Assembly (NCBI GenBank): GCA_009801085.1 | Contig: VNWV01000009.1 | Location: 1,044,501-1,108,500, forward strand | DNA: 64,000 nt | Reading direction: 5' to 3' | Source of the DNA: Lasiodiplodia sp. COLG20 | Taxonomy: Eukaryota > Ascomycota > Dothideomycetes > Botryosphaeriales > Botryosphaeriaceae | Part shown: positions 1 to 64,000 of the stretch, one piece after another | Layout of the letters: each line of letters begins with the position of its first letter | Numbering within the stretch: the first letter of the stretch is position 1 | Program-made: the position numbers and the translations under genes | The notes under the pieces: model-generated | What the model saw: the letters and a program-made list of their open reading frames with translations, nothing else | Databases searched by the model: none | Told to the model about the DNA's origin: nothing

Positions 1-951
1 CGCAGAAGAGCATAAGCAGGAAGGAGCACTTATTCGGCATCCTACAATGAAGGAACAAACCATGGTGGTTCCTCATTTGGGCTTCGCCTGGCTGGCTTTC
101 CGACATCTATCGTATTTCCCGCCGCTTCCCGAAGAGTGCTCAATTATTCTTGCGGACCCCTATTGTGTTTCCCCTTCTCCACATGCTCGTCTCGAGTGCC
201 GTTTATCGCGCTGGCCGCTCGGACGCGAGGCTGTCATGCTAAGGTTTCTTCACTATTCTCCGCAGTACTCCGAGCGCCGTGACAGGGAAAAAGATACGGT
301 CAGCCAAGAATATCGGTCGCCACTATGGTGGATCCCTTCAAGAAGAAAAGGCCCGGAGATTCTGGTGGCGACATAATATGCCACGTGAAAAAGCCGTTGC
401 CTCGATCGGATAGCCGGTTACTTCTGTTTCCAAACGGGCGCCATCTAATCAGCAAGTGCGCGGGTCGTGCGTGAAGTTGGTGAGAATGTGCCCCACTATT
501 CTCGTTCCAGAGAAGGTGTGCTGGCGGGTGACGACTAAGAGAACATCGGTGGGCTGTTGAGCGGGCGCTGTTCCCGATAATGACGATGATATCCACGGAA
601 TCACTGTCCCATTGTTGGTATACCTCTTTCAATACGCTTCTTTCTCTCGAAATGTTGGGCAATGCTGCTACTAATACGTCTCTTGGCAAAGCCGGTCCTT
701 CACTTTCTAGAATCAGTCGAGAGGCGGAGAACAGCGAAAGAAATACTTAAGATCGCCTATCGATCACAGTCGCATTTGGGTTTCGCAGGCCTCACATACG
801 ACACTCTTACGCCCACATTGAATACAAGTGTAAAGTGCCTTTCCATTACCAGATACCAGGTATATACAAGAGCGGGGGTATACTCACATCCTAACTTACA
901 CCGGACCTACGAACTTTTGTGGAAACATCTCCCTCATTGCATGCAACATAA
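1..951. other. Window edge without a supportable gene
   Basis: Several short open frames cross each other on both strands, but none has splice logic, a recognisable domain or a convincing start. The right end is probably the 3' flank of the minus-strand gene ending at 952. I see no repeat or RNA gene here. Confidence 0.4.
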
Positions 952-2793
952 TTATCCCTCGCCCATCCCAACCCTCGCCGCTAGTCCTGATCTCTTCCTC
1001 GTGAACACGCCCCCGACTTTCCTGCCCATACCCTCCATTACCTTCTTCAAATACATATTGCCCTCTGCGGCCTGCCCTTGAGCCGAGTCCTTCCTTTCCT
1101 TCCCCTCCTTCTTCTCCCCAGAAGCGGCGTGAGCACCGCCACTGCCGGCCTTCTTGCTGTCCCGCTCCCCCCAGTCCATCTCCAACCGCCACCCCTTGTA
1201 CTTCGCATAGTCAACCAATGCGCCATTGACCCACAGCTCGTGCGCGACGTGCAACAAGGTCCGGACGTGCTCTCTCGCCTCCTCTTCTTCCTGGTCGGCA
1301 TCTTCGTCGAGCGCCAGCTGGGGCAGCTGGTCGTCGGCAAGCCGCTCGAGCTTATTCGAGGGGCCCGGCACGTCGACGTATTCCTGGACCTCGGGCATGT
1401 TGGCGAAGAGCAGCGGGTGCTTCTTCGCGAGCAGGTCGAAGAACTCGTCGGGAGACGAGATGGCGGCGCGTTGGGCGCGGCGACTGTGCGGCTGGGCGAA
1501 CCATTTTTGCAGGGTAGAGGGGTGGGCGTGTTGCTGCTTGTTGTCCGTGTCTTCGGAGATGCATGAAGAGGAGGGCTTGGGGGAGTGGTCGATGAAGCCG
1601 TCGTCGTGGTCGTGGGTTTTGATGGGTGGAGAGCGAGCTGACGCAATTGTGTTCGTCGACTTGTGGTGATGGTGCAGGAACGGGACTTTGTTGATGATGC
1701 TCTCCAGCGTGGTTTGCCGCCGTAGCGGAGGTGTCGGTTTGGCAGCAGCGCCTCTTCCGGTCGTGGGGGTGGACGGCTGTGGCGAAGGTTGTTTCTTCTC
1801 AACGACAACAACCGTGGCCGCCCATTCACCCTTGTTGGGCGGACGATTCAACAACGATTGCTGCTGGTCGTCGTTGTCGTAGTAGTCGTCCGCTTCAGAA
1901 CCGGATGTCACGGCGGCTGACGACTCTCGTGATGGTGGTCTTCCCTCGCGCCACTCGATCACGCCGTAGGGATTCGCGTCATTATCACCGTGGCCCACCG
2001 ACATCCCCTTTCTCTCTGCTGCCGCCGAATCCTCAAGAACAACAATCTCCTCGATCATATCGTCTCTTTTCTTCTTCTGGTCGTCCGCTACCGTCAACGA
2101 AGACCGGATAACCCACGCCCGAACACGCTTCGAGAACGACCCACGGGTGGTAGCGGAAGCAGCCATGGCAACATCGGGCTTCCATTCCTCCTCGCAGCAA
2201 ACGTCTCCCTCCACCTTCCGCTTGGCGTGCCGGATCCGACGGGCCTCTTCCTGGGTGTAAGGCGGGCTTCCGTCATCGGCCGGGTCGGGCTTGATGACGA
2301 CTGTTCTCCGCTCGAGGCTGCGCCTCCGCCTCTCCAGCTCTTCGTCGTCCACTTCCTGCTCCGGCGCCAGTTCTTCCACCGATGCCATTCTTCCTCTTCT
2401 CAGAACCGCGAATGAAGGCTTCCTCGCACCCTCGGCCAGCACGTCCGTCGACCGGCGGCTGCTGAAGGATGGGATTTTGAGCATCTTGCTACTGGGCGAG
2501 ACGGCTGTGGGAATAGCTGGCGATGACTGCGTCCTAGAGAGGCGACGTCGGTGGCCGGTGAAGGAGTGGAGAGTGTGCGGAGAAGAAGGGGACGACGGGG
2601 AAAGGGATTGGCTTTTGCATTCGAGGCCGGTGTCGGCAGGAGTGGCAGCAGCAGTAGCATCAGCAGCGGAGCGACCCGGCGCCCGAGTCCCTCCTCCTCC
2701 TACTAGCGCTGGGGAGAAGGAGTTAGGGCATGATGGCGGGGCTACGGTATCAACTCGCATGAGCACCAGAGTCGCGTTCTCGGGCTTCTCCAT
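952..2793 (-). CDS. Unrecognised low-complexity protein, 613 aa
   Basis: Single open frame from ATG at 2793 to the TAA at 952-954. I do not recognise the family. The first ~400 residues are rich in Ser, Pro, Arg and acidic residues and look disordered, with many S/T-P sites typical of phosphorylated scaffolds. The most ordered part is about residues 430-560: a PSTLQKWFAQPHSRR stretch, then a segment on a residue pair of FF/LL type followed by an acidic EEEE run and a predicted helix ending KYKGWRLEMDWGERD. The C-terminus is Gly/Lys rich. No signal peptide or membrane segment is visible. The opposite strand is also open in places because of GC bias, but this frame is the longest and ends in ordered sequence. 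That it is expressed is inferred from length and composition only. Confidence 0.6.
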   Translation of the reverse strand: MEKPENATLVLMRVDTVAPPSCPNSFSPALVGGGGTRAPGRSAADATAAATPADTGLECKSQSLSPSSPSSPHTLHSFTGHRRRLSRTQSSPAIPTAVSPSSKMLKIPSFSSRRSTDVLAEGARKPSFAVLRRGRMASVEELAPEQEVDDEELERRRRSLERRTVVIKPDPADDGSPPYTQEEARRIRHAKRKVEGDVCCEEEWKPDVAMAASATTRGSFSKRVRAWVIRSSLTVADDQKKKRDDMIEEIVVLEDSAAAERKGMSVGHGDNDANPYGVIEWREGRPPSRESSAAVTSGSEADDYYDNDDQQQSLLNRPPNKGEWAATVVVVEKKQPSPQPSTPTTGRGAAAKPTPPLRRQTTLESIINKVPFLHHHHKSTNTIASARSPPIKTHDHDDGFIDHSPKPSSSCISEDTDNKQQHAHPSTLQKWFAQPHSRRAQRAAISSPDEFFDLLAKKHPLLFANMPEVQEYVDVPGPSNKLERLADDQLPQLALDEDADQEEEEAREHVRTLLHVAHELWVNGALVDYAKYKGWRLEMDWGERDSKKAGSGGAHAASGEKKEGKERKDSAQGQAAEGNMYLKKVMEGMGRKVGGVFTRKRSGLAARVGMGEG

Positions 2794-4181
2794 GGGTATT
2801 ATGACGAAAGTCTCTCGCCAGGGGATATTTAGCGAGACGGGGGAAAATGAAGTGGCCGGGGAGTAACGGTGTTAAATCACTGGGCCATCGCTGGTGGACG
2901 CTTGGGGGAGTGGACCACACATCAGATGAGAAGGGAGGATATCGCAGGTTTTTGATGATGTGCGCCGCAGCTCCGTGCGGAATGCGCTGTCCCCGGAAGC
3001 CGCGTGGTGGGCTCTCGGACCTGGTGGGGAGAAAATCTCGGGGGAGGTTGTCTCATGTCGTACGACGAGCTGGTGACGCCCCATCTTCTGAATTTTTCGC
3101 TCGTTGCCTGAGGTTTGTCCTGCCTCATCAGTCCATGCGCCGCCTCGTCATGATGGCCACCCGTCCACGGCGCCCTTGCGGCTCGGCGCGATGCGTTGAC
3201 GAGAATCCATGGTTGGCGGCGACTGGTACCGACCGGTCCAGTTCCGTTTCGGCGCGGGGTACGAGGCTCGTTCTCAAGGCCTACCACATTGAAATTGGAA
3301 GGACGACGCAGCGGTATTCCTGGAGTCGGAGTCATCCGACAGGACAGGAGACGGAATCGGCACGTGATCGTCTGATGATCGCTCTTTGCGGCTGTGTCTC
3401 GTCACTTCATCCTCCCTGACTTCTGAGAGATCTTCGAGATCGCCAGAGGGCAGGGTTCGAGGGAGCAGCCGTCGTTCTCTCGGTACCAAGTGCTTCATCG
3501 ATCGACCCTCTTTCCTGGTTTCCGGTCGCTCCCTGATAAGAAGGTCCGCTGAGTTTTGTGGGACCCGAGTGGATCTGGAACCAGCATGTGAAGAAGGTGC
3601 TGCCTGTTGAAGCCTTGCCGGGAAAGCTTGCTTGGTGCGGAAGATCATTGAGCCGCATCTTGTTAGTAGTCGTCAATACTGCAACAGAGCAAGTAACGGC
3701 GCCAGTTGAATGCAGGAGAAGCATCACAGAACAGAGTAACAGTACTCTACAACCCCTGTGCTATCATTACAACCGCCGCCGAGTCTTATGCTTGGTATCC
3801 TTTTCTTTTAGTGCAATGTGAAGATGCAGAACTCCCAAGCCAGAAATGCAAGGCGAATTAAAATTAAACATGACGGATCATGTCCTAGTCCCCACAGAAA
3901 GGAAAACTTTAAAAGCCAAAAGTACCCCAAACTTTCTCCACACACCTGAAAATGCAAGAATTCCCCCACAGAAAACTCATGGCTAGCCACCCATTCTTCC
4001 AGCCAATCTTCCCTGAGTCAAAGAGTACCAACAAGAATAATATGAAGTGGTATCGTATCGCAGTGCTGACGTCTTTCGTGATCTTTCAAAATCCCGCGAG
4101 CTCACGCAGGTTGTCAGGCAGCCAAACGCAAAATGTCGAAAGTAGTCCAAACAGAGAAATCAGATCGAGCGCGACGTGCGT
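2794..4181. other. Intergenic, 1.4 kb
   Basis: Holds the 5' flank of the 952-2793 gene and the 3' flank of the SKT5-like gene. Open frames here are short and overlap in opposite directions. I see no domain, RNA gene or repeat. Confidence 0.4.
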
Positions 4182-6189
4182 CTACATGACCACACAATCT
4201 TTGTCATCTTTGCCCTTTTTCTTTCCTTCGGATTGAACGGCGCCTGTTCCACCCGAAGCAGCCGCTCGGATGATGGCGAGGCGCTGTTTCGCACGTGGCT
4301 CGCCCTTTTCGGCCGCGCGAACGTACCAGACGTTCGCCTCGAGCGGATCACGTCTGCAGCCGATGCCCATCTCGGTGAAGTAGCCCACGGCATACTCGGC
4401 CTTGGGAAGTCCTGTTGCCATTTTGTTAGAACCAGTGGTACTCAAGAACTCTGGGAGCCGACTTACCTGTTTCTGCTGCGCGTTTAGCCCATTCGTACGA
4501 TTCGTTTTCATCTTTCTCCAGGACTGGCGGTGCACCAACCAGATACCAAGCGCAAAGGTTCATCATGGCATCTGGAATGTCTTGTATGGCAGCACCAGTG
4601 TAGAAGTGGACACTGAGAGCAGGATCCTTGGGACAGTTGAGCAGGCCATGCTCGTAACACTCGCCCATTTTCAGGCAGGCCTCGGCGTTACCCAGCTCGG
4701 CAGCTTGGGTGTACAGTTGCGCGGCATAGCCCTCATCTTTGAAACAATCTTCGCCATGGCCATGCTCGTGGAGCTTTGCAAGGAGAAGAGGCCCTGTGTT
4801 GTACTGCGAATCCGCCGATTCCGAGGCACGCTTTAGCCACTTCAGGCCCTCACGGTCTCGTCGGCCAAGTCCCAATTCTCCGAAGATACAGGCCTGACCC
4901 AAGCGAGATGCAGCACCCGGATGCCCCTTGGAGGCCGAAGCACGGTAGAACTGTGCAGCTTTGGCCAAATCCTTGCGGCAGCCCCAGCCATGCTCGTACA
5001 TGAGAGCTGCGCGGTATCCAGATTCGGCATGTCCATGTTTACTCGCTGCAACAAAGAGGGGGAACGCCTTCTCCTGGTCCGGCTTGCCCTTGTTGAAGAA
5101 CCCAGAATAGTAGCCGTCCGCAAGGAGGTATTGGGCAAACGGATAGCTACGATCCGACAGTCGCTGCAAAATTTGTCGAGATTCCTTGACCATCACCGTT
5201 TCAGCGTACGACTTCTTCGCCGGATCATCGGAATGGATGTATTCTTTGGCAGCTTGAACGAGATAGACGGCAAACTCATACTGAACCGAGGAATCCGGGG
5301 TCTTCTTGACGTTGGCCATGTACATTTCCACGGTCTTTTGGGTGTCTAGAAGTGACACATCGTTTCCGACCAGACCACGAAGAGCACTCTGGGAGAGGTC
5401 CTGGGTTGGTGCAATCTGCTGCGCGTAGGGGACATTGTTGAGCAGGTCGACGTACGAGTGAGGCCTGTTGTCCGGAGACCGTCGATTGGCTGACACTGAA
5501 CGCGCGTACGGGGAGGGGGATGCAGTAGGTGAAGGTCCAAGCAGGTCGCCAGATCCCGGGGAAGGATGTCTATTAAGAGTGAAGGCCGACGCGGGTCGAG
5601 TTAAAGTTGAGCGAGGCTGAGCTAGACCGACACGAGGTCCTGAGCTCTGACCGCTGGAGGAGCCTTGAGAATCCGAGTAGGTTGACTTTGCGCGGTCCCG
5701 ACGATCAGCCTTCTTCAGCTTCGCAGACTGGACATGGTACGGTTGATGGAAGTATTGCGGCTGCTCAAACTCGGGCTCTTCCTCCAGATCCTCATAGCGC
5801 ATGTCGGAGGCTATGGTATGTCTCTTGAAGTCTTCGGTGAGGACGTCGCCGGCCATAGAAGCAGGGGGGCTGTTGGACATGACGCGGATGTGGGTTTGTC
5901 GGTAGGGTACGTCTCCTCGGATGGCATTGGAAGCAATGGAGTCGCGGTACCTGTCGGGCTCAGGGGTCTCGACATCGCGGAAAGTGTTTGAAATGCCGCC
6001 CAAGCTCTGCACGGATGTCCTATTGTCCTGGACGGCGTCATTTGAGGGCCCCTGTAGGGTGATGGACGGTTGGCTCTGGTGTCGGTTCACGGGCCTGCGA
6101 CTGGGCGACGACGAGGGCGAGGGATATGCGTCGGCGGCATCATTGTGGCTAGTCGGCTGGGCGGCCTGGACAGCATCTTGGTAGCCCAT
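4182..6189 (-). CDS. SKT5: SKT5/Chs4-like chitin synthase activator (Sel1 repeats, CAAX tail), 650 aa
   Basis: Two exons, 4467-6189 and 4182-4411, with a 55-nt GTAAGT...CAG intron at 4412-4466. The frame is open upstream to a GTG at 6195, but the first ATG is 6189 (MGYQDAVQ). The N-terminal ~340 residues are Ser/Pro rich and disordered. About residues 345-625 form a run of Sel1-like repeats (for example AALMYEHGWGCRKDLAKAA, KMGECYEHGL, YAVGYFTEMGIGCRRD). The second exon supplies the last repeat and ends in Cys-Val-Val-Met, a CAAX box for prenylation. Sel1 repeats plus a C-terminal CAAX box are the hallmark of yeast Skt5/Chs4, which activates class IV chitin synthase (Chs3) at the plasma membrane. 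The neighbour diverging on the right is a class IV chitin synthase, which supports the call. Without the small second exon the CAAX box would be lost. Confidence 0.93.
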
Positions 6190-8190
6190 GGCCACAGCGG
6201 GACGGCACCTTATGAATGGACCCTAGCCGGCTTGCAACCTTATCTCGACCCTTACTCGTGGGGCGGGCGATAGCGATAGGAGCGCGATTGGATCGTGGCA
6301 GATCGGCGACGATATGCGGGTGATTGGGAGGCGGCGATCAGTGCGTCCAGGGCGAGTCGCAAGTAAAAAGGTTCCTTTGGCTGTTGGGAGTCAGCGCTGC
6401 ATGGAGTCGAGGTCTGACAGGCGGCAGCGCCGGAGCGCCGGTGGTGCTGCGGGTATGTATGCGCCGTTTGCTGCAGGGACCACAGGCACACCCGAAGAAT
6501 TGGATCGGCGGGGTCTTACCGGACGTGAGCGGAGGTCAGACGGCAGCGCGCCTGCTGAGTGGCCGTGAGTCTGCGCGTGGGATCAAGTCCCCGCCGAGTA
6601 CGACGGCCGGCGCTGCTGTGCGCTCAGCAAGGACGGTGTTGGGCGCAGGCACCGAGGTACCCAGGCAGCAGGCGGAGCGGAGCGTGCGCGCAGCCGGGAC
6701 GGCGTCTGCTGCGCGGTGGCTTAGGGCCAATTCGTATTGAGCAGAGGCGTGCTGCTCCGCGCAAGTTGCGGTCGGGCCCGGCGAGGAATGGATGGAAGGC
6801 ACAGGCTTCTTCTAGAAAGCGCGGCCGTGTCACAATAGCTCGACTCGCTATAATCAGGCGCTTGGGCGCGAGGGAGATTATGAGAAAGAGCCGGCTAGTG
6901 ATTGTTTGTATATGGCTGGCTCCGCCTGTGCCGGGCGGAGCTATATGTCCTCGGCGCAGGGCTTCCAGAGCGGCCGCGGACGCGCACTCACCTGGGCGGC
7001 GGCGTGCTGCGGAGGCGTGCCCGCCGCCCGTGGCTTGCAACTCTACCCGCAAGCGCGAAGCATTGCGATCGGCCGACGTCGTCATCTGGGCGGACGATTT
7101 CGACGCAGAATTCAGCAGCGCGGGCTGAGGGCTGCTCCCTGCAGGCCCGCTCCGTTTCAGGCCGCAGGTGCACGTCTGGGGCGGCAGTGGAAAGGTGGTT
7201 GGCCGCCAGGAGCTTGCCGAGCGCTTTGGCAGCACGGCGATCTCTGACGCGTGCACTGGACCCTGTCGTCGTGCCATCCGCCAGCACGCGCGCTGTCACG
7301 ATCTGTCACCAACACCGAGCCCCACAGAGCGATGCCGCGACCGCGTTGCCAGCGGCCAGCCCTGCAGCCAGGTGCCCTGCCTCCCCACCGCTCCCGTGCG
7401 CATGCTGCGACGCGTGAAATAGAGAGTGCCGCCGCGACTGCCGCATGGGGCAGCAGCCAAGAGAGCCGCATGGTCGAGCCGGGCTGCCTGGCGCCAGTAC
7501 AATAGGCTGCGCGCGCGGACCAGCCGCGGCGTCGCAACATCTGAATCCTCTCACCCAGCGCAATACGCGACGGGGCGCGGGGCGTGCCGAGTTCGGGTGA
7601 GGTGACATTTTTTCTCGTGAAGAAGAGTCAGGCGGCGCCCGGCAAGCGCAAATCCAGCGCCACCTGGTCCAAGAATAGGCGCCTCGCCGCCCTCCATGTC
7701 GCTAATCCCGCAGCAAGCGGTGGCATTCAGCCGGCGCCGTCGCCTTCGCAACCATTCGCTGCCGTCAGGGGAACCCTGCACGCTGTGTTGACTACTTCCC
7801 CAGGCGCTCCCTGCGAGCGCGTCCTGCTCCAGCCGTGCTCCGGCCCTGCCTCCCCCAGTGCCCGGCCCAAAACAAACCGTCGTCACTCGTTTCTGCCGTG
7901 TAACTACCCGACCGCTTCCCAGGACACCCAACCTAACTTTCGTTCCGCATCCACCTCTAAATCTGCAGCGTGCTGCATTTTCCCAGCGTGCTCGTTCCTC
8001 CGATCGCCGCTGTCCTTCGTTATACCCCAGCCGCGGCGCTGTCAAGGCTCCTCGGACGGGCACACCCAAGGCGCGACCCCAGCAAACTTGAGGGCTCTGG
8101 CCCTGTGGTACGTCACTGCACTCACTCTTCACGCCTTGTTTCGTAGACCACCACCGGAATGCAGGCTAACGCGCAACAGCGCCGCCCAAC
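6190..8190. promoter_or_regulatory. Divergent promoter region between SKT5-like and class IV chitin synthase genes
   Basis: About 2.0 kb of GC-rich DNA separates the two start codons (6189 on -, 8191 on +). It contains many short overlapping open frames on both strands and no gene I can support. It must hold both 5' leaders and probably shared control elements for the enzyme and its activator. Long leaders or leader introns are possible but cannot be seen from sequence alone. Confidence 0.55.
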
Positions 8191-11100
8191 ATGTCGCTTC
8201 CGCTCAGGACGCAGCCGCCGTCCTCGCCGCGGCGGCGCGAACAAGCTCACATTCGGCACAGCTCTCACGGCCGCACTCGACGAGACTCGTCTTCCCGCCG
8301 CCGCAGGCCATCTGACGCCGAGGCTCGACCATCCCACGACTCGCGCACGTCGCGCGCTTCGAGAACTACCCCGAGAAAGGAACATTCACGCCACCCGTCT
8401 TCGCAGAACGCCCTGCCCTCGCCACGGACCCCGCACGCCCGCGAAGAGGATCCAATGATGGCGGCCGGGCAAGAATTGAGCCGCAAGCGCAGTCTCGTGA
8501 GGCCGGAGCGCAGCCGCATCGATCCCGAGCACCCCAACTACCACTACCGTCAGCATGCCACAGGCATGAACGTGCGGCCCTCAACCACTGGCAACGACCC
8601 ACTTGCGGAGAACCATTACGAGGCCGAGACCGCTAGCTCGGAGAGTACGGATATCAAGACGCTCGCTCCAAGGGTCCAGCATCGGAGCTCGGGCAACAAC
8701 TACTACACCGAAAAACGAGAGGCCCACAACCGACATGGTGGCGCCGATCGCAGGCTCCAGCGCAGATCCACCCGGCAAGAACCGAGGAAGAAGGACAAAG
8801 ACGCGAAGGCCCGGGAGCGAATCCGCAACGGGGAGAGACCGCCGAGTTTGTGGAGCGTTTACTGCGCCATCATCACCTTCTGGGCGCCAGGTTGTATTCT
8901 GCGCTGTTTTGGGATGCCTCAGAAAGCGCAGCAGCAGGCTTGGCGCGAGAAGATCGGTCTGATCAGCATCATCATGTTGATCTGCGCATTCGTTGGTTAC
9001 TTGACATTTGGTTTCACCCAGACTGTTTGCCCTGAAGGAGGCCCGATGCGACTGCGAGTCAACAAAGTTGACACCGGTTACATGATTATCCACGGGAAAG
9101 CGTACGATCTCTCTCGGTCCTCTCATCCCTGGGTACGCGGAATTCCCGAAGGTGCAAATGTTCTTTTCGACCTTCCAGAAAAGCAGGGCGGCAAAGACGC
9201 CAGTTTCCTGTTTCAGAACGTCAACGGTCACTGCAAGGGCTTGATCACCGCAGCAGACGGCTCTGACGTGGTTTCCGAGGACAACGGTGCCGAACTGGCC
9301 TGGTACTTCCCCTGCAACACCTTCAACCAGGATGGTTCTTCGGAACCCAACTTCACGACGCCATATTACCTCGGATATGCGTGTCACACGTCTTCCAATG
9401 CCCGCGATGCGTACTACAGCCTCAAGAGCGACGGCGACGTCTATTTCACCTGGGACGATGTGAAGAATTCGAGCCGAAACTTGATGGTCTACAACGGCGA
9501 TGTGCTCGATCTGAACCTTCTGGAGTGGTTCAACACCAGTCAGGTTTCATACCCCAGTCGCTTTGATGATATTCGGAAGAACTCTGCACTGCGTGGCGTT
9601 GACGTTACCCGCTCCTTCACATCGTCACAAGACAAGCAAATTGCCAAGTGCTTTTCGGAAATTATCAAGGTTGGCTCTATCGACACCGAAAGCATTGGCT
9701 GCATTGCTTCCAAGGTTGTGCTCTACGTATCGTTGGCATTCATTCTCTCCATCGTCGCTGCCAAGTTCGTCCTCGCTCTGGCTTTCCAGTGGTGGATCTC
9801 CAAGAAGTACGCTGCCGATAAGTCCGGATTGGGCCTCAATCACAAAAAGAGGCAGAAGGAAATCGAAGACTGGGCCGATGACATTTACCGTCCTCCGCCA
9901 AAGATTGCCGATCCCACTGGACCCGCTCCGGTGGATCGCGGAAACAAGCGCAGCAGCAAGTTCTTCCCGTCGACATCCAGATTTACCAGCCCCTACGCAA
10001 TCGACTCTGGCACATCCCGCCCGGCACCGACGACCATGGCAAGCCAAAACTCGACCGCTCGTCTTATGAATCCCGTTTTTAGACAGGGCAATCGAAGTGA
10101 AGGCACTCTTGATGTGAATAGCAGGTCTGGTGGAGGCGACAGCCGCACCAGCTTGATGCTTCCGCCCACTTCTGACCAGCGATACTCCAGCTACATGGGT
10201 GAATCCGAGGGCCCTGGCCCAGCAGGCTTCATCCACGAAGCTGTGGTGCCTCAACCTCCTCCGGAATGGCAGCCGTTTGGCTACCCTCTTGCACATTCGA
10301 TTTGCCTGGTCACCACCTACTCCGAGGGCGAGGAAGGCATTCGAACTACCTTGGACTCCATCGCCACGACCGAATATCCCAACAGCCACAAGCTCATCCT
10401 CGTCATCTGTGACGGTATCATCAAGGGCAAGGGCGAGGAGTTCTCGACGCCGGAGATTTGCCTTGGCATGATGAAGGACCACGCCGTTTTGCCTGACGAA
10501 GTTCAAGCCTTCTCGTATGTTGCCGTTGCCGGCGGAGCGAAGAGGCACAACATGGCCAAGATCTACTCGGGCTTCTACGACTATGGCGACGATTCGCGCA
10601 TCCCGCTGGACAAGCAGCAGCGCGTGCCGATGATGCTTGTTGTCAAGTGCGGCACTCCCGAGGAAGCCAGCAAGCCCAAGCCCGGCAACCGCGGCAAGCG
10701 CGACAGCCAGATCATCCTGATGTCTTTCCTGCAGAAAGTCATGTTCGACGAACGCATGACGGAGCTCGAGTTTGAAATGTTCAACGGGATCTGGAAGATC
10801 ACGGGGATTTCTCCAGACTTCTACGAAATCGTACTAATGGTTGATGCGGATACGAAGGTTTACCCTGATTCTCTGACGCACATGATCTCCGCCATGGTCA
10901 AAGATCCCGAGATTATGGGCTTGTGCGGTGAGACTAAGATCGCCAACAAGCGCCAATCGTGGGTGTCAATGATTCAGGTCTTTGAGTAAGTTTGCCCGGT
11001 CTGTGCGTGCGATCGGCATCCGATTCCCTAACTGGCAGCAGGTACTTCATTTCTCACCATCAGGCCAAGTCGTTCGAATCCGTCTTTGGCGGTGTAACGT

Positions 11101-12073
11101 GCTTGCCTGGCTGCTTCTGCATGTACCGCATCAAGGCGCCCAAGGGCGGACAGAACTACTGGGTCCCGATCCTTGCCAACCCCGATGTCGTCGAGCACTA
11201 CTCGGAGAACGTCGTCGACACGCTGCACAAGAAGAACTTGCTTCTTCTCGGCGAGGACCGTTACCTGTCAACGCTGATGCTGAAGACGTTCCCGAAGCGC
11301 AAGCAAGTGTTCGTTCCACAAGCAGTCTGCAAGACGACGGTTCCGGACGAGTTCAAGGTTCTGCTCTCGCAGCGGCGGCGGTGGATCAACAGCACTGTCC
11401 ACAACCTGATGGAGCTCGTTCTTGTGCGGGACCTGTGCGGGACGTTCTGCTTCAGCATGCAGTTCGTCGTCTTCATCGAGTTGGTGGGCACGCTTGTGCT
11501 GCCGGCGGCCATTTCGTTCACCATCTATCTGAGTAAGCAGGCCCAGCGCCACGACGTGTAGCGGGAGCTAACGCGGAAACACAGTTGCGATCGCCATCAA
11601 GGCGGCAGTCGAGCACACGGAGGCGCCGACGATTCCTCTGGTGCTGCTCGCGCTCATTCTCGGTCTTCCGGCGGTCCTGATTGTGCTCACCGCTCATCGG
11701 TGGTCGTACGTGGCATGGATGCTGATCTACCTCATTTCCTTGCCCATCTGGAACTTCGTCCTCCCGACGTACGCCTACTGGAAGTTTGATGACTTCACGT
11801 GGGGTGACACGCGGAAAACGGCAGGCGAGACGAAGAAGGGCGGGCACGAGGACGACGGCGAGTTCGACAGCAGCAAGATCACGATGAAGCGGTGGCAGGA
11901 CTTCGAGCACGGTACGTATGGCCCCAGGACGGCGCGGACGCGGGCTGACAGTGGGATCAACAGAACGAAGGCTCAGAGGGTCGAGTGTGGGTTGGTCGCA
12001 GCAGAGCGCAGGATGGGCGGCGGGTGGTTCGCATCAGCAGCAGCAAGGATACGAAGCGTACTATGAGCATTAA
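8191..12073 (+). CDS. Class IV chitin synthase (Chs3-type), 1240 aa
   Basis: Four exons: 8191-10985, 11042-11532, 11585-11911 and 11964-12073; introns of 56, 52 and 52 nt are all GT-AG and in phase. Transfers GlcNAc from UDP-GlcNAc into chitin at the plasma membrane. The first ~220 residues are basic and disordered. A hydrophobic pair follows ([15 protein letters not shown], then [19 protein letters not shown]). About residues 290-370 form the cytochrome-b5-like domain (HGKAYDLS). A second membrane span is near residue 515. The GT2 catalytic core shows the DAD metal/sugar motif at 885-887, EDRYL, and QRRRW at 1042-1046, the chitin synthase signature. C-terminal spans ([34 protein letters not shown]) precede a hydrophilic tail that the short last exon completes (ending YEAYYEH). 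The b5-like domain plus length place it in class IV, the class that needs Skt5/Chs4, whose homologue diverges next door. Confidence 0.95.
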
Positions 12074-13065
12074 TCATCCTGCATGGTGGCGTTTTCCAAG
12101 GGCATATGGTTTCTCAGCGCGTCTGAAAGCTGCATCTGGTGGCACCGGGGCAGAGTTGATCCGGGGGTGGCGGGACGTGATTGGGCGCCGGGGCACGCAG
12201 CTGGACAGATTCCGACACGGGCCTTTTTGCCAGCAGCATCTGCAAACGTGCGATGCATGACGGGCGGAGCCGAGCTGACGGCGGCGGGTAATGCGGGTTT
12301 TAACGATTGAAGAGACGGGCGCGCGCACGGCGGCGCGGCATTGGCGGGGGCACGTATGTATCTAGCCTTTTCCCAGCGACGACGGAATTAATTATGAATA
12401 ATAGAGGACGGGCGTGCGGAGGAGTTTGTGCAGGGGAGCGGCCATATTCGATGCAGCATGCAGCGCCCGGGTCGGACGAGCTCCCGTTTCCAGCGGCGGC
12501 CGGTTGCACGGTCATGTGCGTCGGGCGGCGCTGCTGCGCGTGGCCCTGATGGGAGCGAGAGCGTTGCCGGCTCGGCTTGGACCCCACAGCGCTGGCGAGC
12601 GCGTGTTAAACGGCCCCGTTACCCAGCAGCGCGCACACGTTGCGAGCAGTAACCACCGCAGAGCCGCGGCCTCGCCTACCCACCCGCCCCACACCGCGGC
12701 CGGGCCCCTCGCTCCATCCCAGCCGCTCTTATCGCCTGCGCTGGCGCCCGCAGATCGCACCCCGCGTCCGCGGCGGAGCGCTGCTTCTCGCTCGCCTGTA
12801 TCACCCGCCGCTCGTCCAATCCCCAGCGCCCGAGACAGATCCCACTCCTCCCAGAGCCCTGGCTCAAGCGCCGCCAGCTCTGTCATGCAGCGTGCCGCCC
12901 TGCCAGAGCCAACGTGAACGTCCCCCCAGCATTGTACATACTGCACGTCTCGTGGCTCTGCACATACGCCGTTTTTCGACTTCTTCGCATATTCTTTAGC
13001 CGCGGCCCCCCCGGCACGCCTTGGATCCCATCACGCGCTGAACCCCGACGCCGTTCTGGCGCACC
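12074..13065. other. Intergenic, 1.0 kb
   Basis: 3' flank of the chitin synthase and 5' flank of the WD40 gene. GC rich with overlapping short frames; no domain, RNA gene or repeat seen. Confidence 0.4.
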
Positions 13066-14949
13066 ATGCCCGGCCCTGGCCATGACCAGATCCCATCTCG
13101 CATAAGTCGCCCCTCGTCCCTGCCCGTCATGGCCCCCGACTCCTCCCAGGACTCTGCATACCACGGCGACACCGAGGCGGACATGGACGCCCTGCCCGAC
13201 GACGCCGACTCTGACATGGAGGATACCTACTTCAATCTTCCTGCCCCGCCGCCCATGGACACCACTTCGTCGCCACCAGTCGACGAGGGTGAGTTCTCAT
13301 TCGCCGGGACCGAGCCGTTAACATCCCTAGCCGACGCTGGCAGCGGGGCATTGCCCGCCTACATTCCCGTGAACCCCCAGTCGGCCTCTTTCAGTCTCGG
13401 GAACGCGCAGTTCGCCATTCCTCCGTACTGGGAAGACTATGAGGTCAACACGCCGTCGGTGGACGACTACACCTTCAAGTCGGACATCTGCAAATTCATG
13501 GACACCTGGAGAGTGGCTGCTGGCATCCCCGAGTACCGGCTGAGCAACATCGGCTCCGAAGCTTCGAGAGTCAAGCACTGGGACCGCCCTCGGTCCATAT
13601 CAAGAGAGGACCTCCAGGGGAATCGATGCGACATCCAGGGCATCAACTGGGACAGGCTCGAGACAGTACGGGAGGCCGCCAGAGATGCCCGCACAAGGCT
13701 CCATCAGGTCTCTGTGGGCCGCGTTGGCCTGCTCCCGCCCAGAATGGCAAGGAAGCTGCCCAATACGGAGAGTTTCTTCCGCTTTCGGAGAATGAACACG
13801 AACCACCAGGCCCTGATAGCCCACTTCCAGCTGCGCAACCTCATCGCAGCAACCTCGCGCGCCGACATCTTCTATGCCGGCCGGTCCAGAGTGATGCGCA
13901 CTGATTCGTCAGGCGTGTCGACGAGCTGCGTCATGGATCTGACCAGGTCCCACTTCGATTCACTGCACTCGGCAACATTCGACATCACGTCCATGACTGC
14001 ATCGGAGAATATTCTCATTGCAGGTGGCTTTCACGGAGAATACGCACTAGTCGACTTGCAGTCCGAGTACGGCAGCAAGCCTACCCAGGGCTTCATCACG
14101 CACGAGCCAAACGGCATCACCAACCACGTGCACACCTTTGCGAACCGTAGCACGGGCGACAGCATGGCAGCCTTCTCGTCGAACGACAAGCGCCTCCGTG
14201 TTTTGGACTGCACCACGAACCGCTTCGTCCACGACTTTGGTTACGAAGAGGCCATCAACTGTTCCGCCACTTCGCCGAACGGCCGCATGCGCATGGTCGT
14301 CGGCGACTTCCACGAAACGCTCATTACCGATGCTGAGACGGGCCGTCCTTTCGAGCGGCTGCCCGAGCACGACGAGCACACGTTTGCATGCGCCTGGGCC
14401 GACGATGGCATCCACCTTGCCACTGGCGCTCAGGATTCCAAGGTTGTTGTGTACGACGCCCGCTGGTGGCGGCAGCCACTGTCAATTATCGCCTCGACCA
14501 TGGCCTGCCCACGCAGCCTGCATTTCAGCCCGGTTGGTGGTGGGCGGCGGGTCCTGTTATCGGCTGAGGCAGACGACGTGGTCAGTGTGATCGACGCCCA
14601 GACATTCGACCGCGCCCAGACGCTCGACTTCTTTGGGTCTGTCAGCGGCGTCAGCTTTGTTCCAGACGGCTCCAGCTTCTTCGTGGCCAATAGCGACGGC
14701 AAGTTCGGCGGCATCATGGAATTCGAGAGGGCCGGCTGGGGCGAGAGGATGGGCGTCCAGACGGAGCACGAGACGAGCCGGTTTGAGAGAGGTGGGTCGA
14801 ACCTCAGCGGCAGGCGGCCAGGTCGCGCAGTTGACCACGACCAGACTCAGTGGGCGAACGACTTCGACGCCGACGCCAACGCCAGGACGAAGCTGGGTTC
14901 CATGGCGCGCAGGAGAAGAGGCCTCGGCCTGGGTGAGCTTGTCGTGTAG
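13066..14949 (+). CDS. WD40-repeat protein of a conserved fungal family, 627 aa
   Basis: Intronless; ATG at 13066 (MPGPGHDQ) to TAG at 14947-14949. The first ~130 residues are acidic and Ser/Pro rich. From about residue 270 the protein alternates strand-like blocks characteristic of a beta-propeller: ILIAGGFHGEYALVDLQ, MAAFSSNDKRLRVLDC, CAWADDGIHLATGAQDSKV with VVYDARWW, and VSGVSFVPDGSSFFVANSDG. The pattern resembles a family of uncharacterised WD-repeat proteins shared by filamentous fungi and fission yeast; I do not recognise a specific function. No signal peptide or membrane span. The C-terminal ~60 residues are Arg rich. Its closest neighbour is the chitin synthase on the same strand, but nothing in the protein links it to wall synthesis. 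Confidence 0.85.
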   Translation: MPGPGHDQIPSRISRPSSLPVMAPDSSQDSAYHGDTEADMDALPDDADSDMEDTYFNLPAPPPMDTTSSPPVDEGEFSFAGTEPLTSLADAGSGALPAYIPVNPQSASFSLGNAQFAIPPYWEDYEVNTPSVDDYTFKSDICKFMDTWRVAAGIPEYRLSNIGSEASRVKHWDRPRSISREDLQGNRCDIQGINWDRLETVREAARDARTRLHQVSVGRVGLLPPRMARKLPNTESFFRFRRMNTNHQALIAHFQLRNLIAATSRADIFYAGRSRVMRTDSSGVSTSCVMDLTRSHFDSLHSATFDITSMTASENILIAGGFHGEYALVDLQSEYGSKPTQGFITHEPNGITNHVHTFANRSTGDSMAAFSSNDKRLRVLDCTTNRFVHDFGYEEAINCSATSPNGRMRMVVGDFHETLITDAETGRPFERLPEHDEHTFACAWADDGIHLATGAQDSKVVVYDARWWRQPLSIIASTMACPRSLHFSPVGGGRRVLLSAEADDVVSVIDAQTFDRAQTLDFFGSVSGVSFVPDGSSFFVANSDGKFGGIMEFERAGWGERMGVQTEHETSRFERGGSNLSGRRPGRAVDHDQTQWANDFDADANARTKLGSMARRRRGLGLGELVV

Positions 14950-17900
14950 ACAGGCAGCCCTCCCTCAACATCTAACACCTTGTATTTGCCTTATCACTGC
15001 ATAACCTACTCAACCGGGATTTACTTGACGCAGAGACGACGACCAACGACCGAGACGTAGCGAATGCGGTGTGGCAACCTCCTGTTTTGTGCTCAGAAGC
15101 GAAGCGAACATCTTACCTTCGTTTTTTCTTGCTTTTTGGGCGGCTCTCCTTGTGTCGAAGAGCCACCACGTGTGGACAGCATGGTGGCGTTCTTGTGTAT
15201 TTGCAGCTGAAGGACAGGGGCCCTTCAGCGCGTTTTGGTCTCGTTGGGCACTGTAACGGGACGGTTAATTTCTTGTGTCTTCTTCCCTTGTCAGATACCT
15301 TGTGGAAATTGCTCCATGACTTCTCGTTTCTTGTGCCTAGTTTCTTCTTCCTCTCTGCTTTCGGCTGGATTCGTCCATGTTGTTTCTCGGTTCCACGTCG
15401 ACTTTCTGCTCCGTCGGACGGGTTTTGTCGCTGCTGTTTTGCGGCTTTAATTATTCTTCCTCGTATACCCTGCTGTCTCGGCCCCTCGCCTATCATGTCA
15501 CTGTGCTTGGGGGGACCCATGCTTAGATTATTTTATAATTAACCATGGCAACAGCTGGTGCCGAGGGCAGAGGCGAGTTGTATGTACATGTTCCGCATTT
15601 GTTTGACAACAAAAGCTTTCCAACCGATTGGCTGAGATGTATACTGAGACATTGCCTGTAGATACAGTAGGCACCCACGGTTTAACCATGGTGCTTTCTG
15701 TTGGGAAGGATCGAGGTCGTCTGATCATCTGAGACACAGTCAGCAGAAAGGATTGGCGCATTGCGGCTGAGGCGGCGGCAATGGAAGCCGTTGCGGCTTG
15801 GCTCTGATTCTTTCGCTATGCTGTCTTGTTGAGCTGACAGAGTGAGACCGTCACGGGTGCATCAAAGAGCGGAGGTGGTGGCTGGCCTGATTCATAGGGC
15901 AAGAAAGCCGACCTTTCCCTTTGCTTTTTTCCCCTTCTTATGCGGCCTGCCGCGCTTGATCGGCTGATCTGCACACGGATGGCTTTTCTCCCTCTACGAC
16001 CGTTGCTGGGAGTTTTCCGATAGAGGTGGAGTACTGGCATGCGCCTCCGACCGTCATGCGCCTGAAAGGAAAAGGGTTCCTTTCTTTTCTCCTCTCCTTC
16101 CGCATTCATGCCGTGGGCTGTATGTGCTTCCCATGCTGCTTCCCGTTTGAGAGGCCGGATTTGCATTGTTATGCATAGCTCTGTTTCTTTCAGCTCCGTG
16201 AGCATTGCATTGCGTGTGTGCGCGCGCGGGCATCTATGTATGTACGTAGGTGCGGCTGGGGTACGCGTGCCGTGGGTGACACACACGGAACCCTTGAACA
16301 GCATGCTGGATTATTGGCTGCGTAAGTGCGGCAGCTTCCCCTCGCCGCCGCCCTTTTTTATTTTTTATTTTTTTGCGCTTGATTAAACGCCGGACGATCT
16401 GTGCAACGGTCGGCACGGATTTTCTCCTTGTTCCCTGCAGAGTTACACGAGAGACGGGAGGCAAAAAAAAAAATATTGACCGTGTAACAGTCCTAGAGGG
16501 GGGTTGATCAGCAAAAAGCTTGTGCTTGGACCCGAAGTGTTTGCTTTTTTTAACATCTCTCGCTCGCTTCGAAGCAGGTACGCATGCACCAGCCTCCACT
16601 CCAGCTTATCTCGTGTTGTGCGGGTACCGCGTACGAGGAGCCTTCTGCAGGATGGGCCGTCACTTCTTGGCGCCGGATACGAGGGGCACCGTGATGGCGT
16701 AAGAATTGTGGGTTCATGCTTCCTTCGTAATCAGCCTTTTGCGAACAGCCATCACCCTTACGTCTTTGTCTGTGGGTGTGACCGAGACCAGTCGTCATCC
16801 TGCTGCATTCCATTCACACTACGGTACCTCTGCTTCAGCTTGAACTTTTCGCCGAGGCGATCCGCAACTGGGAGACACGCAGCCGGAATTCAGCTCACGC
16901 GTGTTAGCGTAAGCCGCCGCTGCAGAAAGCCGTTGGAGGAGACAGAGTTGAGCAGTTCGAGGCGTTTTTCGTGCTCTTCGGAACAAGTCCAGATCCTCCC
17001 CGACACGTGTGGGCTGTTTGGACGTTGCGCCACATACCACGTGGGAGTGCAGCCTCAACCGTCGCCATGAGAGGTCCAGCCCAAAGCCACATGGCCTGGG
17101 CCTTAAGAAGCATCAATTGTTTCGGGACTCTGCAGGGGGGTTGCAACCCTTACTTGCCTTTGTAATGCCCGTCTTACCTCCGCAGTGGTGCAACTGAGCT
17201 AGCCGGTTGATGGGTTTCAAGTCGGTTCTCAGAATGACGACGGTGCTCCGTTGGTTTCAGGAGATCGAAGCCTCCTATACTTCTCTACGCTTTACAGAGG
17301 GCTACTGCAGCCGATGGCTAGCGTGAGGAACAACAGGGACCTAGAACATAGCGTAAGTGTGCTTTCTTTTTTTTTTTTTCCTTTAAAAAAAGGAAAAGAG
17401 CGTATATAGGCAGTTGAAGCTATCATACGGACATAAACGTATGATTATTAACTCCACATATACACCCAGATGGTGGCTTCAACTACCCGGGTAAGTAAAG
17501 TATTATGTTTCCAGCAAAAGAAGGGTGTCTACCTCATTCTATCCATTTCGAATCGTTTTTATTTTATCTATTTGAATGGCCGCAGTTTCATTCGTCTTTT
17601 CGCTGAAGTCAAGCTTACTAAATCAACCCAAGCAAAAAACTGGTGGGTTGAGGGCTACATCATCATACCCTTATTCATTGCTTTATACTTAGCTTTTTGC
17701 TCTCTCCCCTCAGTCAAGTTGAAGTGCACGTAGCAGAATCCATCCTCTGACACCAATTAATATTTTCGCTTAGAAAGAGTGTGGACCACTACACTGGCTG
17801 TTGTGAATAACCTTTGACTAGAAGTAATAGAAATAACAGTCAACATCGACGCGAAATGTTTGAGACAGTCAATGGTATCAAAAGGGGGCGAGGTAGACCG

Positions 17901-18011
17901 GAAGGAACCATCATCAATGTCTCAAACTACTTCGGTCCACCTAGTTGCTATCGTGTTTCCCTTTTGATCTTACTTTCCCACCATGGCTTCAGACGCAAAT
18001 GGCAACCGATT
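14950..18011. other. Gene-free stretch of 3 kb with a repeat relic
   Basis: No supportable gene. From about 15.8 kb the sequence becomes richer in homopolymer runs (poly-T near 16355 and 17368, poly-A near 16463). A copy of a dispersed 30-40-bp motif lies at 17409-17500 (separate entry). The stretch 17500-18000 is AT rich and looks like decayed repeat DNA. Confidence 0.45.
17409..17500. repeat. Dispersed repeat motif, copy 1 (two inverted arms)
   Basis: The left arm reads GGCAGTTGAAGCTATCATAC and the right arm is its inverted relative, TGGTGGCTTCAACTACCC, with about 45 bp between. Related arms recur at 35932, 49722 (inverted) and 62365. The DNA right of this copy also resembles the right flank of the 49722 copy, so the repeat extends beyond the arms. 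Probably a decayed transposable element; no coding capacity remains. Confidence 0.55.
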
Positions 18012-19284
18012 TTACATATATGCCTTCGTCTCTCTCTCGCACCATTCCCAAAACTTCTCGGCGATACCTAAGCCGCCCTCCTCGTCCTTCCGCTTGATTG
18101 CCTCCTCGAGTCCGATCCGGGGTTGCTGAATGCGGCCCCATGGTAGGACGAGGCATCCGCTATTGTTGATGCTGATGTCGGGAGACCAGCCGGCGTAAAG
18201 CTCAGTGTACGCGCCTTTGATGGGAGGATAGAGCACACCACCCTGTTTTATTTTATTGTCAGAAGAAGTAATCAAAGGGAAAGAAAGGGGAAAGGGGTTC
18301 TTACAGCGACCACCCGCTCGATAGGTCCGGTGTGCCTGTAGAGGTCCGTATACAGGTTTCCGGGGTTCCAAGACTGTATTACATTAGCCCCCCTCTATAG
18401 ATTCTCCATACGGTAGCCACGCCGTTGCGTTCCCCCCCTTCAGTCATGGCCAAAACTCACCACGCTCACGATGCCATCGTCCTTGCTATACCTCCTCGCA
18501 AACTCAGTGCCAAGGAACACATTGCCAGACTTGCTCTGCCCGTAATTCTGCTGGGGGAGTGAGAGCACCTTCGGTGCGCCCGTTTCTTCATCGAGGTCGA
18601 TGCCATGCGCGGGTGAGAGGAGGTCGATGGCCAACGAGGCAGCCCACGTAACGCGGACGGAACCCGGAGGCGACGACGCGGCGGTTTTGCGCAGGAGCGG
18701 GAGAAGGAGCTGGGTGAAAAGGAAAGGCCCAAGGCAGTTGGTACCGAGTTGGAGGTCGTGGCCCTATGTGGGGGTGGGAGGTTAGCGTTGAGGCGGTATG
18801 GTGGAAAGAACACAAACCTCCTCCGTCTTGCTCCCCTTCGGCGGGAACATGACGCCGGCGTTGTTCGTCAGCACGTCCAACCGCTGCTCCTTGGCCAAAA
18901 ACTCATCGGCGCTCTTCTTGATACTGGCCAGATGAGCGAGGTCCAGCTGCAGAAACTCGACCCGCCCATGGCCGCCCGCATCCGGATTGACTCCTTCCTT
19001 GACTGTCTTGATTGCGGCGTTGGCCTTTTCGGCGCTGCGACCCGCGACGTAGACGGTTGCGTTCTTGGCGTACAGGATTTTCACCAGCTCCAGGCCAACG
19101 CCTGAGTAGCCACCCGTCACGATGTGAACCTTTTGAGCAATTGTTAGCAAAGAGAACAGTCAATGGCATTGGCGAAGGGTTGCAGTGATACCTTGCCTTG
19201 TTGGTCCGGCAGCTCCTTCTCAGTGAAGGGCGGATCGGCTATCCACGCCGACTGGGTAGCGATGTTCTTCAGCCTCTGAAACAT
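18012..19284 (-). CDS. Short-chain dehydrogenase/reductase, 335 aa
   Basis: Five exons: 19192-19284, 18818-19129, 18461-18763, 18305-18373 and 18012-18242; four GT-AG introns of 62, 54, 87 and 62 nt, all in phase. A classical SDR: cofactor loop TGGYSGVG at residues 36-43, NNAGV at 120-124, active-site Asn144, Ser178, Tyr209 and Lys213 (YGQSK). The layout resembles the retinol dehydrogenase/WW-domain oxidoreductase branch that acts on lipophilic carbonyl compounds. A Gly-rich loop with no acidic residue after strand 2 (VAGRSAEKA, Arg present) suggests NADP(H). The substrate cannot be told from sequence. No signal peptide; cytosolic. The start is the only ATG giving an in-phase first exon. The nearest neighbours, on the same strand, are an unrelated hydrolase and an RNA-binding protein. 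Confidence 0.92.
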
Positions 19285-20010
19285 GTCTTTGTTCGAGAAA
19301 GGGGTTGTTGTCGTTATGTCTCTCGACTGTGGTGGGGGGACTGCAGCTAGAAAGCGCACGGTTGGGGTGATGATGTAATGGCACGGATTTCCCATGCCCC
19401 ATGCCCCATGCCCGTCCTGCCGTCCGAGCGCCATGGCGGTCCGAGGCGATCCCGGCGCCTAAACGTCGCAAGCCTTTGCCGGCCTTGAGTCGCAAGCAGC
19501 GCCGCCCACGTTTGAGCTTTACGAGAACATGTTGCCCTGCGAGTCGTGCTGATAGGAGGCGCCTTGCTAATCCCTGCGCTTTATTCCCTATTCTGGTTAG
19601 CGCTTTATAGCACATGCAGCTGTTGCGAATATCCATCTGGACAAGAGTTTGGAACAGGAACTTCTAAGCGAACGGATATGGGACGAAGGCGTCGAATTCT
19701 CAGAATGTAGATGGCCCGGTACGCATGAAGAGGCGTCGTCCCACTTAAGTGATTGCGCAAAAGAAAATCTCGTCGTCCTGCCTTTCTATCCCATCATTGT
19801 CTGCCTTCACATCCCACCATGCCCCTTCTATCCAACACACTCCAACCTGGAATATAGAAGCCACAAAAATAAACCTGTACATCTCCAAAAGTCATTTCTC
19901 CAACGTAAAATATCCACTCGACACAGAAATATCCCGATCGAGCATTCTAATGCATCTAGTCTCTCCGCAGCTACTCCGTTGCTCCAACATAGACATGTCA
20001 AAATATTCGC
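19285..20010. other. Intergenic, 0.7 kb
   Basis: 5' flank of the SDR gene and 3' flank of the TAP-like hydrolase gene. The right half is AT richer. No gene, RNA or repeat seen. Confidence 0.4.
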
Positions 20011-22226
20011 CTATTCATCATCCTGAAACTTCAACGCCAAACCACTTTCTCCTCGAGGAAGCATTGCCTTGCCCAAGCCCCAAGCATTCTTCGCGAAGGA
20101 ACGGCCCAGGCTCCGGTGCGCATCCATTGCCTGAATGTCATCGTTTGAAAGGAGATGAACTTCTGGGCTAGGGTGAATGAAGGGTATCTCGACTGGTTCG
20201 CACATGGTATCTGGCATGGGCAAACTGCCGTTGCTGAAATAGTTGCGAATGTATCCGACTGTACACGGCGAGAAGGCAGCAAGGGAGCAATGCTACAAGC
20301 TCCATCAGTACTTGTTCAATAGGATTCTAAACAGTTGAAACTTACCCCAGGCGAATTCTGTGTCAATACTTCCGAACCAGGAAATAACGATTTCATCTTG
20401 TGCGCACTGAATTGGGCATTAGCCAATGGTGGAACCATGATATTCCAAAACTTACTTGATCAACGGAGTAACCGGATCCGCAGTATTCCCAATCCAAAGG
20501 ATAGGATTGGAAGTGTCGCCGCCAAACTCGGGCTTGAAATCAGTAAATCTAAACAAGGGCCTGAATTTCCAATTCGCACAGTTCATCCTATGTCCAGCCC
20601 ACATGGCACCGACGGTCGGAGAGATTGCATCCAGCTTGCGCCAGTGCTCATCCATGCCGTCTAGGTCCAAGTAATCCTGCGGGTCACCGTCACTGCACAT
20701 GATTGCCATTGAAGCTTCGCCATCGACTTGCGCGATATCCGTGTCATTTCCCTTGGCAGCGCAAGCAAAAAAGTGCTTGCTCGTCAGGTAGCGCTCCATT
20801 TCTCCGTCTTCATCCCCACGAGCCAAGGCAGCAAGCATCTCAGCCATGAGGGGGAAAGCATGTAGTGGTTCGTAGAGGGCCATGAACATGAAGAGCCTGA
20901 CGTCGCTCCAGGTGACGATCTCGGGAAACTCGCCTTTGACCTGGATAGGGTTGTGATACATCTTGTCGAGAACAGCCATGGCCTTGGCCTTAATGTCAAC
21001 CGCCGACATGTTGTGGCCAGCCAGTGGGCAAAGCGTCGGGCCAGCTTCAGCGCAGCGGTCATAGAAGGCTTGCATCGTCTTCTCCGTATCCGCAAGGTTG
21101 TCCGACCAAAGTGTTTTCATATAGTTGGAGCCGTGGACTACCCCGTCCAGAACAAGCCTCCCAACACGGTCAGGGAACATGGATGCAAATGTGCTTCCAA
21201 GCAAAGTACCATACGAGAAGCCCCAGTACTGGAGCTTCTCGGTCCCAGGAACATAAATCTCTGGCAGCTGCAAAGATGCACATGCTCCGTGTTTCTCGCA
21301 CATCTCGATTGCGTCCTCGGTCAGGATGCGCCAGGTTTCAGCCTCGCGGTACTGGCCAAAGAGCTCGGCAAGTTCCAGCATATCGCGTGCGACTGATGCG
21401 GTCGTGACGTAGTGTTTCACGTCGCCATCGTCATCCAGCCCAGCGCACGACGCTCCAAGTGCATTAACCATAGACCAACGCCGACCGAGCACGGCATCGG
21501 AGCTACCCAGGATGCCCTGCGAGTCCAACCGCAGGTTCCACGATTCCCTGATGGATGCGGCACGGAAACAATGAGCACCAGGGGTAGTGCGGCCGATTCC
21601 GCGCGGGTCAAACCCGACGACATCGAAGTACTTGGACGTCGAATTTTCCGGGGACTCGGATGCTGGATCAACGGGAGAATCAATGATGGTCTGAATGGCA
21701 AGTCCCATGGCAGTTACGAGGTCGACTCCAGAGCCCCCCGGGCCTCCTGGATTTAGAAGGACCGGGCCGCCGTAACGAGGGTCGGTGACGGGGACTTTGG
21801 CGGGAAGCATGGTCACCGCCAAGCTGACGTGCCTGTCAGGGAAGGTGCCGTTCCACCAGTCCAGCGGCAACTCGACACGTGCGCATCGGAAGTCGCGGTA
21901 GCATGGCTGGAACGCGAGGTGCTTCGCAGAGGGAGCCTGTGCGGATCATGAGCACATCAGATAAGATGAGAGTGGATGCGGCTGCGTCCAGGGTCCGTGT
22001 TGCTTACAGCGTCCCACGAGAAGCTTGGTGTTTTCGAAGCTTCGGCGTGCTGGCGCGCGCGCCCATCCAGCTCGCTGCCCACGAAAGCCACCAGGCGGTC
22101 AACGCCGGTGGCGGCAAAATACAGAAGGACGACGAGAAGGAGCGCGCTGCGGGCTGCAGCGGCCAGCCGGCGGGGCGCAGGCTGGCGAGGGTGGTGCGGC
22201 TCGGCAGGCGCGGACGCTTTCATCAT
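20011..22226 (-). CDS. TAP-like serine hydrolase (alpha/beta hydrolase, peptidase S33 type), 680 aa
   Basis: Four exons: 22008-22226, 20456-21936, 20346-20406 and 20011-20292; introns of 71, 49 and 53 nt. The start is the first of two adjacent ATGs (MMKASAP). Near the N-terminus a hydrophobic stretch (about residues 27-44, ALLLVVLLYFAATGV) follows Arg residues, as in a type II anchor or signal peptide. The oxyanion segment is LLNPGGPGGSG. The nucleophile lies in GFSYG (Ser314). The acid is the Asp of NTADPVTP, and the His is in the GHCS motif, which the two short exons build across a splice junction. These are the features of the tripeptidyl aminopeptidase-like family, which removes short N-terminal peptides or hydrolyses similar substrates outside the cell. 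The predicted location is secretory; the exact substrate is unknown. Confidence 0.92.
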
Positions 22227-23106
22227 GGCACCCGGGATGCGAGACAGCAGAGCGCGAGCGAGACGGCGGGCAGTCGAGATGTATGTAAAGGGCGTATCAT
22301 ATCGCAGCTAAAGCGCATGCGCGATAAGGCACGGCGGGCCGGGGGCGGGCTGGGGTCATTTGGGCCTGCTGACTGTCACGGCTGCGGTTGGCTGCGCTGG
22401 GGATGGAGGCGGCGGACGGCTTGATGGCCGCTGCAACCTGAGCCCTCGGGGCGCAGGCAGTCACGTGCACTCGCCGGAGCCCGACGAGTCGTGTGCGGTT
22501 GATGAAATGATTTTCCGACCGTTTTGGCTCTCGCAGCGTTCGGCAGAGCTGGGCGGTTTTCTGAGCCTTGATCCCTCACCTCCGAGCTGGCCCAGCGGGG
22601 TGCGTTTCTCTAATCGCCTGCGTCCGTTGCCGGCGCAGCCCTGTCGCCGTCTGCCCGCCCACAACCAGACTGCCGTGCGACGTGTTACATTTGCGACCTC
22701 CCGCCTCTCCCCGTAGCTCCTGCTAGACCTTTGCGTGTGCGGTCATGAGACCCAGCCCACCACCTCTGACTGGCCCGCCAGCCCACAAGCATTCACTGGT
22801 GCGAAGGGACGACTTGATAGAGCCCAGACAGTATGCATGATTCCATGGGGTATCATCCCTAGGTACGGGCGAAGAAATGCAAGTTCCAGTGTCTGTTGTA
22901 CCTTGTCCCGACCATGAAAAGTAAAGAGAAGAGCTGACCAATCCATGTCCTCAATCTTCTTGAAGTCCCATCCTGCGCCAAGACCCCGTGTCTTGACGCC
23001 CTGCAAAGAGTGTGGCTACGGGTATCCCTTTCCTCCGGACCAGTGTTTTAGTGAACCGCAGCACGAAGACAAAGCAAAGAGAAAAGAGGCCAAGAAGGAC
23101 CCTCCA
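22227..23106. other. Intergenic, 0.9 kb
   Basis: 5' flank of the TAP-like hydrolase and 3' flank of the RRM gene. Short frames only; no RNA gene or repeat seen. Confidence 0.4.
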
Positions 23107-24013
23107 TTACCACTGGCCTTGCTGGCCTCCTTGGCCCTGGTTCGGATCCCAACCGCCTCCAGGAGCGCCGCCGTACGGTTGCTGGCCGCCGTAGCCACCC
23201 TGGCTCGGGCCCCAGTTGCCAGCGCCGAAACCTGCGAGCATGTGAGAACTGCCCTGAACGCGAATGTCCTTCCGCTGCTACTCACCACCACCACGGCCTC
23301 CGTAGCCTCCGCCTGAAAAGGGAACGTCAGCGAGGAAGAGCAAGGGAACAGGCGTGCTTGAGAGTTGGCGGCGGAGCATGAAAACTCCGCGTTCAAATCA
23401 CGTGCCGGAAATGCAAGGAGCGCTGGAGACCGCAGGTGTCGAAGGAGCATATGGGAGAACCGGGAATCCACTAACCATAACCGCCTCCGTAACCTCCGCC
23501 GCGCGGTCCGTTGTAGCCGCCACGGAAGCCGCCGCCGCCGCCGCCGCCACCAGAGCGGTCGGACGCCTTGTCAACACGGATGGTGCGGCCGTCGAATCTG
23601 TAGCCATGTAAGCGACGACGTTGATCTGAAGGTCCGTCGCAGATGCAGTGGCGGCCCAAGCTGAGACGCTTCACCGCCTTCGGGGACGTCTTGTGACTTA
23701 CTCGACGTTGTTCATGGACTGAATAGCGGCTTCAGCATCGGATTCCTGGGTGAAGCGGACGAAGCCGAAGCCACGGCTGCGGCCAGTGTCGCGGTCCTTC
23801 ACAACGACCTGTGGGGCGCGGAATCAGTGATTGCCGGCTGAGCTGACAGCTGCGGGCGCTCGTACCGCTTCTTCAACCTGGCCGAATTCCTCGAACTTCT
23901 GGCGAAGGGTAGCATCGTCGGTGTGCCACGCAAGGCCGCTGAGATGCTGTCAGCAGGTGCGCTTGCAATGGCGACACAGACAGGCGAGCTTACCCTATGA
24001 AGAGCTTCGACAT
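23107..24013 (-). CDS. Glycine-rich RRM RNA-binding protein, 157 aa
   Basis: Six exons: 23994-24013, 23866-23938, 23702-23808, 23476-23597, 23286-23312 and 23107-23231; five introns of 55, 57, 104, 163 and 54 nt. The start is [16 protein letters not shown] single N-terminal RRM carries RNP2 (LFIGGL) and RNP1 (RGFGFVRF), spanning about residues 3-80. The rest is Gly rich with RGG-like and GGYGG blocks and ends QGGQQGQW. This is the architecture of the small GRP/CIRP-type RNA chaperones and splicing or mRNA-stability factors, usually nuclear. It is the most intron-dense gene in the window: five introns in 474 coding bases, including a 27-nt exon inside the Gly-rich tail. The two long introns, 104 and 163 nt against a usual ~55, are candidates for regulated retention. 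Confidence 0.93.
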
Positions 24014-25896
24014 TTCAACACGGCGCAATCCTGGATCTGTGCGGAATGTCTCAACTGAATGCCCTCAGGCGTGCGGCGGGGACGACGAAGAGCAAGAGTG
24101 AGGAGGAGACGGGGTCGAGCGCTGCGCGCCAGACGAGAAAAGGAAAGAACAGCAGAGCAGGCGCAGAAGGCAAAAAAACAGGCAGGCGCGACGCGCGGCT
24201 GCGCGCGGAGAGGGTCCATGAGAAATGAGGGCTAACGCAGGAAAGAGGAACGGACTTGCGGAACAGAGAGCTGGGCTGGCGGTGTGAGCAGCGAGGTTTG
24301 GGTTGCGCGCACGAGAGCAGGCGGCTGCGGGTCGCAGAAAAAGATTGGTGTTCAGAGTCGGACGGACGCAAAGAGGTGGGATGGGAGTCAGCACAGCGGC
24401 GCGGGGCAGCTTGTCTGCAATTTGCGCTAGCCGGCAGGGAGATCGAACAATCGCCGCTCACACTCAGCGGCGAAGGCCTGGTGGGAGAGTGGCAGGGAAA
24501 GGTGAGCAGCTGGAATGGGGCTTGTCCGTATTATGGATGGGCCCTGCGGCGGATCGGGGCCCTCGCGCGCGCCATTGGACACGCGTGCGAAGGCAGGCTG
24601 TGGCGGCCATCCCGAAAGCAGCGAGGGCTCTGGCCTCGACATCCCGTGTTCAAAAGATCATGCGGCCCATCGCTAGCCTGGCCCTATAAGGCCCAATGGC
24701 AGGAGTCAAGCACCGGAGCCTGCTGGGGCGCGGCCCCCGCAGCGCGCGCTCGCCGCCTGCGATTGGCCGGCGCGGCGGGCAGCGCGTGGTGGTGAGGGCG
24801 CGCCCACGACGGCCATCCCTACGCGTCGCTGGCGCCCGGCGGCGCGGCGGCGGATGAGTGGCCCTCGCGCGGATTCAAGCTTATCGCGTCGCTGCACGCG
24901 TGGAGGCTCGTCCTGGCTCGTGCTCGCCGCCTGTGCAAGGTGAGCGCCCTGGGCCTGAGGCGCGCTGCGAGCGATCAGCTGTCGGGCGTGCGTAGTGCGC
25001 CATCCGAGAGCCTGGATTAACGGCCAGCCAGCATATGCATATACAGCGCCGTGCTCGCACATCCCTCCCCTACGCGAGCATGCGTTTCCTACGTCCTCTT
25101 TACATAATACTTGCCAGAGCGCTGCCCTGCCCGCGAGCCTGCCTCGACCTGCGATAACGGGCATCCCCCGCTGCGTTCGGACACACTGTGCAACGCGAGC
25201 TCCGCGCCTGACTGGTCCGCCGCCGCCGCCGGGTGCAGGCTCCGCCAGGCGGACGTCCGCCGTGTGTCTTCAACGACGCTCCTCCATGGCTGCTGCGCGC
25301 CGCCGCGGGCCTCGGCGGGGGCAGGCCAGTGCTGGCTGTGGTCGCGGCAAGGCACGGTGCCGGTCCTGCGGACGCCCTTAGAATGGGTGATTAATTGACA
25401 TGGTTGATGCAGCAGCAGCGTTGAGATATGATCTGTTCTCTGCACCGCACCGCATGCGCCGGTAGGCCCCTCTGTCTTTCCATAGCACACACTACTTGGC
25501 CGCGCCTTCCAGGAAACACCAGCTGCTGCATCCAACCCACTCTCCCCCTCCGCTCTCCTCACTGCGGCCAATCGCACCCGTCTCCTTCAGCCTCTTCCTG
25601 CGCCCTCAGTCCTCTGCCTGCCACCCGTTAGCCGCTGTCACATCGCCCGAGCGTGCTGCTATACCCAGCCTGAGCCGCTGTTACACGGCGCAGCGCTGCC
25701 AGTGGAGTCTCCGCCTGGTTCCCGCGTCATGTCCCTCCCGGCTACCTGCTAGCCTCGACCACCGCGCTCCACTCCATGCTGTACAACTCCTCCAGCACGG
25801 CCTTCAGAGAGTCGGTGAACGGGTCCTGCCGGCTTGCAGTCCGCTGCTGGCTGGGCCACGTCCATCAGCAGCTGCAGCAGCCAGCCACCGCCGCAC
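24014..25896. other. GC-rich intergenic, 1.9 kb
   Basis: Divergent gap between the RRM gene (-) and the gene starting at 25897 (+). Very GC rich, so long chance frames occur on both strands; none shows a domain or splice logic. Likely long 5' leaders and promoter DNA. Confidence 0.4.
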
Positions 25897-28096
25897 ATGG
25901 ACGTCCGCAGGTGGCTAGAAGAGACGAAGACCCCGGGCCCTCCTGCGTCGTTGGGCTTACCGGCAGGTCAGCACGCAAGGGAAGGCGCTCCTCGAGACGC
26001 GGCTAAACAGTCATCCCCCAACAGACGCAAGTGCAAGCGGCCACAGAGGCACACCTCTTCAGACAGCTCGCTGCTCTGGCCAGATCGGGCCAATGGCCAT
26101 GGCCAGCCGGTGACGCAGAAGTCAGGGAATGAAGATCGCGCGCGGCAGCACACTGCATCGGATAAAGCGGCTAGTCACTATTCTTCTGAGCTTTCCGGGT
26201 CGGCTGATCGCAGCGAATTTGAGCTGTACGCTCGCAGGCCCCGCCGCAAGACGCGTCCTGAGATATATGAGCCAAAGGCAGGCAAGAAGCGCAGCAAACG
26301 GACCCATGGGAGCAGGAAGGACCGTCACGCACCACTAAGAGAGAAAGATCGCCGGCGGACCAGGCCCAGACAGTCAGATCTGGCGCAAACATTCCATGCC
26401 AAGAATGTGGCTAAGGACAGATTGACGGTAAGACGGCCTGCACGCCCCGCAAGTTGCCTGCGGCTGACGCAGTGGGCTGTCGGCTACAGTTGAAGCCGAA
26501 CGAGGGTCTTGGGTTGTTCAAGAAGGGACGCGCATCATCACCTGTCAAAGGACGTGGACGTGAGCCTACCTACCTCGTAGCGCCTTGCGTTCCCGCCTTG
26601 CCCTTCTAACGTCGCGAGCAGTGCCTGACCTGGTCTTCTCTGAGATGCGTTTCCTGCAGAAGCAGAGCGAGCCTGTGGGTAGCCGGCCAGCAAACGAAAC
26701 GTCAAGTAAGCGTAAGAAGACGGACATCAGTGTGGGGCAAGAGGACGAGATATCGACATATTTTGCTGCACAACGTCCTGCGTTTGCGGAGAACAACGTC
26801 AACCTTCTGACTCTGGAGCGGCCGGAGCGTCTTCCAGAGAACGGTCGACACAACCCTCACGATATTACCTCATCCTCCCTCGAGTCGACGTCTGCTGAGG
26901 GTCCAGCCGATTTGCCAAAGAGACCATACCTGGGCTTTGGGACACGGCGTGTGGGGTCCACAGCCTCTTCGGAGACAACCTACATACTCTGGTCAAATTC
27001 TGGTCGACATAAGAGTGCAGCGGCACCTCAGAGGTCCTCAGGACGTTCTCCGCAATTGCAAGTGGGGGCTGAGGAAGACAATGGCACGCAGAGCTGCCCT
27101 TCGAATGCTGCAGTGGAGTCTAATCAAGATGCGGTGCATCTGGATGCTTCTGGAAACAGGCCTCGGAAATTGGCTCGACCGCGCGCAGCTCAAAGCAAAA
27201 CCACCGTCGGCACTCGTCATGGCGCAGTGTATTTCCAGAGCGAAGCGCGAGACGATCCAGGCTTCCCAACGAACGTATTACAGACGGAAAGTCCGATACC
27301 TCCGTCGTCTCACAAGCATAGGACGGACAAGCACCGTCAAAGGGTCACTGATGTATCACCTGGCCAAGTATTGTTACAGCAGGAGGAACATACCACGGGA
27401 ACTGACGTCAATAAGCAGCGCGGCAGGCGCCCGAGCGATGCACAAACGAGCAACCAAGCCCGGCTTGCAGCTTTGCAAGCGGCTGGTGATCGCGCTGTCC
27501 ACAATAATGGGAATGCAGTGATGGCGCAAGGTGCAATTGAGGTCACTTCTGATGCAACAAGAATGCGGGGCCCTCAAAGATCGTCATCACCACTTGGCAA
27601 GCTGCTGCGCCAGTGTGATGATGCTTGCCATGATCCGCCAGTGGCGTATGCGCGAAGAGAAATCGATAGTATTGACATGCAGTACGCCAAAAGATCTGTT
27701 GAGTTGGAAGACGCTGCTGGCCGTTTAGAAACGCCACGTTCCGCGATGGCCGCCGGTGGGGCTGGAGAAATAGCGGAGACACATCCGGTGCTGTATCAGA
27801 TGCAAGCACAAGATGCTGCAGCCGCATGTGGTGGCTCCAGTCCAAAGCGTGTCGCCATTGAGGATGTGCGCATGCCAGCCAGCGCAACAGACGCGATGGA
27901 GAGCGAGGAGTATGAATACTTGGATGATGCGACAGGTATGTATTCGGTCCGAGATCGGAGCGAGGGGCCTTCGGATGAGTACATCTACCATGATGGCTAC
28001 GGCGGATCTATGTGCGACATTGGACTACAGGGCGTCGAGGAAGAATACGATGGAGGGAGGCTGGCAGGATTCTGGCGTCCACATAAGCTGTATTAG
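25897..28096 (+). CDS. Unrecognised basic nuclear-type protein, 691 aa
   Basis: Three exons: 25897-26427, 26490-26559 and 26622-28096; two 62-nt GT-AG introns, in phase. The frame is open upstream to a TTG at 25834, but the first ATG is 25897 (MDVRRWLEETKTPG). I recognise no named domain. The N-terminal motif MDVRRWLEE, a Lys/Arg-rich stretch near residues 45-55 (NRRKCKRPQRH) and a second near 125-175 (RPRRKTRPEIYEPKAGKKR) suggest nuclear localisation. The join across intron 2 gives GRGLPDLVFSEMRFLQKQ, a candidate conserved block. The C-terminal 60 residues are acidic and Tyr rich (EEYEYLDDATGMYSV; DEYIYHDGYGG) and end FWRPHKLY. The shape, disordered with short conserved blocks, suits a chromatin or DNA-repair adaptor, but that is a guess. 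Confidence 0.8.
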
Positions 28097-28651
28097 CGGT
28101 GTGCGGCTGGACTGGTGCGCGAAAGCTGAGGAGGTAAACGGGTGTTGTATTGAGCTACCCGAGAGAAAGCACTAGATACACCCCTTGACGATCGTTCCTG
28201 CCAACAGCGGTGAAAACATTCCGTCCGCCCGCTGCACGACCCCCTCGCCTAGGCGAAAACACGGCGGAAGGCAGGCGGCGTCGGCGGGAGACGGCCAAGA
28301 GTACTGCCAATCTTCCCGACGCAGAGCCTCGGTCATCAGCCAACAGAAGACTAGCATATCTGCCACTCTGGGCTCCTGACGTGACGTGCTGGCTGTATGA
28401 GCGGCGTGCAGCATTCGTGCAGACGGACGGCGACCCTCGCGGGCAAATTATTCCTTGCGACCGACCTTGGCTGTTGGCGGGCTGTCTCGTGCAGACCGCC
28501 CGCCCTGACGTTCGCAACGCTGGCTGCTCCTAATAATCCACGCAAGTTGGCCGCCTCCCGCTACCCCACCACCCTCGACAAAATTCAATCTCGCACGCAG
28601 CAGGTAGCGGGACACTTCACCCCCTCAACCACTCCACCGTCAGCATCCACC
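28097..28651. promoter_or_regulatory. Upstream region of the pyrophosphatase gene
   Basis: 555 bp holding the 3' flank of the preceding gene and the promoter and leader of the pyrophosphatase. The last ~60 bp are pyrimidine rich, common before highly expressed fungal genes. No TATA box stands out. Confidence 0.4.
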
Positions 28652-29729
28652 ATGTCTGTCTCCGCCAACGCTCCCAAGGAGTTCACTGCCCGCAAGATCG
28701 GCGCGCCGAACACCCTCGAGCACCGCGTCTACATCGAGAAGGATGGCGTCCCCGTCTCACCCTTCCACGACATCCCTCTGTATGCCAATGAGCAGCAGAC
28801 CATCCTCAACATGATCGTTGAGGTCCCTCGCTGGACCAATGCGAAGATGGAGGTGAGAGCTCCCCGCCATCGACCGCCTGTACCCCGCCGCCAGACTGGC
28901 CACGCTGACCCCCTATCTAGATCTCCAAGGAGGAGACCCTCAACCCCATCAAGCAGGACACCAAGAAGGGCAAGCTCCGCTTTGTCCGCAACTGCTTCCC
29001 CCACAAGGGCTACCTCTGGAACTACGGTGCCTTCCCCCAGGTGAGCCCCGCATCGCCGTCGAGCGACCCCGCCATCGAGCCACAGCACTGACACGCGACG
29101 GCAGACGTGGGAGGACCCCAAAATCATCCACCCCGAGACCAAGGCCAAGGGTGACAACGAACCACTCGACGTCTGCGAGATTGGCGAGCTCGTCGCCAAG
29201 CCTGGTGAGATCAAGCAGGTCAAGGTCCTCGGCGTCATGGCCCTGCTCGACGAGGAGGAGACAGACTGGAAGATCATCGTCATCGACGTCAATGACCCGC
29301 TTGCCCCCAAGCTCAACGACATCGAGGACGTCGAGCGCCACCTGCCCGGTCTCCTGAGGGCCACCAACGAGTGGTTCCGTATCTACAAGATCCCCGACGG
29401 CAAGCCCGAGAACCAGTTCGCTTTCTCCGGCGAGTGCAAGAACAAGAAGTACGCCACCGACATCGTCCGTGAGTGCGCCGAGGCCTGGGAGCGCCTGATT
29501 TCGGGCAAGACCCCCAAGGGCGAGATCTCTCTGTAAGTTTTCCTGCACATGTTCCGCTTGCGTCCATGAGCTGACGAGTCCCCGTAGCACCAACACCACT
29601 CTCGGCTCGTCGCCTGACCGCGTCGACCCCTCGACCATCAACATCCCCTCGGGCGAGAACCAGTACCCCGCTCCCATTGACCCCAGCATTGACAAGTGGT
29701 TCTTCATCTCTGGTGCCCCGACCCAGTAG
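28652..29729 (+). CDS. IPP1: Inorganic pyrophosphatase, 296 aa
   Basis: Four exons: 28652-28852, 28921-29040, 29105-29532 and 29588-29729; introns of 68, 64 and 55 nt. Start MSVSANAP. Hydrolyses PPi to two phosphates with Mg2+, pulling biosynthetic reactions forward in the cytosol. The family I core is intact: [47 protein letters not shown] (from residue 123), [18 protein letters not shown], and ECAEAWERL. The length is close to yeast Ipp1 (287 aa). One oddity: the family signature normally reads D-x-D-P-x-D, but codon GAA makes the middle residue Glu126 here; the first and last Asp (124, 129) remain. The coding strand uses C/G-ending codons strongly, fitting high expression. It ends 229 bp before the convergent mL53 gene. 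Confidence 0.97.
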
Positions 29730-29958
29730 ATTATCTGCGTCGAAGCTTTAGGCGCGTGATAACGTCTAAAGTGCCGGTCCGGACAGTAGAAAGTTGGAAC
29801 ACTTTACATAGCTGTTGTGGAGATGGTATAGATAAAAGAACAATGAAACTCAATGTGAAGAACATCAAAGTCCCTTCCTATGGCATGTTTGGCTTCCCAG
29901 TGACAGGACTCCGTGAAATGCAATGACCCAGAATATGAAGCGTGAATCTTTGACCTGT

Positions 29959-30381
29959 CTATCCCGACAGCTCCTCCTGTCTCGCGAGCAAGCGCGAATG
30001 CCTGTTTACTTCCTCCTCGACGTCCCTAATCTTCAGCTTTTCCAGGTCGAGCTTCATTTCTTTGCCGTCCTCTGCGGGGAATGTCAGTATCCGATTCTTG
30101 CAAGCAACTCGCAAAAGCTAGCCCGTAAACAGTTCCGGACAGCCCGCACGTAGTCGCGGCCGTCGATCCTGTTGCACCATTGGATGAACTCATGACATAC
30201 TAAACTTCAACTCCAGGGTTGTCGGCTCCTTGCTGAACCTCGGCAGCATCTTTGCGTTGATCTTCATCCCGTCCGCTCGGGCATTGGGGGGCAGCAGGGC
30301 CAGAAAGTTCCGGGCGGTCTTTGCGGTGCGCATGAAGGGGTTGAACTTGGTGTTCACCTCGGTCAGGAAACGGGTAATCAT
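29959..30381 (-). CDS. Mitochondrial ribosomal protein mL53 (yeast MRPL44 type), 97 aa
   Basis: Two exons, 30201-30381 and 29959-30071, with a 129-nt intron (GTATGT...GCAG). Start MITRFLTEVNTKFNPF. The protein reads KFNPF, ARNFLALLPPNAR, MKINAKMLPR, and after the join LELKFKDGKEMKLDLEKL with IRDVEEEVNRHSR, ending ARQEELSG. This matches the small, thioredoxin-fold mL53/Mrpl44 family of the mitochondrial large subunit (yeast protein 98 aa). Phase is restored exactly by the 129-nt intron (A + AG = Lys). The intron is twice the local norm; a shorter internal exon cannot be excluded, but reading the middle segment in phase runs into a stop. It is head to head with Sec20 across 342 bp. Confidence 0.86.
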
Positions 30382-30723
30382 GGTGGACGGTCTCGCTGGT
30401 CGATGGGGATGGGCCGACTGCGGAGGTTGAGAGGATGCTGAAGGGCGGGCAGCAATGCTACTTCTACTTTCAATTTGGATGGTCAGAGGGATTGGAGTAG
30501 ATCGGAGTCGCTAACGTACGTGTAGAGCGGCGGGGCAGACAGCAAGAGCTCACAGCGGGCGGCGCATTCACTGCTCGTCCTTGCGCTCTGGAAATTGTCG
30601 GCGCGTCGGAGTTATCCGGCGGGACTTGGCGTACCGGCCACGACATCAGGTACCTCTGATGACATCGGTTCGCCGTGCCCGCCCTTGTTAGCAACGCATC
30701 TTTCCTACCGTGGCCTTGTTACA
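30382..30723. promoter_or_regulatory. Shared promoter region of mL53 and Sec20 genes
   Basis: 342 bp between two divergent start codons (30381 on -, 30724 on +). It must contain both core promoters. No TATA box stands out. Co-regulation is an inference from the arrangement only. Confidence 0.5.
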
Positions 30724-32058
30724 ATGACAACTGCGACCTCCGCGCTCACAACGCGCCTCACAGGCCTGTCCGATCAGAACAAGCAAACCGTTCAGCTCAT
30801 CCACCGCCTTGCGAAGCTCCACTTCCAACCCGGCTCTACTCCCCTCGACGGCGAAGAGGGCGACGTGCGCATAGAGCTTAGCTCCGAGATCCACGACAGC
30901 TTAAAACTTCAAGAGGAGGAGCTTGAACTTTTACGACAAGAGGTCGAGGAGCTCACTACTAGCAGTGCGCTGGGTAGCAGGAAGAAAGACAACGAAAAGG
31001 AACGCGAAAAGAGCAGGTTGACCATACAGCTTGCACGGCTGGGCGAAGACCTCAAGCAGTGAGTCCCCCGTCGTGTCTAGCGCATGACCGGAGAAGGTAC
31101 TAACACCCTGCTTTTCAGAGCACGCAGCCAATTCCGAAAGGCCCAATTACAAGCCAAGCGCAACGCCGAAGCTGCCAAGCAGAAGGAACGCGAGCTGCTC
31201 TTTGCCGGCATCCAGGAAGGCAACACCACTCCCACCGCAGGTAGAAGACGAGGCGGTACCGAAAAGCTCACGCAGGACGAGATCATTGCCAACGCGTCGA
31301 GCGACGTGACTTCTGCTCTGAGACGCACCCACCAGTTGATGACCTCTGAGCTGTCCCGCTCACGATTCGCACAAGAGACACTTGATCAGTCGACGGCCGC
31401 GCTTGCAGAGCTTGGCGAGAAATACACAGACCTCAGCACGCTTCTCGCAAATTCAAAGACTCTCGTCAACTCGCTGCTCAGATCGCAGAAGAGCGATACT
31501 TGGTACCTCGAGACAACTCTCTACATTCTCCTCACCACCATCTGCTGGCTCCTTTTCCGGAGACTTCTCTACGGGCCTCTCTGGTGGTTTGCCTGGCTTC
31601 CTCTCAAGTTTGCCTATAAATTCCTCTTTTCAATCCTCGCAACAGTCGGTTTAGCCGGTGGTGCAGCACAAACGCAGGCCCTCTCGTCACAGGCCGCAAC
31701 AGCGTCTTCATCTTCTCTTATCATCCAACCTAGCGCATCCAACAAGGCACACCCCAGAATGCCTGACCAGCCGAAACACAATATCCCTGCCGGCGCCGGC
31801 GGTGCGAACGTCAAGCAGGGCGATGCTCAGCAGCAGGAGGACCCTAGTCAACCCGGGAGCATGTCTCAACAGGTTGGGCAGATGGCGGAGCAGGCTGCGA
31901 GGCAGCAAGATGATGTGCCGAGGAGGGGTGACGGCGAGCCCTTGGTGGAGTCGGACAAGCCACGGAATCCGAAAAAGAGGATGTGGGATGAGGGCGTGGA
32001 AAGGGCGAAGTATGAGGCGCAGCAGCAGGAGGAGCAGAGGCAAAGAGACGAGCTGTAG
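30724..32058 (+). CDS. SEC20: Sec20-type SNARE of the Golgi-ER retrieval pathway, 424 aa
   Basis: Two exons, 30724-31058 and 31119-32058, with a 60-nt intron that contains a perfect TACTAAC branch site. Sec20 is an ER Q-SNARE that receives retrograde COPI vesicles with Ufe1, Use1 and Sec22. An N-terminal coiled coil (residues 55-155, ELELLRQEVEEL) precedes the Sec20 domain at about 162-245 (ASSDVTSALRRTHQLMTSEL, LANSKTLVNSLLRSQKSDTW). Hydrophobic segments follow at about 241-260 (LETTLYILLTTICWLLF) and 261-290. The luminal tail is long, Gln rich and charged, and ends in Arg-Asp-Glu-Leu, an ER-retrieval signal of the HDEL/KDEL type, as yeast Sec20 ends in HDEL. The first ATG in frame was used. 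It diverges from mL53; a tRNA-Trp lies 190 bp downstream on the same strand. Confidence 0.94.
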
Positions 32059-32248
32059 TGATTGTGCAAAGGTATTCGATATCATCTTTTTTCTTGCAAT
32101 TCAGGACATCGTCTACAAAGGGCCCTGGAGGTGACTTTCGTTTGCTTTACATCTGGGTACCGGCCTTCCATGGACATCCAAGAGACCCTGATGGACCTGA
32201 CAGTAGGGTATATGAAGTGGTTAAGCAGTCCATGGACACTAACATAAT

Positions 32249-32389
32249 GGGGGCGTGGCGCAATGGTAGCGGTAAGTTTCTACAATGACTCAAGCCTACA
32301 AAGATATATACTAATGCCCCTCATAGCGTCAGATTCCAGCACACACTGGAGCATCCTGAAGGCTGTGCGTTCAAATCGCACCGTCCTCA
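32249..32389 (+). tRNA. tRNA-Trp (CCA), interrupted twice
   Basis: The mature parts fold as a complete tRNA: acceptor 32249-32255 with 32382-32388 (seven pairs, two G-U); D arm 32258-32261 with 32269-32271 plus 32327; anticodon CCA at 32336-32338; T arm 32365-32369 with 32377-32381; discriminator A at 32389. The A box (TGGCGCAATGG) and a B-box-like GCGTTCAAATCGC are present, and a T6 terminator follows at about 32395. A canonical tRNA intron of about 14 nt lies 3' of the anticodon (about 32340-32353) and pairs CTGG with CCAG. In addition a 55-nt insert, 32272-32326, starts GTAAGT, has TACTAAT 12 nt from its end, and ends TAG. Exact removal gives the standard GCGC D-stem strand, G26 and the anticodon stem. 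One A-C mismatch remains at 31-39. It may be functional or a pseudogene. Confidence 0.8.
32272..32326 (+). other. 55-nt GT-AG intron-like insert in the D arm of tRNA-Trp
   Basis: The insert begins GTAAGTTTC, carries TATACTAATG near its 3' end and finishes CTCATAG. These are the 5' splice site, branch site and 3' splice site seen in the protein-gene introns of this window, and 55 nt is their typical length. It sits between A and B boxes of a polymerase III gene, at tRNA position 24/25. A TAGCG occurs at both junctions. I found no bulge-helix-bulge at the junctions that would let the tRNA splicing endonuclease remove it. Confidence 0.72.
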
Positions 32390-33370
32390 TCTTCTTTTTT
32401 GTTTCTTTTTGGTTCGGTGGGGAGTAAGATGCGGCTGTTTTACTTTTTGGTCTGTGTTGCGTGAGTGTGCGGCCGGGCACGGTTGTCTGCTTTGTCCGAG
32501 AGGCCACGGACCACCATTGGCTTTTTTGTTTTATTCTCTTTGGCTGAGCAGGGCGAAAGCCGAGCTGGAATAGCAGAGCACGTATGAGTTACCGGAGGAT
32601 GCTTACATGCATGCAGAAACGGAAGGAGGATAGACTTGTGCATATGCAAGTCATACTTCGGACCGCCTTGCAGCTCAGGCCGACACCCTGACAGAGGACA
32701 CGCAATTGCGTAACCGGGCGCCGCGCCACTTATGTCTTACATTGCTCAGATGTACCGTGGCACATTCTCGAGAGTCTGGTTTCCTAAAGAAGAAATTCTC
32801 CACGTCAGCCTTCAGGCCAACGAAGCACGGTTTGGCATACAGTCCACATGTACTGTTCTCAGGGTTCTGCAGTTGCGCCAATATTTTGCGCTAATTTGCT
32901 TGGTTCCTTAATATTTTGAAGAGCCGCACATAGTATTGACCCAGAATAGAAGGCTTAGCCCCACCTCTGAGTGCACAGTCTCTGCTAGTCGTGAGCCCCT
33001 TAGACGGGCAATCTATAATATTTTCAACATCCACTCATCTAAAACATGATACTACTTTGGGCCTGAACAGTCTGTATTACTTGAGAGATAGGCTGCGTAG
33101 AGTAAGCGAGACACGGAAAGGTAAAGCCAGCAAAGATGCGTTGAGTATATACTTAGTGGGTATTCCTTTTTTAAGGCTCTACTTTCACGCTCCTCGAATT
33201 CGTTAGACAGCAATTGCAGTTGCAAGGAGTTTATGGATAGGAGCTGGGCCTGGTAGAATTCAACTTGTAAAATTTTCTAAGTACTTCTACATTTTCCCCT
33301 CTGATCTAAGTCTTTTCTATCTCTTCATCCTACGCGCAGGTGACTATCTCTCCTACTAATATAGTCCTGA
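32390..33370. other. Intergenic, 1.0 kb
   Basis: Contains the tRNA terminator and 3' flank of the sugar transporter. AT richer than average, with short frames only. No gene or clear repeat. Confidence 0.4.
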
Positions 33371-35421
33371 CTACACTCTTTCCACTTCCTCGACCACAAC
33401 TTTGCTTGGCTTCCCCAAGTCATTCCCCTCGTCCCCTCCATCACCACCCACTCGCACCACTGCCTTACCGAACGCCCTAGTCGGAGTTTCCTTTTCAAAC
33501 AATGCGTCCAGCTCTTCCAAACTCCTCCCCTTCATTTCCGGCACAAACAGCCAGCACAGCAGCGTCACCACCACGGCGGTGCTGCCGTACAGGAAGCCGA
33601 CCTTGGCGCCCAAGCCCGCATAGTCGGCATTGACGAGGTAGGGAACGGTGAAGCTGATGACGAAGGCGCAGGTGATGGACAGCGAGTTAGCCAGCATGGC
33701 CGTCTTCTCGGCGACGCGGCGGGCGGGCGCCTCGGCCATGGTGATGTAGCTGAGCGGCGCCCAGGTCAGGCCGAAGAAGACGCCAAACATCATGAGCCCC
33801 GCGACCAGCGCGTCCTTTTCGGCCTGGTTCGGCGGCGCCGGGACGGTGCCCAGGCCGCCGACCAGGTAGAGGAACGTGGCTTGCGCGAGGCCGCCGAAGA
33901 GGAGCAGCGGGCGTCGGCCCACCCGGTCGACGATGAGGGAGGTGGTGAGGGCGGTGAAGAACTGGAGCGTCGTGTAGGCGATTCCGAGCGCGAACGAGTT
34001 GGAGTAGCCTTGTTGTTGGTAGAAGAGGACGCCGTATTGCGAGGTGAAGATCTGGCCCGAGAGTTGCTGGGCTAACATGCCGAGGATGGCAATACCAGCA
34101 CGGCGCTACCGGAAACGCACGTTAGCTTATGTACATGGACGGTGATGGTGGCCGGTTGGAGGGACGCATACTCTGTTTGTGCCTGTGAAGACTTCCATCC
34201 AGCCGCCTTTGCCTTCGTTGGTGCGCGCGTAGAGCATGACGCTAAGCTCCTCGTTGAGGGTCTGTGGGTCGGTATTCGTGCGGAGCTTGCGCAGTGCGGC
34301 CGCCGCAGCCTCGGTGTCGCCACGGCTGATGAGCCTGTAGAGCGGAATTAGCTGTTTGATCAGATGGTTTGCGAAGTCGGAGTGCTTACCATCTCGGAGA
34401 TTCGACCAGGAAGGGATATGCTGCGATGAGAATAGCAGGCATCACAAATTGAATGCCTAGAATTTTATCAGTTTGAGAAGTGACGTGGTAAAGCTGGAAA
34501 GAATATACCAAGAGGAATCATCCAGCAAGCATTGGTGTCGAGCTGTTTGGTTCCGTAGTTGATCAGATTGGCAACGACTTGAGAGAACATGATCTGAATC
34601 TGGATCTGGCCTCCAATGAGTCCACGTAGCTCTTGAGGCGCCGTTTCAGCAAGGTATGAGGGGATCATCAACATGCAGATGCCTGGCCATATTAGCACAT
34701 ATATAAAAGAGTTGATAGAAGGCATTTTACCTGTCATGAAGTAGCAGGTTATACGCCCTACTGTGAATTGCGCTGCAGTAGTGGCAGCAATCTGCAGCAC
34801 GGTACCACTTTCACGCAGTAAGTATAATGAAAGATGGACTGTGTCAAGGGACTCACATTATGGAACAGATGGCAATGAACAGCAAGCTCTTCTTCCTGCC
34901 AAACCGCTCAGCCAATGGGGCGGCGACCCAAGTTCCCTAGCTCAGAAATGTCAGGGATGGCCAAGTATGTGAGCAGGTCGGGAGGGCTACAAGGAGCTTT
35001 CCAAGATATGGCGTCGAGTTCATGATCGAGGAGAGGTAGGAGGGTATACTGCAAGTGCCATCGGCGTCGCACTTTCCGAACCTTCTCTTGAATGCTTCAT
35101 TTCGTCAGCCCTTGACCATGTTTTGACGAAGAACAGCCACTCACGCTCCATGGCCTGAAGACCGCTGAAGACGCCGACCTAAGGAGTGTTAGGCATTACA
35201 GTATAGACCAAGGCCATGTTGAGCGTACATCGTAGCCGAAGTTGAACATGGCAGCGCTTGTGTATCTGAAAAGTACGGTTAAGTTGGCGGTACACGCGTC
35301 GTCCCATCAAAGCTCACATGGTGACGAAAGCAACAGCAGGCGTGAACAGAGCCATGCGTTGCTTGAAAGTCATGGCGCTGGCCTTGTCGGCCGCGTTGCT
35401 CTTGAGGATGCGCGGAGCCAT
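33371..35421 (-). CDS. MFS sugar transporter, 524 aa, ten exons
   Basis: Exons: 35318-35421, 35229-35265, 35145-35178, 34991-35094, 34857-34936, 34731-34807, 34509-34682, 34390-34456, 34172-34334 and 33371-34105. The nine introns are 48-66 nt and all keep phase. The twelve-helix sugar porter pattern is clear: FNFGYDVGVFSG in helix 1, AERFGRKKSL in loop 2-3, GRITCYFMTGIC, SYLAETAPQELRG, VESPRW at the end of helix 6, QQLSGQIF in helix 7, DRVGRRPLLL in loop 8-9 and VPEMKGRSLEELDALFE after helix 12. It probably imports hexoses or di/oligosaccharides by proton symport at the plasma membrane; the residues of the CNA-type extracellular loop and ETxPQELRG resemble the lactose/cellobiose-type branch, but substrate is unproven. 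The ATG at 35421 (MAPRILKSN) was chosen; upstream in-frame ATGs at 35487 and beyond would add an atypical tail. Two exons are only 37 and 34 nt. Confidence 0.92.
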
Positions 35422-35931
35422 TACGGGAGGCTGAGAAGTTACAGGAACAGAACGACGAGACAACAGCAGTGCATGGTGACTAGCCATTATGTACAACCGC
35501 AACAAGGCAGCGGAAAAGTGTCCGCCCTGGTTTGCATTGATGCCGATCTCCCAAGTTTCTGCAAGATCTGGTCTGGCATTTGCGGTGCTCGGCAATTGAA
35601 CATGAGATTAGGCGATAGATGTCCCGAAGCAGGTCGCCGGGAAGAGTAATGTTTTGAGCAGCTCAGTCCACATCAAGCGCCGACCCCGGGCCTTGCGGGG
35701 AAGTGTGACCGTGCTGTCGCAGCGAGACGCGGAGAACTGGGGCTACTGCGAGTCCGGGGGCCCGTTCGGGGAAATCTTCGGCGCCATGCAGCAAGGCATG
35801 CGGGTGTCGGCATCGGGCACGGTTAAAGATCGTGCAGCAGCAGCGCAGGCCGCGTGGTCGTGTTGCAGAGAAGCACCCTGGAACGAATGATCTGGACAAG
35901 ATCTTGAAAATTAAGTTTTCGCTCATTTCAT

Positions 35932-35975
35932 GGGTAGTTGAAGCTATCGTCCGGACGGGAACGTATAATTGGTAA
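35932..35975 (+). repeat. Dispersed repeat motif, copy 2
   Basis: Begins GGGTAGTTGAAGCTATCGTC and continues with a CGGACG block and a GTATAATT block also seen in the other copies. Downstream (36060-36130) a CCCTGCTAT...ACCCCCT segment resembles segments downstream of copy 4 (62590-62700), so the repeated unit is several hundred bases long and decayed. Confidence 0.5.
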
Positions 35976-36779
35976 TTCGACATTTACGTCCGGACAACGG
36001 TTCACATAGTCGAATAATTCCTCGCAGATATTGTTAGAACAGATGTCTTCTGGGGTCCAAAGATACCCCCTCTTCCAAGGCCCTGCTATGTCTCGTATTA
36101 GCTTTCGGCTGTAATACCCCCTGTGCGGCTACAGCGAAGTTGCTTTTTTCATGAAAAGCCGCGATTCTGACCTATCATCACCGTAAGCAGGAGCTCAGAC
36201 CCCCGAATCTAGACCTATCATATTATCAGCACGAACGAACCCAAATTCCCCCATGACGAATTTCGCATTAGCATTCCACTGTAAGGGACAGGCTCCACAA
36301 TGGATACAGCGACAGGAAAATGCTCAAATGCCTCTGACGGCATTCCAGTGTGCGGCGGAACGTGGCAAGTGCCCGCCTGGTGGAATATTCTCGTCCCGGA
36401 TGGGTCGGTCACGTATGGTTTCATGCTTTGGAGAATAGGTGAGCTGAAGTCCATATATGGGCAATCCGGAGAGGCACTAAGAAGAGTCGGAACAAGAAGA
36501 CGATATAAGAGGGAAAGAGGCGACTCCGACAGCCAGTAGTCCGAGGTATTCGATGAGGAGCCTCTAGACAATGCGCTCAGGTGTGAAAATCTCTCTCTTT
36601 TCTACCTTGTAGCGCTCCGCTGGGCATATAGGCTCTTCCGAAAAGGTTATTCCTACAAGTTTCGCGAGTTGTACCTCGAATTACTGGACAATAGAGCATC
36701 CGCCCCGCGCACGGTCCGCTGCGAGCTCCCAGGGTGGAGAGCGAAGACGAAGACGATAAGGGTGAAGCACGAGGATCGG

Positions 36780-36905
36780 GAGTGGATGAGGAGAATATCG
36801 CTCAGGAGATGTGGAAATGGAGGATGCCGTAGATGTGGAGGTGGTGTGGCGTTAGGCGGAGGAACAGAAAGTACACCCCTTCTAATGAGCAGTAGCGATG
36901 GGAAG
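36780..36905 (+). repeat. Decayed repeat, relic A
   Basis: Shares an ordered set of blocks with 49445-49565: GCTCAGGAGA, ATGCCGTAGAT versus GTGCCGTAGAT, TAGGCGGAGGAA, and a CCTTCT-AT-AG-AGT run. Similarity is roughly two thirds by eye, with many C/T and G/A differences. No intact reading frame spans it. Probably a dead transposable element. Confidence 0.5.
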
Positions 36906-38041
36906 CAACTAAGGAAGCCTCTCGAAAATAGCAAATTATACCTGTGTTCTGGAAATTCTGCATCGCGATCCGCCCGTGATATTGTACTGTGTTTCTGCTG
37001 CCTTTTCTTTAACGTGTCGAAAGTACCAACACTCGAACAACAACACGGAATTCGACTGCCGGAGTGACTGCCTTTGCTTGAGCGCGCATGCGCCTGCCAG
37101 AGCGCGGTCCCGAATTTTCGTGGTTGCCTGCTTAGTGCAAGCTCTGCAGCGCCTTCCTCGTCGCGTCGCGTCGCGTCGCGCTGCTGGCTGCCTGGCCCGT
37201 GCGCCGCGCTAGTCTCCCTGCCGCCTATAAATCTGCGCCGTTTCAACTTCTTCTTCTTCTTCAGTCGACTTTGTCAGTTTGCCGCGCCCCATACACTTTC
37301 GAAGAACGCCTTGCTAACCTGCTTCCTCACAGACTCTTAGAATCACTTCTATAGTAAACGTCTCCTTCTGAGCTCCTTACCAGAGCCACAGAATCTCCAA
37401 CCTGGCTGATGAGCGCATATCCCCGACACCCTAGAGTGAGGCCCTTGCACCGGCTTCGGCTGGCGCGGCAATGATCTCGACCTTCCTGGACGTCTTGACT
37501 TCGGTCGGTCTGGCTGGGTGGGTGTTGGTGGACGTCTGACAGGCTGCTTTTTCCGGTTTCTTATGGCTGAAACCTAGCGTAGACAGTGTTCGGGCATCGG
37601 AGAGTGTTCTTTGTAGACCTGAAGTAGTCAATGCAGATTTTGATCGGAAAAGTTGTCCTTCATGAATCGTGACGCAGATAATTCGACACCAACGCCTAGC
37701 ACCCATGGATGCATGCGTGGAGCCTTCGACGCAAGCGCGAAGGAGGAATGCAAGAGCGCGGTGTACGCTGTGACGTGCTCACCGATGAGACTGCCTGCCC
37801 ACCAGAAATGGAGCGTCGGACAGTGCGACAGCGGGGGTGCCACAGCGGTCCAGAGGTCATCCGAACGTCACGACAGCCACATGTGGCTTGACCCCGCTAT
37901 GACGTCCTGAGTCGTGTCAATAAAGCTCTCACAACACCACGTCCTCACCTTTGTTTTCGACAGCCTTGTAGCAATACCCTGCTGTTAATTCGCTCCAAGC
38001 TTGCTCCCATGCCGATTCCCTCTCGAAACATTGTTTCCACC

Positions 38042-39145
38042 ATGACGAACGCTTCGAGGAAGGAGATCCTCTCCAAGGTTTACAAGATGATCCCACCCAT
38101 GCTTGAGAGCTTCCACAAGGGCAAGTGCCGACTCCCGATATGAATATTCCTATCCTAACTCTGCATCGCAGGCCAATTGGGACGTGTAGCCGTCATTGGA
38201 GGTAGCGAAGACTACACTGGCGCACCCTACTTCTCTGCCATGGCTTCCGCAAAATTAGGCGCCGACATGGTACGTTCCCTCGCCCTTTCTTGAAACCGTT
38301 GCACTTTGATATACGATTCCGCTGACGCAACCCGATAGTCCCACGTCATCTGCGAGCCCGGCGCCGGCGCCGTCATCAAGACCTACTCGCCCAACTTGAT
38401 GGTGCACCCGTACATGCGGCAATCCAAGAACCTCGCCTCCAACGAATCTGCCGAGAGCGTGTCCGACGAAGTCTGCGCCATGCTCTCGCGGCTGCACGTC
38501 ATCGTCGTCGGGCCGGGCCTAGGGCGGGACGAACTGATGCAAGAAACAGCGGCGCGGGTGCTGCGCGAGGCCCGCAAGCAAAACATCCCCTTCGTCCTGG
38601 ACGCCGACGGCCTGCTGATCGCGCAGCAACAGCCCGACATCGTTGACGGCTACACGGAGTGCATCCTCACGCCTAACGTCGTCGAGTTCGGCCGGCTGGC
38701 CAAGAGCAAGGGCATCAACGTCCAAGATGGCGACCCGACCACCCTCTGTGAGCGCCTGGCCAAGGCCTTCGGCGGCGTCACCATCATCCAGAAGGGCCCC
38801 AAGGACTACATCTCTAACGGCGAGCACACTCTCATTAGCGACGGCGAGGGTGGTCTCAAGCGCTCCGGCGGCCAGGGCGACACCCTGACCGGCAGCCTGG
38901 CCACCCTGCTCGCCTACCGCAGAGCCTACCTCGACCGCCTGTGGGACCACGACAACGACCTTAGCCCGAGCGAGTTGCTGGCCCTCGCCGCGTACGGCGG
39001 CAGTGCCGTCACACGCGAGTGCTCGCGTCTGGCATTCAAGGAGAAGGGTAGGGCATTGCAGGCAGGCGACCTGACGGAGCGCGTGCACGAGGCCTTCTTG
39101 AACGTCATTGGCGAGCCGGGGTCGAAGGCCCCTTCTAAGATGTGA
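38042..39145 (+). CDS. ATP-dependent NAD(P)HX dehydratase, 327 aa
   Basis: Three exons: 38042-38120, 38172-38269 and 38339-39145. Repairs the damaged hydrated cofactors NADHX and NADPHX using ATP. The carbohydrate-kinase-like fold shows [53 protein letters not shown], and the signature [15 protein letters not shown] with the catalytic Asp of GGxGDxL. Intron 1 (51 nt) starts GC rather than GT (GCAAGT...CGCAG); the protein join HKGQLGR needs it. An in-frame ATG at 38009 would add 11 residues, MPIPSRNIVST, a possible targeting extension; 38042 was chosen because CCACC precedes it while the upstream ATG has C at -3. Convergent with TAF7, 417 bp apart. Confidence 0.94.
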
Positions 39146-39562
39146 GGTGGTGCAATGCAAACTTTTGGCGACGGTTAATCACCTAAGAGTAGAAACGAGG
39201 AGCTAGCATAGCGAAGATAGTAATGAATATCATGAAGTATACAGCCTAACAAATCGCTTGATCGCGTCGCCACGATACTCCGCGAGCGGACTCGTCTCCC
39301 GCATCTATTGCTTGTCGACTTGGACCCGCAAGCATATTCGGGCTCCTCTTGCCGATCCCGGCAACACAGGCTACGATTTATTCCGCCCGCTTTTCTTCTT
39401 CTCAAGCCAAACACCGTTTCCTCCAGTTGCCGTCTGGACGCATCCCATAACCGTAATACGCCATTACCATGCCGTACCGTGCCATGCAAAGGAATAATTA
39501 AATAAAAATGTTCCCGTATCAAAGCTAAATCCCGCTCGATGGTGCAAACAGAGTCCCCCAAT
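39146..39562. other. Intergenic, 0.4 kb, between convergent genes
   Basis: 3' flanks of the NAD(P)HX dehydratase and TAF7 genes. No gene, RNA or repeat seen. Confidence 0.45.
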
Positions 39563-41269
39563 TTACTCGTCGTCATCATCACCCAAACTCGCCTTCTTGA
39601 GCTCGAGATCGCTCTGTAAGCTCCTGAACTTGGCCATCAGCCTCTGCTTCAGTAGCGGATTGTTCTGACGCTCCATCTGCTGCCTTGCGCTCTCAACCTC
39701 ACGCTGGAGATCCGCGACCTCCTCGCGCAGCTGGGCCTTCATCTCCTGCGCCTGTGCGGCCGCTTCGTCGATGTCGTCGTCGTCATCGTCATCTTCGTCA
39801 TCATCCTCTTCATCCTGCTCCGTCTCTGGCTCGGCTGAAGCTGACGCGCCAGGTGTGGCCACGGGCGTCTCGGCGCCCGGTGTGCCGACGACAGCGCTGG
39901 ACAGAATTCCCGACTCGCCGCCGCCGGAGCCGGCAGTGAGGGCGTGTTGGGCGACGGCGTGCGCGTCGAAGGCGGTGCCGGGTGTGGGGGCTTCGATGCT
40001 GGTGATAGGCTGGTCCTCGTCCATGGACATGGCAAGCATACGCTCCATCTCCTCCGCATCGACCTCTTCTTCGCCTTCGGCATCCATGTAACCTTCGGCG
40101 TCCATTAGGTCGCCCATAGCGTCTTCGTCACCGACCATCGAACTGATCTCGTCGCGGTCCTGGCGGTTCGGGTCGATGAGGTCGTACGAAGTGCTGCCGC
40201 CAGCCTTAGATGCCTTCTCATCTGCGTCGAGCAAGCGCTCAACTTCTTCCTCGACGGCTTCGATGGTACGTGTGCTGACGCGCTTGCGGAAGCGGCGCTT
40301 GCGAACGTAGTGCATGGGGGGTGTCAAGCCATGAGGGTACTGCCATGTCTTGTCGTCCACCTCTTTGGGCGTTGGGGCGTCCTTGGCCTGCTCTGGAGTA
40401 TCAACCTTGGTGTGGACCAGGAGCATCTGGCATATGTCGGCCGTCTTATACCAGCCGCTCTTCTTCTCCCAGCTCTTCATCCCTTCAACAATACACGGAA
40501 GATCCACCATACATGCCGCATAGTGGTGACCTTGGATCGAGACACAGGCACGCCTACCCTCCCTGTCGAAGAAGCGGAAGTGGACATCCGCGCCGCCCTC
40601 CTTTACAGAGAGGCCCACCCTCTTCTCGGCAATCGCCTTTTGCAAGTAGTCGCAATCGGGACCAGGTGCCATACGCAGCACGAATTGCGACTCAAGTACC
40701 GGATCGGGCTCCGCATCGTCCGCCTCACTATCATATCCAACACCGTATTCGCGCTTCGGCGGCTGGCCCACATGCTTCACCTTGATTCTCTGAACGGTCG
40801 GTGTCTTTGGCGCGGCGGACTTCAGCTTGAGGGAGATCGAATGGGTCCGTTGGGGAGGCGGCGCATGGGCTCCCGACGTCTTGAGGGACAGCGTAGGCCT
40901 CGATTTCTTTGTCGATGTGGTCGCGCCTCCGGCATCATCTTCGCGCGCGCGCTTCTTTGCGGACTTGGGAGCGGTGGTGGTAGAGGCGCCTCCTGCACTG
41001 GCACCTCCGCCGGCCTTCTCCTTCTTGGGGTTCTTGCGCTTTTTCTGTTGCTCTGGTGAGGTGGCCTGTCCAGCGGGGCCCGGAAGGGTTGGGGCGGTCT
41101 CGGTGACGGGCGTGTTCGCATTGGACTTGGGTTTGAAGCTGAGCTTGAGGCCACTGCCGCCGGGCGTGGCGGGCGACGAAGCGGAAGCTTCAGACGGCGG
41201 CTTGGGTGCGCCGAACTTGAGCTTCATGACGGGTGGCTTGGAGGGTTTGGATGGGTTGGAGGACGACAT
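39563..41269 (-). CDS. TAF7: TFIID subunit TAF7, 568 aa
   Basis: Single exon. The frame is open upstream to 41587, but that would cross the neighbouring promoter and start codon, so the ATG at 41269 (MSSSNPSKPSKPP) is used. TAF7 is a TFIID subunit that binds TAF1 and restrains its acetyltransferase activity. The N-terminal ~180 residues are basic and Ser/Pro rich with nuclear-type Lys runs. About residues 190-340 form the TAFII55 domain: DPVLESQFVLRMAPGPDCDYL, VHFRFFDREGRRACVSIQG, YAACMVDLPCIVEGMKSWEKK, YKTADICQMLLV, and YPHGLTPPMHYVRKRRFRKR. Behind it lies a long acidic tail with EDDDEDDDDDDD, then a C-terminal coiled coil (EVADLQREVESARQQMERQ) ending LKKASLGDDDDE. It diverges from a TAF3-like gene 233 bp away. 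Confidence 0.95.
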   Translation of the reverse strand: MSSSNPSKPSKPPVMKLKFGAPKPPSEASASSPATPGGSGLKLSFKPKSNANTPVTETAPTLPGPAGQATSPEQQKKRKNPKKEKAGGGASAGGASTTTAPKSAKKRAREDDAGGATTSTKKSRPTLSLKTSGAHAPPPQRTHSISLKLKSAAPKTPTVQRIKVKHVGQPPKREYGVGYDSEADDAEPDPVLESQFVLRMAPGPDCDYLQKAIAEKRVGLSVKEGGADVHFRFFDREGRRACVSIQGHHYAACMVDLPCIVEGMKSWEKKSGWYKTADICQMLLVHTKVDTPEQAKDAPTPKEVDDKTWQYPHGLTPPMHYVRKRRFRKRVSTRTIEAVEEEVERLLDADEKASKAGGSTSYDLIDPNRQDRDEISSMVGDEDAMGDLMDAEGYMDAEGEEEVDAEEMERMLAMSMDEDQPITSIEAPTPGTAFDAHAVAQHALTAGSGGGESGILSSAVVGTPGAETPVATPGASASAEPETEQDEEDDDEDDDDDDDIDEAAAQAQEMKAQLREEVADLQREVESARQQMERQNNPLLKQRLMAKFRSLQSDLELKKASLGDDDDE

Positions 41270-41502
41270 GGTGGGAGGCGTGCCGGTTCTGCGACGGAAA
41301 ATGGGCAGTGGCAGGCAACGCAACAGGAAGGCGCGCGTGCAGGTGGTGGAGGGCCCGCGGGCAATGAAAGTGAGGACGCGAAGTGACGTGCCCGGAGCAA
41401 GGCGCGCCAAGGCGGGCGAGCATTGCTTGGGGACTGCCTGACAGCAGCTGCGCGAGCTTTCGCACCACCCCACAAGCAAACAGCATCCGCATACCACTGG
41501 CA
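41270..41502. promoter_or_regulatory. Shared promoter of TAF7 and TAF3-like genes
   Basis: Only 233 bp separate the two start codons. Both core promoters must lie here. I see no TATA box, and the region is GC rich. The arrangement suggests joint control of two TFIID subunits, which is an inference. Confidence 0.6.
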
Positions 41503-42339
41503 ATGGCCCAAGAGCTGCACGCCGCCCTCCTTCGCCCGGCAATCCTCCACATCCTACGCGCCGCCGGCTACCACAGCGCGCGTCCATCCGTCGTCGACGC
41601 CGTGTCTGACATCGCCGCGCGGTACATGCTGCTGCTGGCCCAGCGCACCGCCTACCACGCCTGGTCCAACCACAACGATGCCGTCCCTACCATCTCCGAC
41701 GTGCGCATGGCCCTGACCGATGCTGGTTTGCTGGTCCCGTCCATGACCGGCGCCGAGGAAGCTTGGAAGGAGGTCTTACGCAAGCCGCTCGATGACTTCC
41801 CCGAGCGCAACGGCTTGCGCCTGAAGGAACAACGCCGCCGCGATCTCGAAGACACGGCCGACGTGCGCGAGTTCATCGACTGGATCACGGGTCCTGCCAA
41901 CAAGGAAATCATGAGAATCGCTGGCTTGGAGCGCGATGCTGCACAGGGTGGCAAGGGCCTCGACGCTGCCGCGGACGCGAACGCCGTGAAGGAGGATTAT
42001 CTGACCAGTAAGCCTTGCTTCCTTCTGCAGAATATGCATAGGGTCGGGTCAAGAGGCTAATCAAGCATCAATGCAGCACTCAAAAAGAAGCACAGCAAGA
42101 CTGGCGAAGAGTCGAGATTTCAAGGCACCGTTTTGGGCATCCCTGCAGAAGACCGATCAGTTCGAATCGAAGGCGGACCTCCGGAATCCATTCACGACTG
42201 GATCAAACAGACGCAAGAGAGGGCTGCTGCCGCAGCGAAGCTAGAAAGCGAAAGGGCGGCTAGCAACGGCCACGGAACCGCACCGAGATCACCGCCTGCC
42301 GAGAAGGAGGACGATGATCCAATGGATGTGGAAAGCTGA
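41503..42339 (+). CDS. Histone-fold protein, probable TFIID subunit TAF3, 255 aa
   Basis: Two exons, 41503-42007 and 42077-42339, with a 69-nt intron containing GCTAATC. The first ~80 residues are a bromodomain-associated histone fold: HAALLRPAILHILRAAGYHS, VVDAVSDIAARYMLLLAQRT, DAVPTISDVRMALTDAGLL. This fold is shared by TAF3, TAF8 and Spt7. A charged linker with RLKEQRRRDLEDTADVREFI and WITGPANKEIMRIAG follows, then LKKKHSKTGEESRFQGTVLG formed across the splice, which I associate with fungal TAF3. No PHD finger is present, as expected for short fungal TAF3. The C-terminus is acidic (EDDDPMDVES). TAF3 pairs with TAF10 in TFIID. Its head-to-head neighbour, TAF7, is another TFIID subunit. TAF8 is the main alternative. 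Confidence 0.82.
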
Positions 42340-42922
42340 AGTTCTGTTGTTTGATCGTTTGCAAATCATTACATGCATAGCGGGCGGAGTTCGGATGGAA
42401 ATCATCACAATCGCGGTAGGCTTTACACCGCATCACAAAAGTCTATACCCCGCTTGGCGTATACAATGGCCTGTTTGAGGCTTATCCACACGTGCGTACG
42501 AAATTCGGCGCAAACATACCCTGACGCCAAAGGGCAGCACGTGCAATCAGGAAGATCGCCGAAGAGATTCAATACACCTTCTGGCGTTTTGGGCAAGGAA
42601 CGAGAGCAGAGGGACGGTCCGCGCAACATGCGAGCAAGGGGGAAATAGTGTTGGAGAAGGCTAGCCATAGAGCAGCCAGGAAGCAAACAAGGTAAAAGCA
42701 AGCTTTGAGACTCTCGTGCTGCACCGATTTCGGGCGACTGAGTAGTCATACAAAATGCTTACGTCCAGCTTCTCAAGACATGTTTACAAATGCGTCGAAT
42801 GGAGTAAGCTTTTATTATCCTTTCACGGAGAAAGTGGTATTGTCGGTTTTTCGTCTCTCGCCTTTCCTACATTACATCGTTTTATGAATGCTCATCTGTC
42901 GTTACCGGCTCGCGTGCTTCCT
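42340..42922. other. Intergenic, 0.6 kb, between convergent genes
   Basis: 3' flanks of the TAF3-like gene and of the small disordered-protein gene. Short frames only. Confidence 0.4.
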
Positions 42923-43589
42923 TCAGCTGGAAGTGTTCGGGTAATTGTTCTTGTCCACGGGGTTCGCTGGTCCTCCCCTTTGTCCTAACACACCTCCCAC
43001 ATCGACATCGTGCGCCCTCTGCTCCTTGATCGCCTCTCTCAGCGGTGCCTGCTCCGCCTTCTTCCTGCACGACGTAAGAAACGTTAGCTATCTTCCTTTC
43101 TCTCGACTAACCAGCCATGCAAAGAACCTTCCCGCCCAGAGAATGGACGAAAAGCAAGCGTAAACAAACGTCAAAAACTCACCTATCCAGATCCATCTCC
43201 AAGCCAGGCTCAGTACCGCCCGACCCCGTCTTGCCCGCGCCGCCCGCGACAGCCTCGGCCACACGACCCTCTCCCGGCGCGGCCATCTGCTCTGCGTCAA
43301 GCTCCGTGTGGCGGCCAACATCCTCCTCGCGTAGGCCCTTGGCCTCCTCGCCGGAGCGGCCGGGCGCGCGCACGCCGCGGCCCAGCGACGTCTCGGTTGC
43401 CTCGTCGACGCTCGCCGTCTGCTTGGTCGGGATGCGCTGGTCGACGACGGGCGAGTCTGCGTTGCTGCGCGCAGTGGTGCTCGCCGCCGCGCGCTCGGCA
43501 GGGTCGTGCGTGACGGGGTTTCCAGGAGTCGTGTAGGCCTGGTTGAGGGTAGGCTGCGAAGGGCCCGTGGGGTTGAGGTCGTCGGCCAT
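42923..43589 (-). CDS. Small hydrophilic protein of unknown function, 182 aa
   Basis: Two exons, 43183-43589 and 42923-43064, with a 118-nt GTGAGT...GCAG intron. The frame is open to a GTG at 43640, but the first ATG is 43589 (MADDLNPTGPSQ). The protein is hydrophilic and Ala/Gly/Glu rich, with no Cys, no Trp and no membrane segment. Recognisable pieces are NQAYTTPGNPVTHDP, RIPTKQTASVDEA, and after the join KKAEQAPLREAIKEQRAHDVDVGG, ending NNYPNTSS. I do not recognise a family name. The helix-breaking, soluble composition is like small stress-related fungal proteins, but that is an impression. The intron is twice the usual local length. Confidence 0.78.
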
Positions 43590-44201
43590 TGTTGCGGCTT
43601 CAGTCGTGTTTTTCGTGGGATTGTTGTGTTCAAGGGTCACGGAGCCAATTGGAGCAATACTCGAAGGCTAGTTGTTCAGCGTGTGTGGAATTCTTCGGCA
43701 GAGGGATTTCGAAATGAAAGAGCTGGAGGTCTTGCTTGGAAATGAAGTGATGATGCAGCTAACTATGACGTAGGCGGGGCGTACGCACTAGCTCCCCGCC
43801 CCTCTGCTCCACAACCCAATTGGAAAGGACGCTGGGTTGATTGGCCACAACCCAAAATAAGCTATTGCTTATCGCAGCCTCATTTGACATGCATATTTGT
43901 CGTTCAGCGGCAAGTTGACTTATACCAATCGAGTCTTGCTTCCCTAGAGTCGGCTCACGAGATGCCTGCAATCACTCTGATATTTTCCAAGTAGCAACCA
44001 AATGCCTCTATAGACCTTTTGTACAGATCCAAAAGTAAGAAACCCCTCTATTAAAGTATAAGGAAAAATGTGCCTCTAAAAGGCACTCTCTAATGCCGCC
44101 GATGCTTAGACCCATGCCATTAAAACTAAGAATCTTTTTAACCTCTCTAGACTCCGGACCGCCATGCTATTTACAAGTCTCAAGCTCCGCCTCAGAGATC
44201 C
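43590..44201. other. Intergenic, 0.6 kb
   Basis: AT-richer stretch, 43960-44160 especially, with no gene. It may be a decayed repeat, but I could not match it to the other relics. Confidence 0.35.
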
Positions 44202-45296
44202 TCAGCCGAATCTAGGAGGAATGTCCGTTAAGCTGGTGTACACTGGATGGTGCTTGTGCGTGTTGACTTCGTCGACCAGTTTCTTGATATCCTCCCTCAG
44301 CGCATTGACGTTGCGATCCATCGCCTGCACGAGCCGCTCCAGCTCATCACCCGGGATGGTCAGCGCCCCGTCGTCGCGTAAGCGCGCATGGCTTGAAGAA
44401 TGGCTCTTGACATGACCCTTCTTGCGACGAGCGTTGCTGCTGCTGCCCACACCGGCACCACCACGGTCGACACCAATGTGCTGGACGACGGGCTCATCAG
44501 GCGGTAGAGTCGGTGATGGGTGTCCATGGAAAGCGAACATATGCGCAGGCGACGGTTCCTCTCGCGCAGAATCGTGCTTGGTCTTCACTTCCGTCCTCTC
44601 TTTCTCCTTCTCTCTCTCCCTCCCTTCCTTCTTACCCCCAAGCCCGATCTTCCTCATCAACGAGTCTCTCCTCCGCCTTGTCGTCGTCGTCTTCTGCCTC
44701 TGTGGTCCTTCCCTCTCCCTAGACCCGCCCTCCTCCGATGCAAACGTAATCGCCGTTTCCTTCACCCTCCTCACCTCCCGACAAACCTCCCACTCCCTCT
44801 GATGCGCTCCTTCAAGCATATCGAGCGTCAATTTAGCCAAGCTCTTCAGCTCCTCGACACGATCGCGATACTTGTCCCTATCCTCGCGCATCCCGTCGAC
44901 GTGCTCGTGCAAGAATCGGATGACCGAGTTGGCCGTACTGAGTTGGTCGCGCATGTGCTGGATGAGCTCTTCCCTATCCGCATTACCACCGCCACCACCG
45001 GGGTCACCGCCGGGAGAAGGCGAAGACGACGAGTCTCCCTCTTCATGAATGCCAGCCGACGTCGCCAGTGCCAACGCCGAGGAGTAGTGGCGCGGCTCGT
45101 GTCCAACGGGTGCGAGGGACGAGTGGAGCGTCGTGGTGTCGACAGGGTCTCGCGGGGGAAGCGGTGGCAGCAGCGACGGCGTCGACGTCGAGGCGTTCGT
45201 AGTGGCTGGCGCCGTCCGCGGCCGTGGAGGGTGTTGCTCGGGGGAAGCTGATGCCTTCCTTCTCTTGTAGACGGTTCGTAGCCTTGTGAATGCCAT
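44202..45296 (-). CDS. Coiled-coil protein of unknown function, 364 aa
   Basis: Single exon from ATG at 45296 (MAFTRLRTVYKRRKAS). No named domain recognised. The N-terminal ~100 residues are Pro/Ser/Thr rich. About residues 108-200 form a helical coiled coil: EELIQHMRDQLSTANSVIRF, HEHVDGMREDRDKYRDRVEE, KSLAKLTLDMLEGAHQREWE. A basic, Arg/Lys-rich stretch follows (TTTRRRRDSLMRKIGLGGKK). The last part holds a second helix (ELERLVQAMDRNVNALREDIKK) and ends SLTDIPPRFG. There is no signal peptide or membrane segment. The reverse strand is open for 243 codons because of codon bias, but its translation has no structure. A cytoskeletal or polarity adaptor would fit, without direct evidence. Confidence 0.7.
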   Translation of the reverse strand: MAFTRLRTVYKRRKASASPEQHPPRPRTAPATTNASTSTPSLLPPLPPRDPVDTTTLHSSLAPVGHEPRHYSSALALATSAGIHEEGDSSSSPSPGGDPGGGGGNADREELIQHMRDQLSTANSVIRFLHEHVDGMREDRDKYRDRVEELKSLAKLTLDMLEGAHQREWEVCREVRRVKETAITFASEEGGSREREGPQRQKTTTTRRRRDSLMRKIGLGGKKEGREREKEKERTEVKTKHDSAREEPSPAHMFAFHGHPSPTLPPDEPVVQHIGVDRGGAGVGSSSNARRKKGHVKSHSSSHARLRDDGALTIPGDELERLVQAMDRNVNALREDIKKLVDEVNTHKHHPVYTSLTDIPPRFG

Positions 45297-46455
45297 GGCG
45301 GCGCTTCCTTTCTTTCTAACTTGGATTTAATATTGATGTTTTCCTTTGCTTCCGGAGGTGACCGACAGCGTGGAGTTCGTGTTGTTTGGCCACGACGGCA
45401 GGAGGATATTAGGTGTTGTTGATAGAGAGATTACGGTCCCGAGGCGAGATGAGGCTCTCGCGGAAGTGCCGGCGCAATCCTTCGTCGTGAGCGGAGAGGG
45501 GAGATGCCGCAAAGACGGGCAGTGCTGTCGATGTTGCGGTTTCGTTTCTTCTTCCCGGGGCCTTGAAAAGAAAAAGAGGTGGAGATAGGAAAGGAAGGTG
45601 AAGCCCACAACAACAGAGATGGACGCCTAGATGGGAGTCCAACCACCGGAAGAGCCTCACTCCCAGCCTTTTTTTTCTGCTGTGCGCCCAACAGCAAGGC
45701 GACGACAAAGCGTCTCTCGTGCTCTAGCAACTGCGCCCTCAGCAGACGCGTCCACGTGAACGTACTATCGGCAAAGACCGGTAAAAGAGCGGCAGAGAGG
45801 TGCTGTTTGGTAGCTCCTTGGGATCGGGCCTTTTCTTCAGATTGGGCTCTGGAGGTGAAGGATGCTCTAGGCTTTGGAAACGAGGCGAGAAGAAGTAGTG
45901 CGCGAAAGCGGTGAAAGTAGTCCTAAGCGCGCGAGGCGCTGGGCGAAGGACCGACTGATTTAGAAATACTCGCTTAACGGGGTTGATCGTTTTTGTTTTC
46001 TAGCTCGTGGGCGCGTACACGGTGGATTATACATGGCCCCAACTAGGAAATGCTCGCTGCTACCCCAGTCTGCCCCGGCGGCTGTTTTGCTTTGTCGGTG
46101 GCCCTTGCGCAGAAGCATTAGCTCGCAGTCAAACCGCTGGCTGTCACCCGGGCAAAAGGATAGCTGGTTTTTTGAACAACTGGAAATGAAATTGCGCTTA
46201 GGTAAATACATTGGCCCCATTGCAGCCCCCAAAAACCGCCGCCACGAGACCAAGGAGCCGGTGTATCAACTGCGGTAACAAAGGAAAAAGGTCGCGCAGC
46301 GATGACGTGGTCTCGAGAATGCACTAGAGGGTTTCCCATTTGAAATCGCCGTTTTGGTCACGCATGCTCTATTATACATCTCTAAAAACGTCACCGTCAT
46401 CAGCGACGCCCTAATCGACGGGGATGATTAGAACGTACTCCCTCAGTTCCCCTGC
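45297..46455. other. Intergenic, 1.2 kb
   Basis: 5' flank of the coiled-coil gene and 3' flank of ATP synthase alpha. Short overlapping frames only. No RNA gene or repeat seen. Confidence 0.4.
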
Positions 46456-47522
46456 TTACAAGAAGCTCTTGGTGAAAGAGGTGACGACGTCCCTCAGCTT
46501 GCCCTCGATCTCCTTGCTAAGAGCACCCTCGCGCTCGATCTGGCTGAGAAGCTCCGACTCGTTGCTCTTCAGGTGGGCGAGGAAGTCAGCCTCCCACTGG
46601 AGGATCTTGCCGACGGGAACGTTGTCAAGCAGACCGTTGACACCGGCGAAGATGAGGGGAACCATCTCGTTGACGGCCATGGGGGAGTACTGCTTCTGCT
46701 TGAGGAGCTCCGTCAGACGCTCACCACGGTTGAGCGTCTGCTTGGTGGCGGCATCCAGGTCGGAACCGAACTGGGCGAAGGCAGCGACCTCACGGTACTG
46801 GGCCAAGAAGAGCTTCAGGGAACCAGCGACTTGCTTCATGGCCTTGAGCTGGGCAGCGGAACCGACACGAGAGACGGAAAGACCGACGTTAATGGCGGGG
46901 CGGACACCCTTGTAGAAGAGCTCGGACTCCAAGAAGATCTGGCCGTCGGTGATGGAAATGACGTTGGTGGGAATGTAAGCCGAGACATCACCACCCTGGG
47001 TCTCAATGATGGGGAGGGCAGTCAGGGAACCACCGCCGTGCTTGTCGTTCATCTTGGCGGCACGCTCGAGGAGACGAGAGTGGAGGTAGAAGACACTGGA
47101 TCCGTTAGCCATTCTCTTCGCCACGTGGGATTCAAGAGCACTTACTCGCCGGGGTAGGCCTCACGACCGGGGGGACGACGGAGCAGCAGGGACATCTGAC
47201 GGTAGGCAACGGCCTGCTTGGAAAGGTCGTCGTAGATGATGACGGCGTGCTTGCCGTTGTCACGGAACCACTCACCCATGGAGCAGCCAGTGAAGGGAGC
47301 AATGTACTGCAGGGGAGCGGCCTCGGAGGCGGTGGCAGCGACGATGATGGAGTACTTCATGGCGTCGTTCTCCTCGAGGGTCTTGACGAGCTGAGCGACG
47401 GTGGAACGCTTCTGGCCAACGGCGACGTAGACGCAGTAGAGCTTCTTGGTCTCGTCGTTGGTGTTGTTCCACCTCTTCTGGTTGAGCATGGCGTCGAGAG
47501 CGACGGCAGTCTTGCCGGTCTG

Positions 47523-47555
<33 letters not shown>

Positions 47556-48527
47556 GCCAATGGGAACCATGGCGTCGACGGACTTGAGACCGGTCTGGAC
47601 GGGCTGGTTGACAGAGCGACGGGGCAGGATACCGGGGGCCTTGAGCTGAGCACGGCGCTTCTCGGTGGTCTTGATGGGACCCTTGCCGTCGATGGGGTTG
47701 CCCAGAGCATCGACGACACGGCCGAGAAGAGCCTCGCCGACGGGGACGTCGACCTAGCAGGCATTAGCAATGGAGCGAGATGGGGTGTTGGGGCTCGAAA
47801 TACGCACAATCTCGCCGGTACGCTTGACGGTCTCACCCTCCTTGACGAGACGGTCGGAACCGAAAAGCACAACACCGACCTGGCCGGCCTCGAGGTTCAT
47901 GCACATGCCCTTGACGCCAGAGGCGAACCTTGGTGGAGGTTAGGAAGCGAATTTGAGAAGCGCCGATTCCGGAAGACTTACTCGACGAGCTCCTCGGCCT
48001 GGACATTGCTCATGCCGTGGACACGGGCAATACCGTCACTGCGCAGCCATTGTCAGATAAACCATTGCCCATTGTCGCCGCATCGGGATGAATTGGTGGA
48101 GCGTACCCGACGGAGAGGACACGGCCGGTCTCGGCGAGGCCGGCCTCCTCCTGCACACCGCGAATCCTCTGCTCGAGGATGGAGGAGACCTCGGTGGGAG
48201 CAGCCTTGGCGTCGGAAGCATAGCTGCGGAGCTGGTTGGAGGCGGCGTTGAAGACGGCCGGCTTGACGGAGGCCTGCGAAGCCGGGAAAAATCAGCGATG
48301 CGTCTTTGCAAAAGCTTGCCCACGACGCGCGACGGCGCAGAGCGCGGCAACCACGTCGCTCGGCTCGAGCAATTGATCAGAAGAGATGGATGCAGCAGCT
48401 CGAGACGATGCATGGTGCGCTGAGCGATGGCGGCGATGAGGTAGGTTGATGGAGGACGCACCTTCGCGACCCGGGGAGCGGAGACGGCCGCAAGGCGGGT
48501 GGACTGTCTGAGGGCGTTCCTGAACAT
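46456..48527 (-). CDS. ATP1: Mitochondrial F1 ATP synthase subunit alpha, 552 aa
   Basis: Six exons: 48462-48527, 48107-48273, 47982-48038, 47808-47928, 47146-47753 and 46456-47095; introns of 188, 68, 53, 54 and 50 nt. It is the non-catalytic nucleotide-binding subunit of the F1 head. A basic, hydroxylated presequence, [22 protein letters not shown], is cut by the long first intron exactly at its end; mature protein begins about residue 42 ([10 protein letters not shown]). Then [20 protein letters not shown], and the P-loop GDRQTGKT at residues 212-219. Later blocks are [51 protein letters not shown], and [19 protein letters not shown], ending VTSFTKSFL. Length matches yeast Atp1 (545 aa). 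The intron at 47096-47145 has a GCTAACG branch site. Strong C/G-ending codon use fits high expression. Confidence 0.97.
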
Positions 48528-49444
48528 GGCTGCGGTGCTCAGAAAGCTTCTTCCGATAGCTCTGCTACCAATTGAGACGAAGAAGGTGAGTGGAGAGGGG
48601 GTGGGATGGATAGAGCTGGTCGGTAGAAGAGAGCAGCAGTGTTCGCAAAGCCCGGCCGGAGCAACCTCTCATCCTCGCTCTTGGCATTGTGGCACGCTAA
48701 GCCGCTTAAGTAATCCCAATGTTTACGCAGTACTGCCTGCGGCCCGCACGACTGGGTTATCTATTGCTTGCCAGTCCTCAGGCTCTGCTGCATTGCTTCA
48801 CGGCAAGCGCAGTGCTGGCATTCGTGCTTTCTGCGGCTCGTTGTGAGTCGTCTGCGTCGCCCAACAACATCTCGCAGCTCTTGGGTTCCTTGTGCCCGCA
48901 CCGAGTTTTCCCGGCTGCACGTAGGCGCCCGCCCGCATCAACAAGTCACGTCACCCCGGATCTGTAACGGGCGGGGAACCGCTCACCATCTCGCGCCAGA
49001 TATTTTGGGCCGACAATCTTCCAATTAACCACATCATTTTGCCATACGACGAGTTTTTTTTTTTTTTTTTTAATTTTTCCCCCTCTCGTAGGTATGAGGT
49101 AAGCATTGACATATGCACTGATGATGGAAGCTATCTATTGAACATGCCATCCGATCTAATCAGACACTCCCGCCGTTTTAGCCCTCTCTTTACGTATGTA
49201 ACCCCAACAATTACTTCCTCCCATCTAGCTTCTTAAGTGGCTTTTTAAGGTCACACTTGTACTCCTCTCACTTCCAGTGCTGTTCATTATATAAAGTGTT
49301 TCGTTCTTGAAGACTTTAGCGCTCTGCTAAACCTGCCTGCAATCAATCATTCTTCCCCAAACTTTCTACATGAGTTGATCGCTTCTTGTTATTTCTAGCT
49401 TCGCCGGTATGAAGGAGATTGAAAGTTGAAGAATGAGGACAGCT

Positions 49445-49565
49445 CAGGAGAAGAGAATTAAGAAGATGTCGAAAAGTGGGTGCCGTAGATATGAAAGCGA
49501 TACAGAGCTAGGCGGAGGAATAGGAAGTATTACCTTCTGATAAGTAGTGGTGACGGAGCACGACC
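49445..49565 (+). repeat. Decayed repeat, relic B
   Basis: Ordered partner of 36780-36905: shared blocks GCTCAGGAGA, GTGCCGTAGAT, CTAGGCGGAGGAATAGGAAG and CCTTCTGATAAGTAGTGGTG. Differences are mostly C/T and G/A, which fits RIP-like decay but could be ordinary drift. Confidence 0.5.
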
Positions 49566-49721
49566 GATGGAGAGAGGTCGCACAGCAATATGGAGGGTGC
49601 ATGCACCCAACACATAGATCGTCTAGCGCGTGCTAGTTAGTACAGAGGTGTATTAGGCGCCTGCCGAAGCCCATTTCATAAGTAGCTTAAGCAATTGTCT
49701 AAACATAACTGCAGATTTATC

Positions 49722-49770
49722 ATTTACGCCCCGATGACGGCTTCTACTGCCTACGTAAGTCGAATGTTTG
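49722..49770 (-). repeat. Dispersed repeat motif, copy 3 (inverted)
   Basis: Read on the minus strand it gives GGCAGTAGAAGCCGTCATCG and a GCGTAAATGATAAAT block, parallel to copy 1 at 17409. The flank beyond it (ACGTAAGT...GTTTCC) also resembles the flank of copy 1. Confidence 0.5.
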
Positions 49771-50266
49771 TTTCCTATGTAGATGAAATTATAAAACATT
49801 ACTCTTGAAACCTGCCGTGGTATAAGGGCACAGTGATCCTATGTTCTAGGAACCTGCTATTATTACCCATCCGTGTCTTGCTCGTGGTTTTTGAGCTATC
49901 TCGCCCTGGTCCGTGCTCAATTATGTATCCGTCCTTACATCATCGTCACGGCACATCGCAGAATAATACCGTACTCTGCTGGGGAGTAGCGTTAATCTGC
50001 TTCATTGGTACGCAACTATATGAAATGCCTACGGTATCACTGTCCATGTATTTGATTCCCGAGTTACCTCACTCCTCACAGCCTTGGAAGGAACTGAAAG
50101 CCATGCCAACGGATACTGTTCGCGCACTGATCCTGCCTGCGGTTGGTATTTGTACGATAGCCAATGTGGGGCGTCTCCTTTCTCGGATTTCTGGGCATGC
50201 GCATCGCTCAGGAAACGCACAGTCCGCCATTATGCGAGGGGATTGAACACTGCGGGCAAAGTGCCC

Positions 50267-51012
50267 TTAGTGCGCTTTCCCATTCGCATTTCCATTTGCT
50301 GCCTTCTTCGATTTCTCGTCCTTGAACTTCTTGATGTTCTGCTCAACGGCCTGGTCGATGCGGCTCTTCAGCTCCGGACGGTAGCCGAAGTGGAAGAGGA
50401 CCTCGAGCCAGACGAAGAAAGGCGCCAGGAAAAGGGCCTGGACAATGTTGTCGAGCAACGCAGGAGCGCGACCCTCGAACTTTCCGTGACCGACGAACTG
50501 CGCGATCCATGCGACGACGTGGACTCCGATGGCGTAGTAGTTGGCGGTTTGGCCGTACGTCGCCAGGAGGTGCTGGACAGCGGCAGTACCGGCAAAAATA
50601 AGAGGCGCGAGAAGACCGCCGGCTACTGGTTCCATAAGAATGTAGAGGAGGGAATAGAGCGCGGCGACGGCGGTGCCGGCGTTCAGCGGGAGGTTCGGGA
50701 TGGAGAGCGCATCAGGAAGAGCGACAGCAGGAGTGTTTGAGAGCTGCGCGCGAGGTCAGGCGCTTCCGAGGCTGCGATAGACTTGGGGTCCTTACAAATA
50801 AAAAGGCCGTCATCATAATCAAAGGCACGCAGGTAATGTGAACGCCGATGTTCACCTAGGATGCGCCGTCAGCACCGACACAGGGGACTTGTGCCTAAGG
50901 GGCCTTACGGGGTTGTGGTGGTAGCTCCCATACTGCGAAAGTCAGCATAGGTCTGTCGCGTGGTGTGACAGGTACGCACGAAGGTAAGCTGCTTCTCGAG
51001 GTTCAGAGCCAT
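50267..51012 (-). CDS. Mpo1-like 2-hydroxy fatty acid dioxygenase (DUF962), 197 aa
   Basis: Four exons: 50980-51012, 50909-50932, 50796-50855 and 50267-50743; introns of 47, 53 and 52 nt. Start MALNLEKQLTFYGSYHHNP. Family members such as yeast Mpo1 (YGL010W) are ER membrane enzymes of fatty-acid alpha-oxidation in phytosphingosine breakdown. The conserved HHNPVNIGVH is split over three exons (HHNP|VNIG). Hydrophobic spans include VHITCVPLIMMTAFLFL, AVAALYSLLYILMEPVAGGLL, TANYYAIGVHVVAWIAQFVG and ALFLAPFFVWLEVLFHFGY. GHGKFEGRAPAL and the His residues near each span match the metal ligands known for the family. The C-terminus is Lys/Asn rich (KKAANGNANGKAH). The second exon is only 24 nt. Head to head with RPB7 across 535 bp. 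Confidence 0.93.
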
Positions 51013-51547
51013 GGTGAAGCTGTGGAGTTGGGCCGAATGCGGGGAGAGGAGGTGCACAAAGAGACAGACCTCAAAGGGTTGCTAGATGGCTACATTAAGT
51101 AGACGCAGAGCCGAGGCAGGACGGTTTCCGAGCGACGAGGGCGGAGATGTCGCGAGAGCGAGGCCGTGGAAGAGAGCAAGCGAGCAAAGCATCCGGTCCA
51201 CCCATGTCGTTCCGTCACCCGGCCCGCCCGCATCCCGTCGATTCGCGCTATCGTAACCCAAACCAGCACTGCCTGGACTTTCTGCCGCATCACCACCCAC
51301 GCGCGGCGCGTCGCCATCGATCCCTGTCGTTCATTTTGGTGGCTTTCGAAAAGTGCCCGGAAGCCGTTTGCGCGCGCACCGGCGTAGCACGCTCGCGCGA
51401 ACAGCTCCAGGCTCAGACACGGCGACCTCAGAACAGCTCTACGCCGCTCACTACCACCTTGGCCTGCCACCGAATCGAGCGCCACCCGAGCCGCCTGCGT
51501 ACACACCGCGCCCGCCTTCTTCTAACCCATCAACCCCGCCGCCCACC
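51013..51547. promoter_or_regulatory. Divergent promoter region of Mpo1-like and RPB7 genes
   Basis: 535 bp between divergent start codons (51012 on -, 51548 on +). The last 60 bp before RPB7 are C rich (CCGCCGCCCACC before the ATG). No TATA box stands out. Confidence 0.45.
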
Positions 51548-52224
51548 ATGTTCTTCCTCCACGAGCTCGAGCGCACAATCACGCTGCACCCGTCGTTCCT
51601 GGGCCCGAACGTGCACGAGTACATCGAAGACCGCCTGAAGCAGGATGTCGAAGGAATCCAGATTGAGAACTATTACATCATCTGCGTGATGGACTCGCAA
51701 GACAAGTCCGAGGGTCGCGTGCTCCCTGGCACTGGCTACATTGAGTACAATGTCCACTTCAAGGCCATTGTGTGGCGCCCGTTCAAGGGAGAGATTGTAA
51801 GTTGCACGTCCGCCCAGGGTGCCGTGCAGCAATTGACCCCGAACCTCAGCTGGACGGTGTAGTGTCTGCGGTTGTCGACTCGGGTTTCTTCGTCGAGGTG
51901 GGCCCTCTAAACGTCTTCGTTGCATCGAGTGTATGTGCTCCAAATCCCTTCAAAGGCCAGGACGGAGACTGACGGGGTTCAGATGATCCCAAGCTCGATC
52001 AAGTACGACGGCAATGCCACACCGCCGCAGTGGACGGACAATGCAGACCAAGTCATCGAGAAGGGCACGCACATTCGCGTGAAGATCAAGGGTATCCGTA
52101 CTGAGTTGGGCAACATGTACGCGATCGCAACGATCAAGGAGGATTATCTCGGGTACGTCGACAGCCTCTTTCCCCCAGCGCGATTCCCCTGATTCTAATG
52201 AAGTGTAGACCTCTTGGCGGCTGA
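51548..52224 (+). CDS. RPB7: RNA polymerase II subunit Rpb7, 171 aa
   Basis: Four exons: 51548-51796, 51850-51930, 51983-52152 and 52209-52224; introns of 53, 52 and 56 nt. Rpb7 pairs with Rpb4 to form the stalk of polymerase II and binds emerging RNA. MFFLHELERTITLHPSFLGP begins the tip (SHS2-like) domain; GTGYIEYNVHFKAIVWRPFKGE ends it. The OB/S1-like part then reads LDGVVSAVVDSGFFVEVGPL, VFVASSMIPSSIKYD, and IRVKIKGIRTELGNMYAIATIKEDYLG. The last exon codes only five residues plus stop (PLGG after the split Gly). At 171 residues it is exactly the length of yeast Rpb7. The 16-nt final exon is easy to miss in automated models. Confidence 0.96.
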
Positions 52225-52812
52225 GGCCGTGGAGCAAGCAATGGGAATTGGAAGGCCGAGCGTTTGATGCAGTCTATACCCAGCAAGGAGGGCACGGGAT
52301 TTTGCGCAGTAGTGCAAGATTGAGGGCGCCAGCTCCTTCGCAGATGGTTCCGCATAATGGTGTACAACACAGCCCTGCGGAGCACTTGTCTTCTCCAGAT
52401 TCACACGAGCAGCCACGGCTTTTGATTAACGTGGCAGTCTGTAGGATATGAGTTGAGCATGGCTAGGAGGCAGGCAAAGTCAAAAGGCAGAGCGATGTCT
52501 TTGATCCCAAATAAGAAGGGTTGGTTCGCCGGATAAAGTTCTCAATAACGGCGTGGTAGCCTGAGCCAATAAAGCAATGTCTTGGCGCCGCTCACTGTGG
52601 GACCCGACGTCCAGCATGCTTCCAATGTGACCAGGTCGTTCCTCCTAAACGTACCTGCATCGTGTCTTATGTACGAAACCGAAAAACGCTTAAATTCGCC
52701 GCCGTTGCCCATCGTAGGATCGCTAGGCGCGCAAAGGGGCATCCCGGGATGCCGCACGTCGCCGCCGACCCCATCTGAGCACCTCGACCTACTCCACACC
52801 CTCCGCGCCGCC
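52225..52812. promoter_or_regulatory. Upstream region of the dipeptidyl aminopeptidase gene
   Basis: 588 bp. The reading frame of the next gene is open back to 52582, but those codons have no in-frame evidence of membrane-protein structure and the ATG at 52813 has good context (GCCGCC before it). Contains the 3' flank of RPB7 too. Confidence 0.45.
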
Positions 52813-55591
52813 ATGTCCAAGGAGCGCGCCATAAACGACGAGGAGACGCAGCCTTTGACCAAAGACGCCGTCTCCTCGCGACAGTCACAGGACGAGGCCC
52901 GCGCTTCCACCGATTCCGATTCAACCACCTCTCTGATCTTCGAAGGCATCAACGGCACCTACGCAAAGGACCAGCTGCCCGAGCCCTACTCCGACTTCAA
53001 CTCCACATCGCGCCGCCAGGAAGACGAGTTCGACGTCGAGGATGGACCATACTATGGCGTGAGGCCCACGGACAAGAAGCTCCGGAAGTGGGTGTGGATT
53101 CTCGGCGTCGTCTGCATCGCCGGCTGGGTGCTGGCCCTGTTCGCCTTCCTCTCCAAGGGCGCCTACAAGCACGCATCGACCAAGCCGCACGACCCTCTCG
53201 CCACGTCTTCCAGAGGCTCGGGAAAGAAGGTTACATTGGACCAGGTGCTGAGGGGAGAATGGAGCCCGCAGCGCCACGACCTGTCCTGGATCGCCGGCCC
53301 GAATGGCGAGGACGGCTTGCTGCTGGAGAAGGGCGCGTCGACCGATGGCTACCTTGTCGTCGAGGATGTCCGTGACCGTGACACAAAGAAGCCTGCCCAG
53401 AACGCGACCGTCTTGATGAAGCATGGAGGATTCTACGTCGGCGAACGCTGGGTCCAGCCGTCGGATGTCTGGCCGAGCCCGGATTTCAAGAAGGTGCTGG
53501 TCATGTCGGAGAGGGAGCACAACTGGAGGCATTCTTTCTATGGCCGCTACTGGATCTTCGATGTCGAGACGCAGACTGGCCAGGCATTGGACCCCAAGGA
53601 TCCTGAGGGCAGGATTCAGTTGGCCTCGTGGTCGCCCAAGTCCAATGCCATCGTCTTCACCCGGGAGAACAATATGTACCTGCGCAGGCTGGATACCGAT
53701 ACCGTTGCCCTCATCACCAGTGACGGAGGCGAAAACCTCTTTTATGGTGTACCTGACTGGGTATACGAAGAAGAAGTCTTCGGAGGCAACAGTGCCACGT
53801 GGTGGTCCAAGGATGGTAAATACATTGCATTTCTCCGGACAAACGAGTCAATGGTCCCTACGTATCCTGTTCAGTACTTTATTTCCCGCCCGAGTGGTAA
53901 GGAACCGGCGCCTGGCGAGGAAAACTACCCCGAAGTGCGCGAGATCAAATACCCCAAGGCAGGAGCACCGAATCCTATTGTCAACCTGCAGTTCTACGAT
54001 CTTGCTCAGAGTGAAGTCTTCAGTGTCGACATCACCGAAGACTTTGCGGATGATGACCGCCTCATCACGGAAGTCATCTGGGCTGGTGGTGAGCAGGTCC
54101 TTGTCCGTGAGACTAACCGCGAGAGCGACATACTCTCCATGAACTTGATTGATGTTGCAACGAGAACGGGCGCAAAAGTCCGGACGGACAACGTGAACGA
54201 GCTCGATGGAGGATGGATGGAAGTCTCACACACCACCACCTTCATCCCTGCGGACCCCGAAAACGGTCGCAAGTTTGATGGATACATCGACACCGTCGTT
54301 CACAATGGATACGACCATCTTGGATACTTTACGCCTTTGGATTCCAAGGATCCGATCCTCCTCACCGAAGGAAATTGGGAAGTTGTTGATGCTCCGTCGG
54401 CCGTGGACCTCAAGAAGAACTATGTCTACTACGTCTCAACCAAGGAAAGCTCCATCCAGCGCCATGTATACCGTGTCAAGCTCGATGGCAGTGGCACAGA
54501 GGCCCTCACCGACACGGGCAAGGAAGGTTACTACGACGCAAAGTTCTCCACCGGTGGAAGCTACATGCTGCTTTCATATCAGGGGCCTGACATTCCATGG
54601 CAAAAGGTCGTCAGCACTCCCAGCGCTGCAGAGCCTTATGAGAGTCTGATCGAGGACAACAAGGTGCTCGCAAAGAAGGCACGGGAGCACGAGCTGCCCA
54701 TCATGTCCTACTCTACGATGACTGTCGACAACATGGAGCTGAACATTGTCGAATACCGTCCTCCGCACTTCGACAAGAAGAAGAAATACCCCGTCTTGTT
54801 TCACATGTACAATGGACCGGGCAGCCAACAGGTTGCCAAGAAGTTTGGCGTCGATTTCTCGTCGTACGTTGCTTCGTCGCTTGGCTATATTGTTGTCACG
54901 CTTGATGGGCGCGGTACCGGTTTCATCGGCCGGGCCGCTCGTACCGTCGTTCGCGGCAACCTCGGCCATTACGAGGCCACGGATCAGATCAATGCGGCCA
55001 AGCTTTGGGCCTCGAAGCCGTATGTCGACAGGAAGAAGATGGCCATCTGGGGCTGGAGCTACGGCGGCTTCATGACGCTCAAGGTGCTCGAACAGGATGC
55101 AGGCGAGACGTTCAGGTACGGCATGGCGGTGGCACCCGTCACCGACTGGCGCTACTACGACTCGATCTACACTGAGCGCTACATGCACACGCCACAGCAC
55201 AATCCGGACGGCTACGCCGAGAGCACCATCACCAACGCGACGGCCCTTTCGCAGAACGTCCGGTTCTTGCTCATGCACGGCGTCGCGGATGATAACGTGC
55301 ATATGCAGAACAGCCTCTGGCTCTTGGATCGCCTGGACTTGGCCGGCGTCGAGAACTACGATGTCCACGTCTTCCCTGATTCGGATCACAGCATATATTT
55401 CCACAATGCGAACAGAATTGTTTACGACAGTAAGTTTGGCCCTGTTTCCAAAGTTTGCCCCACGCTGAATCTCTGCAGAGCTGAGCACCTGGCTCATCAA
55501 CGCTTTCAATGGCGAGTGGCTGCGCACCGAGGATCCGGCCCCGGTACAGGTGGGTACGGTGATTGAGAGAGAGGATGAGTTGAGTGATTAG
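52813..55591 (+). CDS. Vacuolar-type dipeptidyl aminopeptidase (DPP IV family), 909 aa
   Basis: Two exons, 52813-55429 and 55479-55591, with a 49-nt intron. A type II membrane serine protease of family S9B, removing N-terminal X-Pro/X-Ala dipeptides. The cytosolic N-terminus (~92 residues, hydrophilic) precedes a single membrane span at about 93-113 ([21 protein letters not shown]). The eight-bladed propeller region follows, with [15 protein letters not shown] carrying the substrate-binding Glu pair. The hydrolase domain has the triad Ser749 (GWSYGG), Asp826 (GVADDNVH) and His859 (DHSIYF). The second exon supplies the last helix, [15 protein letters not shown]. Family relatives are Dap2 (vacuole), Ste13 (Golgi) and aspergillus DapB; the N-terminal anchor and length fit the vacuolar DapB type, but Golgi location cannot be excluded. 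Start ATG at 52813, [15 protein letters not shown]. Confidence 0.95.
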
Positions 55592-56004
55592 TTTTGGGCC
55601 GTTCCGCTACGAATGTATTATTCTACTTTATGGGTATTGGCGCTGGTTTGTTCTAATTGATGTTCATATGTAAGATCCATTATCGGACATGTACGGTGGA
55701 ATCTACTCCGCTTAAATAGGAGTGAAGAAATTAGATCACAAGAAACTTGAAGAATAGTAACCAAGTTACAGAGAAACTTCAGCGGCAAGTGTAGCCAGCC
55801 TCATGTTCAGTTTGCACAGCAAGATGTTGGTCACCAAAGCAAGACACTTCCAAGTATTCAAAGACTCTCAGATTTAAAATCTACGTACATAAGAGCTCGT
55901 CTTAGCTTCGCCGTCTCCCGATCATGTGCGATCGCAACGACTACTGGTCACCAGCACTGCGCAGAAGTGCGAGCTCAGCGATCGCTGGTGTCCCTCCTCT
56001 TGCC

Positions 56005-56342
56005 GTACGTCACGAGCGTACGCTGTTATTTCCCTTAGTTCGCAGCACGACACGAGCGTGCGCTTTTTGTTGCGTCATCTTCAGCACGACACGAGCGTGC
56101 TCTGTCTGCGTTGGTCTCTGCACGACACGAGCGTGCTATTTCTGTTTTTCTGCTTGCACGACACGAGCGTGCTATTGCTGTTTTTCTGCTTGCACGTCAC
56201 GAGCGTGCTTTTTTCTCGTCTTCGGCGGCACGTCACGAGCGTGCGCTTGTCGTGATTCGTTGGTCCCCCTCTTGCCGCACGTCACGAGCGTGCGCTTGTC
56301 GTGATTCGTTGGTCCCCCTCTTGCCGCACGTCACGAGCGTGC
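56005..56342. repeat. Nine-copy array of a 17-bp palindromic repeat
   Basis: Copies start at 56005, 56045, 56084, 56120, 56156, 56192, 56228, 56277 and 56326, so periods are 40, 39, 36, 36, 36, 36, 49 and 49 bp. The unit is GCACGWCACGAGCGTGC, a 5-bp stem (GCACG/CGTGC) around a 7-base centre. Copies 2-5 have A at the variable W; copies 1 and 6-9 have T. Copy 1 reads GTACGTCACGAGCGTAC, where a stem base and its partner both changed. Spacers of 19 bp between copies 4-5 and 5-6 are nearly identical; the two 32-bp spacers are identical by eye. No coding function is supported. Confidence 0.9.
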
Positions 56343-58144
56343 GCATCTTTGGTGTTTTGCCAATCGCTTTCTCGCTTGGAATACTCGAAATCATGAACGC
56401 CGGAGAAGCGATACGTACGATGCGAAATCCAGAAACCAGAAAGACAACCGGACACCTCGAAAGGTAATAGGACGCCAGAAGCTTAATATCCAGAAAGACC
56501 AGCTATGACAGGCAACTCTTATCGTCCCGGAACTCGCCCAAATGCAAGGCTTTTTTGGTTTCTTTTGTTGAAAACGAGGTACAAAGCAAACAAGCTACTC
56601 TGAGACTAACGAATCCATGAAAAGTCCAGGAAAGAAGGAGGAAAGTGCCTATGTAAGTTCCCGAAGCTGTGCGTAAGCCGAAAGGGCGTTTGCGAGTGAG
56701 GAATGTATACGTCCAAGATCCCGTGTGTTCGTATGTAGGTCAAGGAGGGATGGGGGAGCTGAAGAACTCCAGGAATGGCAAGTGGGCGCCGGTGTGATGA
56801 TGCGTAGCGATTACGGAGGGTACAAGATGAGGGTCAGAACAAGGGCGCTGTGGCCAGTGAAGAGGGGTTGTAGAAGCGTCGCGGCTCGGAATTGAAGGTC
56901 CTCCAGGAGTGATCGGACCTGCGCATGTGAGCAACGAAAGGGGGGCTTCGTGTCAGCAGCAGCAAGTCAATGATCTCTAGGCATTAAACGCGTTTTCAAC
57001 GGATAGCGATGCGCTTGAGAGCGGCCGTAAGGCGTGGCGAAGCGATGCGTGGTTGTACAAGGCCGTGAGGGTGAATCAAGGGCAGTTGAGCAAAGGCGTT
57101 GTATCCTGACGCGGCGTGAGGGAGGAGGTGGGGAGGGTGGAGAGCCGACGACGGTATGTACGACGCGAGGCGTTCAAGGCATTACAGTAGGGGTATGCTC
57201 CATGGTCAAGACCCGAACCCAAGTATTAGCGAAACTAAAAGGAAAGAGAGATGAGGATCGGAAAGAGGGCGATGAGGGGTCGAATATATACACAAGGCTG
57301 GCGGCCCGTGCGTCTGGGGGTGTGACTGGTCATAGGACTCTACGTATCGTGGCGCCACCTCCGCATGACGTAGCATGATCAGAACGCAGGTACAGTCAAG
57401 AGACCTCTAGAGCCGGCCAGACTTCTGCTGTGTTCGCAGCCTGCTTTTGCCACCCTTTTGCTTCGCGTGACCGTCTTGCTCGACACTGCGAATCCACGCT
57501 GGCGTTTCTTTGGCACCAGTGTCCTCCTGAATATATCTCGACGAGAGGAATAATATGACTTAGCGGGCAGAAGCAATTCTTTAATCGAAGCGAGGATTGT
57601 GACCAAATTGCTCCGTCATGGTTAGGTAGTCCCGGCTGCGAGTTTCACCCATAGAAAATCGCTCACTACGTGTCACAAGCTATACTCCAGACACTTATTA
57701 CTATTTCGTGATGCCCCGCTCAAGCTCTTGTGATGGGTATACAGCCTGTTGGTGCGAACAAGTGGTTTCTATGTACTCTTACGGCTCGTAGAGGCGAAGT
57801 CTCGATAGAGTGCGATGGCGCTCTTCCCGCTCGAATCACCAATCAAGTCTCTCGGAATGCCAGTAGGGTGATTGTGGCGAGCTCTTCTAGTAAGTAAGGG
57901 ATTTCCCCGCACGCCAACCTCTTGGGATCATCAGCCTTCCCTCCAGCCCGTCCCGCGTTCAGCTACGCTTCACGGCGAGCCAGTGGGAGTTGCAGGATAA
58001 TGCTAGTGTTACGCAGTATTACGTTTCACCATCGATCATGCACAGAAATTGCCTGGCGTGAGAACGGGTCTTGCTTACTGTCCCGTGCCGAAGCCTTGTT
58101 GCATTCGCAATGCTTTCCGTGCCCCGCACCAATGCATAAAATAC

Positions 58145-58282
58145 ATAGCATATCTAAAAATTTTCCTTGACCACTGAATGCAGCCATTCCTAGAATTTGC
58201 TAGAAGTTGGTGAATAAGGGCCAAGTTTGTTATGTTAACTCGTAACGACTTTCATCTAATCTTTCCTTTTCCCCGACGCCAG
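58145..58282 (+). repeat. Inverted repeat arm, left
   Basis: Matches the reverse complement of 62758-62897. The centre, 58230-58259, is identical over 30 bases with 62781-62810. Flanking blocks (GAAGTTGGTGAATAAGGG, TCTAAAAATTTTCCTTGA, CCCGACGCCAG) match with substitutions. Probably two copies of the end of one dead element in opposite orientation. Confidence 0.7.
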
Positions 58283-58406
58283 GTGATGTGTGAAACATAG
58301 TCCACTCTATTAGACAGTAATGTATGTACATGATTATATTCTTCAGTGTACATTTAGATTCCGATTCCAGGAGATTCCGATTCCAGGCGTCGTCTCGTAA
58401 CTCGTT

Positions 58407-59651
58407 TCAGCCGCTCGCGTTTGCAAGGCACTCGGGCTTACTGGGATTTCTGGCGCGTCCCACCGACAGACCTCTCTGCCTAGCAACGGCTATGACGCGC
58501 TCTGGGTAGTTGCTGATGATGGAGTCGACGCCATCGTCAATGAGCTTATTGATGGTGACCTCGTAATCGACAGTCCAGGGGATGACCTTCATGCCGAGCT
58601 CGTGGGCCTCATCGACGACGTCTTTGGTTGTGAAGGGCGTGTAGCCGGGGGAATTGACGGTCAGATTCGAAGGGAAGCCATGCACGGGGCTGAGCACGTC
58701 GGATCCGATGGCGGCGGCAGCGGCGATCCAGTTGCCGTCGTAGTCGTCCAGGTTGAGACCGCCGAGCCAGGGGTAGCTGCCGTTGGCGTCCGGGACGACG
58801 GTCGTGTCGTCGAGGAGTGCAACGACGGGAATGGCGGGGTGCTGTTCGTGGATGAGGATGAGGGTGCGCCAGTCGAAGCTCTGGATGTAGGTGCGCTCGA
58901 GAAGGCCGTGTTTCTGCAGGATGGGGATTATGTCGAGGTACTTCTCAACGGGCCACGTCTGCTCGGGGGTCGTGGGATCGATCTTGGTCTCGAGGTTGAT
59001 AGTCACGCCCTTGTCGCCGTAACAGTTGACCAGCTCCAATACTTCTTCCAGAGTGGCGATCTTGGTGCCGGGGTGGACTGGGGGTTTGTGAGCTTGCAGT
59101 CTCTGATATTTGGCTTCTGACTCTCGTACTCTCTTGCTGTAAATGATCTTCCAGTTGTAGATCACAGTCCAGGCTCTTCACTTGTTCTAGAGTCAGTTCA
59201 TTGATGAACTGGCCAACATAGTCGCCGGTGCATTTTGTCGGGTAGATGTAATGCTTTTTCTTCCGTCAGCAACCAATAAAACTAAGTGATGAAACACTCA
59301 CATCATGCCAAATCACAGGGATGCCATCCTTGGTGAAGACAGTGTCCATCTCCAACGTGTCGACACCGATCTCCTACTTTCTTTTAGCACCTCTCCGCAA
59401 CACAGAACCGTCGGCCGTACCAAGGCGTAGGCGAATGCCTGCCGAAACGAGTTAGCGCCCATCTTCCGCTATCTTTCTTCGCTGCGCCATTTGCTTACCC
59501 ACAGAGACTCTTCGTTCCTCAGACCCAAGCCGCCGCGGTGCGCCTGCACCTCAATGCGCCCAGTCAAATCGCCCACCGAAATGGGGAATGCTGCAACGTT
59601 GCCAACGAGGGCCGCAATGCCGACGGCGAGGGCGAAGGAAGAAGCGGCCAT
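58407..59651 (-). CDS. Secreted glycerophosphodiester phosphodiesterase family protein, about 338 aa
   Basis: Exons: 59499-59651, 59421-59438, 59302-59373, 59166-59253 and 58407-59092; introns of 60, 47, 48 and 73 nt. Start MAASSFALAVGIAALVG, a signal peptide with cleavage likely after AAFP (residue 23). The GDPD barrel shows QAHRGG, EMDTVFTKDGIPVIWHD with the metal-binding Glu/Asp, NLETKIDP, SFDWRTLILIHEQHP, and the C-terminal VDSIISNYPERVIAVA. Such enzymes split glycerophosphodiesters or related lipids outside the cell. The second exon is an 18-nt micro-exon (AFAYAL). The last junction is uncertain: the frame changes between VKSLD and HKPPVHPGTKI. The 73-nt GTGATC...GCAAG intron used here restores phase but drops a usual Cys and has a weak splice site; a frameshift is the alternative. 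Confidence 0.83.
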
Positions 59652-60585
59652 GGTTCAATCCAAACAGGAGAAGGGGTGCACGATACGAAAAGTCAATGAC
59701 TCCCTCTCTCCATTTATACCTCCACCGGCTTATCTTTTACCTTGCTCTTTTGCCTTCGCTTTAACCCGCATCATCCGCCGCCGCCTGACGCATCATTCAG
59801 CCCGCAGCTTGTGCGCACTCCTACGTACCCCCTCTCCAAGGTAACGAAATCCGCTTAATCGGGTTGCCTACCTGGTCTCGCCAAGCGTCTTGGCGGCCTA
59901 GATATCTTGGACGAGCGAGTAAGATGGCCCGCCTTGATCTCGTGCTCGCCTTGCTGAGCCGCATGTTTGCCGATTGTACTGACTCGTACCTGGCCCTATC
60001 TCTCGTCTTCGCTTCCTCGCCTCTTTTATCCAGGAAAAAGCATTGCCATGGTGGAGAGACTAAGAGAGTGTATATAAAAGTCCGTCCGACTTACTGCCAA
60101 ATCGCCGATGCAATGTTTAGGTAATCAGTCTCACTCCCAGGATTATCGGGGGCGCATCGAGTAAGACGGAGGAACCTTCAGACGAACTGAGATCCAATGC
60201 CCGAAAATGGAGTCAAGACTTCACAAAGGGCAGCAGCTATCTCTTCTTTGTTGGCGTGTTATGGCTCTTTTAGGTTGCATGGTGCCACGAGTACTGCAAC
60301 ATTGTCAGCAGTAGTTCTGCAGATAATGCGCTAGCTTGCCCAGATGATCTCTCAAAGTGGCACGGAACGATGAGGCAGGCCTCAAGTGACCAAGTCTGGA
60401 TTATAAGCGACTGTTGCATTGAAACTTGGCCCTGAGTGTGAAGTTACTAGAACCAAGCCGCCTCCAAATTCGCACTAGTCATGGGCTGTCGTAGATTCAG
60501 AGGCGTGGATGGAGGGGCAGCTCCATCTTCGTGTCCCAGCAAATACCCATCAGCGGTGACCTTGATTAAACCAAATCTAGGCGGA
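59652..60585. other. Intergenic, 0.9 kb
   Basis: Promoter side of the phosphodiesterase gene and 3' flank of the thioredoxin-fold gene. No gene, RNA or repeat seen. Confidence 0.4.
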
Positions 60586-61380
60586 TCAGACCACTTTCTT
60601 CTCAAGCCACTCCTCCCACTGCTCCTTGGTGAAGCTGCTGGAGATGCTGTTCTCGACAACACCCTATCCTTCCTGTCAGCCAATTGGAATCCGGCATCAG
60701 GTCAGAAACTCACATTGAAGACGACGGTCGGCGTGACATGAATGCCCACAAGACGGTTCGTCTTGACCATGACCTTGACATCATCCGTCACCTTGTTCCC
60801 GCTGTTCAACGACCCGTCAGGCCCGGGCTTGTCCGAGATCTCCAGCAGCCCGTACACCTCCTTCTCGTCAAGCCCGACACCCGCCGCGATCTTGGCCAGC
60901 CTCTTGTACGTGTTGTTGCGCGTCTCGTTCACCACCTTGACGTCGAAGAAGTCGGTCTGCTGGTCGAACAGCGCCTTGCTGAAGTCGTAGAACTTGGCCG
61001 GCGCCAGCCGGAGCACCGCGGCGCCGGCTTCGTGCACGAGCGTCGACGATGGGTGCCACGGCTGGATTTGCTGCCGGAATATTATCTGAAGCTTGGAGTC
61101 ATACTTGGACTTGATGGTGGGGAGGACGTGGTCGTAGATGGTCGTGAACATCTTCTTGGAGAACTGTGGTGCAAGCCCCGGATGTCAGCGGCATGGCTCC
61201 CCAGATACATTTCAACCATACTGACCGGGCAAACATAGTCGAGGTCTGTAGACGAAAGATTGGCCCCATTAGCTACTGTTCTCCAAAGGTGGGCGCAGGG
61301 CATGTACAGAGCTCAAGCGTGTGCACCGTCTTCACGCCAGAGGCGAGCTTCTGGCCGGCGAACTTGGGTGCCAATGACAT
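60586..61380 (-). CDS. DsbA-like thioredoxin-fold protein, 206 aa
   Basis: Four exons: 61308-61380, 61226-61245, 60714-61163 and 60586-60663; introns of 62, 62 and 50 nt. Start MSLAPKFAGQKLASGV. The first strand VHTLELYLDYVCPFSKKM carries a single Cys where DsbA proteins have CxxC, and an all-helical insert follows (LVHEAGAAVLRLAPAKFYDF, KALFDQQTDFFD, YKRLAKIAAGVGLDEKEVYGL). The cis-Pro segment GIHVTPTVVFNG is kept. This matches fungal DsbA/thioredoxin-like proteins, which may act in glutathione-linked reduction; with one Cys a CxxC-type disulfide exchange is not possible. The second exon is 20 nt. There is no signal peptide, so it is probably cytosolic. The exact reaction is unknown. Confidence 0.88.
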
Positions 61381-61943
61381 TTTGCTGGATTGATTTGTGG
61401 GTAGTAGCTTTGCTGATAGAAGCTGAGAGTGAAGGTGGTTGAAGTTGGGGTTGATTGAGAGATAGGCACTGGAAGCTATTGCACGATCGATACCCCGCCA
61501 TGACGACAGCGGGGCCAGAACCCTGGGTCCGCATTCACGCCTTCCTCAACTGACAAAGTCGTATCAGTGAAGACTGGATAGGGGGTAGCTGTCAACACAT
61601 TCTTCGGCTTAGCGCGCAAACAATTAGAGTAAACAGCAACAATTCCATCTCTGGTCTTAGGGTACACTGTCGTAGGAGCTTATTGGTCTGTAAAAGTAAG
61701 TCCCCATGGGGCCTGCAGCACCCCAGCGTTAGCAGACCGCGTCGTCCACGGACTTTGCTATAACAGAACCGACAGGTAGCTGGAGCAACTTCTGGCTTTG
61801 TTTTGACGCCCCCAGATGCCGCTGTTTATGCTGGAGCAGCGCTCGGACCACATGAAACCTCGCCAACGGCGAAAAAAGCCGTCCGCCTCCTCCGCAGCCA
61901 CCACCACCCCAGACGTCGACAAAACAAAAAGATGTGGGAATTG
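61381..61943. other. Intergenic, 0.6 kb
   Basis: Promoter side of the thioredoxin-fold gene and 3' flank of tRNA-Lys. A T-run on the minus strand just left of 61940 is the likely polymerase III stop for the tRNA. Confidence 0.45.
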
Positions 61944-62016
61944 AGCCCAACGCGGGGGTCGAACCCGCAGCCTTGAGATTAAGAGTCTCACGCTCTACCG
62001 ATTGAGCTAGCCGGGC
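61944..62016 (-). tRNA. tRNA-Lys (CTT), intronless
   Basis: 73-nt cloverleaf on the minus strand. The 5' acceptor strand GCCCGGC pairs with GTTGGGC; the D arm is GCTC AATCGGTA GAGC; the anticodon loop CTCTTAA gives anticodon CTT; the T arm is GCGGG TTCGACC CCCGC. The A box (TAGCTCAATCGG) and B box (GGGTTCGACCC) are standard. A TCTTTTTG stop lies about 10-15 nt after the gene on that strand. Discriminator is T, as in yeast tRNA-Lys. Confidence 0.95.
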
Positions 62017-62364
62017 GGCTGGATCAAGAACCGGAGTGGTTCTTGAGGCTGTTGATGACACTTCGAAGTTTTACATTCAATATATAGTACAAACGCCCAC
62101 AAGCTACACCAATACACTCAAACACCACTATTAAAGACCCCAGAGCGTTTTCAAGAGGATCCGGGGCGTGTGGGTGGAATAGCAGAAATTTTTGTCGACT
62201 GATTTCCCGAACGGGAAAATCTCGGACATGGTCGGAGAAAAGAAACATTGTCCTGCACCATCATGCTTCAAATAGAACTGTCACTATCAATTAAGCAAGC
62301 CCCTGGTGTATAGGGGGGCATTGCAGTCGACGGCCAGCGTGAATTTATTTTTTGCTCTTGCCAA

Positions 62365-62405
62365 GGGTAGTTGAAGCCACCGTCCAGACGAGAATGTAGA
62401 ATTAT
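62365..62405 (+). repeat. Dispersed repeat motif, copy 4
   Basis: Reads GGGTAGTTGAAGCCACCGTC followed by AGACGAGAATGTAGAATTAT, parallel to copy 2 at 35932. This copy heads a stretch of about 530 bp ending at the inverted-repeat arm. Confidence 0.5.
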
Positions 62406-62757
62406 ACCTACGGAATGTTCGTTTTCATCAAAAAGAAAAAGGGACTAATAGTCATACAGAGGGGTTCCATGTCCGACCGCTGGCGTGCATCTGTTTTTCT
62501 GTCTATCGGATGCCTGTTGATTGCTAAAAGCGGCAGATTTCAGTGGATTAAACCAATCACACCATCCAAACTCGAGCGCAGTCATCCCCTGTTACCAAGC
62601 CCTGGCATCCTTCGCGCTAGCGGTCGGACGTGGAACCCCTCTGTATTATACTCCAGAGCCCTGCTATTCTTCGCGCTAACCATTGGCCGCAGTACCCCCT
62701 CTGTAAAAACCACTATTGGAAGAGGTCTCTACATCTTGGATGCTTATAGAAAAAAGA

Positions 62758-62897
62758 CTGGCATCGGGTAGAAGGAAAGGTTAGATGAAAGTCGTTACGA
62801 GTTAACATAAGGATTCTCTCGTTGCAAGCCTAGCCATTATTCACTAACTTCTAGCGATCGTGACAGCTGTCTAACGAAATTTTTTAGGAATAGCTAC
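62758..62897 (-). repeat. Inverted repeat arm, right
   Basis: Reverse-complement partner of 58145-58282, identical over 30 bases (62781-62810). About 4.5 kb lies between the arms and holds the phosphodiesterase, thioredoxin-fold and tRNA-Lys genes. Confidence 0.7.
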
Positions 62898-63464
62898 AGC
62901 ATTTGAAACCACGCGCCAGGAATTATCACCTGAGGCGCCCTTCCAGATCGTAATGGCGGCAATGCCGTTGAGTGCAGCGGCATCGGCATCTTTCGGCATG
63001 CTTGCGGCATCGGCGGCATTCCCAGAATCACCTCGCGCTCTGACCGCCGCGCTCCAATAGCTTCAGCGAAACATTCCTTGAGAATTATCAATCAGGCGAG
63101 AAATACGGTCGTGAGATATCGGGCGGCTGCGGAAGCTTTGATATCATCATGAGGCGACAGAAAAAGACGTATAGCTCACGTATTTATATATTCGCTGATC
63201 CAAGTCCTACAAGCAGTACATCCACCAACCATTTCTTCACAGACAAAACAACTAAGTCATAAGAAAGGCACTTTTCCTATCAATTGAACGCCCTTACGGA
63301 TCGCGCAAATTCGATATAAAACAAGACCCTATACCGAATTCCCCAATACAACAAACCGAAGCAGAGCCTCCTCGCGGATAACAACATTACATCTTTCACA
63401 TCTCTATTAGTCGAGCCGGGAACCACAAGCGTCACCATCAGGAACAAGACAGCCTCGTCAGAAA

Positions 63465-63758
63465 ATGGCAACCGCCGTTCTTCCCCGCACCCTGCTCAAC
63501 CAACTCATCCATGCGGTCAAGAACGCCATCAAGGAGCCCCACCCGATCGGCCGCGTGCCCGTTAGCACCGCCCCATACAAAGCCGACTGGAGCCGTGCCT
63601 GGTATCGCATCGGCCTAGCGTCAACGCTGTATGTGCCCGTAGCTTCGGCCGTTATGTTTTGGCCCTTCGTGGTGCGATCGCTGGCCATGCCTGGTGGCTT
63701 CGGCCACGCGTATCACTGGGGCAGGACAAAGGCTTGGTGGGAGGAGGAGCAGGAGTAA
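63465..63758 (+). CDS. Small predicted membrane protein, 97 aa
   Basis: Single exon, ATG at 63465 (MATAVLPRTLLNQLIH). No recognised family. The N-terminus is a basic amphipathic stretch (PRTLLNQLIHAVKNAIKEP), possibly mitochondrial targeting. One hydrophobic segment at about residues 52-70 (STLYVPVASAVMFWPFVV) is followed by a short Trp-rich tail (YHWGRTKAWWEEEQE). Small size, basic head, one span and an acidic tail are typical of mitochondrial inner-membrane accessory subunits or assembly factors, but this is not established. The stop is followed by a short 3' region to the window end. Confidence 0.6.
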   Translation: MATAVLPRTLLNQLIHAVKNAIKEPHPIGRVPVSTAPYKADWSRAWYRIGLASTLYVPVASAVMFWPFVVRSLAMPGGFGHAYHWGRTKAWWEEEQE

Positions 63759-64000
63759 GGATGTGTTGTGGAGTCACGGGTGCTTTTCCATTTAATGTCC
63801 GAGTTCCTATGAAATCTGCTTTTGTTGTCCCGGATTCACAGAGAAAATAGAAAGAGTTATAGATACAGGGAAAACGCTGAACGAAGAAACATAATCAGGT
63901 ATTGAATGCATAGCAAATCAATCAAGCGGAATTACCTTTTTCGGTCCGTATAACAAACGCATGTAGTCAAGTGTCCAAAACAGAGATTCTCAGTCATAAA
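63759..64000. other. Window edge, 3' flank
   Basis: 242 bp after the small gene, AT rich, nothing further seen. Confidence 0.4.

Follow-up and report, generated by a model that had tools for sequence, protein, structure and literature searches.

Among the closest described systems is the U6 RNA of Schizosaccharomyces pombe, a polymerase III RNA with an mRNA-type intron that is spliced, as set out in the available part of the source (PMC10484740). Lichen ascomycete rDNA provides another, since it holds spliceosomal introns, one of them 57 bp long, in polymerase I rRNA, and the sections of the paper at hand report that these are removed also in yeast rDNA (PMC8527467). For tRNA, the consulted part of a review places nuclear introns after position 37, where the tRNA endonuclease removes them, with algae and nucleomorphs excepted, and describes nuclear D-arm insertions outside these groups as rare, supposed pseudogenes (PMC4090602). 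The tRNAscan-SE 2.0 paper, in the portion available, limits eukaryotic tRNA genes to one intron (PMC8450103). The literature searched, which left out most subscription papers, contained no description of spliceosomal introns within nuclear tRNA genes. Here we describe a tRNA-Trp gene of Lasiodiplodia sp. COLG20 with a 55-nt insert in its D arm. Judged from sequence, it is very probable that the insert is a true spliceosomal intron of U2 type, that its host gene functions and that the genome has at least five further tRNA genes of this kind.

The gene lies on the forward strand of the window, by which we mean the whole 64,000-nucleotide stretch analysed, part of a 1.48 Mb contig (C88) in a 43.5 Mb genome of 88 contigs. 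It occupies 32249..32389, is identified as tRNA-Trp(CCA) by Rfam RF00005 and by paralogues on contigs C23 and C37, and contains two introns of unlike kinds. Exon 1 (32249..32271) supplies the 5' strand of the acceptor, T8, G9 and the D arm up to position 24, and includes an intact A box (32256-32266). A 55-nt GT-AG intron then separates positions 24 and 25 (32272..32326). As the preliminary description had reported, this insert begins with the 5' splice site GTAAGT (32272-32277), carries a branch-like TACTAAT 12 nt before its end (32308-32314) and finishes in TAG; its last four bases are ATAG. Exon 2 (32327..32339) comprises C25, G26, the 5' strand of the anticodon stem and the loop through G37, with the anticodon CCA. 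It is followed by an ordinary anticodon-loop intron of about 14 nt (32340..32353, borders placed by eye to within 1-2 nt). The CTGGA of this intron can base-pair with the anticodon-loop sequence TCCAG. Exon 3 (32354..32389) consists of the 3' strand of the anticodon stem, the variable loop, the T arm, the 3' strand of the acceptor and A73, and contains the B box (about 32368-32378). Both internal boxes and the downstream T run that had been noted for this gene are thus present, the run being a T6 at 32395..32400 that is probably a polymerase III terminator. A TATA-like TATATG lies at -40 (32209..32214).

The Rfam tRNA model spans the entire interval 32249-32389 (model positions 1-71) with a large insert, at 28.8 bits (E 0.0019), just below the cut-off of 29 bits. 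In a search of window positions 31500-33300 at E values up to 1, the tRNA family was the only Rfam family to match. ARAGORN called only a tRNA-Lys in the window and not this tRNA-Trp. Upstream on the same strand, an open reading frame with a Sec20 domain (31084..32058; Pfam accession PF03908, E 2.8e-16) has its stop at 32058, which bears out the earlier placement of the Sec20 gene end 190 bp before the tRNA gene. The window also encodes a TAF7-like protein with 98% identity over 84% of the query to TAF7 of Lasiodiplodia hormozganensis; its next match is from Diplodia corticola (84% over 82%), which fits a Lasiodiplodia-like fungus of the Botryosphaeriaceae.

We identified six tRNA genes with GT-AG inserts in the 5' half: two Trp, one Arg(CCG), two Arg(TCT) and one Ala(TGC). 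The two Trp genes are interrupted at the same site, 24/25, by 55 nt in the window gene (GTAAGT, CTRAY 12 nt from the end, TAG) and by 57 nt in the gene on C23 (GTAAGT, ATACTAAT, CTRAY 12 nt from the end, ATAG). Arg(CCG), on C67, has a 55-nt insert at 26/27 (GTAAGT, CTRAY 11 nt from the end, TAG). Arg(TCT)-1, on C34, is split at 11/12 by 52 nt (GTATGT, CTRAY 11 nt from the end, TAG), an intron that contains a T4 run, and Arg(TCT)-2, on C1, at 13/14 by 55 nt (GTAAGT, CTRAY 11 nt from the end, TAG). Ala(TGC), also on C1, is split at 9/10 by 52 nt (GTAAGT, CTRAY 10 nt from the end, CAG). All six inserts, at five sites, therefore have the same signals: each is 52-57 nt long, starts with GTAWGT, ends with YAG and carries CTRAY 10-12 nt before its end. 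Their ends are of U2 type throughout, with GTAAGT as the 5' splice site of all but one insert, which has GTATGT. This agreement is to be read with the manner of discovery in mind: the window gene was chosen for its GT-AG insert, the C23 Trp gene was recovered through its resemblance to the window gene, a pattern requiring GTAWGT yielded Arg(CCG) and Ala(TGC) was noticed via a pattern requiring CTAAY and TAG, and the two Arg(TCT) genes, found without a splice signal in the search, are the only two free of such bias. The first exons are very short, at 9-25 nt plus leader; this and the T4 run of Arg(TCT)-1 speak against spliced introns. An anticodon-loop intron is also present in every split gene except Arg(TCT)-1 (two seen by ARAGORN, three by eye). 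In five eukaryotic tRNA genes, introns of two unrelated types thus occur together.

If the inserts are introns, their removal should leave a tRNA. We scored deletions of 30-89 nt on acceptor, D and anticodon pairing and on conserved bases; the score is blind to splice signals, and we entered the 3' strands of the anticodon and acceptor stems manually. In all six genes the GT-AG deletion was best or tied-best among 2,105-2,655 deletions each. For the window gene it ranked top of 2,547, its sole tie being a one-base shift that gives the identical product, while one tie each in Arg(TCT)-2 and Ala(TGC) yields a second product. The preliminary description had claimed that excision restores the D stem, G26 and the anticodon stem of the window gene. 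The D stem (GCGC/GCGC) and G26 are indeed restored; the anticodon stem is restored, by eye, except for an A31.C39 mismatch, which by the same inspection is common to all three tRNA-Trp genes of the genome. Both excised Arg(TCT) genes have fully paired stems. Excised Ala(TGC) has a T6.T67 mismatch in the acceptor and retains G3.U70 and A73, which we take to be identity marks of tRNA-Ala.

Before excision, ARAGORN gave no tRNA for two of the six genes, a tRNA-Gly for three and Arg(TCT)-1 with a mispaired acceptor. Afterwards it called the C23 gene Trp(CCA), both Arg(TCT) genes Arg(TCT) and the Ala gene Ala(TGC); the window gene was still read as Ala(agc) and Arg(CCG) was left undecided, miscalls that we put down to unusual anticodon arms. 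Split genes of this kind escape ordinary tRNA finders, which miss or misfold them, and may be overlooked in other fungi.

Several features point to the inserts being spliceosomal in type. Five of the six genes resemble those with canonical tRNA introns (37/38, cut by TSEN) in that they also have an anticodon-loop intron, whereas the inserts themselves differ from canonical introns in position (9/10 to 26/27), in their GT-AG ends, in the branch motif and in forming no helix across the junctions. They instead resemble nearby protein-gene introns, as had been proposed. The IPP1 gene for inorganic pyrophosphatase (window 28652-29729; Pfam accession PF00719 with exons joined) has three clean introns of 68, 64 and 55 nt of the form GTRAG...CTGAC...YAG, of like length and with CTGAC at a like distance, 11-12 nt, from the end. 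A reading-frame scan of the window predicted six introns (two of them in IPP1, one doubtful) with a median of 60.5 nt and the branch motif 8-15 nt from the end, compared with 10-12 nt in the tRNA inserts. Group I and group II introns were set aside given that the inserts measure only 52-57 nt. The recurrence of these signals in six genes at five sites, where no bulge-helix-bulge (BHB) was found, strongly supports the earlier proposal that a polymerase III gene has acquired an intron of spliceosomal type. In the parts of the sources available, the S. pombe U6 intron is alike in being a GT-AG spliceosomal intron in a small polymerase III RNA, but it lies near catalytic bases (PMC10484740), whereas the hosts here are tRNAs, with six genes and five sites; the lichen introns are alike in interrupting a structured RNA that is not made by polymerase II, but sit in a large polymerase I RNA in which tRNA processing is not involved (PMC8527467). 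The U6 match in the Lasiodiplodia genome itself is contiguous over 100 nt, without an intron.

Beyond the signals, the six introns have no sequence in common: all 15 of 15 pairs score z < 2 against shuffles. They are therefore not recent copies of one element, and introner-like copies were rejected on the same comparison. A similarity search of the genome with the window insert alone likewise found no near-copies besides the Trp genes. Introner-like elements of Dothideomycetes reportedly involve multiple intron gains in this same fungal class; the tRNA introns differ in sharing nothing but their signals.

The three tRNA-Trp genes offer a comparison of filled and empty sites. A similarity search of the genome found three such genes, and the anticodon-arm sequence occurs exactly in the same number of places; allowing one mismatch gave 54 further places (reversed control 21 in all), and the 27 of these 54 that were checked all lack a B-box-like stretch within 67 nt. 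Among the places covered, one intact gene stands against two split ones, and not the several intact copies that the preliminary description had associated with a pseudogene. The intact gene (C37:60129-60224) is a natural empty site, in which GGTAGCG-CGTCAG runs uninterrupted across the junction. Its contig, the one bearing the sole tRNA-Trp found without a D-arm intron, is small (95 kb). All three genes have an anticodon-loop intron in which CTGGA or TTGGA can, by eye, pair with the anticodon loop. The common site and 3' end of the two Trp introns probably reflect a single gain that two of the three gene copies retain and the third lacks.

Between the window and C23 genes, the intron interiors are identical at 19 of 36 positions, no better than shuffles (25% of which score as high), whereas 23 of the 25 splice-signal bases (first 6 and last 19) agree; at the interior's identity this has P 3e-5, for a division drawn along the signals. 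The mature tRNAs are identical at 69 of 72 positions. Of the three differences, two belong together as a compensatory pair in the acceptor (C6-G67 in one gene, T6-A67 in the other), the sides of which lie in different exons. The C23 and C37 genes differ by a further compensatory pair, this one in the T stem. Read at the level of sequence, this comparison shows selection acting on exons and splice signals, and does so between the two split Trp copies only. Exon conservation and the compensatory pair would in turn mean that the split genes are transcribed and that their RNA loses the insert. The split Trp genes need not be essential, given that one intron-free tRNA-Trp exists.

These comparisons bear directly on the suggestion, raised earlier for the window gene, that it may be dead. 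On that account the split genes would be pseudogenes with chance GT-AG inserts, and working tRNAs would come from other copies, such as the intron-free tRNA-Trp on C37 or, for Arg(TCT), a tRNA-like family of nine places (described below) that might, besides the split genes, serve as a source for AGA. The available part of the review likewise takes nuclear D-arm insertions for probable pseudogenes (PMC4090602). Yet near-identical mature parts and a compensatory 6:67 pair, retained despite saturated intron interiors, make pseudogenes unlikely for Trp, and the excised Arg(TCT) genes both fold with fully paired stems. Chance is also a poor source of the motifs. Across both window strands, 6 of 1,280,000 intervals of 50-59 nt carry the signal set, and at least some of these six are real introns, since the window insert and IPP1 intron 3 are among them. 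Multiplied by three boundary choices, the window rate amounts to 1.4e-5 for a single gene; for the two Arg(TCT) genes together the chance is about 2e-10. All six split-gene inserts pass this one filter, but a joint figure of 1e-29 for the whole set neglects the manner of discovery and is discounted. We consequently hold a pseudogene origin to be very improbable; the split genes look like functional, selected genes with real introns. We give an equally slim chance to the idea that the tRNA splicing endonuclease cuts out the inserts at ectopic positions, in the way described for Cyanidioschyzon and nucleomorphs. Introns in the D arm do occur in these eukaryotic algae, and nucleomorph, Cyanidioschyzon and archaeal introns, as far as the consulted text describes them, are alike in D-arm position and in occurring several to a tRNA gene; the Guillardia introns, however, measure 3-24 nt, in contrast to 52-57 nt with spliceosomal signals here, and the Cyanidioschyzon and archaeal introns are BHB-based (PMC4090602). 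No BHB was found at the junctions of the split genes, where predicted folds give a linking pair probability of at most 0.05 in all six, and an endonuclease would leave the GT-AG ends and branch-like motif of all six unexplained.

A different polymerase is the more serious alternative, although still an unlikely one. The split genes would then owe their transcripts, either all of them or the productive ones, to polymerase II, which in the case of the window gene would run on from Sec20; splicing would follow the ordinary pre-mRNA route, and the tRNA would subsequently be cut out. Polymerase II transcripts are the usual home of spliceosomal introns, the end of Sec20 lies close upstream on the same strand, so that read-through reaching the window tRNA is possible, and the introns at 9/10, 11/12 and 13/14 interrupt the A box of Ala(TGC) and both Arg(TCT) genes, the A box being intact in Arg(CCG) and the two Trp genes. 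All six genes, however, are followed within 30 nt by a T5-T7 run, which makes polymerase III the simpler reading, and all six have a B box. The three genes with a split A box each have a TATATA 45-64 nt upstream (3/3), which polymerase III could use, though the contrast with other genes, where 10 of 22 show a TATA-like element no more than 80 nt away, is not significant (Fisher P 0.22).

For U2-type introns in working tRNA genes, the reading that we prefer, we infer which polymerase and which splicing machinery act, and in what sequence, as follows. Polymerase III would transcribe a split gene from its internal boxes to the T run, perhaps helped by a TATA-like element further upstream if the A box is interrupted. 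U1 and U2 would recognise the near-consensus GUAAGU and UACUAAU. Evidence against this is that, in predicted folds, the 5' splice site of the window precursor is mostly paired (mean unpaired probability 0.28), within a range of 0.28-0.67 across the six precursors. The spliceosome most likely removes the inserts from the polymerase III precursor, as it does the fission-yeast U6 intron. Only with the insert gone would the D arm and tRNA core fold, after which RNase P, tRNase Z and, for the anticodon-loop intron, the tRNA splicing endonuclease would act. Five precursors would need two splicing systems because they also contain an anticodon-loop intron. We are evenly divided on the broader proposition that the spliceosome is an obligatory tRNA-maturation enzyme in this lineage, its introns having settled repeatedly in tRNA 5' halves, at several independent positions and even in the A box. 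On that proposition, some tRNAs would have to meet both the spliceosome and the tRNA splicing endonuclease in order to mature, and decoding capacity would depend in part on mRNA splicing. If the splicing is real, the substrates of the spliceosome would include probable polymerase III pre-tRNAs whose first exons have the short lengths given above. Invasion of any transcribed gene by spliceosomal introns would also become a directly testable question.

The split genes came to light in several searches. A pattern joining an A box to a 5' splice site matched 40 places in the genome against 19 in a reversed control, both known Trp genes included; among 20 places examined of the 38 beyond known genes, Rfam recognised a tRNA in one, Arg(CCG). 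The Arg(TCT) gene on C34 emerged from reading the Rfam matches of the genome, in a search that scored 63 of 1,009 candidates and is biased toward unsplit genes. At least 60 tRNA matches resulted, of which 12 lie on C47, a contig that looks mitochondrial; split Arg(TCT) is one of the other 48, and the remaining matches outside C47 were checked mainly with ARAGORN. A B-box pattern alone gave 257 places, no excess over 297 in the control, and adding a T5 run gave 115 against 16. By eye, 18 of the first 30 of the 257 places, all on C1, are tRNA or tRNA-like, and two of these 18 are split, namely Arg(TCT)-2 and Ala(TGC). An Arg(TCT) arm pattern matched both genes exactly and seven further places with one mismatch (reversed control 15); the only two exact Arg(TCT) arms by this pattern are thus both in split genes. 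AGA codons number 2, 0, 8, 1 and 1 in five coding stretches of the window. The split Trp junction gave no match in viral_contigs and genome_contigs, collections not meant for fungi.

The searches also revealed a tRNA-like family with a common T arm and 3' end in at least nine places (C1:1120981, C1:4303849, C1:5388677, C12:1738907, C12:4553554, C23:2508865, C45:3180886, C56:728757 and C56:1603243). Two fully read copies (loci L073 and L090) also share the upstream sequence GATATAATAATAAATCGTC. ARAGORN assigns Arg(TCT) to one copy and Ile(TAT) to another, with base 26 missing in each and a 46-nt anticodon-loop intron in both; with base 26 kept, the anticodon is CTA or ATA, with C37. Five tRNA-Gly(GCC) genes (L132-L136, on C52, C56, C67, C2 and C3) are assigned 65-nt anticodon-loop introns by ARAGORN, and locus L117/L066 reads by eye as Thr(TGT).
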